From: Geodermatophilus telluris
Lineage (GTDB): Bacteria > Actinomycetota > Actinomycetes > Mycobacteriales > Geodermatophilaceae
Length of the DNA: 64,000 nucleotides
Assembly (NCBI RefSeq): GCF_900102745.1
Contig: NZ_FMZF01000006.1
Coordinates: 1-64,000, forward strand
Direction of reading: 5' to 3'
In this document: positions 1 through 64,000 of the stretch, in pieces
Layout of the letters: each line of letters begins with the position of its first letter
Numbering within the stretch: position 1 is the first letter of the stretch
Program-made: the position numbers and the translations under genes
The notes under the pieces: model-generated
The model's input: the letters and a program-made list of their open reading frames with translations, nothing else
Database searches by the model: none
Told to the model about the DNA's origin: nothing

Positions 1-80
1 CCAGCGGGTTGATAGGCCGGAAGTGGAAGCACCGCGAGGTGTGGAGCTGACCGGTACTAACAGGCCGAGGGCTTGACCAC
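1..80 (+). rRNA. 23S ribosomal RNA, 3' end (partial)
   Basis: The window opens inside the last helix of 23S rRNA. The conserved run ACCGGTACTAA and the following GGCCGAGGGCTTGACC are the usual closing segment of actinobacterial 23S. The exact 3' end is estimated from where similarity to the family stops. The rest of the operon lies to the left of the window. A spacer of about 120 bases separates it from 5S rRNA, and I see no tRNA in that spacer. Confidence 0.93.
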
Positions 81-200
81 ACATCCCCACCCGTCAAGCA
101 ACCAAGAAGAAGTCTCGCGTCCACTGTGCGGTTCTGAACGCACCCAACCCACCCTCCGAGCAGGCCTCGGCGGGGCCGGTGTGGGTACATGTTCACAGTG

Positions 201-317
201 TTACGGCGGTCATGGCGAGAGGGAAACGCCCGGTCCCATTCCGAACCCGGAAGCTAAGCCTCTCAGCGCCGATGGTACTGCCCCGGGAACGGGGTGGGAG
301 AGTAGGACACCGCCGGA
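201..317 (+). rRNA. rrf: 5S ribosomal RNA
   Basis: The ~117-base segment has the 5S layout. The 5' strand ACGGCGGT pairs with ACCGCCG at the 3' end (helix I), and the interior has CCCATTCCGAACCCGGAAG and the GATGGTACTG/GGGAGAGTAGG loop E/D elements. It is the last gene of the rRNA operon and is followed by a strong hairpin. Ends are accurate to a few bases. Confidence 0.95.
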
Positions 318-328
318 CAACCATTCAC

Positions 329-367
329 GAGACGGGGGTCGGAGCCATTGGCTCCGGCCCCCGTCTC
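329..367 (+). terminator. rRNA operon terminator hairpin
   Basis: A near-perfect inverted repeat lies 12 bases after 5S: GAGACGGGGG-T-CGGAGC, a short ATT-centred loop, then GCTCCG-G-CCCCCGTCTC. The only imperfection is one T-G wobble. No T-run follows, which is common for actinobacterial terminators. It separates the rRNA operon from the protein gene starting at 437. Confidence 0.85.
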
Positions 368-436
368 GCGTGTGTCCGGAACCGTTCACGGCGCTCGTCC
401 GAGTGCTGCCCACCGTCCAGAGGTACAGACGACGAC

Positions 437-2197
437 ATGACTTCTCCCCGACGTGGATCTCCCGGACGCGGCCGCCCCGACGGCCCGCAGTCCCGCGGCC
501 AGGGCCGTGACGACCGTCAGGGGGCGCGGGGTGCCGGCGGTCGCGGCGGTCAGCGGGGTGGCCGGGACGAGCAGTCCGGGCGTCACGGTGGACCGACCGG
601 TCGCGGCGGCGCCGGCGACGGGCGGCGCGGTGGAACGGGTGGCTGGACCCCCGGCGGTCGTCCGGGACGGCCCGACGACCGCAGGGAGGGCCGGCCGACC
701 TCGTCGAGCGCCGACGGATCGGGGTGGCGCGACCGTCGTCCGGACGGTGACCGCCCGCAGGGCGACGGGCGGGACCGCCGTCGCGACGGCGCGCGCTCCC
801 AGGGGGACTGGCGGGACCGCCGTCCTGCGACCGGGCGGGGCTCGGGGGACTGGCGGGACCGCCGCCCCGGAGCCGACCGGTCCCCGGCCGACCGCAGCGA
901 GCGCCGCTCCCCGACGGGCCGGGTGGCCGGCGAGCGTGCCGAGCGCCGTCCTGCGTCGGACCGGGGCACGGGCAACGCCGGCGAGCGCCGTCCCGCGGCG
1001 GGACGCGACGCCGGCGACTGGCGTGACCGGCGTCCGACCGGTGGGACCGGAGGCGGGTGGCGGGACCGCGGCTCCTCCGGCGCCGACCGCGCTCAGGGCG
1101 GTCCCGCCGACCGCAGGACCCACGGTGGCCGGTCCGGTGACCGGCGCGACCGGCGGCCCGCCGCCGGCCCCACCGGCCGACCGGCTCCCCGGCGGGACGA
1201 GGGCGCTGCCGGGCGCGGCGACCGGAACGGGCAGGACCGGCGTCCGGCCCGTGGTGAGGGGCGCGAGCGCCGCCCCGAGCGGGACCGTCCGGCCCGGAGC
1301 GGCGGGCAGCGCCCGGAGTGGGGCGACCGACGTCCGGCGCCGGACCGCACGCCGCCCCTGGCGCCGGGACCCGAGCTCCCCGACTGGGCCGACGCCCGCG
1401 ACCTCGACCCCTCGGTGCGGTCGGCCCTGCGGGGTCTGGAGTCGCGCAACGCCGAGCGGGTGGCCCGGCACCTGGTGGTAGCCGGGACCGTCGGCGACGA
1501 GGACCCCGAGCTCGCCCTGGCCCACGCCCGCGCCGCGCGGGACCGCGCGTCCCGCATCGCGGTCGTCCGTGAGGCCGTCGGCGTCACCGCCTACCACGCC
1601 GGCGACTACGCCGAGGCCTCCCGCGAGCTGCGCGCCTACCGGCGGATGAGCGGTGACGAGGGCTACCGGGCCGTGCTGGCCGACTGCGAGCGCGCCCTGG
1701 GGCGGGCCGAGGTGGCGCTGCGGCTGGTCCGCGAGGCGCTGGCCGAGCGCCCCGACCCGGCGGAGACCGTCGAGCTGCAGCTGGTGGAGGCCGGAGCCCG
1801 CCAGGACCTCGGCGAGGCGCCCGCCGCCCGGCTGGTGCTCGAGGGCGCGCTGGGCGGGCGGCCCACGCCGGCCGGTGTCGACCTGACCGACGAGAGCACG
1901 CTGCGCCTGGCCACCGCGTACGCCGACCTGCTCGCGGCGACCGACGACCCGCTGGCCGACGACTGGCGGGCCGCGGTCCTCGCCGCCAGCCCGGAGGACG
2001 ACGACGTCGCCTTCGGCGAGGAGGAGCTGCCCGAGGCCGTCGACGAGCCGGAGGAGCCCACCGACACCGACACCGGCGCCCCGGACATCGGGGACGTGGT
2101 CGGCGACGACGAGCTGGACTTCGACGCCGACGTCGAGCGCGAGGTCGCGGAACTCCTCGGCGAGGTCGACCCACCGCAGGGCGGCGCCGCGCACTGA
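437..2197 (+). CDS. Arg/Gly/Asp-rich repeat protein with C-terminal TPR-like domain
   Basis: About 586 residues from the ATG at 437; the open frame continues upstream through 5S rRNA, so that ATG is the first sensible start. Residues ~1-310 are low complexity, rich in R, G and D, with many degenerate copies of a unit such as DWRDRRP followed by a Gly/Ala stretch. Residues ~315-500 form a helical, TPR-like region (alternating Ala/Leu/Glu helices around 'ALAHARAARDRAS'). The tail is very acidic. Proteins of this composition are usually annotated only as tetratricopeptide proteins. The RG/RD-rich part suggests nucleic-acid binding or condensate formation, which is inference. No catalytic motif is seen. 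The repeats and high GC create long false frames on the other strand. Confidence 0.8.
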   Translation: MTSPRRGSPGRGRPDGPQSRGQGRDDRQGARGAGGRGGQRGGRDEQSGRHGGPTGRGGAGDGRRGGTGGWTPGGRPGRPDDRREGRPTSSSADGSGWRDRRPDGDRPQGDGRDRRRDGARSQGDWRDRRPATGRGSGDWRDRRPGADRSPADRSERRSPTGRVAGERAERRPASDRGTGNAGERRPAAGRDAGDWRDRRPTGGTGGGWRDRGSSGADRAQGGPADRRTHGGRSGDRRDRRPAAGPTGRPAPRRDEGAAGRGDRNGQDRRPARGEGRERRPERDRPARSGGQRPEWGDRRPAPDRTPPLAPGPELPDWADARDLDPSVRSALRGLESRNAERVARHLVVAGTVGDEDPELALAHARAARDRASRIAVVREAVGVTAYHAGDYAEASRELRAYRRMSGDEGYRAVLADCERALGRAEVALRLVREALAERPDPAETVELQLVEAGARQDLGEAPAARLVLEGALGGRPTPAGVDLTDESTLRLATAYADLLAATDDPLADDWRAAVLAASPEDDDVAFGEEELPEAVDEPEEPTDTDTGAPDIGDVVGDDELDFDADVEREVAELLGEVDPPQGGAAH

Positions 2198-2296
2198 CCA
2201 CCGACACCGGCGCCCGCGCCGTCCACACCGCCCCGCCCGGTCCACAACCGGTCGGCGGCGGCACCGGGCGGTGCGGCGCCGGGTCAGGCTGCCGTC

Positions 2297-2656
2297 ATGA
2301 CCCTGGCAGTGATCGACCGGAACGACGTGGTGCTGCGCGGGCGGCTCTCCGAGGCCGCGCAGGTCAAGGTGCTCCCCAGCGGGGACACGCTGGTGACCTG
2401 GCGGCTGGTCGTGCGCCGGCCTGAACCGAGGGCGCGCGGCCAGTCGGTCGACGTGCTGGCCTGCGTCACCTACGACAGGGCGCTGCAGAAGCGCGTCGCG
2501 GCCTGGCTCGCCGGTGACGTGGTCGAGGTGGAGGGCGCCCTGCAGCGGCGCTTCTGGCGCACCGCCACCGGCCGCGCCTCGGTGTGCGAGGTGAACTGCC
2601 GGCGCGGGCGCAAGGTGCCGCGCACGTCGCCCGGTGGCTCGGCCCGCACCGCCTGA
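2297..2656 (+). CDS. single-stranded DNA-binding protein, short OB-fold (SSB-like)
   Basis: This 119-residue protein has the SSB pattern: an N-terminal strand 'VVLRGRLSEAAQVKVLPSG', then 'DTLVTWRLVVRRP', 'DVLACVTYDRALQKRV', and the OB-fold core 'LAGDVVEVEGALQRRFWR'. Typical SSB is ~160-180 residues with an acidic C-terminal tail ending in DDIPF. Here the tail is basic (ending 'GGSARTA') and lacks that interaction tip, so this is probably an accessory SSB-like protein rather than the replicative one. It stands alone, 100 bases after the repeat protein and convergent with the DUF1015 gene. Confidence 0.85.
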   Translation: MTLAVIDRNDVVLRGRLSEAAQVKVLPSGDTLVTWRLVVRRPEPRARGQSVDVLACVTYDRALQKRVAAWLAGDVVEVEGALQRRFWRTATGRASVCEVNCRRGRKVPRTSPGGSARTA

Positions 2657-2678
2657 GCGCCCAGGAGGTCCGGTGCGG

Positions 2679-3992
2679 TCAGTCCCGGTGCGGGCGCAGC
2701 ACCAGTCCGGTGCGCGGCTTGGGCACGAACAGCGTCGACTTGCGCGGCATCCGGGCGCCCGCCCGGGCCACCGCGGCGACGTCGGCGGGCGAGGGCGGGC
2801 GCAGCAGCAGGGCGACGCCGGCGCGTTCCCCGGCCAGCCGGAGGGCCTCGGGCACGTCGTGGGCCACGAGCAGCGACGCCGGGTCGTCGGGGCGTCCCCA
2901 GAGGGCACCGACCAGCCCGGTGGTGGCCAGGACCACGTCGAGCCGGCGCCACGCGCCGGGCGCCTCGGCCGGGACCGTCGCCCGCACCTCCGGCGAGGGG
3001 TCGGTCAGCCGCAGCAGCCGGCGCCCGTCGGTCAGCAGGTAGCGCACCGCCGAGCCGCCGTGCAGGCCGGCGACGGCGGCCTCGACGTCACCCGGCTGCC
3101 CGGACACGGGGACCTCGGCCACGCTGAAGCCCCGGCGGGCGGCGGCCGCCGCGTCGTCCAGGGCGAGGTCGGGCACCACCCGGTGGATCGCCTCGACGCG
3201 CAGTCCACCGGCACCCATGGGCGTGAGCAGCGCCAGCACACGGCAGTCCCCGCCCGGGTGGGTGCGGTGCAGCGCCTGGGCCGCGGCGAAGCGGTGGTGC
3301 CCGTCGGCGATCACCGCGCCGGTCCGCGCCAGCGCCGCCGACAGCCGCCGCAGCGTCGCCTCCTCCGTCACCCGCCACAGCCGGTGCCGCACGCCGTCGG
3401 CGTCGGACACCTCCAGGTCGGGCCGGCCGGCCAGTGCCGCCCGGGTCAGCTCGGCGACCTCCGGCTCGGGGTCGTGGGCGAGCACGATGGGCTCGAGGTC
3501 GGTGGCGGTGGCGGCCAGCAGGGCGCGCCGGCCCTCCACCGCGGCCGGGAACGTGTCCTCGTGCGGCAGCACGGCCCGGCGGGCCCCGTCCACCGACACC
3601 GCACCGAGCCAGCCCACGGTCGCCGGTCCCTGCGCCGGGGCGAGCTCGTAGAGCCACAGCGCCGCGGTGTCGTCCCGGACCAGGACACCTGCGGCCTCCC
3701 ACTCGCGCAGGAGGTGCGCGGCCCGCTCGGGAGCGTCCGCGTCCCGGCCGCCCGCCGGTGCGCCGGCACTGCCCGGCGCGGACGAGCCGCCGGGCAGGAT
3801 CAGGCGGACGATGTTGTGCGGGTCCGCGGCGGCCAGCCGGGCGCGGCCGTCCGGGGTCACCAGGTCGTAGGCTGGCGAGCTCACCCGGGCCAGGTGCCCG
3901 GGGTCGTGGTGCGAGTAGGTCAGGGCCCGGAAGGACCGGACGTCCAGCCCTGTCGGGACGGGATGCGGGGCTCCCGCCGGCGACGCGTGCAC
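2679..3992 (-). CDS. DUF1015 family protein
   Basis: About 437 residues from a GTG at 3992. The body begins 'VRSFRALTYSHH' and contains 'SSPAYDLVTPDGRARLA', 'DPHNIVRLILPGG', 'VIADGHHRFAAA' and the closing 'FVPKPRTGLVLRPH'. These are hallmarks of the DUF1015 (YcgC-like) family, often described as HTH-containing proteins of unknown function. Length fits the family (~400-430). The GTG gives a short unstructured leader before 'VRSF', and no strong ribosome site is seen, so the start is uncertain by ~20 residues. It is divergent from the TPR gene at 4101. The DGHHR motif is the most conserved element and may be catalytic, but function is unknown. Confidence 0.85.
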   Translation of the reverse strand: MHASPAGAPHPVPTGLDVRSFRALTYSHHDPGHLARVSSPAYDLVTPDGRARLAAADPHNIVRLILPGGSSAPGSAGAPAGGRDADAPERAAHLLREWEAAGVLVRDDTAALWLYELAPAQGPATVGWLGAVSVDGARRAVLPHEDTFPAAVEGRRALLAATATDLEPIVLAHDPEPEVAELTRAALAGRPDLEVSDADGVRHRLWRVTEEATLRRLSAALARTGAVIADGHHRFAAAQALHRTHPGGDCRVLALLTPMGAGGLRVEAIHRVVPDLALDDAAAAARRGFSVAEVPVSGQPGDVEAAVAGLHGGSAVRYLLTDGRRLLRLTDPSPEVRATVPAEAPGAWRRLDVVLATTGLVGALWGRPDDPASLLVAHDVPEALRLAGERAGVALLLRPPSPADVAAVARAGARMPRKSTLFVPKPRTGLVLRPHRD

Positions 3993-4100
3993 GACCGGAT
4001 CGTAGGAGCCTCGCGGTGCGGCCCGCCGTGGCCACCCGACCGGCGCACCGGTCCGGCGCGGTGCGCAGGCGACGAGGTCCGGAGGAGCAGGAGGGCAGCG

Positions 4101-4532
4101 GTGTCGACAGCAGCAACGCCGTCGGGCGGAGTCCCGGAGGACCGGGCGCCCGGCGGCGGCGTGTACGAGTGGTACCGGCGTGGCCTGGACCTGCTGGCCA
4201 GCGGCGACCCGGCGGCGGCCGCGACCCTGCTGGCCCGTGCGGCGGAGGCCGAGCCGGGTTCCCGCAGCGTGCTGGAGGCGCTCGCCCGCGCCCAATACGA
4301 CGCCGGCCGGTACGGGGAGGCGATCGAGAGCTTCAGCGCCCTCGCCGCGGTCAACCCCACCGACGACTACGCGCAGTTCGGCCTCGGGCTGGCGGCCAGC
4401 CGGGCCGGTCAGCTCGGCCTGGCGGCCGAGCACCTGGCCCTGGCGGTCGCCATGCGTCCCGACCTCGGGCACTACGCCCGGGCGCTGCGTGGCGTGCGCG
4501 CCCGGCGCGCGGCCGGTCCGGAGCCGGTGTGA
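4101..4532 (+). CDS. tetratricopeptide repeat protein
   Basis: A 143-residue protein starting at GTG 4101, with a clear purine-rich ribosome site (GGAGGAG) about 14 bases upstream and a second GAGGG nearer. After a 25-residue disordered head, three TPR-like helical hairpins follow ('YEWYRRGLDLLASGDPAAAATLLARAAEAEP', cut here for length, then 'ARAQYDAGRYGEAIESFSAL' and 'GLAASRAGQLGLAAEHLALA'). It overlaps the HAD phosphatase gene by four bases (GTGA), so the two are translationally coupled. It is the first gene of the conserved tlyA-nadK-recN block. It probably acts as a protein-interaction scaffold; no enzymatic motif is present. Confidence 0.85.
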   Translation: MSTAATPSGGVPEDRAPGGGVYEWYRRGLDLLASGDPAAAATLLARAAEAEPGSRSVLEALARAQYDAGRYGEAIESFSALAAVNPTDDYAQFGLGLAASRAGQLGLAAEHLALAVAMRPDLGHYARALRGVRARRAAGPEPV

Positions 4533-5623
4533 CCGCCGCGCCGGCTCGGTCCCCCGCGGACGAGTCGCCGCGGCTGGCGGCCGGTTGTGCCCGCCCGCCC
4601 GCGGAGGTGTACGACGTCGCGCTGCTCGACCTCGACGGCGTGGTTTACGTCGGCCCCGACGCGGTGCCCGGTGTCCCGGAGGCACTCGCCGCCGCCCGCG
4701 CGGCGGGCATGCGGCTGGGGTTCGTCACCAACAACGCCGCCCGTCCGCCCGCCGAGGTGGCCGCCCACCTCACCGAGCTGGGCGTGCCCGCGGACGCCGA
4801 CGAGGTCATCACCAGCTCGCAGGCCGCGGCGTCGGTGGTGGCCGAGCTGCTGGGTCCCGGGGCCCGGGTGCTGCCGGTGGGGGGACCGGGCGTGGCGACG
4901 GCGCTGCGTGCGGCGGGTCTGACCGTGGTCGACCGCGCCGAGGACGACCCCGCCGCGGTGGTGCAGGGCTACGGGCGGGAGGTCGGCTGGGCGCAGCTGG
5001 CCGAGGCGGTGGTCGCCGTCCGCAACGGCGCCCGGCACGTGGCCACCAACGCCGACGCGACCATCCCCTCGCCCCGCGGGCCGCTGCCGGGCAACGGCGC
5101 GATGGTCGGCGTCGTCCGCGACGTCACCGGTCGCGAGCCGCTGGTCACCGGCAAGCCCGACCCGGCGATGCACGCCGAGTGCGTGCGCCGCACCGGGGCC
5201 GCCGACCCCCTCGTCGTCGGCGACCGGCTCGACACCGACATCGAGGGCAGCCACCGGGCCGGTGCGGCGAGCCTGCTGGTGTTCAGCGGCGTCACCGACC
5301 CGGCCGGCCTGCTGGCCGCCGGGCCGCTGCACCGCCCCGACCTGCTCGCCGCCGACGCCGCCGGCCTGCTGGTGGCGCACCCGCCGGTCACGGCCGAGGA
5401 CGGCGGGTGGCGCTGTGGCCGCTGGCGCGCCGTCTCCGGCGGCGCGGGCCTGGAGCTGCACGGTGCCGGCGACGGTCCCGGCGGCCCGCCCGACGACGGC
5501 CTCGACGGGCTGCGGGCGCTGTGCCTGGCCGCCTGGACCGGCGGGACGGAACCCGGACCGGTGCACGCCGGCGACGAGTCGGCCCGGCGGGCGCTGGCCG
5601 GCTGGGGGCTGGAGGTGCGGTGA
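4529..5623 (+). CDS. HAD-IIA family phosphatase (glycerol-3-phosphate / phosphoglycolate phosphatase-like)
   Basis: 364 residues from GTG 4529. HAD motifs are in order: I 'LLDLDGVVYVG' (nucleophile and acid Asp), II 'GFVTNNAARPP', III Lys in 'LVTGKPDPAMH', IV 'VVGDRLDTDIEGS'. The cap-domain motif 'GNGAMVG' marks the NagD-like IIA class. A ~100-residue C-terminal extension after the HAD core resembles the layout of mycobacterial Rv1692, a glycerol-3-phosphate phosphatase with a GNAT-like tail in the same gene neighbourhood. The assignment to G3P rather than phosphoglycolate rests on synteny. The start overlaps the TPR stop codon. Confidence 0.88.
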   Translation: MTAAPARSPADESPRLAAGCARPPAEVYDVALLDLDGVVYVGPDAVPGVPEALAAARAAGMRLGFVTNNAARPPAEVAAHLTELGVPADADEVITSSQAAASVVAELLGPGARVLPVGGPGVATALRAAGLTVVDRAEDDPAAVVQGYGREVGWAQLAEAVVAVRNGARHVATNADATIPSPRGPLPGNGAMVGVVRDVTGREPLVTGKPDPAMHAECVRRTGAADPLVVGDRLDTDIEGSHRAGAASLLVFSGVTDPAGLLAAGPLHRPDLLAADAAGLLVAHPPVTAEDGGWRCGRWRAVSGGAGLELHGAGDGPGGPPDDGLDGLRALCLAAWTGGTEPGPVHAGDESARRALAGWGLEVR

Positions 5624-5785
5624 GCGTGGCCGGCGCGGGGAGCGTCAGCGGCGCCGCCGCGGACGGGGTCCCGTCGTCCCCGGCCGGTACCGTGGCCGGG
5701 CGGAGGGGACGCGCCCCGGCGCCGTCCAGCGGCTGCCCGCTCCCCGCGTCCCGCCCGTCCCGACCACCGTCCGAGAGGCCCCGCC

Positions 5786-6052
5786 ATGACCGAGCCGAGC
5801 CGACCTCGTCCGGTCCCCGGCCCGCCGCGGCCGGGCCCCGCCGGGGGGCCGGTCCCCGGCCCGCCGCGCCCGTCCCCGCCCGCCGCGGGGACGCCGGGGG
5901 ATCCCGCGGACGGTCAGGTGGCCTCCGGCGAGCCGGTGGCCGGGGAGCGCTACGCCGACCTCACCGGACGCCCCGTGACCGAGCACGTCGCCGTCTTCGA
6001 GGCCGAGCACGACCGCCTGCGGCGCGAGCTCGCCACGATCGACCAGCTCTGA
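5786..6052 (+). CDS. small proline-rich conserved protein (Rv1693-position)
   Basis: 88 residues from ATG 5786, preceded by AGAGGCC. The first ~50 residues are Pro/Gly-rich and disordered ('PRPVPGPPRPGP'). The last ~35 form an amphipathic helical segment 'VTEHVAVFEAEHDRLRREL'. It ends in TGA overlapping the tlyA ATG, so it is coupled to tlyA. A small gene sits at this position in mycobacteria too (Rv1693, between the phosphatase and tlyA). No function is known; the helical tail could dimerise. The ~160 bases upstream of it hold no other gene. Confidence 0.75.
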   Translation: MTEPSRPRPVPGPPRPGPAGGPVPGPPRPSPPAAGTPGDPADGQVASGEPVAGERYADLTGRPVTEHVAVFEAEHDRLRRELATIDQL

Positions 6053-6849
6053 TGGCCCGTCGCAGCCGGCTCGACGCCGAGCTCGTGCGCCGCGGCCTGG
6101 CCCGCTCCCGCGAGCACGCCGTCGAGCTCATCACCGAGGGCCGCGTCGCGGTCGCCGGGCAGGCGGCCACCAAGCCGGCCACCGGGGTCGAGGCCGGCAC
6201 GCCCGTCGTCGTGCGCACCGAGCCCGACGAGCAGCGCTGGGTGTCCCGGGGCGCGCACAAGCTGCTGGGCGCCCTGGAGGCGTTCCCGGTGGCCGTCGCG
6301 GGCCGTCGCGCCCTCGACGCCGGTGCCTCCACCGGCGGGTTCACCGAGGTGCTGCTGTCCCGCGGCGCGTGCGAGGTGGTGGCCGTCGACGTCGGGTACG
6401 GCGAGCTGGCCTGGTCGCTGCGCACCGACGAGCGGGTCCGGGTGCTCGAGCGCACCAACGTCCGCACGCTGACGCCGGCGCAGATCGAGGGCCCGGCCGA
6501 GCTGGTGGTCGCCGACCTGTCCTTCATCTCGCTGCGGCTGGTGCTGCCCGCGCTCACCGCCTGTGCCACCGCCGACGCCGACCTGCTGCCGATGGTCAAG
6601 CCGCAGTTCGAGGTCGGCCGGGAGCGGCTGGGCTCCGGCGGGGTCGTCCGCGATCCCGCGGCCCGCGCCGGCGCCGTCCTCGACGTGGCCCGGGCCGCCG
6701 CCGGACTCGGGTGGGGGACCGCCGGCGTCGTCGCCAGCCCCCTGCCGGGGCCGGCGGGCAACGTGGAGTTCTTCCTGTGGCTGCGCCGCGACGCCGGGGC
6801 CCCGCAGGAGGCCGACGTGCTGCGCGCGGTGGAGGAGGGACCGCGGTGA
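6052..6849 (+). CDS. tlyA: TlyA family rRNA 2'-O-methyltransferase / hemolysin-like
   Basis: 265 residues, the usual TlyA length. An N-terminal S4 RNA-binding domain (residues ~3-60: 'RLDAELVRRGLARSREHA', 'ITEGRVAVAGQ') is followed by an FtsJ-type methyltransferase: SAM loop 'LDAGASTGGFTEVLL' and the K-D-K-E tetrad visible in 'SRGAHKLLGAL', 'VVADLSFISL', 'PMVKPQFEVG' and 'GNVEFFLWL'. TlyA methylates 2'-OH of specific 16S and 23S rRNA cytidines, and its loss gives capreomycin resistance in mycobacteria. ATG 6052 overlaps the previous stop. Between this stop and nadK lies a 31-codon open frame that I do not consider a gene. Confidence 0.95.
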   Translation: MARRSRLDAELVRRGLARSREHAVELITEGRVAVAGQAATKPATGVEAGTPVVVRTEPDEQRWVSRGAHKLLGALEAFPVAVAGRRALDAGASTGGFTEVLLSRGACEVVAVDVGYGELAWSLRTDERVRVLERTNVRTLTPAQIEGPAELVVADLSFISLRLVLPALTACATADADLLPMVKPQFEVGRERLGSGGVVRDPAARAGAVLDVARAAAGLGWGTAGVVASPLPGPAGNVEFFLWLRRDAGAPQEADVLRAVEEGPR

Positions 6850-6937
6850 GGACCACCCGCCCCGCACCGGCGCCGCGGCCGCGGCGGGGGCACGCTGGAG
6901 AGCGACGGAGCAGCACGGGCACGAGCGAGGAGGACCG

Positions 6938-7990
6938 ATGAGCGAGGCCGGCCAGGGCGGTTGGCGCCCCGGCGGCGGGCGGCACGTGCTGCTGGCCGCC
7001 CACACCGGACGGCACGACATCGTCGACCTGGCCCGCAGCTCCGCTGCGCGCCTGGCCCGCGGCGGCATCACCGTGCGCGTGCTCGCCGACGAGGCGGACG
7101 AGCTGCAGATCGAGGGCGCCGAGGTGGTCGACGCCGACGCCGAGGCCGCGCGCGGCGCCGAGATCGTCATGGTCTTCGGCGGTGACGGCACGTTCCTGCG
7201 CGCCGCCGAGCTGGCCCGCTACAGCCACGCCGCGCTCATGGGAGTCAACCTCGGCCGGGTCGGGTTCCTCGCCGAGACCGAGCCGGAGGCGGTCGAGGAG
7301 ACGCTGACGGCCATCGAGCAGTGCGAGTACTCGGTGGAGAAGCGGCTGGCGATCGAGGTCGACGTCCTCGACGCCACCGGGGCCGTCGTCGACGGCACCT
7401 GGGCGCTCAACGAGGTCTCGGTGGAGAAGGCCGAGCGCTCCCGCGTGCTCGACGTCGTCATCGCCATCGACGGCCGCCCGCTGACCAGCTTCGGCTGCGA
7501 CGGGGTGCTCTTCGCCACCCCCACCGGGTCGACCGCCTACGCCTTCTCCGCCGGCGGCCCGGTGGTGTGGCCCGACCTCGAGGCGATCCTGCTCGTGCCC
7601 AGCAACGCGCACGCGCTGTTCGCCCGCCCGCTGGTGACCTCGCCGGACTCGGTGCTCAGCGTCGCCGTCCCCCCCGACGGCAACCGCGCCCGGGTCTCCG
7701 CCGACGGCCGGCGCGCGCTCGAGGTGCCCGACGGCGGCCGGGTCGACGTCCGCCGCGCCGCGCGCCCGGTCCGCATCGCGCGGGTGCACCCCGGCTCCTT
7801 CGGCGACCGGCTGGTGGCCAAGTTCGGCCTGCCGGTGCGCGGCTTCCGCGACGCCCGCCGGCACGACCCCGGCCACGAGCTGCGGCCCTCCCGCAACGTG
7901 CTGATGCGCGACGTGGTCTCCCTGCCCGGCGACGGTCCCGCTGCCGCCCGGGAGGAGGTGCGCGGTGGCACCGCGGACCCCGACGCGTGA
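6938..7990 (+). CDS. nadK: NAD kinase
   Basis: 350 residues from ATG 6938 with ribosome site GAGGAGGA. It carries the NAD kinase signature 'VMVFGGDGTFLRAAEL' (GGDG), then 'GVNLGRVGFLAE', the 'NEVSVEK' motif and the C-terminal 'CDGVLFATPTGSTAYAFSAG'. It phosphorylates NAD to NADP in the cytosol using ATP or polyphosphate. The ~50-residue tail rich in R/P after the core is longer than in most family members (usually ~300). The last 26 bases overlap the start of recN, as in other actinobacteria. Confidence 0.96.
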   Translation: MSEAGQGGWRPGGGRHVLLAAHTGRHDIVDLARSSAARLARGGITVRVLADEADELQIEGAEVVDADAEAARGAEIVMVFGGDGTFLRAAELARYSHAALMGVNLGRVGFLAETEPEAVEETLTAIEQCEYSVEKRLAIEVDVLDATGAVVDGTWALNEVSVEKAERSRVLDVVIAIDGRPLTSFGCDGVLFATPTGSTAYAFSAGGPVVWPDLEAILLVPSNAHALFARPLVTSPDSVLSVAVPPDGNRARVSADGRRALEVPDGGRVDVRRAARPVRIARVHPGSFGDRLVAKFGLPVRGFRDARRHDPGHELRPSRNVLMRDVVSLPGDGPAAAREEVRGGTADPDA

Positions 7991-9872
7991 GCGCGGCGGC
8001 CGCAGCCGCCGCACCGCAGCCGACCCCGACGCGACGGCGGCGCCCGGCACCGCCGCCGAGGACACCGCACCCGCGAGCCAGCCCTCGGCCGACGGCCCCG
8101 CGGTCCCCGGCGGCGCGCCGGCCGGGGACGGGCGGGGCCGGGGCCGGCTCACCGAGCTGCGCATCCGCGGCCTGGGCGCCATCGACGACGCCACCCTCGA
8201 GCTCGGCCGCGGGCTCACCGTGGTCACCGGCGAGACCGGCGCCGGCAAGACCATGGTGGTCACCGGGCTGACCCTGCTCTTCGGCGGCCGCGCCGACCCC
8301 GGTCGCGTGCGCGCCACCGGCCGGGCCGGGGTGGAGGGCCGCCTCGAGCTGCCGCCGGACTCGCCGGTGTGGGCGCGGGCCGCCGACGCCGGCGCCGAGC
8401 CCGACGACGACGGCAGCCTGATCCTCGCCCGCACCGTCAGCGCGGAGGGCCGCTCGCGGGCGCACCTGGGCGGGCGGGCCGTGCCGGTCGGCGTCGTCGC
8501 GGAGCTGTCCGAGGGGCTGCTCGCCGTGCACGGGCAGAGCGACCAGCTGCGGCTGTCCCGCCCCGCCGAGCAGCGCGCCGCCCTCGACCGCTACGCCGGC
8601 CCGGCGCACCTGCGGCTGCTGGAGAGCTACCGCGCCGCGCACGCCCGGTGGCGCGAGCTGGCCGCCGACCTCGACCGCCGGCGCGGCCAGGCGCGCGAGC
8701 TGGCGCAGGCCGCCGAGGTGCTGCGGCACGGCCTGGCCGAGATCGAGGCGCTCGCCCCCGAGCCCGGGGAGGACGAGGCCCTCGACGCGCAGGCCAAGCG
8801 GCTCGGCGACGCCGACGCGCTGCGGGCCGCGGTCGACGAGGCGCGGGTGGCGCTGGTCGGCGACGTCACCGGCGACCTGGGGGCCGAGGGCCTGCCGCAG
8901 GACGCCACGGCCGCGCTGGCCACCGCCGAGCGGGCGCTGGCCGGCACCGACGACCCCGCGCTGGTGCTGCTCGCCCGCGACCTCGCCGACGCCGTCGCGG
9001 TGGTCTCCGACGTGTCGGTGCAGCTGGCCGGCTACGTGGCCGACCTCGACGCCGACCCCGCGCGGCTGGCCGAGGTGCTCGACCGGCGCGCGGCACTCAC
9101 CGCCCTGGTGCGCAAGTACGCCGACCCGGGGGAGGGGCTGGCCGGCGTGCTGGCCTGGGCCGACGACGCCCGCCGCAAGCTCTCCGAGCTCGACGTCTCC
9201 GACGAGGCGCTCGAGGCGCTGGAGGGCGCCCGCGACGCGGCCCGCGCCGAGGTCGACGACCTGGGCGCGCGGGTCTCGGCCGGCCGCCGCGCCGCGGCCG
9301 ACGGGTTCACCGCGGAGGTGGGCCGCGAGCTGGCCGGCCTGGCGATGAAGAGCGCCCGCGTGTCCTTCGCCGTCGACAGCCACCCCGGCGAGCCGGGTCC
9401 CGAGGGCGTCGACGAGGTCGCGCTGCTCATGGCCGCCCACCCCGGTGCCCCGCCGCGGCCGGTGCACCGCGGCGCGTCCGGCGGCGAGCTGTCCCGCGTC
9501 ATGCTGGCCATCGAGGTGGTCTTCGCCGGCGCCGACCCGGTGCCGGTGATGGTGTTCGACGAGGTCGACGCCGGCGTCGGCGGCCAGGCGGCGGGGGAGA
9601 TCGGCCGGCGGCTGGCCCGGCTGGCCCGCGAGCACCAGGTCGTCGTCGTCACCCACCTGGCGCAGGTGGCCGCGTTCGCCGACACCCACCTGGTGGTCGA
9701 CAAGTCCCCGGACACCGCGGCCGGCGTCACGGCCACCGACATCCGGGCCGTCGACGGCGAGGACCGGGTGCGCGAGCTGGCCCGGATGCTGTCCGGGCTG
9801 GCCGACAGCGGCACCGGGCAGGCGCACGCGCGCGAGCTGCTGGCGGTCGCCGCGGAGGCGCGCCGGGGCTAG
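7965..9872 (+). CDS. recN: DNA repair protein RecN
   Basis: 635 residues. An SMC-like ATPase with Walker A 'VTGETGAGKTMVVTGL' near residue 90, a long central coiled-coil region rich in E/A/R, the ABC signature 'GASGGELSRVMLAIEVVF', Walker B 'PVMVFDEVDAGVGGQ', and the D-loop/His switch 'VVVVTHLAQVAAFAD'. RecN binds DNA ends and assists recombinational double-strand break repair. The GTG at 7965 adds a ~60-residue disordered leader before 'LTELRIRGLGAIDDA', where RecN normally begins. No better start is seen, so the N-terminus is uncertain. It follows nadK with overlap. Confidence 0.95.
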   Translation: MAPRTPTRERGGRSRRTAADPDATAAPGTAAEDTAPASQPSADGPAVPGGAPAGDGRGRGRLTELRIRGLGAIDDATLELGRGLTVVTGETGAGKTMVVTGLTLLFGGRADPGRVRATGRAGVEGRLELPPDSPVWARAADAGAEPDDDGSLILARTVSAEGRSRAHLGGRAVPVGVVAELSEGLLAVHGQSDQLRLSRPAEQRAALDRYAGPAHLRLLESYRAAHARWRELAADLDRRRGQARELAQAAEVLRHGLAEIEALAPEPGEDEALDAQAKRLGDADALRAAVDEARVALVGDVTGDLGAEGLPQDATAALATAERALAGTDDPALVLLARDLADAVAVVSDVSVQLAGYVADLDADPARLAEVLDRRAALTALVRKYADPGEGLAGVLAWADDARRKLSELDVSDEALEALEGARDAARAEVDDLGARVSAGRRAAADGFTAEVGRELAGLAMKSARVSFAVDSHPGEPGPEGVDEVALLMAAHPGAPPRPVHRGASGGELSRVMLAIEVVFAGADPVPVMVFDEVDAGVGGQAAGEIGRRLARLAREHQVVVVTHLAQVAAFADTHLVVDKSPDTAAGVTATDIRAVDGEDRVRELARMLSGLADSGTGQAHARELLAVAAEARRG

Positions 9873-10012
9873 GCGGATCGATGGGGCACGATCGGGTGGC
9901 GGAACGCAGGAGTGTGGATCACCCCGGGCGGGTAGGCCGAGCCCGTGCGACCGCCGACCCCGCGTCCGATCCCCCTCCGCCCGGCTCCGGCCGCTCCCGG
10001 CCGGAGCGAGCG

Positions 10013-10723
10013 GTGACCTGCTTCAGCTCGGCCGACGAGTCGGCGCACTACGGGTTCTCGGTCTGCGTGCTGCTGCAGCAGTACCGCGAGCGGCTGGGCT
10101 GGGAGTCCGCCCCGGTCGTCGAGCTGGGCACCGGCGACGCCTCGGCGATCGCCGACGTGGTGCAGGGCCTGCCGGGGCTGCGCGTCCGCAGCTTCGACAT
10201 CAGCGCCGACTCGGTGCGGCGGGCGCGGGCGAACATCGCCGAGCGGGGGGTGGCCGACCGCTACACCGTCGAACTCGGCGACTTCTTCGACCAGGCCGAC
10301 GCGGCCGGCGGTGAGCGGGTGACCACCGCGATCGCCAACCCGCCCTACATCCCCGCCCCCGACCGGGACATCCTCATGCCGGAGCTGTGGGGCGGCGTGC
10401 GCGGCAACGACCTGACGCTGCAGCTGCTCAAGGCCGGCTACGACAACGTGGTCACCGCGGTCGCCAGCTACGCCGACCCGGTCACCACGCTGTCCACCGC
10501 CGCCGACCTCGGCTACCGGGTGGTCAACTTCCTGGCCATGGGCCTGGACTACGGCCCCTACAGCAGCGAGCCGAAGGTGCGCGAGCACATCCGGCGGATC
10601 GTCGCCGAGGGGCGCGGGTGGGCCGGCGACGACGAGTACATGGTCGCGGTCGCGCTGTTCACCCGGGACCCGGGCATCCCCGGCCAGCGGGCCGACCAGC
10701 TGCGCCGCGCCCTCCAGCTCTGA
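10013..10723 (+). CDS. class I SAM-dependent methyltransferase (N5-glutamine / adenine-type NPPY motif)
   Basis: 236 residues from GTG 10013, with a GGAG site about 8 bases upstream. An ATG at 9881 is in frame, but the added 44 codons have weaker G/C third positions and read as non-coding. Motif I is 'VVELGTGDASAIADV' and motif II the acidic 'SFDISADSVRRARAN'. The catalytic 'IANPPYIPAPD' is the NPPY loop of methyltransferases acting on Gln side chains or planar exocyclic amines. The substrate is not clear: it resembles small PrmC/HemK-like or RsmC-like enzymes but lacks the N-terminal PrmC domain. It is convergent with the TetR gene, with only 7 bases between them. Confidence 0.8.
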   Translation: MTCFSSADESAHYGFSVCVLLQQYRERLGWESAPVVELGTGDASAIADVVQGLPGLRVRSFDISADSVRRARANIAERGVADRYTVELGDFFDQADAAGGERVTTAIANPPYIPAPDRDILMPELWGGVRGNDLTLQLLKAGYDNVVTAVASYADPVTTLSTAADLGYRVVNFLAMGLDYGPYSSEPKVREHIRRIVAEGRGWAGDDEYMVAVALFTRDPGIPGQRADQLRRALQL

Positions 10724-10730
10724 GGGTCCT

Positions 10731-11507
10731 TCACCAGCGGCGCTTGGCGTACCCGGCCAGGCCGAACTGCAGCAGCGACAGGCCGCGCCGCCCCGCCGCC
10801 CGCAGCTCCGCGGCCAGCTCCGGGCCGGTGACCCCGGCGAGCACCCGGTCGCGGGCGAGCTCGAGCAGCCGCCCGTAGAGGGCGGTCACCGCCGAGGCGG
10901 TCAGCTCGGGCTCCACCGCCCCGGCCGGCGCGCCGGTCTCCTCGCGGATCTGCGCGGCCAGCGCCGCGGTCAGCTCGCCGAGGATCTCCCGCTCGCGCAC
11001 CTGCAGCGTCCGCGAGCCGCGCACCACCCGCGCCATCGCCGCCACGCCGGCGGCGGCCTCCGGCGTGCCCAGCTGCGTCATCGCGGCGACGACGAAGGTC
11101 CCCGCGGCCGCGGCGGCCGACTCCCCGGCCGGACGGCGGGCGACCGCGTCGAGCAGCGCCGCGCGCACCGGCGGATCGGTGGACAGCACCAGCCCCTCCT
11201 TGACCGGGAAGTGGTTGAACACCGTCTTCTCCACCACCCCGGCGCGCTGGGCGATCTCGACCACGCTGACGGCGTCGAAGCCGCGCTCGGCGAACAGCTC
11301 CGCGGCCGCCTCGACGATCCGGTCGCGGGTCTCCTGCCGGCGCTGCTCGCGCACCCCGGCACCGCGACGCCGGCGGGCGGCCTTGGCGGCCGCCGGGGCG
11401 GGCACGGCGCGCATGACCGGCGGGGCGGCCGGGACCGGCGCCCCGTCCCCCTCCGCGGCCCCGGGGGCGCTCGCCGGGACGCTGGCAGCTTCGGCCCCAC
11501 GTGTCAC
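10731..11507 (-). CDS. TetR family transcriptional regulator
   Basis: 258 residues from GTG 11507 (or 227 from ATG 11414). After an Ala/Pro-rich head comes the HTH: 'TRDRIVEAAAELFAERGFDA', then 'VVEIAQRAGVVEKTVFNHFP', the canonical TetR recognition helix region. The ligand-binding half is helical with no recognisable specificity. A TAGCGT box seven bases before GTG 11507 supports a leaderless transcript from that start. It diverges from steA (165-base gap), so it could control the envelope gene run or itself; that is inference. Confidence 0.88.
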   Translation of the reverse strand: MTRGAEAASVPASAPGAAEGDGAPVPAAPPVMRAVPAPAAAKAARRRRGAGVREQRRQETRDRIVEAAAELFAERGFDAVSVVEIAQRAGVVEKTVFNHFPVKEGLVLSTDPPVRAALLDAVARRPAGESAAAAAGTFVVAAMTQLGTPEAAAGVAAMARVVRGSRTLQVREREILGELTAALAAQIREETGAPAGAVEPELTASAVTALYGRLLELARDRVLAGVTGPELAAELRAAGRRGLSLLQFGLAGYAKRRW

Positions 11508-11514
11508 GGCGGCG

Positions 11515-11520
11515 ACGCTA
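11515..11520 (-). promoter_or_regulatory. candidate -10 box for leaderless TetR mRNA
   Basis: TAGCGT (reverse strand) fits the actinobacterial -10 pattern TANNNT and ends 7 bases before GTG 11507, so transcription would start at or very near the start codon. No clear -35 is visible. Confidence 0.45.
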
Positions 11521-11671
11521 GACAGCCCGGCTGGGTGCTCCGGCGGGACGGGTGGGGCAACCGCGCCGGGCGTGTCGCGTTCTCCGTGGTGTCGCACACC
11601 CTCCGTGACCAGGCCGTCGCCGGAGCGCGTCGGAGGACGGACCGTCCCGCCCCGCATGGGACCATGCACCA

Positions 11672-12859
11672 ATGCGCATCGGCACCCTGCGACGGAGCCG
11701 GGCCCAGGAGACGGAACCGGGGGTGGGCGGCACCGTCCGGCTGGACCGTCGCACCAAGAACCTCACCAAGCGCCTGCGGCCCGGCGACATCGCCGTCATC
11801 GACCACGTCGACATCGACCGGGTCAGCGCCGACTCGCTGGTCGCCGCCCGGGTCGGCGCCGTGGTCAACGCCGCGCCGAGCATCTCCGGCCGCTATCCCA
11901 ACCTCGGCCCCGAGATCCTCGTCTCCGCGGGTATCCCGCTGATCGACGGCGTCGGCAAGGAGGTGTTCGCCGCCCTCAAGGAGGGCGCGCACGTGCGCGT
12001 CGAGGGCCACACGCTCTACGGCCCCGACGGCCGGGCGGTCGCCGAGGGCACCGAGCAGACGCCCGACACCGTCGCCGCGTCGATGGCCGAGGCCAAGGCC
12101 GGGCTGTCCACGCAGTTGGAGGCCTTCGCCACCAACACGATGGAGTACATGAAGCGCGAGCGCGCGCTGCTGCTCGACGGCGTCGGCGTCCCGGACGTGC
12201 AGACGAAGATCGAGGGCCGGCACGTGCTGGTCGTCGTCCGCGGGTACGACTACAAGGAGGACCTGCAGGCGCTGCGGTCCTACATCCGCGACTACCGGCC
12301 GGTGCTCGTCGGGGTCGACGGCGGCGCCGACGCGCTCGTCGAGGCCGGCTACTCCCCGGACATGATCATCGGGGACATGGACTCGGTCAGCGACCACGTC
12401 CTGAAGAGCGGCGCCGAGGTCGTCGTGCACGCCTACGCCGACGGCCGCGCGCCCGGGCTCAAGCGGGTCCAGGACCTCGGCGTGGACGCCATCACCTTCC
12501 CGGCCGCGGCCACCAGCGAGGACATCGCGATGCTGCTGGCCGACGAGAAGGGCGCCAAGCTCATCGTCGCCGTCGGCACGCACGCCACGCTGGTCGAGTT
12601 CCTCGACAAGGGCCGCGGCGGCATGGCCTCGACCTTCCTCACCCGGCTGCGGCTGGGCGGCAAGCTGGTCGACGCCAAGGGCGTGAGCCGGCTCTACCGC
12701 AGCCGCATCTCCGGCGTCGCGCTCGTCGTGCTCGTGGTCGCCGCGATGCTGGCCATCGTCGCCGCCCTGGCCGTGACCACCGCCGGGCGCATCTACCTCG
12801 ACCTGCTGGTCGACCAATGGGACAGCTTCGTGTTCTGGCTGGAGAACCTCTTCACGTGA
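11672..12859 (+). CDS. steA: SteA-like cytokinetic ring protein (thiamine pyrophosphokinase-like fold, membrane-anchored)
   Basis: 395 residues from ATG 11672. The N-terminal half contains 'DIAVIDHVDIDRVSADSLV' and 'AAPSISGRYPNLGPE'. The middle has a kinase-like 'VGVDGGADALVEAG' and 'DMIIGDMDSVSD', which is the thiamine pyrophosphokinase catalytic pattern. A single C-terminal membrane helix (~residues 350-372, 'GVALVVLVVAAMLAIVAALA') follows. This matches mycobacterial Rv1697 and Corynebacterium SteA, which act with SteB at the division septum. It overlaps steB by four bases. Genuine kinase activity is unproven for the family. Confidence 0.88.
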   Translation: MRIGTLRRSRAQETEPGVGGTVRLDRRTKNLTKRLRPGDIAVIDHVDIDRVSADSLVAARVGAVVNAAPSISGRYPNLGPEILVSAGIPLIDGVGKEVFAALKEGAHVRVEGHTLYGPDGRAVAEGTEQTPDTVAASMAEAKAGLSTQLEAFATNTMEYMKRERALLLDGVGVPDVQTKIEGRHVLVVVRGYDYKEDLQALRSYIRDYRPVLVGVDGGADALVEAGYSPDMIIGDMDSVSDHVLKSGAEVVVHAYADGRAPGLKRVQDLGVDAITFPAAATSEDIAMLLADEKGAKLIVAVGTHATLVEFLDKGRGGMASTFLTRLRLGGKLVDAKGVSRLYRSRISGVALVVLVVAAMLAIVAALAVTTAGRIYLDLLVDQWDSFVFWLENLFT

Positions 12860-13809
12860 TCGACTTCCGCTACCACCTGGTCTCGCTGATCGCGGTCTTC
12901 CTCGCCATCGCCCTCGGCCTGGTCATCGGCGCGACGCAGCTGTCCGGGCCGCTGCTGGACAACCTGCAGGGCCAGGTCGCCTCGCTGCAGGAGGACAAGC
13001 GCGCCCTGGAGGACCAGACGCAGGGGCTGCAGGCGCAGGCCGACACCAGCAACGCCTTCGAGTCCGCCGTCGCCCCGGCGCTGGTCGCCGGCACCCTCAC
13101 CGACCGCGAGGTGCTGCTGGTGCGCGCCTCGGAGGAGGTCACCACCGACACCGTCGAGGAGGTCACCGCGATGGTGACCGAGGCCGGCGGCACGGTGGCC
13201 GGCCAGGTCACCCTCGAGCCGGAGTACGGCGACCCGGCCAGCGAGCCGGGCCTGCAGAGCTACGTCACCGGCCCGGGCCGCCCGACCAGCGTCACGCTGC
13301 CGGAGACCGACGACACCGGCCAGCTGGTCGGCGCGCTGCTCGCCCAGGTGCTCATGGTCCCGGCCGACCCGGCCGCGCCCGCGCCCGACACCGCCGCCAT
13401 CTCGACGGTGTTCGCCGGCCTGACCGCGCTCGACGTGCTCACGCAGGACTCCGCCTCGGTGACCCCGGCCGACTTCGCCGTCGTGCTCACCGCGGGAGCG
13501 CCGGACGGCGAGAACGCCGCCGACCGCACCGACACCGTGCTCGACCTGGTCCGCGCACTGGACTCCGCCGGCTCCGGCGCGGTGGTCGCCGGCGACTCCG
13601 CCTCGGCGGGGGAGGACGGCCTCGTCGGCGTCATCCGCGCCGACCCCGAGGTGTCCGCGGCCGTGTCCACCGTGGACAACGTGGGCAGCCCGGCCGGCCA
13701 GATCAGCACCGTCCTGGCCCTGGGCCGCGAGGGCGAGGGCACCTCCGGCAAGTACGGCACCGGGGAGGACACCCAGCCGGTGCCGCCGGTGCCCGCCGCC
13801 ACTCCGTGA
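12856..13809 (+). CDS. steB: SteB / MctB family membrane protein (copper transporter-annotated)
   Basis: 317 residues from GTG 12856, overlapping the steA stop. A signal-anchor helix ('LVSLIAVFLAIALGLVIGAT') is followed by a coiled coil ('LQGQVASLQEDKRALEDQTQ') and an extracytoplasmic domain. Rv1698 of Mycobacterium (MctB) is linked to copper export, while the Corynebacterium homologue SteB partners SteA in cell separation. The coiled coil and the steA coupling favour the division role here. No obvious Cu-binding Cys/Met cluster is present. The C-terminus is Pro-rich. Confidence 0.85.
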   Translation: MIDFRYHLVSLIAVFLAIALGLVIGATQLSGPLLDNLQGQVASLQEDKRALEDQTQGLQAQADTSNAFESAVAPALVAGTLTDREVLLVRASEEVTTDTVEEVTAMVTEAGGTVAGQVTLEPEYGDPASEPGLQSYVTGPGRPTSVTLPETDDTGQLVGALLAQVLMVPADPAAPAPDTAAISTVFAGLTALDVLTQDSASVTPADFAVVLTAGAPDGENAADRTDTVLDLVRALDSAGSGAVVAGDSASAGEDGLVGVIRADPEVSAAVSTVDNVGSPAGQISTVLALGREGEGTSGKYGTGEDTQPVPPVPAATP

Positions 13810-14645
13810 CCGCGCGGACGGCCACCCCGCGCCCGGCCGTGCTCGCACTCGCCGGGGCGGCCGCCGCCCGCGCCGGACTGGCCGCGGCGGCCGCGCTCGA
13901 CGGCCGCCCCGCCGGGGCGCCGTGGCGGCGGACCAACTACGCCGGCCGGCCGGTCACCCTGCTCGGCGGTCCCGCCCTGGCCGCCGCCGCCACGGCGGGC
14001 GCCGCGCTCGGCGCGCCCGCCGGCACCCGCGCCGCGGCCGTGGTGGCCGGGACGGTGTCGGGGCTCGTCGGCGGCTACGACGACCTCGCCGGCGCCCGGC
14101 CCGAGCAGGCCCGCGACAAGGGGCTGGCCGGGCACCTGGCCGCCCTGCGCGCCGGGCGGGTCTCGGCCGGCGCGGTCAAGGTCGCCGGCATCGGCGCGGC
14201 CGCCGCGGTGACCGCCCTGCTCACCCGCCGGGACCGGGGGGTGGCCGACGCCGTGCTCACCACCGGCCTGGTCGCCGGCACCGCGAACCTGGTCAACCTG
14301 CTCGACCTGCGCCCCGGCCGGGCCGCCAAGGCCGGCGCGCTCGCCGCCGCGCTCACCGTGCGCGGCCCCGCCGGCGGGCTGGTCGCCGGGCCCCTGGGCG
14401 CCGCGCTGGCGGTGCTGCCCGACGACCTCGGCGAGCGGGTGATGCTCGGCGACGCCGGCGCCAACGCCCTCGGCGCGCTGCTCGGGCTGCGGCTGGCCGC
14501 CGTCCCCTCGCGCCCCGTGCGGACCGGGCTGCTGGCCGCGGTCACCGCGCTCACCCTGGCCAGCGAGCGGGTGAGCTTCACCCGCGTCATCGAGGCCACC
14601 CCGGGCCTGCGCGAGCTCGACCGGCTCGGCCGCCGCCCGGCGTGA
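13806..14645 (+). CDS. MraY/WecA-like polytopic membrane protein (glycosyl phosphotransferase family 4-like)
   Basis: 279 residues from GTG 13806, overlapping steB. It is almost entirely Ala/Leu/Gly/Val helices (7-9 predicted membrane spans). It retains 'GLVGGYDDLAGARPEQARDK', resembling the DD(x)D/K loop of MraY/WecA, 'NLVNLLDLRPGRAAK' resembling the conserved NxxNxxDGxD-type loop, and 'MLGDAGANALGALLGL', which matches the GDxGAxxLG loop. Those loops bind Mg-UDP-sugar and prenyl phosphate in the family. The protein is shorter than MraY (~360), so substrate and activity are unknown. Its place between steB and murJ fits a lipid-linked precursor role. Confidence 0.75.
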   Translation: MTARTATPRPAVLALAGAAAARAGLAAAAALDGRPAGAPWRRTNYAGRPVTLLGGPALAAAATAGAALGAPAGTRAAAVVAGTVSGLVGGYDDLAGARPEQARDKGLAGHLAALRAGRVSAGAVKVAGIGAAAAVTALLTRRDRGVADAVLTTGLVAGTANLVNLLDLRPGRAAKAGALAAALTVRGPAGGLVAGPLGAALAVLPDDLGERVMLGDAGANALGALLGLRLAAVPSRPVRTGLLAAVTALTLASERVSFTRVIEATPGLRELDRLGRRPA

Positions 14646-16291
14646 CCTCCGCGGGACCGACCGTGTCGGGACGCCGGGCGGCCCAGGGCGTGGCGGGTGC
14701 CGCGGCGCTGATCGCCGTCCTCACCGTGCTGGCCCGCCTGGCCGGGTTCGGCCGCACGCTGGTGTTCACCAACGCCGTCGGCGCCGACAGCACCGGTGAC
14801 ACCTACACCGCGGCCAACACCGTGCCCAACATCGTCTTCGAGGTGGTCGCCGGCGGCGCGCTGGCCTCGCTGGTCGTGCCGATGCTGGCCGGGGGCATCG
14901 CCACGGGCGACCGCGAGCAGGTCCGCCGGACGGCGTCGGCGCTGCTGGGCTGGACGCTGCTGCTGCTCGTGCCGCTCGCGGTGCTCGTCGCCGTCCTCGC
15001 CGGGCCGATCGCGCGGCTGCTGCTGGGCGGCGGCAGCGAGGCCGAGGTCGACCTCGCCGCCCGCTTCCTGCTGGTGTTCGCGCCCCAGGTGGTGCTCTAC
15101 GGGGTCGGCATCGTGCTCACCGGCGTGCTGCAGGCGCACCGCCGCTTCGCCGGCCCGGCGATCGCGCCGCTGCTGTCGAGCCTCGTCGTGGCCGGGGCGT
15201 ACGGGCTGTTCGCGCTCCTGGACGGCGCCCGCGCGGCGGCGGACCTCTCGACGCCGGCCGAGCTGGTCCTCGGTGTCGGCACGACGCTCGGGGTGGCCGC
15301 GCTGAGCCTGTCGCTGCTGCTGCCGCTGCGCCGGCTGCGGCTGGGCCTGCGCCCGTCGCTGCGCTTCCCGGTCGGGGCCGCGCCGCGGGTGCGCCGGCTC
15401 GCGCTCGCCGGGGTGCTCACCCTCGCCGGGCAGCAGCTGGTGGCCGCCGTCGCCATCCGGCTGGCCAACTCCGGGGGCGCGCCCGACGGCACCCAGGTCG
15501 TCTACACCGCCGGGCTGACGCTGTTCCTCGTGCCGTGGGCCGCGCTCGCCGTGCCGCTGGCCACCTCGGCCTACCCGCTGCTCACCGAGCGCGCGGCCAC
15601 CGGGGACGACGCCGGCTACCGGCGGGCGCTGGCGCCGGTGACCGTGCTCGTCGTCGTCGCGAGCCTCGCGGCGGCCGCGGTGCTGGCCGCCGTCGCCGGG
15701 CCCATGGCGCGGGTGTTCCTGCTCGACGGGAGCGCGGCCGACGTCGCGGCGCTGCGCGACACGATCCTCGCCTTCGCGCCCGGGCTGGCCGGCTACGGGC
15801 TGGTCGCCGTCCTCACCCGGGCGCTCTACGCCCGCGGGCTGTGGCGGGCGCCGACGGTGTGCGTGCTCGGCGGCTGGCTGCTCGCCGTCGCCGCCGACGT
15901 GGCGCTGGCCGCGACCGTGCCCCCCGCCGCGCGGGCGGCGGCCCTGGCCGCCGGGCACAGCCTCGGGGTGACCGTCGCGGGCCTGGCGCTGCTGGTGGTC
16001 ACCGCCCGGGTGGCCGGCGCCGCCGGGCTGGCCGGGCTGGTGCGCTGCGGCCTGCCGGCGCTGCTCGCCGCGGGGCTCGGCGCGGCCGCCGGCCTGGCCG
16101 TGGCCCGGGCCCTCGACGCCGACCCGGGGCCCACCGGGGCACTCCCGGCGACCGTGGGCAGCGGCCTGCTCGCCGCGGCGGCCGTGACCGCCGTGGCGGG
16201 GGCGGTCATGATGGGGACGGCGCGCCGGCCCCTGGCCGCGGCGGTGCGCGCCCTGCGCACGCCCGGCCGGACGGAGGTGGAGCGTGGCTGA
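14642..16291 (+). CDS. murJ: lipid II flippase MurJ-family protein
   Basis: 549 residues from GTG 14642, overlapping the previous stop. It has 12-14 hydrophobic helices with the MVF/MurJ pattern: 'LARLAGFGRTLVFTNAVGAD' in the first helix, 'ANTVPNIVFEVVAGGALASL' and 'RRFAGPAIAPLLSSLV'. MurJ moves lipid II across the membrane. Mycobacterial MurJ carries an additional pseudokinase domain, which is absent here. The position next to a MraY-like protein and a glycosyltransferase argues for peptidoglycan or another undecaprenyl-linked polymer. Most actinobacteria also have a murJ near the origin, so this may be a paralogue. Confidence 0.85.
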   Translation: MTSAGPTVSGRRAAQGVAGAAALIAVLTVLARLAGFGRTLVFTNAVGADSTGDTYTAANTVPNIVFEVVAGGALASLVVPMLAGGIATGDREQVRRTASALLGWTLLLLVPLAVLVAVLAGPIARLLLGGGSEAEVDLAARFLLVFAPQVVLYGVGIVLTGVLQAHRRFAGPAIAPLLSSLVVAGAYGLFALLDGARAAADLSTPAELVLGVGTTLGVAALSLSLLLPLRRLRLGLRPSLRFPVGAAPRVRRLALAGVLTLAGQQLVAAVAIRLANSGGAPDGTQVVYTAGLTLFLVPWAALAVPLATSAYPLLTERAATGDDAGYRRALAPVTVLVVVASLAAAAVLAAVAGPMARVFLLDGSAADVAALRDTILAFAPGLAGYGLVAVLTRALYARGLWRAPTVCVLGGWLLAVAADVALAATVPPAARAAALAAGHSLGVTVAGLALLVVTARVAGAAGLAGLVRCGLPALLAAGLGAAAGLAVARALDADPGPTGALPATVGSGLLAAAAVTAVAGAVMMGTARRPLAAAVRALRTPGRTEVERG

Positions 16292-17437
16292 CCAGCTCGC
16301 CGGGACCGCCCCGCTGGCCGGCCGCCGCGTCGCGGAGGTGCTGGCCACCAGCACCGGCGGCGTCGGCACCCACCTGCGCTCGGTGCTGCCCGCCCTGGCC
16401 GGCGCCGGCGCCGCGGTCACCGTCTGCGGCCCGGCCGCCACCGACGCGCTGTTCGGGTTCTCCGCGGCCGCCGCCTTCCGGCCCGTCGAGATCTCCGCCG
16501 GGCTCGACCCGCTCGCCGACGCCCGCGCCGTACCGGCCCTGCGGCGGGCCGCCGCCGGCGCCGACCTGGTGCACGCGCACGGCCTGCGCGCCGGGCTGGT
16601 GGCCGCCCTCGCGGTCCGCGCCACCGCCCGCCGGGCACCCCGCCGGCCGCTGGTCGTCACCCTGCACAACGCGCTGCCCGAGCGCTCCGGCCCGCTGCGC
16701 CGGCTGCTCGCGCAGGCCGAGCGGGCCACCGTCCGCGCCGCCGACGTCGTGCTGGCCGCCTCCGGCGACCTCGCCGCCAACGCCCGCCGCCTCGGCGCCC
16801 ACGACGTGCGGCTCGCCCCGGTGTCGGCCCCGGCCCTGCCGCCGGCGCGGCGCGGCCGCGAGGAGGTCCGCGCCGAACTGGGGCTCGTCGACGGGCGGCC
16901 GCTGGTGATCGCCGTCGGCCGGCTGCACCCGCAGAAGGGCTACGACGTGCTGCTCGACGCGGCGGCGACCTGGGCCGCCGGGCCGCGGCCGCCCCTGGTC
17001 GCGATCGCCGGCGACGGCCCCCTGGAGGCCGGGCTGGCCGCCCGCGTCCGCGACGAGCGGCTGCCGGTCGCGCTGCTCGGCCGTCGCACCGACGTCGCCG
17101 ACCTGCTCGCCGCCGCCGACCTCGCCGTGCTGCCCTCCCGGTGGGAGGCCCGCGCGCTCACCGCGCAGGAGGCGCTGCGCGCCGGCACGCCGCTGGTGGC
17201 CACCCGCACCGGCGGGCTGCCCGAGCTGCTCGGCGACGCCGCCGAGCTGGTCCCGCCCGGGGACGCCGCCGCGCTGGCCCGGGCGGTCGACGCGCTGCTG
17301 GCCGACCCCGCCCGCGCCGCCGCCCTGGCCGCGGCCGGCCGCGAGCGCGCGGCGGGCTGGCCCGACGAGGCGGCCACCGCCCGCGCGCTGGTGGCGCTCT
17401 ACCGGGAGCTGCTCGGCCCGCCGGGGACCCCTGCGCC

Positions 17438-17441
<4 letters not shown>
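16284..17441 (+). CDS. glycosyltransferase family 4 (GT-B)
   Basis: 385 residues from GTG 16284, overlapping murJ by 8 bases. The N-terminal Rossmann domain has 'VLATSTGGVGTHLRSVLPAL' and the acceptor region 'LVHAHGLRAGLVAALA'. The C-terminal nucleotide-sugar domain has 'VIAVGRLHPQKGYDVLLDAA', 'VAIAGDGPLEAGLAARV', 'LLGRRTDVADLLAAADLAVL' and the family E-x7-E region 'PSRWEARALTAQEALRAGTP'. The substrate sugar cannot be read from sequence. It is co-transcribed with murJ and the downstream membrane protein, implying an envelope glycan or glycolipid. Confidence 0.9.
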
Positions 17442-21524
<4,083 letters not shown>

Positions 21525-21526
21525 CC

Positions 21527-22126
21527 GTGAGCGAGCCGGCCGCCGAGGGCGACTACCGGGTGCTGGGCACCGAGACCGTCTACGAGGGCCGGGTCATCAC
21601 CCTCGTCCGCGACACCGTGGCGATGCCCGGCGGCGGGGACAGCGTCCGGGAGGTGGTGCGCCACCCGGGCGCCGTCGCCGTCGTCGCGCTCGACGACGAG
21701 GGGCAGGTCGTGCTGCTGCGGCAGTACCGGCACCCGGTGGGCGGCTACCTGTGGGAGCTGCCGGCCGGCCTGCGCGACGCCGACGGCGAGCCGCCGCTGG
21801 AGACCGCGAAGCGAGAGCTCGCCGAGGAGGTGCGGATGGCCGCCGAGCGGTGGTCGCTGCTCACCACGACGTTCTCCACCCCCGGCTTCTGCGACGAGCA
21901 GGTGCTGGTCTACCTCGCCGAGGGACTCTCCGACGTCGACCGGCCCGAGGGGTTCACCGTCGAGCACGAGGAGCTCGACATGACCGTGGAGCTCGTGCCG
22001 CTGGCCGAGGCGGTGCAGCGGGTGTTCGACGGCGCGATCCGCAACTCCGCCGCCGTCGTCGGGCTGCTCGCCGCCGCCCAGCACCGCGCCGCCGGCACGC
22101 GCCTGCGCCCCGTCGACGCCACCTAG
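21527..22126 (+). CDS. Nudix hydrolase, ADP-ribose pyrophosphatase-like
   Basis: 199 residues from GTG 21527, two bases after pyrG. The Nudix core 'PPLETAKRELAEEVRM' has the RE..EE metal-binding residues. The upstream 'HPGAVAVVALDDEGQVVLLR' and 'GGYLWELPAGL' are typical of ADP-ribose pyrophosphatases. The Gly that usually opens the Nudix box is replaced by Asp, as in the mycobacterial orthologue Rv1700 at the same location. Downstream 'FSTPGFCDEQVLVYLAEGL' supports the ADPRase group. It hydrolyses ADP-ribose to AMP and ribose-5-phosphate. Confidence 0.92.
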   Translation: MSEPAAEGDYRVLGTETVYEGRVITLVRDTVAMPGGGDSVREVVRHPGAVAVVALDDEGQVVLLRQYRHPVGGYLWELPAGLRDADGEPPLETAKRELAEEVRMAAERWSLLTTTFSTPGFCDEQVLVYLAEGLSDVDRPEGFTVEHEELDMTVELVPLAEAVQRVFDGAIRNSAAVVGLLAAAQHRAAGTRLRPVDAT

Positions 22127-22144
22127 CGGCCGCGCCCCCCCTCT

Positions 22145-22208
22145 GTCGAGATCACGTGATCTCGACGGGCCGACCGGCGTGTCGCGGTCGAGATCGCGCG
22201 ATCTCGAC
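22145..22208. repeat. two 22-bp perfect palindromes between convergent genes
   Basis: Palindrome 1 (22145-22166) is GTCGAGATCAC followed by its exact complement. Palindrome 2 (22187-22208) is GTCGAGATCGC followed by its complement. They differ only in the two central bases of each arm, start 42 bp apart (about four helical turns), and sit between the Nudix gene and the opposite-strand gene ending at 22219. They could act as a bidirectional terminator, a REP-like repeat or a double operator. Confidence 0.85.
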
Positions 22209-22218
22209 GGGAGCCACC

Positions 22219-22944
22219 TCAGCCGATGACGACGGGGCTGGACCAGCCGACCTGCTCGTAGGCGGTCACCCCGGTGTCGGCGTCGAGCACGAGCTCCTCG
22301 AGCCAGAAGACGTAGGGGACGCCGCCGGTGAGGCCCGCCATCGTCGCGGTGACCTCGCCGCAGTCGCCGCGCTGGCCGACGGTCACCTGCGGCGGGGCCG
22401 GCTGCGGTCCGGACACCAGCTGCTGGCTGACCGCCGTCACCCGGTAGCCCTGCACCACCGCGCGGCCGTCGGCCTGCCAGCTCACCGTGGCCGACCCCGT
22501 CCCGGGGACCACGCCCGGGGGGACCTGCCGGAGGCTGCCGTAGCCGCCGCACTGCGCCGGCGGCGGGGTGGTCTCCAGCGGCACGCCGCGGGGCACCAGC
22601 GGGGTCGGCAGCTCGACCGCCAGCCGGCGCGGCACGGGGACGGCGAGCACCGGGGTGTCGACCACCGGGTCGGGTACGCCGGTGGACACCTGCGGGGACT
22701 CGACCACCGGCGCCGGCCGCGGCCCGTCGGCGGTGCCCGCGTTGCGGAACGGGGCCCACGACGCGGTGACCTGCGCGGCGACCTCGGTGGCCGGACCGGA
22801 GAGCACCACCAGCCCGACCGCCGTCGCGACCAGGGCCCGCCCGGCCACGCCGCCGGCCGAGGGGCCCGGGCGGCCCCGCCGCCGCGCCCGCGGCCGCCCG
22901 CGTCCCGTCCGTCCCACGCCCACCTCCCGGATCAGCAGGGGCAT
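22219..22944 (-). CDS. membrane-anchored secreted protein with fibronectin-III-like domain
   Basis: 241 residues from ATG 22944. A basic head (R/G-rich) precedes a membrane or signal helix around residues 35-58 ('ALVATAVGLVVLSGPATEV'). A Pro-rich linker follows, then a ~120-residue C-terminal domain with a beta-sandwich pattern: 'SATVSWQADGRAVVQGYRV', 'CGEVTATMAGLTGGVPYVFW'. That pairing of 'W...Y.V' and 'L..G..Y.F' is typical of fibronectin type III. Two Cys (in 'AQCGGYG' and 'RGDCGEV') may form a disulfide. It is downstream of, and 20 bases from, the other membrane gene. No function is recognised. Confidence 0.7.
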   Translation of the reverse strand: MPLLIREVGVGRTGRGRPRARRRGRPGPSAGGVAGRALVATAVGLVVLSGPATEVAAQVTASWAPFRNAGTADGPRPAPVVESPQVSTGVPDPVVDTPVLAVPVPRRLAVELPTPLVPRGVPLETTPPPAQCGGYGSLRQVPPGVVPGTGSATVSWQADGRAVVQGYRVTAVSQQLVSGPQPAPPQVTVGQRGDCGEVTATMAGLTGGVPYVFWLEELVLDADTGVTAYEQVGWSSPVVIG

Positions 22945-22964
22945 CGGCACGGACGGTGCCCGGC

Positions 22965-23624
22965 TCAACCCGAGCGCGACGGTGGTGTGGCGGTGGCGCC
23001 GGTGCCGGCGTCGGGGCCCGACCCGGGCAGCCGCAGCCCGAGACGGCCGGCCTCCAGCGCGGCCAGCGCCCGCACCGCCGCGGGGTCGCCGGCCCGCCAC
23101 GCCGCGCCGGTGCCCGGCGGCAGCGCGGCCAGCCGGGGGAGCGGGGCGGTGGCCACCGCGCGTGCGGCCAGCAGCTCGAGGTCGGCCGGGCCGCCCGACA
23201 TCCGCGCCACCGCCGAGGCCTCCCGCACCCAGCGCAGCCGCCACGGCAGCCACCGCGACACCAGCCACCCGACCGGCAGCACCACCAGCACGACGGCGAG
23301 CACCGTGGCCAGCGTGCCGACGGCGTCCTGCGCGGCCTGCCCGGCGCCGCTCACCGACCCCGCGGCCTCGCCCAGGGCGTCGAACGGCGAGGACAGCTCG
23401 TCGCCGACCACCGGCACGTCCTCCGCCGCCGACGCCGCCGAGCCCATGCTGTCGGCGACGGAGCTGCCGAGGTCCTCCACCGCCCGGCCGGGCTCGGCGA
23501 GCACCAGCACCGCGCCGTGCACCACCCGGGCCACGACCACCCACAGCACGAGCCAGCCGAGGACGCCGGCGTCGGCGAGGACCTGACCGAGGCGCCGGTC
23601 GGGCCGGGCGGCGTACAGGCGCAT
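22965..23624 (-). CDS. two-helix membrane protein of unknown function
   Basis: 219 residues from ATG 23624. Two hydrophobic stretches are visible: residues ~21-42 ('VLGWLVLWVVVARVVHGAVL') and ~102-125 ('VGTLATVLAVVLVVLPVGWL'). The loop between them is Ala/Ser/Asp-rich and predicted extracytoplasmic. The C-terminal ~90 residues are cytoplasmic and helical, with 'LPRLAALPPGTGAAWRAGD'. This pattern is a common, uncharacterised actinobacterial family. It forms a likely operon with the fibronectin-like gene and diverges from ald. Confidence 0.7.
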   Translation of the reverse strand: MRLYAARPDRRLGQVLADAGVLGWLVLWVVVARVVHGAVLVLAEPGRAVEDLGSSVADSMGSAASAAEDVPVVGDELSSPFDALGEAAGSVSGAGQAAQDAVGTLATVLAVVLVVLPVGWLVSRWLPWRLRWVREASAVARMSGGPADLELLAARAVATAPLPRLAALPPGTGAAWRAGDPAAVRALAALEAGRLGLRLPGSGPDAGTGATATPPSRSG

Positions 23625-23701
23625 CCGGGTGCTCCTCCTCCGGGTGGGTGACCCCGGCCATGGTGCGGGCTCCGGCCGGTGGCGGCAGCGCGGGAGCTGG
23701 C

Positions 23702-23707
23702 TAGGGT
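23702..23707 (+). promoter_or_regulatory. candidate -10 box upstream of ald
   Basis: TAGGGT fits TANNNT and would place transcription start near 23714, giving an untranslated leader of about 80 bases before ald ATG 23796. No clear -35. The intergenic region (23625-23795) also lies upstream of the divergent membrane gene. Confidence 0.4.
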
Positions 23708-23795
23708 CCCGGTGTGGGCTCCCTCACCCGGGAGCCGGACGACAGGTGCGGCGCCGACGACCTCGGCCCCGGCCGCGGAGACGGGAGCGGGATCG

Positions 23796-24911
23796 ATGCA
23801 CGTCGGAGTGCCCCGAGAGGTCAAGAACAGGGAGTACCGGGTGGCGCTGACCCCGGCCGGGGTCACCGAGCTGACCCGCGCCGGGCACACGGTGCTCGTC
23901 GAGCAGGGCGCGGGGGAGGGCAGCTCCATCCCCGACGGCGACTACGCCGCCGCCGGCGCGCGGATCGTCGGGTCCGCCGACGACGTGTGGGCCGACGCCG
24001 ACCTGCTGCTCAAGGTCAAGGAGCCGATCGAGGAGGAGTACGGCCGGCTGCGCTCCGGGCAGACCCTGTTCACCTACCTGCACCTGGCCGCCTCCCGGCC
24101 CTGCACCGAGGCCCTGGTCGCCTCGGGCACCACCGCCATCGCCTACGAGACGGTGCAGACCGCCGGCGGCGCGCTGCCGCTGCTGGCGCCGATGAGCGAG
24201 GTGGCCGGGCGGATGGCCCCCCAGGTCGGCGCGCACTGCCTGGAGCGGGCGCACGGCGGCCGCGGGGTGCTGCTCGGCGGGGTGTCCGGCGTCTACGCGG
24301 CCAAGGTCGTCGTCATCGGCGCCGGGGTCTCGGGGATGAACGCGGCGGCGATCGCGCTGGGCATGCAGGCCGAGGTCGTCGTCCTCGACCGGGACATCGA
24401 CAAGCTGCGCGCCGCCGACCGGATCTACCAGGGGCACCTGCAGACGGTGGCCTCCAACTCCTACGAGGTGGAGCGGGCGGTGCTCGACGCCGACCTGGTC
24501 ATCGGCGCGGTGCTGGTGCCCGGCGCCAAGGCCCCGACGCTGGTGAGCAACGACCTGGTCAAGCGGATGAAGCCCGGGTCGGTGCTGGTGGACATCGCCG
24601 TCGACCAGGGCGGCTGCTTCGAGGACACCCGGCCCACGACACACGACGAGCCGACCTTCCGCGTGCACGAGTCGGTGTTCTACTGCGTGGCGAACATGCC
24701 CGGTGCCGTCCCGAACACCTCCACGCACGCCCTGACCAACGTGACGCTGCCCTACGTCATGGCCCTGGCCACCCAGGGGACGCGGGCGGCGGTCACCGCC
24801 GACCCGGCTCTGGCCCACGGGGTCAACGTCGTCGGCGGGCACGTGGTGCTGCCCGAGGTGGCGGACGCGCACGGGATGGACGCCGTGCCGTGGGAGGAGC
24901 TGCTGTCCTGA
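23796..24911 (+). CDS. ald: alanine dehydrogenase
   Basis: 371 residues from ATG 23796 ('[20 protein letters not shown]'). This N-terminus, '[15 protein letters not shown]' (catalytic Lys), '[10 protein letters not shown]' (substrate His) and the NAD-binding '[19 protein letters not shown]' are diagnostic. '[20 protein letters not shown]' and '[14 protein letters not shown]' follow. It converts L-alanine, NAD and water to pyruvate, ammonia and NADH. In mycobacteria ald is hypoxia- and alanine-induced. It is not next to xerD in mycobacteria, so its insertion into the conserved block is lineage-specific. Confidence 0.97.
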
Positions 24912-24943
24912 CCGCCACCCTGCCGGGACCCCTCGTCGAGCGC

Positions 24944-25858
24944 GTGGTCACCGGCTACCTCGACCACCTCGCCGTCGAGCGGGGCCTGGCCGCCAACACC
25001 ATCGCCTCCTACCGCCGCGACCTGCGCCGCTACACCCGGTTCCTCGCCGACGCGGGCGTGCGGGGGTTGTCGGAGGTGGCCGAGAGCGACGTCTCGGGGT
25101 TCCTGGCGGCGCTGCGCGCCGGGGACGACGAGCACCCGCCGCTGTCGGCTCCCTCGGCGGCGCGGGCGGTGGTCGCCGTCCGGGGGCTGCACCGCTTCGC
25201 GCTGCTCGACGGGCTGGTGCCCGGCGACGTCGCCGCCGAGGTCCGCCCGCCGGCGCCCCCGCGGCGGCTGCCCAAGGCGGTCCCGGTGGAGGACGTGGTC
25301 GCGCTCATCGAGGCCGCCGGCTCGCTGGAGGGGCCGCGCGGGCTGCGCGACCGGGCCCTGCTGGAGGTCCTCTACGGCACCGGGGCGCGCATCTCCGAGG
25401 CCGTGGGGCTGGCCGTCGACGACCTCGACCGCGGCCAGGCGGTGGTGCGGCTGGCCGGCAAGGGCGGCAAGCAGCGGATCGTGCCGGTGGGCAGCTACGC
25501 GCTGCGCGCCGTCGAGGAGTACCTGGTGCGCGCCCGGCCCGCGCTGGCGGCGTCCGGGAGGGGCGCGGTCCGCGGCGGGCGGCTGTTCCTCAACGCCCGC
25601 GGCGGGCCGCTGTCGCGGCAGAGCGCCTGGGCGATCCTGCGGACGGCGGCCGAGCGGGCGGGGGTCACCGCGGAGGTCTCCCCGCACACCCTGCGGCACT
25701 CCTTCGCCACCCACCTGCTCGACGGCGGCGCCGACGTCCGCGTGGTGCAGGAGCTCCTCGGCCACGCGTCGGTGACCACGACGCAGGTCTACACGCTGGT
25801 CACGGTCGACAAGCTGCGCGAGGTCTACGCCAGCAGCCACCCGCGTGCGCTCAGCTGA
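24944..25858 (+). CDS. xerD: site-specific tyrosine recombinase XerD
   Basis: 304 residues from GTG 24944. The start is uncertain: an in-frame GTG at 24890 or a CTG at 24908 (after GGAGGAG) would add 12-18 residues, closer to the usual 311. The SAM-like core-binding domain begins '[20 protein letters not shown]'. The catalytic domain has Arg in '[13 protein letters not shown]', Lys in '[15 protein letters not shown]', H-x-x-R in '[14 protein letters not shown]', His in '[12 protein letters not shown]' and the Tyr nucleophile in '[13 protein letters not shown]'. It resolves chromosome dimers with XerC at dif. It is chromosomal and syntenic, so it is not the island integrase. Confidence 0.95.
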
Positions 25859-26057
25859 CGACGGGACGCCCGGCCCGCTGGCAGCTGTTGCCCACGAGCA
25901 TGGGTCTACCGGCGGGTAACGCGGGCAACACTCGCCAGCACCGGCGTGTCCTCCCGCCCGTCGCGCCGTTGCCTCCCTACCGTCGGGGACGACCCGAGCG
26001 GACAGGACGCTGCTCGCGCCGGCACGGCCGGCAGGGGAACGGGAGGAAGGGCGACTC

Positions 26058-26966
26058 ATGGCGATCCGAGGGGACGTGGCCGGCCAGGCCCTCGCGCTCC
26101 CGGCCGAGAGCGGCACCGAGATGGGGGCCGCCGCCTCGAAGCTGGACCCGGCCCGCGCGCGGCAGCGCCGGCTGCCCGAGCCCCCACCGCTGGAGCGGCA
26201 CGGCCCCGCGCGGGTGATCGCGATGTGCAACCAGAAGGGCGGCGTCGGCAAGACGACGTCGACGATCAACCTGGGCGCCTCGCTGGTCGAGTACGGCCGG
26301 CGCGTGCTGCTGGTCGACCTCGACCCGCAGGGTGCGCTGTCGGTCGGCCTCGGCGTCCCGGCCCAGCAGCTGGACCGCACCATCTACAACGCGCTCATGG
26401 AGCGGCGGACGACGCTGGCCGACGTCCGGGTGGGCACCGACGTGCCCGGCCTGGACCTGGTGCCCAGCAACATCGACCTGTCGGCCGCCGAGGTGCAGCT
26501 GGTCAGCGAGGTCGCCCGCGAGCAGACGCTGCTGCGCGCGCTGGCCGACGTCCGCGACGAGTACGACTACGTCCTCATCGACTGCCAGCCCTCGCTGGGC
26601 CTGCTCACGGTCAACGCGCTCACCGCGGCCGACGGCGTGGTCATCCCGCTGGAGTGCGAGTTCTTCTCGCTGCGCGGGGTGGCGCTGCTGGTCGACACGA
26701 TCGACAAGGTCAAGGAGCGGCTCAACCCGTCGCTGGAGATCGACGGCATCCTCGCCACGATGTACGACTCCCGGACCGTGCACTGCCGGGAGGTGTTCAG
26801 CCGGGTGGTCGAGGCCTTCGGCGACACCGTCTTCCGGACGGTCATCCAGCGCACCGTGCGCTTCCCGGAGACCACCGTGGCCGGCCAGCCGATCACCACC
26901 TGGGCGCCGACCTCGTCGGGTGCGGCCGCCTACCGCGACCTGGCCAAGGAGGTCATCTCCCTGTGA
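26058..26966 (+). CDS. parA: ParA/Soj-family ATPase
   Basis: 302 residues from ATG 26058, ribosome site GGGAGGAAGGG. Deviant Walker A 'CNQKGGVGKTTSTINLG', 'LLVDLDPQGALSVGLG', 'YVLIDCQPSLGLLTVNAL' and 'IPLECEFFSLRGVALL' are all classic ParA. It corresponds to the second ParA of mycobacteria (Rv1708), next to scpA and scpB, not the origin-proximal parAB. The 199-base upstream region has a short inverted repeat (GTTGCCC ... GGGCAAC) but no parS-like TGTTTCACGTGAAACA. It overlaps the next gene by four bases. Confidence 0.93.
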   Translation: MAIRGDVAGQALALPAESGTEMGAAASKLDPARARQRRLPEPPPLERHGPARVIAMCNQKGGVGKTTSTINLGASLVEYGRRVLLVDLDPQGALSVGLGVPAQQLDRTIYNALMERRTTLADVRVGTDVPGLDLVPSNIDLSAAEVQLVSEVAREQTLLRALADVRDEYDYVLIDCQPSLGLLTVNALTAADGVVIPLECEFFSLRGVALLVDTIDKVKERLNPSLEIDGILATMYDSRTVHCREVFSRVVEAFGDTVFRTVIQRTVRFPETTVAGQPITTWAPTSSGAAAYRDLAKEVISL

Positions 26967-27475
26967 CACGTCGTCCGGTCCTGCCCGGTGCCGCCGAGCT
27001 GTTCCGGCGCACCGACGGGCCCGCCGGTGCCGAGGTCACCGAGCTGCCCGACCTGGCCGCGGCCAGCCGGTCACCGGCGCTGCGCGGGGCGGCCCGCCGA
27101 GCCGCCGAGCCCGAGCCGGCCGAGGAGCCGGCTCCCGGTACCGGCCTGACGCTGGTTCCCGGCGGCGCGTCGGCCGACCCGCTGGCCGCCTACCGGGCGC
27201 CCGGCGTCGCGGCGCCGTCCGCGCCCGGGGCCCGCACCCGCGGCAAGGCCGCCCGTCCCGCCGGCGGCGCCCGCCAGCGGCACGACGAGAAGATCACCGT
27301 CTACATCTCCGCCGAGGAGCTGCTCGCGCTGGAGAGCGCCCGGCTGTCGCTGCGCGCCGAGCACGGCGTGGCCGCCGACCGCGGCCGGATCGTGCGCGAG
27401 GCGATCGCCGTCCTGCTCGCCGACCTGGCCGACAACGGCGACACCTCGGTGCTGGTCCGCCGCCTCCGCGGCTAG
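26963..27475 (+). CDS. ribbon-helix-helix-like partner of ParA
   Basis: 170 residues from GTG 26963, overlapping the parA stop. The first ~105 residues are disordered (A/P/G/R-rich). The last ~65 begin 'HDEKITVYISAEELLALESA' and continue to 'DRGRIVREAIAVLLADL'. That is a strand followed by two helices, as in ribbon-helix-helix DNA-binding folds used by small ParB-type centromere binders. The coupling to ParA supports a ParA-partner role; DNA target unknown. The protein is usually annotated hypothetical. Confidence 0.7.
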   Translation: MTRRPVLPGAAELFRRTDGPAGAEVTELPDLAAASRSPALRGAARRAAEPEPAEEPAPGTGLTLVPGGASADPLAAYRAPGVAAPSAPGARTRGKAARPAGGARQRHDEKITVYISAEELLALESARLSLRAEHGVAADRGRIVREAIAVLLADLADNGDTSVLVRRLRG

Positions 27476-27477
27476 GA

Positions 27478-27503
27478 CCCGACACCCGCGCGCGGGTGCC
27501 GGG
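27478..27503 (+). terminator. hairpin after the parA operon
   Basis: CCCG-A-CACCCGCG is followed directly by CGCGGGTG-C-CGGG, a 13-bp arm with one A/C mismatch and essentially no loop. It lies 2 bases after the stop codon and 20 bases before the scpA -10 box, so it can separate the two transcripts. No T-tract. Confidence 0.6.
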
Positions 27504-27522
27504 ATCTGTCGGGGGTCGCACG

Positions 27523-27528
27523 TAGCCT
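27523..27528 (+). promoter_or_regulatory. candidate -10 box for leaderless scpA mRNA
   Basis: TAGCCT fits TANNNT and ends eight bases before GTG 27537. There is no ribosome site before that GTG, consistent with a leaderless transcript. Confidence 0.5.
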
Positions 27529-27536
27529 TGCGGTCC

Positions 27537-28394
27537 GTGAACGGGAACGGACGGGCGGTGGCGACGGCGGAGCGTGTCGCCGACGACGCGCCGTCGACCC
27601 GCTTCACCGTCCGGCTCACCAACTTCGAGGGCCCGTTCGACCTGCTGCTGCAGCTGATCGGCCGGCACCAGCTCGACGTCACCGAGATCGCGCTGTCGGT
27701 GGTCACCGACGAGTTCATCGCCCACCTGCGGGCGCTCGGCGACGAGCTCGACCTCGACCAGGCCAGCGAGTTCCTCGTCGTCGCCGCCACGCTGCTCGAC
27801 CTCAAGGCGGCCCGGTTGCTGCCGGCCGCCGAGGTCGACGACGAGGACGACCTCGAGCTGCTCGAGGCCCGCGACCTGCTCTTCGCCCGGCTGCTGCAGT
27901 ACCGCGCCTACAAGCAGGCCGCGGCGTTCCTGCGCGAGCGGGAGACGGCCGCGGCCGGCCGGTACGCCCGCGAGGTGCCGCTGGAGCCGCGGTTCGCCGA
28001 GCTGGTGCCCGAGGTGCTGCTGGGCGTGACGCCCGAGCGCTTCGCCGCGCTGGCCGCGCGGGCGCTGGCGCCGAAGGAGCCGCCGACGGTCGGCGTCACG
28101 CACCTGCACGCGCCGCCGGTCAGCGTCGCCGAGCAGCTGCTGGCGCTGCGCGGTGCGCTGTTCGGCGCGGGCTCGCTGACCTTCCGGGCGCTGACCGGCG
28201 ACTGCTCCTCGACGCTGGAGGTCGTGGCCCGCTTCCTCGCGCTGCTCGAGCTCTACCGGCAGCAGCGGGTCACCTTCACCCAGCCGACGCCGCTGGGGGA
28301 GCTGCACGTGCGCTGGACCGGCCCGGCCACCGTGGCCGCCGTCGGCGACCTCGGCGGCCCGGCTCCCCGGGACGACGAGCGGGCCGCCTCGTGA
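27537..28394 (+). CDS. scpA: segregation and condensation protein A
   Basis: 285 residues from GTG 27537 (a TTG at 27528 is also in frame). It has the ScpA kleisin N-terminal pattern 'FEGPFDLLLQLIGRHQLDVT', 'DEFIAHLRAL', 'ASEFLVVAATLLDLKAARLL', and the C-terminal winged-helix region 'TLEVVARFLALLELYRQQRV'. It bridges the SMC heads together with ScpB. It overlaps scpB by four bases, so stoichiometric translation is likely. A divergent 'LEARDLLFARLLQYRAYKQA' central helix is typical of actinobacterial forms. Confidence 0.95.
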   Translation: MNGNGRAVATAERVADDAPSTRFTVRLTNFEGPFDLLLQLIGRHQLDVTEIALSVVTDEFIAHLRALGDELDLDQASEFLVVAATLLDLKAARLLPAAEVDDEDDLELLEARDLLFARLLQYRAYKQAAAFLRERETAAAGRYAREVPLEPRFAELVPEVLLGVTPERFAALAARALAPKEPPTVGVTHLHAPPVSVAEQLLALRGALFGAGSLTFRALTGDCSSTLEVVARFLALLELYRQQRVTFTQPTPLGELHVRWTGPATVAAVGDLGGPAPRDDERAAS

Positions 28395-29260
28395 GCGGGC
28401 CGCAGGAGCCGCCGGAGCGGGCGCCGATCAGCTGGGAGGCGCTGGCCGCCGAGCTGGAGGCCACCCGCGAGACGTCCGCGGACCGGGCCGACGCCGACCC
28501 GGCCGTCTGGGACGCCGTCGCCGCCGAGCTCGCCGCCCGGGTGGCCGAGCGCCCGGCCGCGCCCGAGCCCGAGCCGCCGCCCCTGCCCGACGAGCCGCTG
28601 CCCGACGAGCCGCTGCCCGGGGAGTCCCTGCCCGACGAGCCGCTGGACGACGGGCCGCAGGCCGCCCTCTTCCCGCTGCCCGATGTCGAGGTCGACGTCA
28701 ATGTCGACGTCGACCCGGTGGAGCTGCGCGGCGGGCTGGAGGCGCTGCTGTTCATCGCCGACGGGCCGGTGGAGGAGGCGACGCTGGCCGCGGCGCTGCG
28801 GGTCCCGCCCGCCCGCGTGCGCGCCGCGCTGGCCGACCTGGCCGCCGAGCACGACGCCCGCCGGTCGGGGGTCACCCTGCGCCGGGTGGGGGAGGGCTGG
28901 CGGTTCTACACCCGCGAGGAGTTCGCGCCGGTGGTCGAGCGGCACCTGGCCGAGGGCCAGCGCACCCGGCTCACCCAGGCGGCGCTGGAGACGCTCGCCG
29001 TCATCGCCTACCGGCAGCCGGTGACCCGCGCGCGGGTGTCGGCGATCCGCGGGGTCGGCGTCGACGGCGTCATGCGCACCCTGCTGGCGCGCGGCCTGGT
29101 GACCGAGGTGGGCACCGACCCCGACAGCGGCGGCGGCCTCTACGGCACCACGCCGCTGTTCCTCGAGCGGCTGGGGCTGACCGGCCTCGACGAGCTCCCG
29201 CCGCTCGCACCGCTGCTGCCCGACGCCGCCGCGGTCGCGCGGGAGACCGCGGAGGGCTGA
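28391..29260 (+). CDS. scpB: segregation and condensation protein B
   Basis: 289 residues from GTG 28391. The first ~105 residues are an actinobacterial extension that includes a Pro/Asp/Glu repeat (LPDEPL repeated three to four times, one copy as LPGESL). ScpB proper starts around 'ELRGGLEALLFIADGPVEEA'. Two winged-helix units follow, with 'LTQAALETLAVIAYRQPVTR' and 'DGVMRTLLARGLVTEVG'. It dimerises and binds ScpA. Without the extension the length (~185) fits the family. The acidic repeat is likely a flexible spacer. Confidence 0.95.
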   Translation: MSGPQEPPERAPISWEALAAELEATRETSADRADADPAVWDAVAAELAARVAERPAAPEPEPPPLPDEPLPDEPLPGESLPDEPLDDGPQAALFPLPDVEVDVNVDVDPVELRGGLEALLFIADGPVEEATLAAALRVPPARVRAALADLAAEHDARRSGVTLRRVGEGWRFYTREEFAPVVERHLAEGQRTRLTQAALETLAVIAYRQPVTRARVSAIRGVGVDGVMRTLLARGLVTEVGTDPDSGGGLYGTTPLFLERLGLTGLDELPPLAPLLPDAAAVARETAEG

Positions 29261-29304
29261 GTCCCGCCCGTCGTCCGCCGGTCCGGCACCGTCCGCCGGG
29301 GTGG

Positions 29305-29310
29305 GAGACT
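29305..29310 (+). promoter_or_regulatory. candidate -10 box for leaderless rluB mRNA
   Basis: GAGACT (close to TAGACT) ends eight bases before ATG 29319, which lacks a ribosome site. The same spacing is seen at pyrG and scpA. Confidence 0.4.
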
Positions 29311-29318
29311 GGACGGCG

Positions 29319-30167
29319 ATGGACACCGCAGCGCACCCCGACGACCTCCCCGGCACCCCCGGCGGTGAGGGCTGGTCGGAGGACATGGAGCTCGCGCCGG
29401 CCCACCCCGGCGACCGCGAGCCCGCCCCCGTTACCGAGGACCGCCAGGGGGAGCGGCTGCAGAAGGTGCTCGCCCGCGCCGGCGTCGGCTCCCGCCGCGT
29501 CTGCGAGGAGATGATCGACCGCGGCCGGATCAGCGTGAACGGCGCGACCGTCACGGTGCAGGGCATGCGGGTCGACCCCGCGACGGACAAGATCGCCGTC
29601 GACGGCCGCCGGATCGAGCTGCGCGACGACCGGGTCACCTACGCGCTCAACAAGCCCCCGGGCGTGCTCACCGCGATGAGCGACGACCGCGACCGGCCCA
29701 CGATCGGCGACATGGTCGGCGACCTCGCGCCCGGGCTGGTGCACGTCGGCCGGCTCGACCAGGACACCGAGGGCCTGCTGCTGGTCACCAACGACGGCGA
29801 GCTCGCCCACCGGCTGGCCCACCCGTCCTACGGGGTGAAGAAGACCTACCTCGCGCAGGTGTCGGGCTCGGTGTCGCGCGAGGTGCACCGCCGGCTGCGT
29901 GCGGGCATCGAGCTCGACGACGGACCGGTGAAGGTCGACTCGTTCCGGGTGGTGGACACCCACGCCGGCCAGTCGGTGGTCGAGGTGGTGCTGCACGAGG
30001 GCCGCAAGCACATCGTGCGCCGGCTGCTGGCCGCCGCGGGCCTGCCGGTGTCGCGGCTGACCCGCACCGCGGTCGGCCCGGTCTCGCTGCAGCGGATGCG
30101 CAGCGGCTCGATCCGGCGGCTCACCCGCCAGGAGGTCGGGGCGCTCGAGGAGCTCGTCGGCCTGTAG
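29319..30167 (+). CDS. rluB: 23S rRNA pseudouridine synthase, RluB/RsuA family
   Basis: 282 residues from ATG 29319. An S4 domain (residues ~45-95: 'ERLQKVLARAGVGSRRVCEE', 'GRISVNGATV') precedes the synthase domain with 'YALNKPPGVLTAMSD', the catalytic Asp in 'VGRLDQDTEGLLLVTNDG', 'KTYLAQVSG' and '[18 protein letters not shown]'. It converts a specific 23S uridine (2605 by E. coli numbering for RluB) to pseudouridine. It matches Rv1711 in synteny. The acidic ~40-residue leader is not conserved. A 65-nt hairpin repeat begins 45 bases after the stop. Confidence 0.93.
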   Translation: MDTAAHPDDLPGTPGGEGWSEDMELAPAHPGDREPAPVTEDRQGERLQKVLARAGVGSRRVCEEMIDRGRISVNGATVTVQGMRVDPATDKIAVDGRRIELRDDRVTYALNKPPGVLTAMSDDRDRPTIGDMVGDLAPGLVHVGRLDQDTEGLLLVTNDGELAHRLAHPSYGVKKTYLAQVSGSVSREVHRRLRAGIELDDGPVKVDSFRVVDTHAGQSVVEVVLHEGRKHIVRRLLAAAGLPVSRLTRTAVGPVSLQRMRSGSIRRLTRQEVGALEELVGL

Positions 30168-30211
30168 GGCGCGGTGGCCCCTCGTCCCTGATCTCCCGCC
30201 GCCCGATCTCC

Positions 30212-30276
30212 CCGTGATCATCGGCGGGTGGTGGTTCCCGGCGGCGTGTCGGGCGACCACGCGCCGATGATCACGG
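30212..30276. repeat. 65-nt hairpin repeat, copy 1 (upstream of DUF559 gene)
   Basis: The left arm (30212-30232) begins CCGTGATCATCGGCG and its complement ends the element (30256-30276). 20 of 21 positions pair, with a ~23-nt inner part. It shares length, terminal CCGTGATCA and overall design with copy 2 at 31244-31308. It may terminate rluB transcription, but the paired occurrence around one gene suggests a mobile or REP-type palindrome. Confidence 0.85.
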
Positions 30277-30376
30277 CGGCCCACACGGCGGGGGAAGCGT
30301 GTCCACAGGGCCGGCGCCCGTCCACCGTCGTCCGCCGGCCGGCCGCCGCGGGCCCGGCCGCCCGCAGCGTGGCCGG

Positions 30377-31249
30377 GTGTCCCTCCCTCCCACCCACACC
30401 GCCGCCTCCGCCCGCGCCGCCGGGATCACCCGCGCCCGGCTCCGCGGCCCCGGGTACGTGCGCCTGGCGCACGACCTCGTCGTCCGGCTCGACGACGCCG
30501 TCGACGACCGCGAGCGGCTCGCCCTGCTCGCCGGCCTGCTGCCCGCCGACGCCGCGTACAGCCACGGCACCGCGGCCGCCCTCCTCGGGGCGCACGTCGA
30601 CCTGCCCGCGCGCGCCCACGTCGCGCTGACCCCGCGCCGGGTGCTCCCGCAGCGCGCCGAGTTCGCCGTCCACGCCCGCCGGCTCACCGCGGACGACGTC
30701 GTCGTGCACCGCGGGCTGCGGGTGACGTCCGGGCCGCAGACCTGGCTCGACCTCGCCGAGCACCTGCCACCGCACGAGCTGGTGGCGGTGGGCGACGCGC
30801 TGGCGCGCCGGGGTCACCTGGCCCCCGCGGCGCTCGCCGGGCGCCTGGAGCGGGCCACCCGCGTCCGGGGCGTGGTCCGCGCCCGGCGGTGCGCGCCGCT
30901 GCTGACGCCGGCGTCGATGTCCCGGCCGGAGAGCCTGGTGCGGTACTGGCTGGTTACCAGCGACCTGCCCGACCCGGAGCCGCAGGTCGAGGTGCGGAAC
31001 GGCCGCGGCCGCGTCGTCGCGCACGGCGACCTCGGCTACCCGCGGTGGCGGGTGGTCATCGAGTACGAGGGCCGCCAGCACGCCGAGGCGGAGCAGTTCG
31101 GCCGGGACGTCGACCGCTACTCGCTGATGGCCGCCGACGGGTGGCTGGTGCTGCGTTTCGCCGCCCGCCACGTGGAGTCGCCCACGGTGGTCGTCGAGCG
31201 CACGCGCCGGGCACTCACCGGCCGGGGCTGGCGTCCCGGCGCGCCGTGA
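30377..31249 (+). CDS. AbiEi-antitoxin-like / DUF559 endonuclease-fold protein
   Basis: 290 residues from GTG 30377. An in-frame ATG at 30299 gives 26 more residues of Arg-rich, unlikely coding. The first ~170 residues have the AbiEi pattern ('GPGYVRLAHDLVVRLDD', 'AAYSHGTAAALLGAHVDLP', 'VTSGPQTWLDLAEHLPPHE'). The C-terminal ~110 are DUF559, related to Vsr-type nucleases. Candidate catalytic residues are E185 (SRPESLVRYWL), D218 (VAHGDLGYP) and E229/E231 (VVIEYEG), with 'GRQH' and the closing 'DGWLVLRFAARHV'. Such genes are numerous in Geodermatophilaceae but their role (defence, mismatch-type nicking) is unproven. No AbiEii toxin partner lies beside it. Both flanks carry the 65-nt hairpin repeat, and the stop codon is inside the second one. 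Confidence 0.8.
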   Translation: MSLPPTHTAASARAAGITRARLRGPGYVRLAHDLVVRLDDAVDDRERLALLAGLLPADAAYSHGTAAALLGAHVDLPARAHVALTPRRVLPQRAEFAVHARRLTADDVVVHRGLRVTSGPQTWLDLAEHLPPHELVAVGDALARRGHLAPAALAGRLERATRVRGVVRARRCAPLLTPASMSRPESLVRYWLVTSDLPDPEPQVEVRNGRGRVVAHGDLGYPRWRVVIEYEGRQHAEAEQFGRDVDRYSLMAADGWLVLRFAARHVESPTVVVERTRRALTGRGWRPGAP

Positions 31250-31308
31250 TCACCGGCTGGTGGCGGTCCGACACGCCGACGGCGACCGCCACCCGACGAT
31301 GATCACGG
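31244..31308. repeat. 65-nt hairpin repeat, copy 2 (between convergent genes)
   Basis: The left arm begins CCGTGATCACCGGC and the right arm ends TGATGATCACGG. Arms of about 25 bp pair with three to four mismatches. The TGA inside the left arm is the stop codon of the DUF559 gene (31247-31249). The TGA read on the reverse strand inside the right arm is the stop of the ROK gene (31305-31303). It is well placed as a bidirectional terminator. Confidence 0.85.
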
Positions 31309-32520
31309 CGGCGGTGACTCGGCCGCGGCCAGCCAACGGGCGGGCTCGGCGACGACGGCGTCGAGCGCGCGCAGGGCGGCACCCGTGGCGCCGGCCGCCG
31401 GGGCCCCGGCCGCGGCCACCACGCGCGGCCGGCGCCAGCGCGCCGACAGCACCCGCCGGGCCAGGTCCTCCTCCAGCCGGGGACGCACCAGGTCGGCGAG
31501 CTCGCCGAGCGACCCGCCGAGGACGACGGTCGGCACGTCGAGCACGTTGAGCACCCCGGCCAGCGCGACGCCCAGCGCCCACGCGGCGCGCTCGACCGCC
31601 GCCCGCGCGGCCCGGTCGCCGTCGGCCACCCGCCGGGCCAGCTCGCGCGGGCCGGCGTCGCGGGGGAGGCCCGCGGCGGCCAGCAGGGCGTCGCGCCCGG
31701 CGTACTGCTCGAGGCAGCCGGTCGACCCGCAGCGGCAGGCCGGCCCGTCGGGGTCGACGCACACGTGGCCCACCTCGCCGGCCCAGCCCGAGCTCCCGGA
31801 CACCACCCGGCCGCCCATGACGGTCGCTCCACCGACGCCGATCTGCCCGGAGAGGTAGACGAAGTCCCGGTGCGGGCCGGGCCGGGCGGGCGCGGTCTCG
31901 GCGACCGTGCGCGCGGCCAGGTCGGCCTCGTTGCCGAGGACGAGCTCCACGGGCAGCGGCGGGGTGAGCAGCGCGGCCGGGCGGACGTCGGACCAGCCCA
32001 GGTTCGGCGCCCGCAGCAGCAGCCCGCCCTCCACGTCGACGATGCCCGGCAGGGCCAGGCCCGCGCCGGCCAGCCGCGCGCCGCCGGGGAGCTCCCCGAG
32101 CAGGGCGGCGGCGAGGTCGCCGAGCCGGGCCAGGGTCGGCCCCGGGTCGCTGGCCCGCAGGTCACCGGGCTCGACCCGCTCGGCCACCACCCGCCCGCGC
32201 AGGTCGAGCACGCGCGCCGCCAGCAGCCCGGCGTCGGCCTGCAGCCCGAGCGCGACCACCCGCGCACCGGGGGCCAGCGGCGTCGCCGGGCGGCCGCGCC
32301 GGCCCGAGGGGGCCTGCTCCACCTCGTCGAGCAGGCCCCCGGCGACCAGGTCGTCGACCAGGCGCGCGGCCGTGGCCCGGGTGGTCCCGGTGGCCGCGGC
32401 GACGTCGGCCCGCGACGGCGGCTCGCCCGCGGCGCACACGGTGCGCAGCACGAGGGCCAGGTTGCCGCTGCGCAACGACGCCTGGCGGGCCACGCTGGCC
32501 CCGGGCCGGATCGTCGTCAC
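31303..32520 (-). CDS. xylR: ROK family transcriptional repressor (XylR-type)
   Basis: 405 residues from GTG 32520. The N-terminal winged helix includes '[20 protein letters not shown]' and '[20 protein letters not shown]'. The ROK sugar-kinase fold follows, with '[17 protein letters not shown]', '[14 protein letters not shown]' and the Cys-rich zinc motif '[20 protein letters not shown]', then '[15 protein letters not shown]'. The position, divergent from xylAB, and the DNA-binding domain make it the xylose repressor rather than a kinase. Binding of xylose would relieve repression; that is family knowledge. Its stop codon lies in the 65-nt hairpin. Confidence 0.88.
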
Positions 32521-32523
32521 CCC

Positions 32524-32571
32524 TTGAGGCTAGCCGGGTCGGCGGTTTATGTTCTACGGCAATACAAACCC
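32524..32571 (+). promoter_or_regulatory. xylA promoter with AT-rich operator-like dyad
   Basis: TTGAGG (32524-32529) and TATGTT (32548-32553) are separated by 18 bases. An imperfect dyad GTTTATGTT...AATACAAAC (32546-32570) overlaps and follows the -10. This short AT-rich tract is unusual for the region and is the likely binding site of the divergent ROK repressor. Confidence 0.55.
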
Positions 32572-32586
32572 GATGGAGGGATCCCC

Positions 32587-33777
32587 ATGAGCACTCCGCA
32601 GCCCACCCGCGAGGACAAGTTCACCTTCGGCCTCTGGACGGTCGGCTGGCCGGGCCGCGACCCGTTCGGCGAGGCCTCCCGCTCCGCCGTCGACGTCGTC
32701 GAGTCGGTGCACCGGCTGGCCGAGATGGGGGCCTACGGCGTCACCTTCCACGACGACGACGTCGTCCCGTTCGGCAGCGACGCCACCGCGCGCGACGAGC
32801 ACCTCAAGCGCTTCCGTGCCGCGCTCGACGAGACCGGCCTGGTCGTGCCGATGGTCACGACCAACCTGTTCACCCACCCGGTGTTCAAGGAGGGCGGCCT
32901 GACCGCCAACGACCGCGAGGTGCGCCGCTACGCGATGCGCAAGGTCATGCGCAACATGGACCTCGCCGCCGAGCTGGGCGCGCAGACCTACGTGCTGTGG
33001 GGCGGCCGCGAGGGCACCGAGGTCGACACCGCCAAGGACCTGCTCGCCGCGCTGGACCGCTACGCCGAGGCGATCGACACCCTGGCGGCCTACTCCGAGG
33101 CCCGCGGCTACGGCCTGCGCTTCGCGCTGGAGCCCAAGCCCAACGAGCCCCGCGGCGACATCTTCCTGCCCACCGTCGGGCACGCCATCGCCTTCATCTC
33201 CAAGCTCGAGCACGCCCACCTCGTCGGCATCAACCCCGAGACCGGCCACGAGCAGATGTCGAACCTGAACTTCACCCACGGCATCGCCGAGGCGATCTGG
33301 CTGGGCAAGCTCTTCCACATCGACCTCAACGGCCAGCACGGGCCCAAGTTCGACCAGGACCTGGTCTTCGGCCACGGCGACCTGCTGCAGGCCTTCAGCA
33401 CCGTCGACCTGCTCGAGAACGGCGGCCCGCAGGGCGGCCCGTCCTACGACGGACCGCGGCACTTCGACTACAAGCCGCTGCGCACCGAGGACATGGACGG
33501 CGTGTGGCGCTCGGCCGAGGCCAACATGCGCACCTACCTGCTGCTCAAGGAGCGGGCCGCGGCCTTCCGCGCCGACCCCGAGGTGCAGGAGGCGCTGGCG
33601 GCGGCCCGCGTCCCCGAGCTGCGGCAGCCGACCCTCGCCGAGGGCGAGACCTTCGAGGACCTGCTGGCCGACCGCTCGGCGTTCGAGGAGTTCGACGCCG
33701 ACACCGTCGCCCAGCGGGGCGCCGGCGTCGTCCGCGTCGACCAGCTGATGCTCGAGCACCTGCTCGGCGCCCGCTGA
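32587..33777 (+). CDS. xylA: xylose isomerase
   Basis: 396 residues from ATG 32587 with ribosome site GGAGGG. Actinobacterial (class I) xylose isomerase features: '[20 protein letters not shown]', the catalytic His-Asp in '[15 protein letters not shown]', '[15 protein letters not shown]', metal ligands in '[15 protein letters not shown]', '[16 protein letters not shown]' and '[20 protein letters not shown]'. It isomerises D-xylose to D-xylulose (also glucose to fructose). It is 7 bases from xylB, in the classic ROK-xylA-xylB arrangement. Confidence 0.97.
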
Positions 33778-33784
33778 GCCGGTC

Positions 33785-35188
33785 ATGACACTGGTGGCCG
33801 GGGTCGACTCGTCGACCCAGTCGTGCAAGGTCGTGGTGCGGGACGCCGGCAGCGGCGCCCTGGTCCGGGAGGGCCGGGCGCCGCACCCGGAGGGCACCGA
33901 GGTCGACCCGGCTGCCTGGGAGGCGGCGCTGCGGACGGCGGTCGCCGAGGCCGGTGGCCTCGACGACGTCGCCGCGGTGGCCGTCGGCGGGCAGCAGCAC
34001 GGGATGGTCTGCCTCGACGAGGACGGCCGGGTCGTGCGCGACGCCCTGCTGTGGAACGACACCCGCTCCGCGCAGGCGGCCACCGACCTGACCGCCGAGC
34101 TCGGCGGCCCGCAGGCCTGGGCCGACGCCGTCGGCCTGGTGCCCGTGGCCTCCTTCACCGTGACCAAGCTGCGCTGGCTGGCCGAGGCCGAGCCGGACAA
34201 CGCGGCGCGGACGGCGGCGGTCTGCCTGCCGCACGACTGGCTCACCTGGCAGCTGGCCGGCACCCCGGGCCTCGACGCCCTGGTCACCGACCGCGGGGAC
34301 GCCAGCGGCACCGGCTACTGGTCACCGGCGCAGGAGGCCTACCGGCCCGACCTGCTCGAGCGGGCGTTCGGCCGCACCCCGGTGCTGCCGCGGGTGCTCG
34401 GTCCCGCCGAGCGGGCCGGGACGGTCGCCGGCGGCGGCGCGGTGCTCGGTCCCGGCACCGGCGACAACGCGGCCGCGGCGCTGGGCATCAGCGCCGAGCC
34501 CGGCGACGTCGTGTTGTCCATCGGCACCTCCGGCGTGGTCTCCACCGTGTCCACCACGCCGAGCGCCGACCCGTCGGGCACGGTGGCCGGGTTCGCCGAC
34601 GCCACCGGCAACTTCCTGCCGCTGGTGGTCACGCTGAACGCCGCCCGGGTGCTCGACGCCACCGCGCGGCTGCTCGGCGTCGACCACGCGGAGCTGTCCC
34701 GGCTGGCGCTCAGCGCGCCGGCCGGGGCCGGCGGCCTGGTGCTGGTGCCCTACCTGGAGGGCGAGCGGACGCCGGACCGGCCGCACGCCACCGGGGCGGT
34801 GCACGGGCTGACCCTGACCACCTCGACCCCGGCCCACCTGGCGCGCGCCGCCGTCGAGGGGCTGCTGTGCGGCCTGGCCGACGGGCTGGAGGCCATCGCC
34901 GCCCAGGGCAACCCGGTGCGCCGGGTGCTGCTGGTCGGCGGCGGCGCCCGCTCGGAGGCCGTCCGCCGGCTCGCGCCCGCCGTCCTCGGCGTGCCGGTCC
35001 TGGTGCCGCCGCCGGGGGAGTACGTCGCCGACGGCGCCGCCCGGCAGGCCGCCTGGGTGCTGGCCGGCGGCGACACGCCGCCGGTGTGGCCGGCCACCAG
35101 CACCGAGACCTACGAGGCCGACCCGGTCCCCGCCGTCCGCGAGCGCTACGCCGAGGTCCGCGACCTCACCGCGGAGCGCCGGCGGTGA
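33785..35188 (+). CDS. xylB: xylulokinase
   Basis: 467 residues from ATG 33785. A FGGY-family kinase: phosphate-binding '[16 protein letters not shown]', '[16 protein letters not shown]', '[12 protein letters not shown]', the catalytic Asp in '[16 protein letters not shown]', '[12 protein letters not shown]' and '[20 protein letters not shown]'. It phosphorylates D-xylulose to D-xylulose-5-phosphate for the pentose phosphate pathway. It overlaps the epimerase gene by four bases. Confidence 0.96.
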
Positions 35189-36093
35189 ACCCCTCGGGGG
35201 AGCAGCACGTGCTGCGGTCCGGGGACGCCGAGGCCGTCGTCGTCGAGGTGGGTGCCGGGCTGCGTGGCTACCAGGCCGGCGGCCGCGACGTCGTCGACGG
35301 GTACGGGCCGCACGAGATGGCGCCCGACTGCCGCGGGCAGGTCCTCGCGCCCTGGCCGAACCGGCTCGGCGACGGCGTCTGGTCGTGGGACGGCGCCCGG
35401 CACGTCACCCCGGTCACCGAGCCCGAGCGCGGAACGGCGCTGCACGGGCTGGTGCGCTGGGCCCCCTGGCGGGTGCTCGCCCGCGCCGCCGACGCCGTCG
35501 TCCTGGAGCACGTGCTCTTCCCGCAGCCGGGCTACCCGTTCGTGCTGCGGCTGCAGGTGGGCTACGAGCTCAGCGACGCCGGCCTGCGGGTGACCACGAC
35601 CGCGACCAACGAGGGCGACGCCGACCTGCCCTACGGCGAGGGCCACCACCCCTACCTCGCCTCGCCGGGCGGCCGGCTCGACGGCGACCTGCTCACCGTG
35701 CCGGCCGCGACCCGCGTCGTCCCCGACGAGCGGCTGCTGCCCACGGGCACCGCGCCGGTCGACGGGACGCCCTACGACCTGCGGGCCGGCGCGCCGCTGG
35801 GCGACCTCGTGCTCGACGACTGCCTCACCGACCTCTCCCGCGACGCCAACGGGGTCGCCGAGGTGCGGCTGACCGACGCCGAGGGCCGCGGCGCCGCGCT
35901 GTGGCTGGACGCCTCCTACCGCTGGCTGCAGCTGTTCAGCGGCGACGTGCTGGCCGACACCGGGCGTCGCCGGCGCGGCCTGGCCGTGGAGCCGATGACC
36001 TGCCCGCCGGACGCCTTCCGCACCGGCGTGGGCGTCCGCCGGCTGGGGCCCGGGGAGTCGACGACGTCGACCTGGGGCATCCGCCCGCTCTGA
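35185..36093 (+). CDS. aldose 1-epimerase (xylose/galactose mutarotase-like)
   Basis: 302 residues from GTG 35185, overlapping the xylB stop. The mutarotase fold is recognised by '[20 protein letters not shown]', '[12 protein letters not shown]' (substrate His), '[12 protein letters not shown]' (second His), and '[17 protein letters not shown]' with the catalytic Glu. It interconverts alpha and beta aldose anomers, supplying the form used by xylose isomerase. Co-transcription with xylAB points to xylose. Confidence 0.92.
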
Positions 36094-36105
36094 CGTCCCC
36101 GGCCC

Positions 36106-36411
36106 TCACCCGGCGCCGCGGCCGGCCGGTCGGGCGACGGCGGTGAGCAGCGCGCGGGCGTCGTCGGTGAGCGTCGTCGTCCCCAGGTCCACGTCCAGGT
36201 GCCGGTGGCCGAGCTGCCGGAGCGCGGCGACGACCCGGCACAGCGCCTCCGCGCCCACCTCGTCCAGGTGACCGCGGACGCGGACCGTGCCGGCGGCGCG
36301 GTCGGTCCGCACGGTGCACAGTGGCCGCCCCGGGCTGGTCCGGTCCGCGGGGGTCCCGGTGTCGCCGGAGCGGCGGGCGGTGGCCCGGCCGTGGGCCTCG
36401 TCTCGACTCAC
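36106..36411 (-). CDS. STAS-domain-like protein (anti-sigma-factor-antagonist type)
   Basis: 101 residues from GTG 36411. The last ~65 residues look like a small STAS fold: 'AGTVRVRGHLDEVGAEALCR', then 'VVAALRQLGHRHLDVDLGTT' and 'LTDDARALLTAVARP'. The position of the Ser/Thr normally phosphorylated in SpoIIAA-type proteins is occupied by 'TTTLTDDA', so regulation by phosphorylation is possible but not clear. No partner kinase is adjacent. It diverges from aroH and is convergent with the xylose operon (12-base gap). Confidence 0.6.
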   Translation of the reverse strand: MSRDEAHGRATARRSGDTGTPADRTSPGRPLCTVRTDRAAGTVRVRGHLDEVGAEALCRVVAALRQLGHRHLDVDLGTTTLTDDARALLTAVARPAGRGAG

Positions 36412-36515
36412 CCCGTTACCGTGACGAATCCGTCCGGAACTGCGTAGGGCCCTAGGTCCCGGTGTCGCCGCGGCCGGCCGCAGCTGCCACGGGGAGGCGG
36501 GTGGCGCGGGGTACC

Positions 36516-36521
36516 TAGACT
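36516..36521 (+). promoter_or_regulatory. candidate -10 box for the aroH-cmk-der operon
   Basis: TAGACT matches the actinobacterial TANNNT consensus well. Transcription would start around 36528, giving a ~43-base leader that contains the GAGGAGGG ribosome site before GTG 36571. Confidence 0.55.
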
Positions 36522-36570
36522 CGACCGGGCACCCCAGGAACGGGAGCCGGGACCGACCGAGGAGGGTGCA

Positions 36571-36933
36571 GTGGCCGTACGGGCCATCCGGGGCGCGACA
36601 CAGGTGGACGCCGACGACCGCGACCAGGTGCTCGAGGCCACCCGCGAGCTGGTGAGCACGGTGGTGGAGCGCAACGGTCTCGACGCCGAGGACATCATCA
36701 GCATCCTGTTCACCGCGACCCCCGACCTGGTGTCGGAGTTCCCCGCGCTCGCCGCCCGCGAGCTGGGCATGGGCGACGTGCCGCTGATGTGCGCCACCGA
36801 GATCGGCGTCCCGCACGCGCTGCCCCGGGTGCTGCGGCTCATGGCGCACGTGGAGACCGACCGGCCGCGCACCGAGATCCAGCACGTGTACCTGCGGGGT
36901 GCGGTGGCGCTGCGACGGGACATCGCCCAGTGA
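36571..36933 (+). CDS. aroH: chorismate mutase, AroH class
   Basis: 120 residues from GTG 36571, ribosome site GAGGAGGG. AroH-type residues are visible: '[14 protein letters not shown]' (Arg7), '[20 protein letters not shown]', '[20 protein letters not shown]' (Cys/Glu and Arg90 region) and '[14 protein letters not shown]'. It converts chorismate to prephenate. It overlaps cmk by four bases. Its pairing with cmk and der is common in actinobacteria lacking a nearby aro operon. Confidence 0.95.
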
Positions 36934-37634
36934 GCGAAGCGGTGAGCGAGCGCGCGTTCCGGGGGCAGGTGACCCTCGACGGGCCGTCGGGGACGGGGAA
37001 GTCCAGCGTCGCGCGGGCGGTCGCGGCCCGGCTGGGCGCGGCCTACCTCGACACCGGCGCGATGTACCGGGCGGCCACCGTCGCCGTCCTCGACGCCGGG
37101 GTCGACCCGGAGGACGGCGAGGCCGTGGCCCGGGTGGTGGCCGGCGCGCGCATCGAGGTCGGCACGGACGCCGGCACCGAGCGGGTGGCGGTCGACGGCA
37201 CCGACGTCGCCGAGCGCATCCGCGGCGCCGAGGTGACCCGCACCGTCTCGGCGGTCTCGGCGGTGCCCGCGGTGCGCCGCCGGCTGGTGGACCAGCAGCG
37301 CGGGCTCGTGGCCGCGGCCGACGCCGTCGTCGTCGAGGGGCGCGACATCGGCACCGTGGTGCTGCCCGACGCGACGGTGAAGGTGTACCTGACCGCGGCG
37401 CCGGAGGCGCGGGCGCAGCGGCGGGCCGCCCAGCTGGGCCTGACCACGCCCGGCGAGATCGCCGAGCTGGCCGCCGACCTCCGCCGCCGCGACGAGTACG
37501 ACAGCAGCCGCGCGGACAGTCCGCTGCGGCCGGCCGCCGACGCGGTGGTCGTCGACAGCACCGACCTCGGTCGGGAACAGGTGGTGGACCGCGTGGTGGA
37601 GCTGGCCCGCTCGGCAGTGGAGGTGCGGTCGTGA
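36930..37634 (+). CDS. cmk: cytidylate kinase
   Basis: 234 residues from GTG 36930. P-loop '[20 protein letters not shown]', substrate region '[19 protein letters not shown]', and '[20 protein letters not shown]' with '[16 protein letters not shown]' and '[18 protein letters not shown]'. These are the signature CMP-kinase motifs (GRDIGT, RRDxxDSxR). It converts CMP/dCMP to the diphosphates with ATP. It overlaps aroH and der by four bases each. Confidence 0.96.
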
Positions 37635-38974
37635 CCGAGGAGGGCACCGGCGGCCCGCTGCCGGTGGTGGCGATCGTCGGCCGGCCCAACGTGGGCAAGT
37701 CGACGCTGGTCAACCGGATCCTGGGCCGCCGCGCGGCGGTGGTGCAGGACGTGCCGGGGGTGACCCGCGACCGCATCTCCTACGAGGCGCTGTGGAACGG
37801 CCGGCGGTTCACCGTCACCGACACCGGCGGCTGGGACCCCAGGGCGGAGGGGCTGGGCGCGTCGATCAGCCGGCAGGCCGAGCACGCGATGCGCACCGCC
37901 GACGTCATCGTGCTCGTCGTCGACAGCACCGTCGGCGCCACCGACACCGACCTGGCCGCCGCGCGGATCCTGCGCCGCAGCGAGCAGCCGGTCATCGTCG
38001 TCGCCAACAAGGTCGACGACGAGCGCAGCGAGGCCAACGCCGCCGAGCTGTGGTCGCTGGGCCTCGGCGAGCCGCAGCCGGTGAGCGCGCTGCACGGCCG
38101 GGGCTCCGGCGACCTGCTCGACCTGGTGCTCGACGCGCTGCCGGAGGCGCCGCGCGGCGAGGCGGAGGAGGGCGGCCCGCGGCGGGTGGCGCTGGTGGGG
38201 CGGCCCAACGTGGGCAAGTCCAGCCTGCTCAACCGGCTGGCCCGGGAGGAGCGCTCGGTCGTCGACTCGGTGGCCGGCACGACCGTGGACCCGGTCGACT
38301 CGATCATCACCCTGGGCGGCGAGGAGTGGCGGTTCGTCGACACCGCCGGGCTGCGCCGCAAGGTGAACACCGCCAGCGGCACCGAGTACTACGCCAGCCT
38401 GCGCACCGAGGCCGCGATCCAGGCCGCCGAGGTGGCCATCGTGCTGCTCGCCGCCGACGAGGTGATCAGCGAGCAGGACCAGCGGGTGATCACCCAGGTG
38501 GTCGAGGCCGGCCGCGCGCTGGTCATCGCGATCAACAAGTGGGACACCCTCGACGAGGACCGGCACGCCCAGCTGGAGAAGGAGGTCGAGCGCGACCTCG
38601 CCCGGGTGCGCTGGGCCTCGCGGGTCAACATCTCGGCGGCCAGCGGCCGCGGCGTCGGCCGGCTCGCCGACCACCTGCGCGCCGCGCTCGCCTCGTGGGA
38701 GACCCGCGTGCCGACGGCGGAGCTCAACGCCTACGTGCGCCAGCTGGTGCAGGAGACGCCGCCTCCCGCCCGCGGTGGCCGCGCGCCGAAGATCAAGTAC
38801 GTCACGCAGGCCGACGTCCGGCCGCCCCGGTTCGTCGTCTTCTCCACCGGCTTCCTCGAGGCCGGCTACCGGCGCTTCCTGGAGCGCAAGCTGCGCGAGC
38901 GGTTCGGCTTCGCCGGGACGCCGCTCGACATCTCGGTGAAGGTCCGGGAGGGGCGCGAGCGCCCCCGCGGCTGA
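37631..38974 (+). CDS. der: ribosome biogenesis GTPase Der (EngA)
   Basis: 447 residues from GTG 37631. Two tandem G domains: G1 '[18 protein letters not shown]' then G3 'DTGGWD' and G4 'VVANKVDD'; second '[18 protein letters not shown]', 'DTAGLRRK' and '[12 protein letters not shown]'. A C-terminal KH-like domain includes '[20 protein letters not shown]'. It assembles the 50S subunit. The length is close to typical (~440-490). Confidence 0.97.
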
Positions 38975-38993
38975 GCCGGGCCGCCGTCGCCGG

Positions 38994-39170
38994 TCAGGTC
39001 CGCGGCGGCGGCACCGGCTCCTCGATGCGGTCCCAGCTGTGGTGGCTGTAGAGCGTCTTGTTGCCCCGGGTGTCGTAGACGACGAGGTGCCCGGTGGCGG
39101 TGAAGCTGAAGCGGGCGCCGTCCTCGTAACGGATCACCTCGCCGTCGGCGCGGTGCAGGTCGAAGGCCAT
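38994..39170 (-). CDS. 58-residue conserved-looking small protein
   Basis: A complete 58-codon frame from ATG 39170 to a TGA at 38994-38996, starting MAFDLHRADGEVIRYEDG and ending IEEPVPPPRT. Codons show the strong G/C third-position bias of real genes here. The sequence alternates charged and aromatic residues in a beta-like pattern ('ARFSFTATGHLVVYDT', 'TLYSHHSWDRI'). No family name is recalled. It is convergent with der (19-base gap) and divergent from cydA. Confidence 0.65.
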   Translation of the reverse strand: MAFDLHRADGEVIRYEDGARFSFTATGHLVVYDTRGNKTLYSHHSWDRIEEPVPPPRT

Positions 39171-39238
39171 CCCGGGAGCCTGGCACGGCGGCGGCCGGGC
39201 GGCCCGCCGCCCGACCGCGGAGCCCGCGCCCGCTCGCG

Positions 39239-39264
39239 GTGCAACTCAGCTAGTTGCGTGCAAC
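39239..39264. promoter_or_regulatory. candidate operator upstream of cydA
   Basis: GTGCAAC occurs twice as a direct repeat 19 bases apart (39239-39245 and 39258-39264). Inside, GCAACT-CAGCT-AGTTGC forms a perfect 6-bp dyad (39241-39257), and TTGC-GT-GCAA a second. It sits 73 bases before the cydA start. The regulator is unknown; Rex (TTGTGAA-type) sites do not match. Confidence 0.55.
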
Positions 39265-39336
39265 CCTGAGGGCGCCCGGCCGCCCGCGCCAGACCCGCGC
39301 CCCTCCGGACGGGCTCCCGGACGAGGTGGTGCGCAC

Positions 39337-40761
39337 GTGGACGTGGTCGAGCTCAGTCGGTTCCAGTTCGCCTCGACCAGCATCTTCCACTTCTTCTTCG
39401 TCTCGCTGACCGTCGGGCTGGCGTTCCTCATCGCAGTCATGGAGACGCTCGCCTACACGCGCTCGCACCGGCGCGCGGTCTACGAGAAGATGACCAACTT
39501 CTTCGGTCACCTGTTCCTCATCAACTTCGCCGTCGGCGTGGTGACCGGGATCGTGCAGGAGTTCCAGTTCGGGATGAACTGGAGCGAGTACTCCGACTTC
39601 GTCGGCAACATCTTCGGCGTCCCGCTGGCGCTCGAGGTGCTCATGGCGTTCTTCCTGGAGAGCACCTTCATCGGGCTGTGGTGGTTCGGCAAGGACCGGC
39701 TCCGGCCGTGGATGCGGCTGGGCAGCATCTGGCTGGTCGCCATCGGCACCCAGATCAGCGCGTTCTGGATCGTGCTGGCCAACGCCTGGATGCACCACCC
39801 GGTGGGCTACGAGATCGTCGAGGGCCAGGCCCGGCTCACCGACTTCGCCGCCGTCGTCTTCAACTACAAGGCCTGGCTGTACTTCGCCCACGTGCAGGGC
39901 AGCGCCTGGGTGGTCGCCGGGTTCTTCGTCCTGGGCATCAGCGCCTTCCACCTGCTGCGCCGGCAGGACACCGACGTCTACTCCCGGTCGCTGCGCGTCG
40001 GGCTGGTGTTCGCCGCCATCGGCACGGTGTTCTCCATCGTCAGCGGGCACACCGAGGCGCAGGTCGCGCGCGAGGACCAGCCGATGAAGTTCGCCGCGAT
40101 GGAGGCCCAGTGGGAGACGTCGGACTCGCCGGCCCCCTGGTCGCTGGTGGCGGTCATCGACGAGGAGGAGCAGCGCAACTCGTTCAACGTCGAGATCCCG
40201 ATCGTCGGGTCGGTGCTGGCCTACAACAGCCTCGAGGGCCGCTACGAGGGGCTGATCCCGCTCAACGAGCAGTACCAGGAGCTCTACGGGGAGGGCGACT
40301 ACATCCCGCCGGTCACCTGGGTGTACTGGTCGTTCCGGATCATGGTCGCCATCGGCTCGCTGCTGCTGGCGACGGCGTTCCTCGGGCTGTTCCTCTGGTG
40401 GCGGCGCAAGCACGGCCTCGACACCACCCGCTGGTACCTGCGGGCGCTGGTCCTGTTCATCCCGCTGCCCTGGATCGCCAACTTCACCGGTTGGATCGTC
40501 ACCGAGATGGGCCGCCAGCCGTTCATGGTCTACGGCGAGCTCACCGTCACCGAGGGCGTCAGCCCGAACTCGGCCGGTGAGGTGCTCGCCGGCCTGATCG
40601 GGCTGTGGGCGGTGTACCTGGCGCTGATCGGGCTGGACGTCTACCTGCTCAGCGTCACCGCCCGCGCCGGCATCCACCGCAAGCCCGAGGCGCAGCTGGT
40701 CGCCGCACCCGCGCCGGACTACGAGGGCGTCGGGCTGCAGGGGTACGAGAGGAGGAACTGA
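39337..40761 (+). CDS. cydA: cytochrome bd oxidase subunit I
   Basis: 474 residues from GTG 39337. A polytopic membrane protein with the haem-ligand His near residue 18 ('STSIFHFFFVSLTVGLAFL'), a second His near 186 ('AWLYFAHVQGSAWVVAGFF'), the Met-containing 'IVTEMGRQPFMVYG', and 'HTEAQVAREDQPMKFAAMEA' typical of the Q-loop side. The Q-loop is of the short type. It oxidises quinol and reduces oxygen to water with high affinity. Together with cydB, cydD and cydC it forms an intact operon. Confidence 0.97.
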   Translation: MDVVELSRFQFASTSIFHFFFVSLTVGLAFLIAVMETLAYTRSHRRAVYEKMTNFFGHLFLINFAVGVVTGIVQEFQFGMNWSEYSDFVGNIFGVPLALEVLMAFFLESTFIGLWWFGKDRLRPWMRLGSIWLVAIGTQISAFWIVLANAWMHHPVGYEIVEGQARLTDFAAVVFNYKAWLYFAHVQGSAWVVAGFFVLGISAFHLLRRQDTDVYSRSLRVGLVFAAIGTVFSIVSGHTEAQVAREDQPMKFAAMEAQWETSDSPAPWSLVAVIDEEEQRNSFNVEIPIVGSVLAYNSLEGRYEGLIPLNEQYQELYGEGDYIPPVTWVYWSFRIMVAIGSLLLATAFLGLFLWWRRKHGLDTTRWYLRALVLFIPLPWIANFTGWIVTEMGRQPFMVYGELTVTEGVSPNSAGEVLAGLIGLWAVYLALIGLDVYLLSVTARAGIHRKPEAQLVAAPAPDYEGVGLQGYERRN

Positions 40762-40763
40762 CG

Positions 40764-41798
40764 GTGGACCTGGTCACCCTGTGGTTCTGGCTGATCGCGC
40801 TCACCTTCACCCTCTACTTCTTCCTCGAGGGCTTCGACTTCGGCGTCGACATCCTGCGGCCCACGCTGGCCCGCACGGAGCCCGAGGAGCGGGCGCTCAC
40901 CGGCACCATCGGGCCGTTCTGGGACGGCAACGAGGTGTGGGTGATCGCCGCCGCCGGGCTGATGTTCTCCACCTTCCCGGTCTGGTACGGCGCGGTGTTC
41001 AGCGGCATGTACCCGCTGTTCGTCGCGATCCTGCTGGCGCTGCTGCTGCGCGGGGTCTCCTTCGAGTACCGCAACCAGGTCGACAGCCAGCGCTGGCGCT
41101 CCTTCTGGGACTGGATGTCCTTCGCCGGCAGCGTCGTCCCCTCGTTCCTGTGGGGCGTCATCATGGCCAAGCTCATCGAGGGCATGCCGGTGGGCCGCGA
41201 GGGGCGGGTGCAGGGCGGGCTGCTGGAGATGTTCACGCCGTTCTCGCTGCTCGGCGGGGTCACCACGCTGCTGCTGTTCATGCTGCACGGCGCCAACTTC
41301 CTGCTGCTGCGCCTGCACACCGACACCGTGCTCTACGACCGCGCGCGCAAGGCCGCGCTGCGGTGGGGGGCGCTGGCCACGGTCGCCGTCGTCGGGTTCG
41401 TCGTCATGGGCTACGTGACCGAGGGCCTGTTCGAGAGCTTCGGCGTGCTGCCCTGGTTCTTCCCGGTCGCGGCGTTCCTGACCCTGGCCAGCATCTGGCT
41501 GGCGCTGTCGCTGCGCCGCGACACCCTGGCCTTCACGATGAGCGGCCTGACCATCCTGTTCGCCACCGTGACGGTGTTCATCGCGCTGTTCACCCGCGGC
41601 GAGGTGCTGCCCTCCACGCTCGACCCCGACTTCGGCCTCACGCTGGAGGAGACGGCCAGCCAGCACTACACGCTGGTGCTGATGACCTGGGTGGGCGGGA
41701 TCTTCCTGCCCCTGATCATCGGCTACCAGATCTGGAACTACTACGTCTTCCGCGAGCGGGTCCGGCCCGACGAGGGCTCGCTCACGCACGGCTACTGA
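40764..41798 (+). CDS. cydB: cytochrome bd oxidase subunit II
   Basis: 344 residues from GTG 40764, two bases after cydA, ribosome site GAGGAGG. The CydB N-terminus 'LVTLWFWLIALTFTLYFFLE' and 'GFDFGVDILRPTLAR' are diagnostic, followed by 'GPFWDGNEVWVIAAAGLMFS'. About eight membrane helices. It forms the heterodimer with CydA. Its stop overlaps the cydD start by one base. Confidence 0.97.
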   Translation: MDLVTLWFWLIALTFTLYFFLEGFDFGVDILRPTLARTEPEERALTGTIGPFWDGNEVWVIAAAGLMFSTFPVWYGAVFSGMYPLFVAILLALLLRGVSFEYRNQVDSQRWRSFWDWMSFAGSVVPSFLWGVIMAKLIEGMPVGREGRVQGGLLEMFTPFSLLGGVTTLLLFMLHGANFLLLRLHTDTVLYDRARKAALRWGALATVAVVGFVVMGYVTEGLFESFGVLPWFFPVAAFLTLASIWLALSLRRDTLAFTMSGLTILFATVTVFIALFTRGEVLPSTLDPDFGLTLEETASQHYTLVLMTWVGGIFLPLIIGYQIWNYYVFRERVRPDEGSLTHGY

Positions 41799-43453
41799 TG
41801 CCCCGGGGTCCGGCCGGGCGGCTGCTCCTCGTGCCCGGCGTCCGCCGCTCGGCGGTGCTCTGCGCGGTCGCCGGCGTGCTCACCTGGGCGCTGCTGGTCG
41901 TGCAGTGGGCGCTGGTCGCCGCCTTCGTCGCCGCGGTCGTCGACGGCGCGGACCCCGCGGCGCTCGCCGGCACCCTCGGCGGGGTGGGAGCCGCCTGGCT
42001 GGCGCGGGCCGGGGTACTCGCCGTCCGCGACCGGGCGGTCGAGCGCACCTCGGCGCGGGTCCGCCGCGGGCTGCGCGCGGCGCTGCTGCGCACGCTCGTC
42101 GCCCTCGGCCCCGCCCACGCCGGCGCGCAGCGGGACGGCGAGCTGGTCACCACGGTCACCGAGGGCGTGGGACGGCTCGACGGCGTCGTCGGCCGGCTGC
42201 TGCCCGGGACGACGGCGGCCGCCGTCGTCCCGCCGCTGGTGGCCGCGACCGTGCTGGTGCTCGACCCCGCGTCGGCGCTGGTCCTGCTCGTCACCGGCCC
42301 GCTGGTGCTGCTGTTCCTGTGGCTCACCGGCACGCTGGCCGCCCGCGCCGCGCGCGCCCAGTGGGAGACGCTGGCCCGGCTGGGCGCCTCGCTGGCCGAC
42401 ACGCTGCGGGTGCTGCCCACCCTCGTCGCCTACGGGCGGGCGCGGTCGAGCGCGCGCTGGCTCACCGACGTCAGCGAGGCCCACCGGGTGAGCACGATGC
42501 GGGTGCTGCGCACCGCGTTCCTGTCCGGCTTCGTGCTCGAGTTCGGCGCGGTGCTGTGCACGGCGCTGGTGGCGGTCACCGTGGGCGTGCGGCTGTTCGA
42601 GGGCCAGCTCACCCTGCAGCGGGCGCTGCTGGTGCTGCTGCTCACCCCGGAGTTCTTCGCGCCGCTGCGCGCCCTGGGCGCCGACCGGCACGCGAGCCTG
42701 GAGGGGCAGCCGGCCGCCGAGCGGGTGTTCGCGCTGCTCGACACCCCCGAGCCGGCCCGGGGCAGCCGCCCGGTGCCGGCCGGTGTGCCGCACGTGGCGC
42801 TGCGCGGCGTCACCCTGCGGTACGGCGACCGGGCCGCCCTCGACGGCGTCGACCTCGACCTGCCCCCGGGGTCGCGGACGGCGCTGGTCGGCCCGAGCGG
42901 CGCGGGCAAGACCACCCTGGTGCGGCTGCTGCTGGGCCTCGCCGTCCCCGGCGAGGGCGCCGTGCTCGTCGACGGCGTGCCGCTGACCGAGCTCGACCCG
43001 GCCGCCTGGCGGGCCCGGGTGGCGCACGTGCCCGAGCGGCCGTTCCTGCTGCCGGGCAGCGTCGCCGACAACGTGCGGCTGGGCCGGCCGGACGCCACCG
43101 GCGCCGAGGTGGAGGAGGCGCTGGCGCGGGCCGGGCTGAGCGACGTGGTGCACCGGCTGCCGCGGGGGACCGCGACGCCGCTGGGTGAGGACGCCGCCCG
43201 GCTGTCCGGCGGCGAGCGGGTGCGGCTGGCGCTGGCCCGCGCGCTGGTCAAGGACGCCGCGCTGCTGGTGCTCGACGAGCCCACCGGGCAGCTCGACGCG
43301 GTCACCGAGCGGGCGGTGCTGGTCGCGCTCGACGAGGCCGCGGTGGGGCGGACCGTCGTCACCGTCACCCACCGGGCCGCCCCGCTCGCGCTGCACGACC
43401 GGGTCGTGGCGCTGGCCGACGGTGCCCTCGCGGCCCCGGTGGTGTCCCGGTGA
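41798..43453 (+). CDS. cydD: ABC transporter CydD (thiol/haem exporter for cytochrome bd assembly)
   Basis: 551 residues from ATG 41798. Six membrane helices in the first ~320 residues, then an ATPase: Walker A 'LVGPSGAGKTTLVRLLLGL', signature 'AARLSGGERVRLALARAL', Walker B 'LLVLDEPTGQLD', His switch 'VTVTHRAAPL'. The Leu/Arg-rich 'LLPGTTAAAVVPPLVAATV' is typical. Exports glutathione/cysteine equivalents needed for bd oxidase maturation. It is the partner of CydC and overlaps it by four bases. Confidence 0.92.
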   Translation: MPRGPAGRLLLVPGVRRSAVLCAVAGVLTWALLVVQWALVAAFVAAVVDGADPAALAGTLGGVGAAWLARAGVLAVRDRAVERTSARVRRGLRAALLRTLVALGPAHAGAQRDGELVTTVTEGVGRLDGVVGRLLPGTTAAAVVPPLVAATVLVLDPASALVLLVTGPLVLLFLWLTGTLAARAARAQWETLARLGASLADTLRVLPTLVAYGRARSSARWLTDVSEAHRVSTMRVLRTAFLSGFVLEFGAVLCTALVAVTVGVRLFEGQLTLQRALLVLLLTPEFFAPLRALGADRHASLEGQPAAERVFALLDTPEPARGSRPVPAGVPHVALRGVTLRYGDRAALDGVDLDLPPGSRTALVGPSGAGKTTLVRLLLGLAVPGEGAVLVDGVPLTELDPAAWRARVAHVPERPFLLPGSVADNVRLGRPDATGAEVEEALARAGLSDVVHRLPRGTATPLGEDAARLSGGERVRLALARALVKDAALLVLDEPTGQLDAVTERAVLVALDEAAVGRTVVTVTHRAAPLALHDRVVALADGALAAPVVSR

Positions 43454-45099
43454 GCGAGTTGCTCGCGCTGGTGCGCGGCCCGCGGACGGTGCTGGCCGTC
43501 GTCCTCGGCGCGCTCACCGTGCTCTGCGGCGCGGGCCTGCTGGCGACGTCCGGGGCGCTGATCACCGGCGCGTCGCTGCGGCCCTCGACGCTGCTGGTGC
43601 TCATGCCGCTGATCACCGGGGTGCGGTTCTTCGGCGTGGCCCGCGCCGCGCTGCGCTACGCCGAGCGGCTGGTCACCCACGACGTCACCCTGCGGCTGGT
43701 GGCCCGGGTGCGCGGGCGGCTGCTGGCGCGGCTGACCCCGCTGGCGCCGGCCGCGCTCAGCGGCGCGCGCGGCGGGGAGCTGCTGTCGCGGGTGCGCACC
43801 GACGTCGACGAGCTGCAGGGCGTGGTCGCCCGGCTGGTGGTGCCCACCGGGCTGGCCGCGCTCGCCGGCGGGGTGGCGGTCGGGTGCACCGCGCTGGTCT
43901 CGCCGGCCACCGCGCTGGTGCTCGCCGCGCTGCTGCTGGTGCTCGGCGTGGCCGTCCCGGCCCTGGCGGCGCGGGCGGGGCGGCGCGCGGCGGTCGCGGC
44001 CGCGCGCGCCGACGCCGACGTCGCGGCCGACACCCTCGACCTGCTCCGCGGCCTGACCGACCACCTCACCGGCGACGGCGGGGCGACGGCGCTGCGCGCG
44101 CTGGACGCCCACCTCGACCGGCAGGAGGAGGCCGAGCGGGCCGCCGCCCGGCTGGCCGCGGTGACCACGCTGTGCCGGGAGGGCGTGCCCGGGCTCGGCC
44201 TGGTCGCGGCGCTGTGGCTGGTCGCGGCCGACGTCGCCGCCGGCAGCACCGGCGTGCTGCTGCTGGCGGCGTGCGCGCTCGGGGTGCTCGGGGCGTTCGA
44301 GGCCGTCGGCGGGCTGGGCGTGGCGTGGAGCGTCGCCGGCGGCATCCGCGCGGCCGCCGGCCGGGTGCGGGCGCTGGGGGAGCAGCGGCCCGCGGTGACC
44401 GAACCGGAGGTGCCGCTGTCCCTGCCGGTCTCGTCCTCGCTGGTGTTCGACGCCGTGACGCTGCGGTACCCGGGTGCCGTGGAGGACGCCGTCGCGGGGC
44501 TGGACCTCGCCCTGCCCGACGGCGCCAAGGTCGCGCTGACCGGGCGCAGCGGCGCGGGCAAGAGCACGGTGCTGGACCTGGCGCTGCGCGCGCGGGACCC
44601 CGACGCCGGCCGGGTCACCCTCGGCGGCACCGACCTCCGCGACCTGCCGCTGGACGGCGTGCGGTCGAGGCTGGCCTGGGCCGCGCAGGCGCCGCAGCTG
44701 CTCGGCGGCACGCTGGCCGGCAACCTGCGCCTGGGCCGGCACGACGCCACCGACGCCGAGCTGCTCGCCGTCCTCGACGACGTCGGGCTCGGGCACCTGG
44801 CCGCCGCACCCGGGCTGGACGGCTGGGTGGGGGAGGCCGGCGAGCGGCTGTCGGCCGGCGAGCGCGCACGGGTCGGGCTGGCCCGCGCTCTGCTCAGCCC
44901 GGCCGACGTGCTGCTCCTCGACGAGCCGACCGCGCACCTGGACCCCGCGCTGTCGGCCCGCGTGCTCGACCTGCTCGCCTGCGACCCCCGCGCCGTGCTG
45001 CTGGTGACGCACGACGCCGCGTCGCTCGACGGGCGGTGGCGGGTGGTCGCCCTCGGCACCGATGAGTCCCGGCCGCACGCGGCGTCTACCCGCGCATGA
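43450..45099 (+). CDS. cydC: ABC transporter CydC
   Basis: 549 residues from GTG 43450. A membrane domain ('LLATSGALITGASLRPSTLL', 'MPLITGVRFFGVARAALRY' - the CydC signature SGALI and RF.G..RA..RY) precedes an ATPase with 'LTGRSGAGKSTVLDLAL', 'GERLSAGERARVGLARALL', 'DVLLLDEPTAHLDP' and 'LLVTHDAASL'. It works as the heterodimer with CydD. The signature LSAGE differs slightly from LSGGE, as in several CydC proteins. Confidence 0.92.
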   Translation: MSELLALVRGPRTVLAVVLGALTVLCGAGLLATSGALITGASLRPSTLLVLMPLITGVRFFGVARAALRYAERLVTHDVTLRLVARVRGRLLARLTPLAPAALSGARGGELLSRVRTDVDELQGVVARLVVPTGLAALAGGVAVGCTALVSPATALVLAALLLVLGVAVPALAARAGRRAAVAAARADADVAADTLDLLRGLTDHLTGDGGATALRALDAHLDRQEEAERAAARLAAVTTLCREGVPGLGLVAALWLVAADVAAGSTGVLLLAACALGVLGAFEAVGGLGVAWSVAGGIRAAAGRVRALGEQRPAVTEPEVPLSLPVSSSLVFDAVTLRYPGAVEDAVAGLDLALPDGAKVALTGRSGAGKSTVLDLALRARDPDAGRVTLGGTDLRDLPLDGVRSRLAWAAQAPQLLGGTLAGNLRLGRHDATDAELLAVLDDVGLGHLAAAPGLDGWVGEAGERLSAGERARVGLARALLSPADVLLLDEPTAHLDPALSARVLDLLACDPRAVLLVTHDAASLDGRWRVVALGTDESRPHAASTRA

Positions 45100-45980
45100 C
45101 CGCACCGCAGACGCACACGATCGAGACGGTCGGCGCCGTCGTCACCTACGACGTCCGGCCCGGCACCGGCGACGGGCCGTCGCTGCTGCTCATCGGCTCC
45201 CCGATGGCCGCGTCCGGCTTCGTCTCGCTGGCGGCGCACTTCCCCGACCGCACGGTGGTCACCTACGACCCCCGCGGCGCCGAGCGCAGCCGCCGCACCG
45301 ACGGCGCGGCGGTGTCGACGCCGGAGGAGCACGCCGACGACCTGGCGCGGGTCGTCGGCGCGGTCGGCGGCGGTCCGGTGGACGTGCTGGCCAGCAGCGG
45401 GGGAGCGGTCAACGCGCTGGTGCTGGTGGCCCGGCACCCGGAGCTGGTGCGCACCCTGGTGGCGCACGAGCCGCCGGCGTCGCAGCTGCTCCCCGACCGG
45501 GAGGCCGCGCTGGCCGCCTGCCGGCACGTGCACGAGACCTACCTGCGCAGCGGGTTCGGCGCCGGGATGGCGGAGTTCGTCCGGTTGGTGATGCACCAGG
45601 GGCCGCTGACGGAGGACTTCGGCCGGCAGTCGGCCGCCGACCCCGCCGCGTTCGGTCTGCCCGCCGGCGACGACGGGTCCCGCGACGACGTGCTGCTCGC
45701 GCAGAACCTGATCTCGTGCAACGCGCACGAGCACGACGTCGCCGCGCTCCGGGCCGCGTCGACGCGGATCGTGCCCGCGGTGGGCGAGGGCTCGGCCGGG
45801 CAGCTCGCGCACCGCGGCGGCCTCGCCGTGGGCGCGGCGCTGGGCGTCGAGCCGGTCGTGTTCCCCGGCGACCACGGCAGCTTCCTCGACTCGCCCTACG
45901 GCCCGCCCGCGGACGTCGCGGCGTTCGCCGCCCGGCTGCGCGAGGTGCTGGCCGGCGACCGGATCCCGGCGCGCGGCTGA
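45096..45980 (+). CDS. alpha/beta hydrolase
   Basis: 294 residues from ATG 45096, overlapping cydC by four bases. Alpha/beta fold signs: 'LLLIGSPMAASGFVSLAAHF' (oxyanion region), 'VVTYDPRGAERSRR', the nucleophile elbow 'VDVLASSGGAVNALVLVARH' (S-x-S-G-G, with Ser likely nucleophile), acid in the C-terminal part, and His in 'VVFPGDHGSFLDSPYGP'. Substrate unknown. Co-location with cydC may be coincidental. It ends 76 bases before tRNA-Pro. Confidence 0.85.
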   Translation: MTAPQTHTIETVGAVVTYDVRPGTGDGPSLLLIGSPMAASGFVSLAAHFPDRTVVTYDPRGAERSRRTDGAAVSTPEEHADDLARVVGAVGGGPVDVLASSGGAVNALVLVARHPELVRTLVAHEPPASQLLPDREAALAACRHVHETYLRSGFGAGMAEFVRLVMHQGPLTEDFGRQSAADPAAFGLPAGDDGSRDDVLLAQNLISCNAHEHDVAALRAASTRIVPAVGEGSAGQLAHRGGLAVGAALGVEPVVFPGDHGSFLDSPYGPPADVAAFAARLREVLAGDRIPARG

Positions 45981-46010
45981 CCACCGGGCTTGGTGCGTTC
46001 CCGGGTGCGG

Positions 46011-46016
46011 TAACCT
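46011..46016 (+). promoter_or_regulatory. candidate -10 box of tRNA-Pro
   Basis: TAACCT matches TANNNT, with a TTGGTG element 15 bases upstream (45990-45995). A 7-bp GC hairpin (46032-46051) lies between this box and the tRNA. Confidence 0.5.
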
Positions 46017-46056
46017 GCTCCACGCAGCGATCGGGCGGTGCGAGCCGCCCGGCGCT

Positions 46057-46187
<131 letters not shown>

Positions 46188-46380
46188 GGCTTGTCGGGAC
46201 GGTGTGACCACCATCCTGGTCACCGTCAGCCGACCCTGAGCTGGCCACGACGGACTGCGGCGGGCGCCGCGTCGAGGCCCGCGGCGGCTCCGTGTGGCCG
46301 GTCCGGCGGTGACGGAGAGATGGGCCGCTCGGTGTCGTAGCGCGGTGGGCTACCGGTCGAAGGCGTCGCCGCTTCGCGCG

Positions 46381-47967
46381 TCAGCGCCTCGCCAGGTCGT
46401 CCAGCACGTCCGCCAGCATGTCGGTCGAGGCGGTGACCCCCGTCTCGGCTCGGCCCAAGCCGTTGAGGACGACGAAGCGGACCCCGTGCCGGTACTTCTT
46501 GTCCCGCAGCCACGCACGTTGCATGGCTTCCAGGTCGAAGTGCCCCGAGGTCGGCAGGCCCAGCCTGGACAGGAGGTGCCGGTGCCGGTCGACCACGTCG
46601 TCGCCAACGCGTCCCTGGCGGCGGGCGAGATGGGCGGCGGCCATCATGCCCAGCGACACCGACTGACCCTGGTCCTCCTGTTGCCCTGTCACCAGATCCA
46701 TCGCGTGACCGAAGGTGTGGCCGTAGTTGAGGACGATCCGCTCCGCCGTCGCGCGCTCGTCCCGACTGACGATGTCGGCCTTGATCTCGACACTGCGGCT
46801 GACGAGCTGGTGCACAGCGTCGACGTCGGCTGAACAGGCGCCTTCGGATGATTCTTCGAGAACGTGGAGCAGGTCGCTCCGGCTGATCAGCGCGTGTTTG
46901 GCGATCTCGGACAATCCGGCTCGGAAGCCACGCTCCACGTTGGCACATGCGGTGGTGACGTCGGCGATGACGACCGTGGGTTGGTGGATCGTCCCCATGA
47001 GATTGCGCCCCTGGGGCATGTTGATCGCGTTCTTGCCACCGATGGCGGAATCGGCCTGGGCGACGAGCGTGGTGGGCACCAGGGCCAGTCGGGTGCCTCT
47101 GTTGAAGGTGGCGGCGACGAATCCGGCGAGGTCGCAGACCGGCTCCCCGCCCACAGCCACGACCAGGTCGTTCGTGTGCAGCGCGACGTCGGCCAACTGA
47201 TCGGCGACATACCCGACCGCGGCGAGATCCTTGTCCGCCTCCGTGTCCGGAACCGGCACTCGTGTGACCGAGATGCCCTGGGCGGTGACGCTTGCGGCCA
47301 CGCGGTCGGCCGTGCTCGTGTCCCGATCGGATTCCACGATGACCGCCTGCTCGATGTCCGTCGAGGTGGGCAACAAGGTGCCCGCCAGGTCGAGCAGTTG
47401 CCTGCCGACATGCGCGTAGTAGGTGCCGCCGACGGGAGTCACGAGGATGTTGGAGGTCCCCGGTGGAGTGCTGGGCAGGCGGGTGAGCTCCCTCAGGACG
47501 TCCAGGGCGACGGCGTCGGGACGGCGTCCGTTCGTGTCCACCTGTATCGCTGCGACCTCGGCATAGGCCTGCAGGCGCCTTGAGTAGGTCTGGTCGAGAT
47601 CGGCGCGCTGCAGCATGGGGCGGAACAGGTCCTGGTGGACTCTCGACAGGGCCTCGTCGTAGTCGACCCGTAGGTACACGACGGTGGTCTTGCGCAGGAT
47701 GGCTCGTGTCCGCGGATCCCCCAGGGCGCCGCCGCCGAGCGCCAGGACCGCGTCGGAGCCACGGACCAACTCGTTGATCGACCGGTGCTCGATCTCCCGG
47801 AAGTGCTCTTCTCCCTCAGCGGCGAAGACGTCGACGATGCTGCGGCCGAGTTGCTGCTCGATGTAGACGTCGCTGTCGACGAAGGGCGTGCCCAGCCGCT
47901 CGGCCAGGACGTGCCCGACCGTCGTCTTGCCCGCTCCCATGAAACCGACCAGCACGATCATCGCCAC
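46381..47967 (-). CDS. shikimate kinase fused to a divergent 3-dehydroquinate-synthase-like sugar phosphate cyclase
   Basis: 528 residues from ATG 47967. Residues ~1-165 are a complete shikimate kinase: Walker A 'LVGFMGAGKTTVGHVLAERL', shikimate-binding 'FVDSDVYIEQQLG', 'EEHFREIEHRS', 'LALGGGAL', lid 'LFRPML'. Residues ~172-528 are AroB-like: 'LVPTTLVAQADSAIGGKNA', 'GRNLMGTIHQPTVVIADV', E354 and K357 (GLSEIAKHA), R410-N414-H417 (RIVLNYGHTFGHA), D489-K490-K491. Differences from true DHQ synthase: GGGV(I/V)GD is GGEPVCD, GGKT is GGKN, and the metal ligand in HGE is Gln (Q433-G-Q). Q433 is 16 residues after H417, exactly the fungal H271-H287 spacing. It is either an altered DHQ synthase or a different sugar phosphate cyclase. 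It is alone in its transcript and is separated from LysR by a hairpin. Confidence 0.88.
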   Translation of the reverse strand: MAMIVLVGFMGAGKTTVGHVLAERLGTPFVDSDVYIEQQLGRSIVDVFAAEGEEHFREIEHRSINELVRGSDAVLALGGGALGDPRTRAILRKTTVVYLRVDYDEALSRVHQDLFRPMLQRADLDQTYSRRLQAYAEVAAIQVDTNGRRPDAVALDVLRELTRLPSTPPGTSNILVTPVGGTYYAHVGRQLLDLAGTLLPTSTDIEQAVIVESDRDTSTADRVAASVTAQGISVTRVPVPDTEADKDLAAVGYVADQLADVALHTNDLVVAVGGEPVCDLAGFVAATFNRGTRLALVPTTLVAQADSAIGGKNAINMPQGRNLMGTIHQPTVVIADVTTACANVERGFRAGLSEIAKHALISRSDLLHVLEESSEGACSADVDAVHQLVSRSVEIKADIVSRDERATAERIVLNYGHTFGHAMDLVTGQQEDQGQSVSLGMMAAAHLARRQGRVGDDVVDRHRHLLSRLGLPTSGHFDLEAMQRAWLRDKKYRHGVRFVVLNGLGRAETGVTASTDMLADVLDDLARR

Positions 47968-48058
47968 ACCTGGCAGTTTGACGCAGCGACACCAGCGCGG
48001 ATCACTGCTTCTCCAGCATCAGCGGTGGGTCATCCCCGGCCGACGTGCGACATCCGCG

Positions 48059-48084
48059 TGGCGAGCACGGTCGTGCTCGCCACG
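48059..48084 (-). terminator. hairpin between LysR gene and the fused kinase-cyclase gene
   Basis: GTGGCGAGCAC and its exact complement flank a four-base loop (GGTC), an 11-bp perfect stem. It lies after the LysR stop (reverse strand) and upstream of the fusion gene, so it most likely ends the LysR transcript. No T-run is present. Confidence 0.65.
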
Positions 48085-48176
48085 TCCACGTCGAGGGCGA
48101 CCCCGCCGCGTGGACGACCGCACCTGCCTGGTGGACCGGCGTTCGGGTGAGTCTCGCGTGAGGACGCCGACGCGCA

Positions 48177-49103
48177 TCAGTCCTCGCGCTGGGACTCGGC
48201 ATCCGGTCGAGTCTGGGACTCGGCATCCAGTCGAGTTCTGGACGCCCTGACCACGCCGATCACCAGCGCGACGACGTCGCGGGCGTCGTTGCGCCGGACC
48301 ACCCAGGTGTTCATGGGCTGACCGAGGTCCTGGACCGGACGCCACGCCCAGTCGGGCAACTGTCGCACCGCGGTGTGCGAGCTCACCAGCACCGCGTCGG
48401 CCTCCGCGGCCTCGGCGCAGGCCCGCGAGTGCTCGACGAACCGGGCGAAGATCCACACCGGGCTGATGCCGGACGAACTCGCGGCGGCCAGTATCCCGTC
48501 CTGTTGGGTGGGGATCTGGTCGCGGGAGTGGACCAGGACCCGCAGCTGGTCGAGGTCGGCGAGCCGGTAGGAGGCGGCGCTGGCGAGCGGGTGGTCCGGG
48601 CGCACGGCAACACCCAGTGGGTCGCTCGCGAGCAGGGCGGACCAGGTGTCAGCCGGCGGGAGCTGATGGACCACGGCCACGTCCAAGCGCCCCTGGGTGA
48701 GCAGTCGTAGTTGCTCGGCGCTCCCGGCCTCGACGAATCGCACATCAGCGCCGGGAACGTGGCGCAGCAGTCCGCGCGCGACCTCGGACGTCCACTCGGT
48801 CGACAGACCGGGGGGTAGACCGATCTGGACGAGCTCGCGCGGCGGCGTCTCGGCCCGCACCACCTCCCCGATCGAATCTGCCATGGCCACCACCTGCCGA
48901 GCGTGAGCGACGAACACCCGCCCGGCCGCGGTGACCGTGGCCCCGCTCGCTCCGCGAACGAACAGTTCTTCGCCCAGCTCCTTCTCGACGTCACGGACCT
49001 GACGGCTGAGCGAGGGCTGGGCGATCAGCAACGCCTCCGCTGCCCTGCCGAAGGACCCGTGACGGGCGACGGCCAGGACGTAGCGCATGTGGCGGAGCTC
49101 CAC
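48177..49103 (-). CDS. LysR family transcriptional regulator
   Basis: 308 residues from GTG 49103, giving 'VELRHMRYVLAVARHGSFGR', the standard LysR start. HTH 'AAEALLIAQPSLSRQVRDVE', then 'LGEELFVRGASGATVTAAGR'. The effector domain follows ('QIGLPPGLSTEWTSEVARGL', 'RLDVAVVHQLPP'). The extreme C-terminus is two copies of a T-R-x-D-A-E-S-Q unit encoded by a 24-bp tandem duplication (48191-48238). It diverges from the TIM-barrel gene across a LysR-type box, so that operon is the likely target, with an aromatic or cyclic acid as inducer. Confidence 0.9.
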   Translation of the reverse strand: MELRHMRYVLAVARHGSFGRAAEALLIAQPSLSRQVRDVEKELGEELFVRGASGATVTAAGRVFVAHARQVVAMADSIGEVVRAETPPRELVQIGLPPGLSTEWTSEVARGLLRHVPGADVRFVEAGSAEQLRLLTQGRLDVAVVHQLPPADTWSALLASDPLGVAVRPDHPLASAASYRLADLDQLRVLVHSRDQIPTQQDGILAAASSSGISPVWIFARFVEHSRACAEAAEADAVLVSSHTAVRQLPDWAWRPVQDLGQPMNTWVVRRNDARDVVALVIGVVRASRTRLDAESQTRPDAESQRED

Positions 49104-49128
49104 CGCTCCAGTGTCGTCGCACGGGCGG

Positions 49129-49149
49129 GCCATGCCCAGCGGGTATGGC
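49129..49149. promoter_or_regulatory. LysR-type box (T-N11-A) in divergent promoter
   Basis: GCCAT, 11 bases, then ATGGC: a perfect 5-bp dyad with the classic T-N11-A core, 26 bases from the LysR start and 57 from the TIM-barrel start. This is the expected autoregulatory and activation site. Confidence 0.65.
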
Positions 49150-49205
49150 CAGGGTGTCGTACCTGGTCTTGGACGGGGCGACGGGCGCCACCGTTCACTT
49201 GTGAC

Positions 49206-50066
49206 GTGGCTGACAACGACGGTGACGTGACCGTGAACCCTCTGGGCGTGTGCTCGATCATGCTCTTCGGGCACACCCCGGAGGAAGCGATCGAGACGGT
49301 CCTGCGCTCGGGTGCGACCGGGATCGAGTGGCGGGTCGACGATCGTGGGCCGGGTGCAGGGTCCGACGTCTTCACCGACAACCGGTGCACCCTGCGTTTC
49401 GAGGACGTCGCCAGAACCGTGGAACGGTGTCGCCGGGCCGGACTCGAGGTCGTCGGCCTGGACACCTATGTCGACACCGGCGACGTGGCGACTGCTCGTC
49501 GCGCAGCCGCCGCCGCGGCTGAGGCCGGCGTCGGCTGGTTCCGTTTCCGGGCGCCGTGGCGCGATGGGACGGCGTGGTCGGAGCAGGCGCAGGCCGCCCG
49601 TCGGTTCGTCGACGAGCTGGAGAGGATCACCTCGCGACACGGAGTGCGGGCGCTGCTCGAGCTGCACCAGCGCTCGATCTGCCCGAGCGCTTCGCTGACC
49701 GCCCGGATCCTCGACGGGGCTGACCCCGCTCTGATCGGTGCGATCTACGACGCCGGGAACCTGCTGGTGGAGGGGTACGAGGACCACGACACCGCGATCG
49801 AGCTCCTGGGCGCCCACCTGGCACACGTACACGTCAAGAACGCCCGTTACGTTCCCTCCGAGCCCGGCATCCCCTGGGTCTTGCAGTGGTCTCCGATGGA
49901 CGACGGCCTGCTCGACGTCGTCGCCCTGCGCCGGGCACTGCACCGCGGCGGCTACCGAGGCTGGCTCTCGCTCGAGGACTTCACTGCCGACCTCGCTCCG
50001 GTCGAGGCGCTGCGTCGAGGACTCGAGGTCCTGGACCGGGCCGAGCCCGCGATGGTGACGGCATGA
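49206..50066 (+). CDS. xylose-isomerase-like TIM-barrel protein (sugar isomerase/epimerase or dehydroshikimate-dehydratase type)
   Basis: 286 residues from GTG 49206; GTGs at 49227 and 49233 are alternatives. An AP-endonuclease-2 fold with metal residues: Glu in 'VRALLELHQRSICPSA', Asp in 'IGAIYDAGNLLVEGYED', His in 'HLAHVHVKNARYVP' and Glu in 'RGWLSLEDFTADL'. Such barrels include hydroxypyruvate isomerases, tagatose epimerases, inosose dehydratases and 3-dehydroshikimate dehydratases. Neighbourhood (LysR, SDR, MFS, kinase-cyclase) favours a cyclitol or shikimate-type substrate, but this is inference. It overlaps the SDR by four bases. Confidence 0.8.
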   Translation: MADNDGDVTVNPLGVCSIMLFGHTPEEAIETVLRSGATGIEWRVDDRGPGAGSDVFTDNRCTLRFEDVARTVERCRRAGLEVVGLDTYVDTGDVATARRAAAAAAEAGVGWFRFRAPWRDGTAWSEQAQAARRFVDELERITSRHGVRALLELHQRSICPSASLTARILDGADPALIGAIYDAGNLLVEGYEDHDTAIELLGAHLAHVHVKNARYVPSEPGIPWVLQWSPMDDGLLDVVALRRALHRGGYRGWLSLEDFTADLAPVEALRRGLEVLDRAEPAMVTA

Positions 50067-50812
50067 GGGCCGAGCGGGTCGCCGTGGTCACCGGCGGCGC
50101 CGGCGGGCTCGGCGCGGCCATCGGGGCCCACCTGAGCGCGTCGGCCGACGTGGTGCTGCTGGCCGACCGCGACCTCGACGGCGCCCGCACGCAGGCCGAC
50201 CGCATCGACCGTGCACAGGCTCACGAGCTCGACGTGGCCGACGACGCCTCGGTCGAGGCGTTCGTCAACGACGTGGGTGAGCGGTTCGGCCGCATCGACG
50301 TCGTGGTCAACAACGCCGCGGTCACCGCGCCTCGCGAGCTGGACTCCTTGCAGCGGGAGGCCTGGGAGCGCGTGATGGCGGTCAACGTCTGGGGACCGAC
50401 CGCGTTGTGTCGGGCCGCCGCGGGCCTGTGGCGTAGCACCGGCACCGGTGGGCGGGTCGTCAACATCACCTCGCGTACCTGGCTCTCCGGGGGGCCGGTG
50501 GCCTACGTGACGTCCAAGGCGGCGGTCGTGGGGCTGACCCGCTCGCTGGCCCTGGAGTTCGCGCCGCTGGGCGTGACCGTCAACGCGGTCGCTCCGAGCA
50601 TGGTCGCCACACCGTTCACCCGGACTGGACGCACCGAAGCCGAGTACGCGGCCTTCGAGGCCAAGCACCTGGCGATGACCCCGATGGGGCGATTCGCCAC
50701 TCCGGACGACATCGCCGAAGCAGTCGGGTTCCTGGCCTCGCCCGGAGCCGGCTTCATCACCGGCGAGGTCCTGCACGTGTGCGGCGGCGCGCAGCTCGCG
50801 CCTTCGCCCTGA
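50063..50812 (+). CDS. short-chain dehydrogenase/reductase
   Basis: 249 residues from ATG 50063. Nucleotide loop 'VVTGGAGGLGAAIGAHLSA', 'DVVVNNAAVTAPRELDS' (NNAA rather than NNAG), catalytic Ser in 'VVNITSRTWLSGG', Tyr-Lys in 'VAYVTSKAAVVGLTRSLALE', and C-terminal 'FLASPGAGFITGEVLHVCGG'. Asp after the second strand ('LLADRDLDGA') suggests NAD preference. The substrate is unknown; the neighbours suggest a polyol or cyclitol oxidation. It overlaps the TIM-barrel gene. Confidence 0.88.
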   Translation: MRAERVAVVTGGAGGLGAAIGAHLSASADVVLLADRDLDGARTQADRIDRAQAHELDVADDASVEAFVNDVGERFGRIDVVVNNAAVTAPRELDSLQREAWERVMAVNVWGPTALCRAAAGLWRSTGTGGRVVNITSRTWLSGGPVAYVTSKAAVVGLTRSLALEFAPLGVTVNAVAPSMVATPFTRTGRTEAEYAAFEAKHLAMTPMGRFATPDDIAEAVGFLASPGAGFITGEVLHVCGGAQLAPSP

Positions 50813-50898
50813 GCAGTCCTGCTCGCGCACCAGCTCGCACCGCACTCAATCCGTGGCCGGGATGACCCGGACCCGTGGCTCTCGATGAGGAGTACCCG

Positions 50899-52176
50899 AT
50901 GACGACCGACCTGAGCCGTCCTCCTGCGGACGGCACCACCGACACCGGCCGAGCATGGATGCCCTGGGCGGTGACCGCCGCCGCCGCCGGCGCGCACGTC
51001 CTGGTGTTCTTGGACAAGGGCCTGCTCGGCCTGGTCGCCACTCCCATCCGCACCGAGTTCGGCATGTCCGCGACGACCTACGGGCTGATCAGCAGCGCGA
51101 CCTATCTCCTCACCATGGTCAGTTGCCTGGCGATCGCGCTGTCCGGGCGTCGGGTGTCGACCCGTGCGGTGCTCCTGGGCTGTGGCGCGTTGATCGCCCT
51201 CGGTCAGATCCCAGCAGCCCTGGCAGGGGGCGCCCTGATGCTCATCGCGAGCCGGGTCGTGGTCGGTACCGCCGAGGGCCCGGCCGTACCGCTGGCTCAC
51301 ACCGCCGCCTACTCCTGGTTCCCTGCCAGCCGACGAGGCCTACCCGCCGCCATCATCACCAGCGGCGCGTCGTTCTCCAAGATCGCCCTCTTGCCGGTCA
51401 TCTCCCTGCTGGTGGTCACTCTCGGCTGGCGGATCGGGTTCGTCGCCATCGGTGTCGTTGCCCTGGTGTGGCTGACCGTGTGGTACTTCCTCGGTCGGAC
51501 GGGCCCGCACGCCGGCACCGACCCGACCGCTCCGGCGCGCAGCGATCGCAGCTGGATGCGCGGGCTGCTCACCCCGACCATGCTCGCCTGCCTGTTCGCC
51601 ACCTTCGCCCAGGGCGCATTGGCCGCGGTCGTCTTCACCTGGCTGCCGTCCTACTTCCAGAACGCGCTCGGCTTCTCCGCTGCCGCCTCCGGCACGCTGT
51701 TCGCACTCCCCAGCGTCGCCGGGCTCGGTGCACTGTTCCTCATCGGCGGACTGGGCGACCGGATCATGCGCCGCGGCGCCCCTGCGCGTGTCGGCCGCGG
51801 TCGGGTCGGCGGCATCTGCCTCCTGGCGTCAGGTCTCGTGCTCGCCGCGATCCCGCTACTGGACGCCCCCGTCGTAGCGGTCGCCGCAGTCATCCTCGGC
51901 TACGGCTTCTCGGTCACGGTCAACACCGTCACCTTCCCGGTCGTGTCGGAACTGTTCGAGGCGGCCCACCGAGCCGGTGCGCTGGCCATGATCACCGTGG
52001 CGTCCGCAGCAGCCGGCGTCATCAGTCCGCTCATCGCCGGTCGTCTCATCGACACCGGGGTCGCCCCGGGGAGCGGCTACACCGCATCCTTCCTCGTCTT
52101 CGGGCTCGTGCTCGCACTCGGTGGGCTGGTCTTCGCCCTGGCGGTCGACCCCGTCCGGGACCGCGCGTCGGCCTGA
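50899..52176 (+). CDS. MFS transporter (anion/aromatic acid:H+ symporter-like)
   Basis: 425 residues from ATG 50899, ribosome site GATGAGGAG; an upstream in-frame GTG (50875) is less likely. Twelve hydrophobic segments. The first helix has 'AHVLVFLDKGLLGLVATPIR', loop 2-3 'ALSGRRVSTRAVLLGCGALI', and 'SRVVVGTAEGPAVPLAHTAA' resembles the ACS (anion:cation symporter) group, which takes up hexuronates, galactonate and phthalate-type acids. The C-terminal half has 'LFEAAHRAGALAMITVASAA'. It probably imports the substrate of the upstream enzymes. Confidence 0.85.
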   Translation: MTTDLSRPPADGTTDTGRAWMPWAVTAAAAGAHVLVFLDKGLLGLVATPIRTEFGMSATTYGLISSATYLLTMVSCLAIALSGRRVSTRAVLLGCGALIALGQIPAALAGGALMLIASRVVVGTAEGPAVPLAHTAAYSWFPASRRGLPAAIITSGASFSKIALLPVISLLVVTLGWRIGFVAIGVVALVWLTVWYFLGRTGPHAGTDPTAPARSDRSWMRGLLTPTMLACLFATFAQGALAAVVFTWLPSYFQNALGFSAAASGTLFALPSVAGLGALFLIGGLGDRIMRRGAPARVGRGRVGGICLLASGLVLAAIPLLDAPVVAVAAVILGYGFSVTVNTVTFPVVSELFEAAHRAGALAMITVASAAAGVISPLIAGRLIDTGVAPGSGYTASFLVFGLVLALGGLVFALAVDPVRDRASA

Positions 52177-52259
52177 CCCGAGCCACCTGCCCTCGACCGC
52201 CGGCGGTCTGCGATGCCCGCCGGCGGTCACCTGAGGACGACTGGAGATCGGAGCCGGCT

Positions 52260-52862
52260 GTGGAACAACTCGAGCCCGCGCTGCGCGGACACGGAGTGCG
52301 CGGGGAGCGCATCTCCACCCCGGCCGGGCCGGGGGTCGAGCTCGACGATCCGACTGTGGCCGACTCCTGGGCCGCCGCCGAGGAGCTGGACACCGCGGTG
52401 CTCATCCACCCGGAGGGCTGGGCGCTGGGGGAGCGACTGGACGCCCACAACTCGTCCCATTCGGTCGGGCACCCGACCGGGGCGGCGCTGGCGCTGTTGC
52501 GAACCGTCTTCGCCGGCCTGCTCGAGCGCCATCCGCGGCTGCGGATCCGGTCGGCGTGCGACAGCGGCTACCTCGCCGGCTACGTCATGCGCGCCGGCCA
52601 TGCATGGTCAGGCCGGCCGGACGCGCACACCACCGAGCAGCTGCCGCGGTGCACCGGGGTCGACTCGCTCGTCCACCCGCCCGGTCAGCTGCACCACCTC
52701 GTCGACGTCATGCGTCCCATCCAGGTGACGCTGGGCAGCGACCTCCCCCGCGACACGGGCGTCGAGGACCCCGTCGGTCGGCTGGAGGCCGGCCTCGACG
52801 TCGCCACCACCGACGCCATCCGCGGAGGCGCCGCCGCCGGCCTGCTCGGACTGGACAGGTGA
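52260..52862 (+). pseudogene. N-terminally truncated amidohydrolase-2 (ACMSD/decarboxylase-like) remnant
   Basis: 200 codons from GTG 52260. The C-terminal two thirds of an amidohydrolase_2 protein are recognisable: 'ELDTAVLIHPEGWALGERLD' (metal His), 'FAGLLERHPRLRIRSACDSG' followed by 'YLAGYVMRAGHAW', and 'VTLGSDLPRDTGVEDPVGRL' (metal Asp). Full family members have ~320-340 residues and begin with an H-x-H metal motif, which is absent. The second metal His, normally in a 'AHGGGYLP' stretch, reads Cys-Asp. It is therefore probably dead. It lies between the MFS gene and the galactonate cluster. Confidence 0.75.
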
Positions 52863-52890
52863 GGAGTCGGTGGGATCGCCTGACCTCGCC

Positions 52891-54036
52891 TCACCACTCG
52901 GCGAGGCTGCCGTCGGCGTGCCGCCAGACGGGGGACCGCCACCGGTGGCCCGTGGCCGCCGCGGTGCGCACCGCTTGCTCGTCCACCTCGATCCCCAGGC
53001 CCGGGGCGGTCAGCCGTTCGACGAAGCCGTCCCGCAACTCGAACACCGACGGGTCGAGCAGGTGGTCGAGGGTGTCGGCGCCGACGTTGTAGTGGATGCC
53101 GAGGCTGGTTTCCTGGATCAGCGCGTTGGGGCTGGCCAGGTCCACCTGCAGGCAGGCCGCCAGCGCGATCGGCCCCAGGGGGCAGTGGGGTGCGAGGGCC
53201 ACGCCGTAGGTCTCGGCGAGCGCGGCGATGCGCCGGCACTCGGAGATCCCGCCGGCGTGGGACAGGTCCGGCTGGACGACGGCGATCCCGCTGTCGAGCG
53301 CCGTGCGGAAATCCCACCGCGAGTACAGCCGCTCCCCGGTCGCGATCGGCACCGTCGTCGAGGCACAGATCCGCGACAGCTCGGTGAGGAGCTCGGGTAC
53401 CACGGGTTCCTCGACGAAGAGCGGTCGCAGCGGCTCGAGCTCCTGGCAGAGCACGCGAGCGAGGGCGGGGGAGACCCGGCCGTGGAAGTCGACGGCGACG
53501 TCTCGATCCGGACCGAGCACCTCCCGCACCGCGGCCACGCGGTCGACGACGGCCCGGATCTCGCTCACGGACTCCAGTGAGCGCAGGCGACCGCCGGCGT
53601 TCATCTTCACGGCCGTGTACCCCGCCGCCACCCGTTCGGCCGCCCCGGCCGCGACCTCGGCGGGCTCGTCCCCGCCGACCCAGCCGTACATCCGCACGCG
53701 ATCGCGCACCGGCCCGCCCAGGAGGTCGTGCACCGGGACACCGAGCGCCTTGCCCTTGATGTCCCACAGGGCCTGGTCGATACCGGCGACGGCACTGGAG
53801 AGGATCGGGCCGCCGCGGTAGAAGCCACCGCGGGTCATCGTCTGCCACAGGTCCTCGATGCGGGACGCCTCCGCGCCGACGAGGTCGTCGGCCAGCTCGT
53901 CGACAGCGGCCGCCACCGTGTGCGCGCGGCCCTCGACGACCGGCTCGCCCCAGCCCACCACTCCCTCGTCGGTCTCCACGCGCAAGAACAGCCAGCGGGG
54001 TGGGACGAGGAACGTCTCCAGGCGGGTGATCTTCAC
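52891..54036 (-). CDS. dgoD: D-galactonate dehydratase
   Basis: 381 residues from GTG 54036 ('VKITRLETFLVPPRWLFLRV'); E. coli DgoD has 382. Enolase-superfamily residues are intact: D183-F-H185 in 'DVAVDFHGRVSPAL', E209 in 'RPLFVEEPVVPE', E235 in 'PIATGERLYSRWDF', H284 in 'LAPHCPLGPIALAA', closing 'SPVWRHADGSLAEW'. Similarity to E. coli DgoD is close along the whole length. It dehydrates D-galactonate to 2-keto-3-deoxygalactonate. A related substrate (D-fuconate, L-arabinonate) is possible but the DgoD-specific residues favour galactonate. Divergent from the ABC operon over a shared control region. Confidence 0.93.
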   Translation of the reverse strand: MKITRLETFLVPPRWLFLRVETDEGVVGWGEPVVEGRAHTVAAAVDELADDLVGAEASRIEDLWQTMTRGGFYRGGPILSSAVAGIDQALWDIKGKALGVPVHDLLGGPVRDRVRMYGWVGGDEPAEVAAGAAERVAAGYTAVKMNAGGRLRSLESVSEIRAVVDRVAAVREVLGPDRDVAVDFHGRVSPALARVLCQELEPLRPLFVEEPVVPELLTELSRICASTTVPIATGERLYSRWDFRTALDSGIAVVQPDLSHAGGISECRRIAALAETYGVALAPHCPLGPIALAACLQVDLASPNALIQETSLGIHYNVGADTLDHLLDPSVFELRDGFVERLTAPGLGIEVDEQAVRTAAATGHRWRSPVWRHADGSLAEW

Positions 54037-54118
54037 GAACCGTCCCCTCTGCACTCTGCCGGCGCCGGACCACGCCTCCGGTCCTGCTCGGGACGGAGGC
54101 CGACTCAGTGTGGCGTAG

Positions 54119-54157
54119 TTGACACTCCGCCGCACACATTGGTATGAAAATAGCATA
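54119..54157 (+). promoter_or_regulatory. ABC/catabolic operon promoter with AT-rich palindrome
   Basis: A perfect TTGACA (54119-54124) and TATGAA (54143-54148) are 18 bases apart. The palindrome TATG-AAAATAG-CATA (54143-54157) overlaps the -10 and would be a good site for the GntR/FCD regulator of this operon. The tract is conspicuously AT-rich for the genome. The reverse strand likely holds the dgoD promoter. Confidence 0.65.
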
Positions 54158-54192
54158 AATGTTGTGACCTGGGCCGCAGGCTCGGAGATGGA

Positions 54193-55233
54193 GTGAAGAT
54201 GCTGTCCTCAACCCGGCGCCGCCCCCTGGCGCGCGCCTCGGTCGTCGCCGGCCTGGCACTGGCGACAGTCCTGTCCGCGTGCTCCTCCGGCCAGGAGGCC
54301 GGCTCCGGTGGCGGTTCTGGCGGTGGTTCCGACGACGGCGCGCTGCGCATCGCCTACATCCAGAAGCAGGGCGATCAGCAGTACTTCGTCGACCAGGCGC
54401 AGGGCGCCCAGGAGGCGGCCGACGAGCTCGGCGTGGAGCTCGACGTCGTCGACGTCGGTACGGACGCGAACAAGGCCATCAGCGCGATCGACACCGAGGT
54501 CGCCCGCGGAGTGGACGGGATCATCATCGTCGTCCCCGACCAGCAGATCGGGCCCACCGTCGCCCAGGCGGCGACCAACGCGGGCGTGCCGCTGCTGGCG
54601 AGTGACGACAGCATCGAGGACGGCTCCGGCAACGCCGTGCCGTTCGTCGGCTTCAACGGCACCCAGATGGGCGAGGCAGTGGGTGAGGAAGCCGCCCGCC
54701 TGTTCACCGAGTCCGGCTGGAACGCGGCGGACACGCGCGTCATCTCGGCCTACAAGCAGGACCTGTCGGTCTGCGCCGACCGCGTGCAGGGGGCCAGGAG
54801 CACCTTCGAGGCGAACGGCGGCGGCGAGGTCGAGGTCATCGACGTCGGGACCGACAACTCCGCCACTGGTGCGCAGGACGAGGCCGGTGCCGTGATCACC
54901 GCCAACCCGGGTGTGAAGCACTGGATCGTCTGGGGCTGCAACGACGAGAACGTCGACGGGGTCGTGACCGCCCTGCAGAACAGCGGCGTGTCTCCCGACG
55001 ACATCAACGGCGTCGGGCTCGGTGCCTACCTCGCCTGCAAGCCGTGGGCGGCCGGTGAGGCGACCGGCATGAGGTCGGCGCTGTTCATCTCCGGCGCCGA
55101 GGTGGGCCGCACCGCCGTCGAGGAGATGGTGCAGGCGCTGCAGGACGGCGAGGACCTGCCCGCCGAGACGTTCGCGAACACGGAGATCGTCACCGCCGAC
55201 AACTACGAGGATGCCGGCGTCGTCTGCACCTGA
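54193..55233 (+). CDS. sugar ABC transporter substrate-binding lipoprotein (AraF/RbsB-like)
   Basis: 346 residues from GTG 54193, or 344 from ATG 54199; both have a GGAG at correct distance. Lipoprotein signal with lipobox LSAC and Cys30, then a Gly/Ser linker. Periplasmic-binding-type-1 fold: 'LRIAYIQKQGDQQYFVDQAQ', 'GVDGIIIVVPDQQIGP', 'VKHWIVWGCNDENVDGVVTA'. The closing 'ADNYEDAGVVCT' and interior resemble the arabinose-binding AraF group, which also binds D-galactose and D-fucose. It feeds the ATPase and permease that follow. High expression is supported by the stem-loop behind it. Confidence 0.88.
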   Translation: MKMLSSTRRRPLARASVVAGLALATVLSACSSGQEAGSGGGSGGGSDDGALRIAYIQKQGDQQYFVDQAQGAQEAADELGVELDVVDVGTDANKAISAIDTEVARGVDGIIIVVPDQQIGPTVAQAATNAGVPLLASDDSIEDGSGNAVPFVGFNGTQMGEAVGEEAARLFTESGWNAADTRVISAYKQDLSVCADRVQGARSTFEANGGGEVEVIDVGTDNSATGAQDEAGAVITANPGVKHWIVWGCNDENVDGVVTALQNSGVSPDDINGVGLGAYLACKPWAAGEATGMRSALFISGAEVGRTAVEEMVQALQDGEDLPAETFANTEIVTADNYEDAGVVCT

Positions 55234-55239
55234 CCGGTT

Positions 55240-55273
55240 CCCGGCGGCGCCCGACCTCCCGGGCGCTGCCGGG
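55240..55273 (+). terminator. attenuating stem-loop after the binding-protein gene
   Basis: CCCGGCGGCGCCCG and CGGGCGCTGCCGGG form a 14-bp stem with one G-T wobble around a 6-nt loop, 7 bases after the stop. Such hairpins stabilise the binding-protein mRNA and lower read-through into the ATPase gene. A C-rich, CTCCACC-repeating stretch follows (55275-55320). Confidence 0.65.
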
Positions 55274-55345
55274 TCCCACCCCCTCCACCACCCCCTCCAC
55301 CAGCCCACCCACCGTCCACCCGCTCGCACCGGGCAGGGAGAGCAC

Positions 55346-56899
55346 GTGACCACCACCTCCACACCCCCGACGCTGGTCGCCGAGGGGATCGGCAAGTCCT
55401 TCGCCGGCGTGCATGCGCTCACCGACGTGACCCTGGAGATCCGACCCGGCGAGGTCCTGGCCCTCATGGGTGAGAACGGGGCCGGGAAGTCGACCCTGCT
55501 GAAGATCCTCTCCGGGGACCAGCCGCCGGACACGGGGACCCTCCGGATGCACGGGGAACCGGTGACCTTCTCCTCGCCGGCCGACGCCATGGCCGCCGGG
55601 GTCCGCGTCATCTACCAGGAGCCCGAGATCGTCCCGCACGTCTCGGTGGCCGAGAACGTCTACATCGGCCGGCTGCCCGCCACGGCTCGCCGGTTCAACC
55701 GCCGGGCGCTGCGCGAGCGGGTCCGCGCAGACCTGGAGCGGACCGGCTTCACCGGCGCCATCGACCCCGACACCCTCGGCAGCCGGCTGTCCGCCGCGCA
55801 GCGTCAGCTCATCGAGATCCTGCGGGCGCTGACCAGCGACACCGCGGTGCTCGCCTTCGACGAGCCGACGTCGTCGCTGTCCGACGCCGAGACCGAGTCC
55901 CTCTTCCGCCTGATCCGGGAACTCCGGGAGAGCGGCGTGGCGATCGTCTACGTGTCGCACCGGATGAAGGAGATCTTCGAGCTGGCCGACCGCATCGCCG
56001 TGCTCCGCGACGGGCGGCTGATCGGCGTCCGTCCGGCCGCGGAGACCGACGAGGAGGAACTGGTCCGCATGATGGTCGGCCGCGACCTCTCCTCCATGTT
56101 CCAGCGGAGGCACACCGGGGCGGCCGACCAACCCGTGGCCTCCACGGAGTCCCGCCGACCGGTGCTGGAGCTGCGCGGCGTGACCAGCGACGACGTCTCC
56201 GACGTCGACCTGGTCGTGCACGCCGGCGAGGTCGTCGGCCTCGCCGGACTGGTCGGTGCCGGGCGCTCGGAACTCGCCCGCGCCGTGGTCGGCGACGTGC
56301 CGCTGCGCGGCGGCCAGGTCGTGGTCAACGGCCGGCCCCTGCGGTTGCGCACCCCCGGCGACGCCGTCGCCGCCGGCATCGGCTTCGCGCCCGAGGAGCG
56401 CAAGGCCGACGCGCTGCTGATGCACCGCACCGTGCGGGACAACCTCTCCCTCGCGGTGCTCGACCGGCTCTCCCGGCTGCGCTTCGTCAGAACGCGAGCG
56501 GAGCGGGAGCTGGTCGACCGGTACGTGGAGCAACTCCGGGTGCGCACTCCCAGCCCGGAACAGCAGATCCGCAAGCTCTCCGGTGGCAACCAGCAGAAGG
56601 TCGTGCTGGCCCGCTGGCTGGCCCGCCGCCCGGACGTCCTGATCCTCGACGAGCCCACCCGGGGCGTCGACGTCGGCGCGAAGGCGGAGATCTACGCGAT
56701 CATCGACGAGCTCGCCGCCAGCGGCGTGGCCCTGCTCGTCATCTCGTCGGAGCTGCCCGAGGTGCTCGGGCTCTCCGACCGCATCGTCGTCATGCAGAAC
56801 GGCCGGATCGCCGGCGAACTCGACCGCGACGAGGCCACCGAGGAACGCATCCTCGCCCTGGCCATCGCCGACCACGCAGCAGAAGGAGCCTCCCGGTGA
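55346..56899 (+). CDS. sugar ABC transporter ATP-binding protein, two ABC domains (AraG/RbsA-like)
   Basis: 517 residues from GTG 55346, ribosome site AGGGAG. First ATPase: Walker A 'LMGENGAGKSTLLKILSG', Q-loop 'VRVIYQEPEIVPHVSVAENV', degenerate signature 'LSAAQRQLIEI', Walker B 'VLAFDEPTSSLS', 'VYVSHRMKEIFELADRIAVL'. Second: degenerate Walker A 'LAGLVGAGRSELARAVVG' (as usual for this family), 'APEERKADALLMHRTVRDN', 'KLSGGNQQKVVLARWLARRP', 'LDEPTRGVDVGAK'. It powers monosaccharide uptake. Coupled by overlap to the permease. Confidence 0.94.
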   Translation: MTTTSTPPTLVAEGIGKSFAGVHALTDVTLEIRPGEVLALMGENGAGKSTLLKILSGDQPPDTGTLRMHGEPVTFSSPADAMAAGVRVIYQEPEIVPHVSVAENVYIGRLPATARRFNRRALRERVRADLERTGFTGAIDPDTLGSRLSAAQRQLIEILRALTSDTAVLAFDEPTSSLSDAETESLFRLIRELRESGVAIVYVSHRMKEIFELADRIAVLRDGRLIGVRPAAETDEEELVRMMVGRDLSSMFQRRHTGAADQPVASTESRRPVLELRGVTSDDVSDVDLVVHAGEVVGLAGLVGAGRSELARAVVGDVPLRGGQVVVNGRPLRLRTPGDAVAAGIGFAPEERKADALLMHRTVRDNLSLAVLDRLSRLRFVRTRAERELVDRYVEQLRVRTPSPEQQIRKLSGGNQQKVVLARWLARRPDVLILDEPTRGVDVGAKAEIYAIIDELAASGVALLVISSELPEVLGLSDRIVVMQNGRIAGELDRDEATEERILALAIADHAAEGASR

Positions 56900-57954
56900 C
56901 CGGCACCCGCGCCCCCCTTCCCGCCCAGACGAGCACGGCGGCCGCCGACGCGACGACGCCCAGCGCGAGGCGCCCCTCCCCGCTGCACCGCGTCCTCGAG
57001 GCGGTCGGCGTGACCAACGTCAGCCTGCTGATCGCCCTGGCCCTCGTCATCCTGGTGATCGGCTCCCAGAACGCCGACTTCTTCCGCGGTTCGAACCTGA
57101 TCGTCATCGGCACCGCCGTGGCCATCTCCGGCCTGCTCGCGGTCGTCCAGACGGTCGTGATCATCGCCGGCGGACTGGACATCTCCGTGGGATCCGTCGC
57201 GGGACTGGCCTCGGTCGCGTCGGCCATGATCTTCACCGCCACGGGGTCGACGGCCGTCCTCGGGCTGGCCGGCGCCGTGCTGATCGGACTGCTCTGCGGC
57301 CTGGTCAACGGCGCGATCATCGTCTACGGGCGGGTGAACCCGGTCATCGCCACCCTCGCCACCCTCGCGGCCTTCAAGGGCATCGCGCAGCTGATCAGCA
57401 ACGGTCGTGCCCAGGGCTACACCGGGAGCGACCCGATCTTCATCTTCCTGGCCCGCGGCTCGATCCTCGGCATCCCCACGCTGATCTGGGTCCTGCTGCT
57501 CGTCGCGGGCCTGCTGCACGTCATGCTCAAGTACACCGACATCGGCCGGAAGATCTACGCCCTCGGTGGCAACGACGCAGCCGCCCGCCTGGCCGGGATC
57601 AACATCAACCGCTACATCCTCGCGATCTTCGCCCTCGCGGGCATGGTCGCCGGCATCGCCGGCGTCCTCATCACCGCCCGTACCGGCTCGGGCCAGCCCA
57701 TCTCCGGCAGCGAAGGCCTGGAGCTGGAGGCGATCACCGCCGCCGCGCTCGGTGGCACCGCCCTCAAGGGCGGCAAGGGCAGCATCATCAGCACCCTGCT
57801 GGCCGTGCTGCTGCTCGGCGTGCTCATCAACGGCATGACCCTCCTCGGCGTCAACCCCTTCTGGCAGAACGTCGCGAAGGGCACCTTGCTCGTCGTCGCC
57901 GTCGTCATCCAGCAGCTCCGCAGCGGCGAGCGGCGGGTCGGGATCCCCCAGTGA
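56896..57954 (+). CDS. sugar ABC transporter permease (AraH/RbsC-like)
   Basis: 352 residues from GTG 56896, overlapping the ATPase stop. After a ~45-residue polar head come about nine helices, with the family signature 'IIAGGLDISVGSVAGLASVA', 'GLVNGAIIVYGRVNPVIATL', 'KIYALGGNDAAARLAGININ' (EAA-like loop) and 'GGTALKGGKGSIISTLLAVL'. One permease gene implies a homodimer. Confidence 0.94.
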   Translation: MTGTRAPLPAQTSTAAADATTPSARRPSPLHRVLEAVGVTNVSLLIALALVILVIGSQNADFFRGSNLIVIGTAVAISGLLAVVQTVVIIAGGLDISVGSVAGLASVASAMIFTATGSTAVLGLAGAVLIGLLCGLVNGAIIVYGRVNPVIATLATLAAFKGIAQLISNGRAQGYTGSDPIFIFLARGSILGIPTLIWVLLLVAGLLHVMLKYTDIGRKIYALGGNDAAARLAGININRYILAIFALAGMVAGIAGVLITARTGSGQPISGSEGLELEAITAAALGGTALKGGKGSIISTLLAVLLLGVLINGMTLLGVNPFWQNVAKGTLLVVAVVIQQLRSGERRVGIPQ

Positions 57955-57997
57955 CCCGACCGCGCAACCAGTTCGTGTACTCCGGGGGGAGTCCCGC

Positions 57998-58828
57998 ATG
58001 ACCGCAGCCCATCCCACCGGCGGCGCCGCGCCGTCCGGCAGAGGCCCGGTGACGACCGTGCCGGCGCCGATGGCCAAGGCGGTCGTGTTGGTCACCGGCG
58101 GGGCGCAGGGCATCGGCGCCGCCGTCGTGGAGGCCGCCGTCGGTCAGGGGGCCGCGGTGTCGTTCTGCGACCTCACGGCGGAGGCAGGCGAGAAGCTGGC
58201 CGCGCGGCTGACCGGCGAGGGGCACCGGGTGTTCTTCCAGCCGGCCGACGTCACCGACGCCGACTCCGTCGCCGCGTGGGTGGCGGCTGCCGAGGCGGAG
58301 CTGGGCCTGCCCACGGCGCTGGTCAACAACGCCGGTCGCAACGCCTACTTCGACCCCGTGGCCATGTCCGAGCAGGACTGGGACGACGTGTTCGGCGTGG
58401 ACCTGAAGGGTGCCTGGCTGTGCTCGCGCGCGGTGCTGCCGGCCATGTCTGCCGCGGGCCGGGGCAGCATCGTCAACATCGCGTCGCTGCACGCCCGGCT
58501 CACCCAACGCGGCATGTTCCCCTACGCGGCAGCCAAGTCCGGGCTCGTCGGGCTCACCCGCAGCCTCGCGCTCGAGGTCGCGGAGAAGGGGATCCGCGTG
58601 AACGCTCTCTCGCCCGGCTACATCCGCACCGCGCTGGCCGAGGAGTACTTCGCCGAGCGCCGAGGCCTCGGGGAGGAGGAGCGGGTGCTCGGTGTCCAGC
58701 CGCTCGGGCGCATCGGCACTCCCGCCGAGGTCGCTCAGGTGGCCTGCTTTCTCGCCTCGGACGCGGCGTCCTTCGTCACCGGCGCCGACTGGGCGGTCGA
58801 CGGCGGCTTCGGCGTGAGGTTCGCGTGA
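57998..58828 (+). CDS. SDR-family sugar 1-dehydrogenase (probable galactose/fucose dehydrogenase)
   Basis: 276 residues from ATG 57998, ribosome site GGGGGAG. Nucleotide loop 'VVLVTGGAQGIGAAVVEAAV', 'ALVNNAGRNAYFDP', catalytic Ser-Tyr-Lys in 'SIVNIASLHARLTQ' and 'FPYAAAKSGLVGLTRSLALE', C-terminal 'SFVTGADWAVDGGFGVRFA'. Asp in 'SFCDLTAEAGEKL' suggests NAD use. Family and context (lactonase, sugar-acid dehydratase, KDG kinase, aldolase) support oxidation of an aldose at C1 to its lactone; D-galactose is the best fit with dgoD. The first ~25 residues may be untranslated. It overlaps the GntR gene. Confidence 0.85.
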   Translation: MTAAHPTGGAAPSGRGPVTTVPAPMAKAVVLVTGGAQGIGAAVVEAAVGQGAAVSFCDLTAEAGEKLAARLTGEGHRVFFQPADVTDADSVAAWVAAAEAELGLPTALVNNAGRNAYFDPVAMSEQDWDDVFGVDLKGAWLCSRAVLPAMSAAGRGSIVNIASLHARLTQRGMFPYAAAKSGLVGLTRSLALEVAEKGIRVNALSPGYIRTALAEEYFAERRGLGEEERVLGVQPLGRIGTPAEVAQVACFLASDAASFVTGADWAVDGGFGVRFA

Positions 58829-59544
58829 GGGCGCGGCGCGGACTGCACGGCACCGTCGTGGACGAGCTCGGCTCACAGATCGTCAGCGGAGCCATCCCCG
58901 AGGGCACCGTGCTGGTCCCGGACGAGCTGTGCGAGCGCTACGGCGTCTCTCGGACCGTGGTCCGTGAGACCTTGCGCGTACTCGAGGCCAAGGGGCTGCT
59001 GTCCGCCCGGCAGAACGTGGGCACGCGGGTGCACGGCAGCAGCGACTGGGACGTGCTCGACCACGACGTCATCCTCTGGCGCATCCGCAGCAGCGACTAC
59101 GCGGCCGTGACCCGGGAGCTGCTGGAGATGCGATCCGCCGTCGAACCCCATGCCGCCGGCCTGGCGGCCCGGAGGGCGGACGAGACGGGGGTCCGCGAGT
59201 TGCGCGAGGCGTACGCGGCCATGGTGGAGGCAGCCGGACGTGGCGACGTCGGGGCGTGGACGAGCGCGGACATCGTGTTTCACTCGGCTCTGTTGCGGGC
59301 GTCCGGCAACCCGATGATCGCCCAGCTCTCGAAGACGGTCGCCGCCGCGCTCGAGGCCCGCTCGGGCGAGGTGGCCGTGGAGGGCATCTCCCCGCACGCC
59401 GTCGACATGCACGGGGCTCTGGTGGACGCAGTCTCGTCGGGCGACGCGGTGGCGGCGCAGATGCGGATGGAGCAACTGCTCGGCGAGGCCGGCGACCAGA
59501 TGGCCACGCTGATGGACCGTCTGGACCGGGCCCAGACCGGATGA
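58825..59544 (+). CDS. GntR family regulator, FCD/FadR subfamily (DgoR-like)
   Basis: 239 residues from GTG 58825. Winged helix 'LHGTVVDELGSQIVSGAIPE', 'LCERYGVSRTVVRETLRVLE', 'KGLLSARQNVGTRVH'. FCD domain with acid/His metal ligands ('TSADIVFHSALLRASGNPMI', 'SPHAVDMHGALVDAV'). It resembles the galactonate regulator DgoR: 'DHDVILWRI' is the segment often seen after the HTH in this group. It would sense galactonate or a keto-deoxy acid and act on the divergent dgoD/ABC region. It overlaps its neighbours by four bases. Confidence 0.9.
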   Translation: MRARRGLHGTVVDELGSQIVSGAIPEGTVLVPDELCERYGVSRTVVRETLRVLEAKGLLSARQNVGTRVHGSSDWDVLDHDVILWRIRSSDYAAVTRELLEMRSAVEPHAAGLAARRADETGVRELREAYAAMVEAAGRGDVGAWTSADIVFHSALLRASGNPMIAQLSKTVAAALEARSGEVAVEGISPHAVDMHGALVDAVSSGDAVAAQMRMEQLLGEAGDQMATLMDRLDRAQTG

Positions 59545-60410
59545 CCCGACCCGCATCGGAGCCGGCCGGCCTGACCTGGGAGGTGGACCTGGCTCACGGC
59601 GCGCGGCTGACCGGGCTGACCGATCCCCGGGGACGGCAGTGGCTGGCCGACGACGACCGGCCCGGCCGCCGCCCCGGCGGGCCGGACGACCGCTTCACCG
59701 ACGGCCCGCTGGCCGGCTGGGACGAGATGCTGCCCAGCATCGACCCCTGCCTCCTGGACGAGGGCGGCCGGCAAGTGGCTGTCGGGGACCACGGCGACCT
59801 GTGGTGCCGGCCCTGGTCGGGCGACGTCACGGAGCACGCCGTCGACGGCGCGAGCCTGCCCTTCCGGCTGCGGCGACGGGTCACCGGAACCCCGTGCGGG
59901 ATCCGGCTCGACTACGAGCTCACCGTCACCGGGGACCGCGTGGTCCCTCTCCTCTGGGCCGCTCATCCCCAGTTCGCGCTGCGCCCCGGCACGCGGTTGG
60001 TGCTGCCCAAGCAGGTGTCGGTCCTGCGTGTCGACGGCGACGACCCCGAGTCCGGGTCGTGGGCCGCCACCGTCGACCCCGGCAGGCTCGTGACGCCGGG
60101 GGGCTGCGGCAAGTGGTACGTCGACCCGGCGGGCTCGCCCGCGCTGCACGGTGCGGCGCTGGTGGACCCCGACGGCGGCTGGCTGCGCCTGACGTGGGAC
60201 CCCGGCGACCTGCCGTACCTGGGGATCTGGCTCGACCGGGGACACCTGGCCGCCGGGGACGTGCTGGCGATCGAACCGAGCTCGGGCTTCTACGACCGGC
60301 TCGACCGTGCGGCCGCCGCGGGGAACGTGTGGACCGTGGCGCCCGGCCGGCCGCGCCGGTGGTGGGTGGCACTCGACGCAGGAGAGGACGGAGAACCGTG
60401 GCGGACCTGA
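59541..60410 (+). CDS. aldose 1-epimerase-like mutarotase
   Basis: 289 residues from ATG 59541, overlapping the GntR stop. The fold is recognisable through 'LAGWDEMLPSIDPCLLDEGG', 'LWCRPWSGDVTEHAVDG', 'LWAAHPQFALRPGTRLVLP' (substrate His) and 'LAIEPSSGFYDRLDRAAAAG' (catalytic Glu). It probably supplies the beta-anomer to the sugar dehydrogenase. It belongs to a divergent mutarotase branch also found in L-fucose and galactose clusters. It overlaps the lactonase gene by 13 bases. Confidence 0.8.
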   Translation: MTRPASEPAGLTWEVDLAHGARLTGLTDPRGRQWLADDDRPGRRPGGPDDRFTDGPLAGWDEMLPSIDPCLLDEGGRQVAVGDHGDLWCRPWSGDVTEHAVDGASLPFRLRRRVTGTPCGIRLDYELTVTGDRVVPLLWAAHPQFALRPGTRLVLPKQVSVLRVDGDDPESGSWAATVDPGRLVTPGGCGKWYVDPAGSPALHGAALVDPDGGWLRLTWDPGDLPYLGIWLDRGHLAAGDVLAIEPSSGFYDRLDRAAAAGNVWTVAPGRPRRWWVALDAGEDGEPWRT

Positions 60411-61360
60411 TCGCCCGGCCGGTCGACGGGCCGGTCACCGAGCACGGCGAGGGGCCGGTCTGGGACGCCGACCGACAGGAGCTGCTCTGGGTCGACCTGC
60501 TGGCCGGCCGTGTGCACCGCGCCCTGGCCGGCGGCGGGACCCTGCAGTCCGGTGGGGTCGTGGACGTCGGCGGCACCGTGGGCGCGGTCCTGCCGGCCCG
60601 CGGCGGGGGATGGGTCCTCGCCGCCGACGACGGCTTCGCGCACCTCTCCGCCGACGGCTCCGTCCGCCGCCTCCTCGACCTGTCCACCGAGGAACTCGGT
60701 CGCACCCGGATGAACGACGCTGCCTGCGATCCCGCTGGGCGGTTGCTCGCCGGCACGATGGCGTTCGACGCGTCGCCCGGGTCCGGCAGCTTCTACCGGG
60801 TCGACCTCGACGGGACGGTGACCCGGCTGCTGAGCGGCCTGACCATCTCCAACGGCATCGCCTTCAGCCCCGACGGGACGGTGCTGTACCTGGTCGACTC
60901 CGGTCCGGCCACCATCTGGGCCTTCGACTACGACGTCGACTCCGGGACCCTCGGCAGTCGCCGGCCCCTCGTCGTCGCCGAACCGGGCGCCGGCGGACCG
61001 GACGGACTGTGCACGGACGACGAGGGCTGCCTCTGGGTGGCCATGTGGGGTGGCGGGCAGGTGCGCCGCTACGCCCCCACCGGGGAGCTGCTCACCGCCG
61101 TCGACCTGCCGGTGTCCCAGCCGACCAGCTGCTGCTTCGCCGGCGCCGACGGGCGCCTCCTGGTGATCAGCACCTCCCCGCTCGGCCTGCCCGAGCGGGT
61201 GCACCGGCAGGAACCGCTGGCGGGCCGGCTGTTCGTCGCCGACGTCGGCGTCACCGGCCCGGCCGCCACGCCGTACGACGGCCCGCTCGCCGGCTGGACC
61301 GAACGGCCCGGCACGCCACTGGACATGTCCTGCACGGACGAGAGAGGTCCCGCCCGATGA
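60398..61360 (+). CDS. SMP-30/gluconolactonase family lactonase
   Basis: 320 residues from GTG 60398. A six-bladed beta-propeller with metal residues Glu in 'TEHGEGPVWDADRQELLWVD', Asn in 'TISNGIAFSPDGTVLYLVDS' and Asp in that same stretch and in 'PDGLCTDDEGCLWVAMWGGG'. 'RMNDAACDPAGRLLAGTM' is the substrate-side loop. It hydrolyses sugar-acid lactones, here probably galactono-1,4- or 1,5-lactone from the SDR. Operon position between mutarotase and aldolase supports this. Confidence 0.92.
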   Translation: MADLIARPVDGPVTEHGEGPVWDADRQELLWVDLLAGRVHRALAGGGTLQSGGVVDVGGTVGAVLPARGGGWVLAADDGFAHLSADGSVRRLLDLSTEELGRTRMNDAACDPAGRLLAGTMAFDASPGSGSFYRVDLDGTVTRLLSGLTISNGIAFSPDGTVLYLVDSGPATIWAFDYDVDSGTLGSRRPLVVAEPGAGGPDGLCTDDEGCLWVAMWGGGQVRRYAPTGELLTAVDLPVSQPTSCCFAGADGRLLVISTSPLGLPERVHRQEPLAGRLFVADVGVTGPAATPYDGPLAGWTERPGTPLDMSCTDERGPAR

Positions 61361-62040
61361 GCCGACCACCCACCGCCTCGCCGCCCCGCCGGCCGATGAG
61401 CCCCCAGCTGCAGGACACCGGGGTGGTCGCGATCCTCCGTGCCGCAGACGGGCAGCGGCTCGGCGACGTGATCGACGTCCTGGTGGAGTGCGGGGTCACC
61501 TGCCTGGAGATCACGATGAACACCCCGGGCGCGCTGGCTGCCGTCACGGCGACCCGGGACCGGTTCGGCGACCGGGTGGACGTCGGCGTCGGCACCGTCC
61601 GCTCCGCCGAGCAGGTCGGTCCCGCCGCGGATGCAGGAGCCCGGTTCGTCGTGTGCCCCGACACCGTGCCCGCCGTCGGTGCCGCCGTCGTCGCCGCGGG
61701 GCTGTCCTGGTACCCGGGTGCGTTCACCGCCAGCGAGGCCACGACCGCGTGGGGGGCGGGCGCGACGGCGGTCAAGCTGTTCCCCGCCAGCGCCGGCGGC
61801 CCGCGCTACCTGCGGGAACTGCGCGCGCCGCTGGACGACGTGCCGTTCATCCCCACCGGGGGGGTGCGCCTCGAGCAGGTCCCCGAGTACGTCACGGCGG
61901 GGGCCGTCGCGCTCGGCATCGGCAGCCCGCTGCTGGGGAACGCACTGACGGGAGGTCTGCTGGACGGCGAGGACGGTCTCTCGGCACGGGCGCAGGAGGT
62001 CGTGGCGGCAGTCGCGACCGCGCGGGCGGCGATCCGATGA
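61357..62040 (+). CDS. 2-dehydro-3-deoxy-6-phosphogalactonate/gluconate aldolase
   Basis: 227 residues from ATG 61357, overlapping the previous stop. KDPG-aldolase family: 'TGVVAILRAADGQRLGDVID', catalytic Glu in 'CLEITMNTPGALAAV', 'VGVGTVRSAEQVGPAADAGA', 'FVVCPDTVPAVGAAVVAAGL', Schiff-base Lys in 'GATAVKLFPASAGGPRYL' and 'FIPTGGVRLEQVPEYV'. It splits the phosphorylated keto-deoxy acid into pyruvate and glyceraldehyde-3-phosphate. Pairing with dgoD implies the galactonate isomer (DgoA-type), though the gluconate isomer cannot be excluded. Confidence 0.92.
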   Translation: MSRPPTASPPRRPMSPQLQDTGVVAILRAADGQRLGDVIDVLVECGVTCLEITMNTPGALAAVTATRDRFGDRVDVGVGTVRSAEQVGPAADAGARFVVCPDTVPAVGAAVVAAGLSWYPGAFTASEATTAWGAGATAVKLFPASAGGPRYLRELRAPLDDVPFIPTGGVRLEQVPEYVTAGAVALGIGSPLLGNALTGGLLDGEDGLSARAQEVVAAVATARAAIR

Positions 62041-62981
62041 CCCCGGGACTGCTCGCGATCGGGGAGACGATGGCCGCGCTGTCGGCTCCCCAGGTCGGCC
62101 CACTGCGCCGAGCCCGCAGCCTCGACCTGCGGATAGCAGGGGCCGAGAGCACCGTCGCCATCGGCGCCGCCCGGTTGGGTGTGCGCGCCGCGTGGATCGG
62201 ACGGGTCGGCGACGACGAGTTCGGCGCGCTGATCCGGGAGACCCTCGCCGGACAGGGCGTCGACGTCTCCGGCGTGGTCGTAGACCCGGATGCGCCGACC
62301 GGGCTGATGTTCAAGGAGCGGCGCGCGAGTGGCACCACACGGGTGAGCTACCGGCGCGCGGACGGCGCCGGAGCCCGGCTGGCACCGTCCGACATCGACG
62401 TCGGGGCGGTCCGGGCCGCCGCGGCCGTTCACGTCAGCGGGATCACGCCGGCGCTGTCCACTTCGGCGCGAGAGGCGGTCCGGCTGGCCGTCGGTGAGGC
62501 TCGCGCGGCCGGGACCCTGGTGTCGCTCGACCTGAACCACCGGTCGTCGCTCTGGCAGGGTCGCGACCCGGCCGCGGAGTACCGATGGCTCGTCGAGCGC
62601 GCCGACATCGTCTTCGCCACCGAGGCGGAGGCGCAGCTGCTCGTGCCCGGCCGGACGCCGGTCGAGTTGGCCCGCGCGCTCAGCGAGATGGGGCCCGCAA
62701 GCGTCCTGCTGAAGTGCGGGGCCGACGGCGCCACGGCCGTCGTCGACGGCGTCGTGCTCGACGCGCCGGTCTTCCGGGTGCGCGAGACCGATCCCGTGGG
62801 CGCGGGCGACTCCTTCGCCGCCGGCTGGCTGGCCGACACGCTCGCCGGTGCGGAGCCGGCACAGCGCCTGCGCACCGCGGCGGCCGCCGGTGCCTTCGCG
62901 GTCACCGTCGACGGTGACTGGGAGGGCCTGCCGTCCCGGGCGGAGCTGCACCTGCTGGAGGGGCACGACATCCACCGCTGA
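62037..62981 (+). CDS. 2-keto-3-deoxy sugar acid kinase (PfkB family)
   Basis: 314 residues from ATG 62037, overlapping the aldolase stop. PfkB signatures: 'LLAIGETMAALSAPQVGPLR', 'RIAGAESTVAIGAARLGVRA', 'WIGRVGDDEFGALIRE', and C-terminal 'RETDPVGAGDSFAAGWLADT' with the catalytic Asp in GAGD. Its substrate is 2-keto-3-deoxygalactonate (or gluconate), which yields the aldolase substrate. It is the last gene of the operon; a hairpin lies ~60 bases downstream. Confidence 0.93.
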   Translation: MTPGLLAIGETMAALSAPQVGPLRRARSLDLRIAGAESTVAIGAARLGVRAAWIGRVGDDEFGALIRETLAGQGVDVSGVVVDPDAPTGLMFKERRASGTTRVSYRRADGAGARLAPSDIDVGAVRAAAAVHVSGITPALSTSAREAVRLAVGEARAAGTLVSLDLNHRSSLWQGRDPAAEYRWLVERADIVFATEAEAQLLVPGRTPVELARALSEMGPASVLLKCGADGATAVVDGVVLDAPVFRVRETDPVGAGDSFAAGWLADTLAGAEPAQRLRTAAAAGAFAVTVDGDWEGLPSRAELHLLEGHDIHR

Positions 62982-63041
62982 GCGAGACCGGAGGCGCACG
63001 GCATCCGAACCACCGCCTCGGCGATGCCCGTGGGACGCGCG

Positions 63042-63058
63042 GCCTGCGCGCCGCAGGC
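63042..63058 (+). terminator. GC hairpin after the catabolic operon
   Basis: GCCTGCG, a three-base loop CGC, then CGCAGGC: a perfect 7-bp stem 60 bases after the kinase stop. No T-run. Confidence 0.5.
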
Positions 63059-63507
63059 TCGCGGATGCACGCCGCCTGCGGCGGGGAGCCGCGCACCCGC
63101 GGGTTGGTGGGGGTCAACCGGGGCAGCACCGGCGAACCTCTGGTGGTCCAGCGCGCCTGGGGCTTGCCCAAGCCCGGGAAGTCTGTCCGCCAGGCGGACC
63201 CTCACCGATCGGGAGCTGGTGGATACCCGAGGGCTGGATCGCCGACCGGGCTCGCTGCGCTGAGGGGCAGGTGCGGAGGTCGGCAACGACGAGATGAGTC
63301 GGCCAGTGCACCCCGCCGTCCGCGGCCGAGCTCGACCATGACCCCCCTCCGTCCACGGTCCGCGCAGGGACGCCCGGTCCCGGAGGCGGCGCCACGTCCG
63401 CGCACGTGGCGGCCTGATACTGCAGGACCCTCCGAGACACCGTCACGCTCCGCGACGGGCAGAGGCGGGTGCACCAGATGCCCTCGTGCAGGTGGGCGTG
63501 GCGATCC

Positions 63508-63530
63508 TTGACCACCATCTTGACCACCAT
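63508..63530 (+). repeat. tandem TTGACCACCAT repeat (candidate integrase arm sites)
   Basis: TTGACCACCAT occurs at 63508-63518 and again at 63520-63530, a 12-bp period. Related copies flank both att repeats: GTGACCACCAT at 46204-46214 and TTGACCACCAC at 63750-63760. This distribution fits arm-type binding sites for a tyrosine integrase. Confidence 0.55.
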
Positions 63531-63634
63531 TGGACCAGGGCCGGGGCTGTTCACTCGTGTCCGCTGCCGTCCCGTGTACCAGCTGACCTGGGCACATGGA
63601 CTGAGACGAACCTGCACGAACCCTCGGCCGACGG

Positions 63635-63733
63635 CTGGGGGTCACGGGGTCGCAGGTTCAAACCCTGTCAGCCCGACAGCGGAGAACCGCAGCTCAGGGG
63701 CCGTGTCCGGAGAGATCCGGAACGGCCCCTGAC
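63635..63733 (+). repeat. attR-type direct repeat (truncated tRNA-Pro copy)
   Basis: 99 bp from CTGGGGGTCA to GGCCCCTGAC, matching 46089-46187 with four mismatches, two inside the tRNA part. Only the anticodon-loop-to-3' portion of tRNA-Pro is present, so this is not a functional tRNA. Confidence 0.92.
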
Positions 63734-63759
63734 TGCTCTCTCGCGGCGGTTGACCACCA

Positions 63760-64000
63760 CGAGCCGACCCCGTGCTGGCCCTGGCCGGTGGCCGCGGTCG
63801 CCGGGTGTGTCCACGGCTCGGCGGGCGATGTCGAGGGAGACGTGACCGCGGATGTCGCCGGTGATGGCGACCGACGAGTGACCGAGGACATCTGGACGAC
63901 CTCGAGGCGGACACCCCAGGTGAGCATCACGCTGGCGGCGGGCAGCTCGTGGCCACGGGCACACCGCAGCAGGTCAGCACCGCCCCGGACCGCTGACCGA
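63760..64000 (-). pseudogene. tyrosine integrase, C-terminal fragment with frameshift (partial)
   Basis: The reverse strand reads 'HELPAASVMLTWGVRLEVVQ' in one frame and, after a one-base loss near 63890, 'DVLGHSSVAITGDIRGHVSL' in the next. Together these match the C-terminal catalytic region of phage/ICE tyrosine recombinases (normally LRHTAASVML...VVQ-x-x-LGHSSIAITGD-x-Y-x-H-V). The Arg-His of the HxxR motif is lost and the Tyr nucleophile position is not evident. The gene continues beyond the window. It lies just outside the right att repeat and faces it. Confidence 0.75.

Follow-up and report, generated by a model that had tools for sequence, protein, structure and literature searches.

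A rare shikimate kinase-cyclase fusion of Geodermatophilus, present in addition to canonical aroK and aroB, with replaced residues at the predicted metal and NAD sites

The fusion gene and the island that carries it

The window analysed here, a stretch of 64,000 nucleotides from Geodermatophilus telluris (genome G000), contains on its reverse strand an open reading frame without internal stop (47967-46381), which the initial annotation had read as a shikimate kinase (SK) fused to a sugar phosphate cyclase. Both domains were recovered with Pfam profiles, confirming this reading. The features at the locus are the following:

46057..46131, forward strand: tRNA-Pro (ggg), left edge of the island (ARAGORN)
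46089..46191, forward strand: left direct repeat (3' part of tRNA-Pro and beyond), 103 nt, 95% identical to 63635-63737
46381..47967, reverse strand: SK-cyclase fusion gene, 528 aa, GTG start with an in-frame ATG as codon 3
46384..47442, reverse strand: cyclase domain similar to 3-dehydroquinate (DHQ) synthase (DHQS), about residues 176-528 (PF01761 and PF24621; TIGR01357, 277.2 bits)
47458..47967, reverse strand: shikimate kinase domain, about residues 1-170 (PF01202, 140.3 bits; 25/25 conserved positions kept)
48177..49100, reverse strand: LysR-type regulator, upstream of the fusion and on the same strand (PF00126 and PF03466)
49212..50066, forward strand: xylose-isomerase-like TIM barrel, IolE-like (PF01261)
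50066..50812, forward strand: SDR oxidoreductase (Pfam scan)
50875..52176, forward strand: MFS transporter (Pfam scan)
63635..63737, forward strand: right direct repeat, 103-nt copy of the left one

The SKI profile matched residues 10-161 of the fusion protein (PF01202 cut-off 22.1), and the profiles DHQ_synthase and DHQS_C scored 114.7 and 114.4 bits, respectively. With the AroB model TIGR01357, the score of the window fusion lies under the curated cut-off of 305, and this holds for the cyclase domains of all four carriers described below (269.6-279.2 bits). The NCBIfam model for bifunctional AroK-AroB proteins (NF010627/PRK14021, Actinomycetota fusions) has the identical domain order and aligns nearly over the full length of the fusion (residues 4-506), but the score of 278.9 bits is only half of its cut-off of 565. 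When solved structures were searched with phmmer, the closest one by sequence was a DHQS with 204.9 bits, compared to 100.3 bits for DOIS and 65.7 for the cyclase 4p53, which we take to be the EEVS ValA. By this similarity test, the fusion is not closest to sedoheptulose-7-phosphate cyclases (EEVS/DDGS) or to DOIS.

The 3' end of the tRNA gene is duplicated at the far boundary, with the two repeats 17,546 bp apart, as is characteristic of a tRNA-borne island. Given tRNA-Pro and the 103-nt repeat copies, the fusion gene is the first cargo of a 17.5-kb island, in line with the island location proposed at the outset. A Pfam scan of island genes revealed no integrase; for the ABC ATPase and permease the assignment was made by eye only, and the ORF at 59544-60407 had no Pfam match. 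Values of GC3 were 0.85-0.87 for the fusion, LysR, TIM-barrel and MFS genes and 0.91 for the SDR gene, versus 0.98 for the genome's own aroB. The TIM barrel of the window was found at E<=1e-50 in two of 108 genomes of the family, G000 itself and a second Geodermatophilus genome, G006, and the best-covered match among its plasmid relatives shows 31.6% identity.

The remainder of the island is mostly a galactose-oxidising set, with galactonate dehydratase, sugar-binding protein, the ABC ATPase and permease, SDR, GntR, SMP-30 lactonase, KDPG-type aldolase and PfkB kinase. The segment 52891-62981 is apparently an oxidative D-galactose cassette of the De Ley-Doudoroff-like type that includes an ABC transporter and a GntR regulator of its own. 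Between the MFS gene and this segment, an amidohydrolase-like ORF (52170-52862) covers positions 91-288 of the 289-position Amidohydro_2 profile and is probably a fragment. Further Geodermatophilus genomes have pieces of the 103-nt repeat at several sites around this locus (on contig 8 of G022, five such sites were listed), which suggests tandem accretion at a hot spot. The genome G006 is colinear with window positions 40003-63657 (96.8%). Between G000 and G006, dS was 0.04 for the fusion and 0.18 for the DAHP synthase gene, a contrast between two genes only that would fit a recent exchange of the island.

Copy number, distribution and neighbourhood

The housekeeping genes were searched for elsewhere in the genome of the window, and a canonical pair was found on contig 6, consisting of aroK and of an aroB with intact GGG, K and H, next to other shikimate-pathway genes as read from their translations. 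The idea that the fusion could be the sole aroB/aroK of the genome was thereby discarded. Likewise, a canonical aroB is present in all four carriers, scoring 330.1-344.5 bits and thus above the TIGR01357 cut-off, with GGG, K and H intact.

Among 112 genomes of the family, the fusion was found in four at E<=1e-75: the two Geodermatophilus genomes G000 (the window's own) and G006, and two genomes of another genus, here called g11, namely G211 (85% identity) and G358 (83%). A scan of genome contigs, which used exact query peptides and could miss members as distant as those of G211 and G358, returned Geodermatophilus tzadiensis DSM 45416 (98%) as the sole close relative. Searches beyond the family were made in samples of the order, class and phylum (397, 394 and 396 genomes, respectively), mostly with three candidates scored per genome. 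In the order sample, the next best match was 40% identical (311 bits), and in the class sample no match at E<=1e-90 came from any genome but that of the window. The fusion gene is thus a rare second copy.

The joining of the two domains is not in itself a novelty. As the initial annotation had stated, AroK-AroB fusions exist, and SK-AroB fusions are in fact common: in the order sample of 397, at least 18 genomes besides that of the window have one open frame over both halves with 37-40% identity, and further full-length open frames occur across the phylum sample. In each of these at least 18 genomes, the fusion was the single match at E<=1e-50 with three candidates scored per genome. The one in the window differs from them in being a second copy. 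A phage or plasmid origin was considered and rejected, as a scan of viral contigs with two N-terminal kinase peptides yielded no relatives, and all 157 matching plasmid records were below 60% identity, with 15 among the matches listed at 33.7-39.5%.

In a tree of 59 rows, the cyclase domains of the four carriers cluster together (100/100), apart from the main group of 45-46 DHQ-synthase rows of the order. The stem of this four-member group measures 2.2 changes per column in the 59-row tree and 2.7 in a 50-row tree that left out 11 rows (two duplicates, four divergent paralogues and five long or distant rows). In the larger tree, the four members stand in an unresolved fork with row L073 and the Bacillota rows, and because of the long branches the root and the placement of the stem are unsure. 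They are separate from the four divergent paralogues. Three of these paralogues, L070 (G028), L071 (G054) and L074 (G041), are second sugar phosphate cyclases, occurring in one member of the family and in two further genomes from the order. L071 scores 578 bits against PDB 5tpr and 251 bits against the cyclase 4p53; we assume 5tpr to be the DDGS of Anabaena, although the PDB record itself names it 3-dehydroquinate synthase. L070 and L074 group with L071, and L072, on a very long branch, does so more loosely.

The loci of the two genera were then compared. Nucleotide homology between them sets in 16 bp ahead of the start codon for G211 and 3 bp ahead of it for G358, and it breaks off about 5 bp or less from the stop codon. 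Of ten window proteins used in a tblastn search at E<=1e-8 in the 20 kb around the fusion of G211 and G358, the nine others, LysR included, gave no match; on the upstream side this coverage reaches only 3.0-3.8 kb from the fusion, to the ends of the contigs. The fusion gene thus appears to be the sole unit common to the loci of both genera, and an argument from neighbours is therefore weak. The proposal that the LysR, TIM-barrel, SDR and MFS neighbours point to the function did not hold up for this reason: since they were not found beside the fusion within 20 kb at the g11 loci (left flanks ending after 3.0-3.8 kb), they say little about its chemistry.

In both g11 genomes, a PcaD-type enol-lactonase gene (assigned with TIGR02427 in G358, and through 79% nucleotide identity in G211) is situated upstream of the fusion, which is itself oriented towards a class I PHA synthase gene. 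The latter (L059:5399-7384 and L060:4652-6541) is a divergent paralogue, 76% identical between the two g11 carriers, with best matches of 39-43% in five other g11 genomes and in two Geodermatophilus searched. Between lactonase and fusion, G211 carries a PF01261 TIM barrel and a FAD oxidoreductase above the NF009476 cut-off (L059:1069-3666), divergent from the fusion; this TIM barrel, about 1.9 kb upstream of the fusion, is too unlike that of the window to match at E 1e-8. In G358, the corresponding place is taken by a zinc-type/quinone oxidoreductase, and no TIM barrel was seen among the genes scanned at the locus. G211 has a DAHP synthase gene one gene away from the fusion, its only PF00793 match, while in G000, G006 and G358 the DAHP synthase lies on another contig than the fusion. 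Therefore, there is no neighbour link to DAHP beyond one genome. No AHBA-like gene, of the kind that accompanies an aminodehydroquinate synthase, was recognised among the neighbours scanned with Pfam.

Replaced and retained positions

The residues of the cyclase half were compared with 57 other rows, two of which are duplicates of the clade members in G211 and G358, leaving 55 other cyclases (51 DHQS-like rows and the four divergent paralogues). Four positions that are invariant in all 55 (G275E, K321R, E424D and H433Q) are changed in the four carriers:

47143..47151, reverse strand: G273-G274-E275 (GGE; GGG in other cyclases), E275 in 4/4, G in 55/55 others
47005..47007, reverse strand: R321 replacing an invariant Lys, R in 4/4, K in 55/55 others
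46696..46698, reverse strand: D424 replacing an invariant Glu (GHAIE to GHAMD or GHAID), D in 4/4
46669..46671, reverse strand: Q433 replacing the third metal-ligand His, Q in 4/4, H in 55/55 others

Position 424 is Glu in all 51 DHQS-like rows and in the four divergent paralogues. The residues singled out in the initial annotation (E354, K357, R410, N414, H417, D489-K490-K491, and the motifs GGEPVCD and GGKN) were all found at their places, and Gln in the position of the third ligand, 16 residues after H417, proved to be a property of the whole clade. This column is secure, since the adjacent G434 is invariant and Q433 lies opposite the His of the M. tuberculosis DHQS 3qbd. With respect to the motifs described as altered, GGE turned out to be strict (4/4 versus 0/55), while GGKN (T313N) is a weak signal, with 48 T and 7 V among the 55 others; K321R and E424D are two strict changes that had been overlooked. 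The E-to-Q change in HGE (Q435) was rejected as a signal, because the others have A (19), D (15), E (11), H (7), Q (2) or F (1) at this position and two of the four clade members have E. Directly before Q433, the pair E431-D432 (46672-46677) is invariant in the four members, where the aligned actinobacterial DHQS rows have Trp-Arg, and these residues are possible substitute ligands.

In the numbering of the A. nidulans enzyme, we take E194, H271 and H287 to be the metal ligands, and K161 and the GGG loop to lie near NAD. Compared with this arrangement, the fusion keeps two of three metal ligands (E354 and H417), the third being Q433 in all four members. These replacements would alter the metal and NAD contacts of the cyclase half. 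By contrast with these changes, all four members agree with the reference rows at 33 of the 37 cyclase columns that are fully invariant, including K312, N322, E354, K396, R410, N414, H417, H421 and K491, and K357 is also retained in 4/4. The DAHP-type substrate residues checked are all present in each of them (K312, N322, K357, K396, R410, N414, H421 and K491), presumably corresponding to K152, N162, K197, K250, R264, N268, H275 and K356 of A. nidulans. Accordingly, His421 of the fusion would be the counterpart of His275.

When all conserved columns were considered, 13 of 70 were altered in all four members. In a leave-one-out test, the median of the 51 reference rows was one change and the four members had 14-17, but three Bacillota rows had 20-25, and L075 and L073, both from the order of the window, had 22 and 10, respectively. 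The whole set of changed columns was thus discarded as evidence of neofunctionalisation: since the Bacillota rows and L075 are equally or more changed, only the four strictly invariant positions were used as a signal.

The kinase half behaved differently. All 25 columns conserved among 53 other SK domains are kept in the four members, presumably representing the P-loop, the shikimate-site Asp/Arg, GGG and the lid Arg, so that the kinase motifs are complete as first described, and this half would carry out ordinary shikimate phosphorylation. The difference in changed conserved columns between kinase (0/25) and cyclase (13/70) gave p 0.018 in Fisher's test, where the cyclase figure is inflated by ordinary sequence distance. 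Whole-gene dN/dS (Nei-Gojobori) was 0.16-0.21 in all six pairs of the four carriers. By halves, the five pairs excluding G000-G006 gave 0.13-0.17 for the kinase and 0.16-0.23 for the cyclase, and in the pair G000-G006 kinase residues 1-170 showed no amino-acid difference and the cyclase a dN/dS of 0.25. With the frame open in four genomes and dN/dS of 0.16-0.21, a pseudogene could be dismissed. As substrate and kinase positions are kept at these values, the change has been fixed in a selected gene and is not decay.

Possible functions of the cyclase half

Our best explanation, to which we give close to an even chance, is that the fusion is an accessory second AroK-AroB whose cyclase half binds DAHP and is still DHQS-like, with a remodelled metal and NAD site. 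On mobile-looking DNA in the genus of the window, it would be an accessory bifunctional shikimate-pathway enzyme. Its cyclase half would bind DAHP and retain the oxidation, phosphate elimination and cyclisation of a DHQS, with a metal that is weakened, different or missing owing to Gln in place of His, and with a changed NAD pyrophosphate loop. This would add one more enzyme for pathway steps 2 and 5, less zinc-dependent or differently regulated than the housekeeping pair. This explanation is supported by the canonical aroB in 4/4 carriers together with the score of the fusion under the TIGR01357 cut-off in 4/4, by the conservation of 33/37 invariant cyclase and 25/25 kinase columns at low dN/dS, and by precedents in metal-free maleylacetate reductases and in the metal breadth of M. 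tuberculosis DHQS (PMC5125639, PMC7144000). The more specific proposal that the cyclase works without a catalytic metal or with a non-canonical one and with a re-shaped NAD loop, either in a metal-independent cyclisation of DAHP or in another reaction of a DAHP-like acid, next to the normal SK to which it is fused, seems to us rather unlikely.

Among known enzymes, AroB (TIGR01357; 3qbd of M. tuberculosis and 1dqs of A. nidulans) shares with the fusion the Pfam domains, the DAHP-type substrate residues and two of the three metal ligands, but the fusion has Gln as third ligand, GGE for GGG, K321R and E424D, and falls below the cut-off in 4/4. The other SK-AroB fusions that were read keep G275, K321, E424 and H433, all of which are replaced in that of the window. 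A natural, conserved lineage that lost a metal ligand is also described for the maleylacetate reductases of the DHQ-FeADH superfamily, which are active without metal after Asp242 was replaced by Asn or Arg; subfamilies in which Gln stands at the place of this Asp are presumed to be metal-free as well (PMC5125639). These reductases belong to a different family of the superfamily, lost Asp242 rather than the third His and do not catalyse a cyclisation. EDTA inactivates M. tuberculosis DHQS and several divalent metals restore its activity, and His275 of A. nidulans DHQS has a role in proton transfer (PMC7144000). Our incomplete survey of the literature on AroKB, sugar phosphate cyclase residues and Gln ligands found neither this protein nor a DHQS with a substitution of the H433Q type.

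A combined change of metal site and NAD loop is also expected of a dead cyclase, which counts against the best explanation, as does the restriction of the neighbour link to DAHP to G211. We therefore weighed whether the cyclase half could be non-catalytic and bind DAHP, DHQ or another pathway ligand in a regulatory or scaffolding role beside an active second SK, which is unlikely in our judgement. The replacement of a metal ligand, an NAD-loop Gly and an invariant Lys in 4/4, next to a kinase left untouched, is what this alternative would predict. However, the contrast between 0/25 and 13/70 (p 0.018) is inflated by distance, as the 20-25 changes of the Bacillota rows and the 22 of L075 indicate, and the substrate residues and two metal ligands stay under purifying selection, while a scaffold need not keep them.

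The initial annotation had left the choice between a new cyclase chemistry and a DHQ synthase with altered metal binding. Within the scope of these tests, neither outcome that it had named as contradicting it came about: the genome has another aroB, and although close homologues carry Gln, none of them has a known activity. The part concerning altered metal and NAD-loop residues stood, and the fusions do form a long-stemmed group of their own, but DAHP-type substrate residues and similarity to DHQS speak against a new substrate. A reaction with another sugar phosphate, or only part of the DHQS sequence, serving a specialised pathway perhaps together with island genes, is in our opinion improbable. 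The stem of 2.2-2.7 changes per column and the four strict residue changes argue for it, and so do the IolE-like TIM barrel, the SDR and the transporter that adjoin the fusion in the window with similarly low GC3 (0.85-0.91 versus 0.98), and the presence in G211 of another PF01261 TIM barrel with a FAD oxidoreductase just upstream. EboD illustrates that a new cyclase may go unrecognised among AroB-like proteins (PMC5133447). Nevertheless, the substrate residues are those of DAHP cyclases, DOIS and 4p53 score far lower than DHQS, the neighbours of the window were not found in the 20 kb searched at the g11 loci and the genes scanned in G358 included no TIM barrel. In addition, the fused intact shikimate kinase points to shikimate metabolism.

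Finally, plain redundancy, with an ordinary zinc DHQ synthase in which Gln, a residue that can ligate metals, replaces the His ligand with little effect, would agree with the high overall similarity to DHQS but is very improbable, given His in 55/55 other cyclases including the four divergent paralogues (L071 being closest to 5tpr), the three other invariant residues changed alongside H433Q, and the canonical aroB that the carriers already have.

His is the third metal ligand in every one of the 55 other cyclases compared, and a natural variant kept by selection offers a test of what the metal contributes. The case also illustrates that an aroB annotation based on similarity can hide a different paralogue. 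Should the accessory AroK-AroB that we favour form DHQ, its metal requirement would be unusual for a DHQ synthase; if it does not, its cyclase half would be a new cyclase or a regulatory domain.
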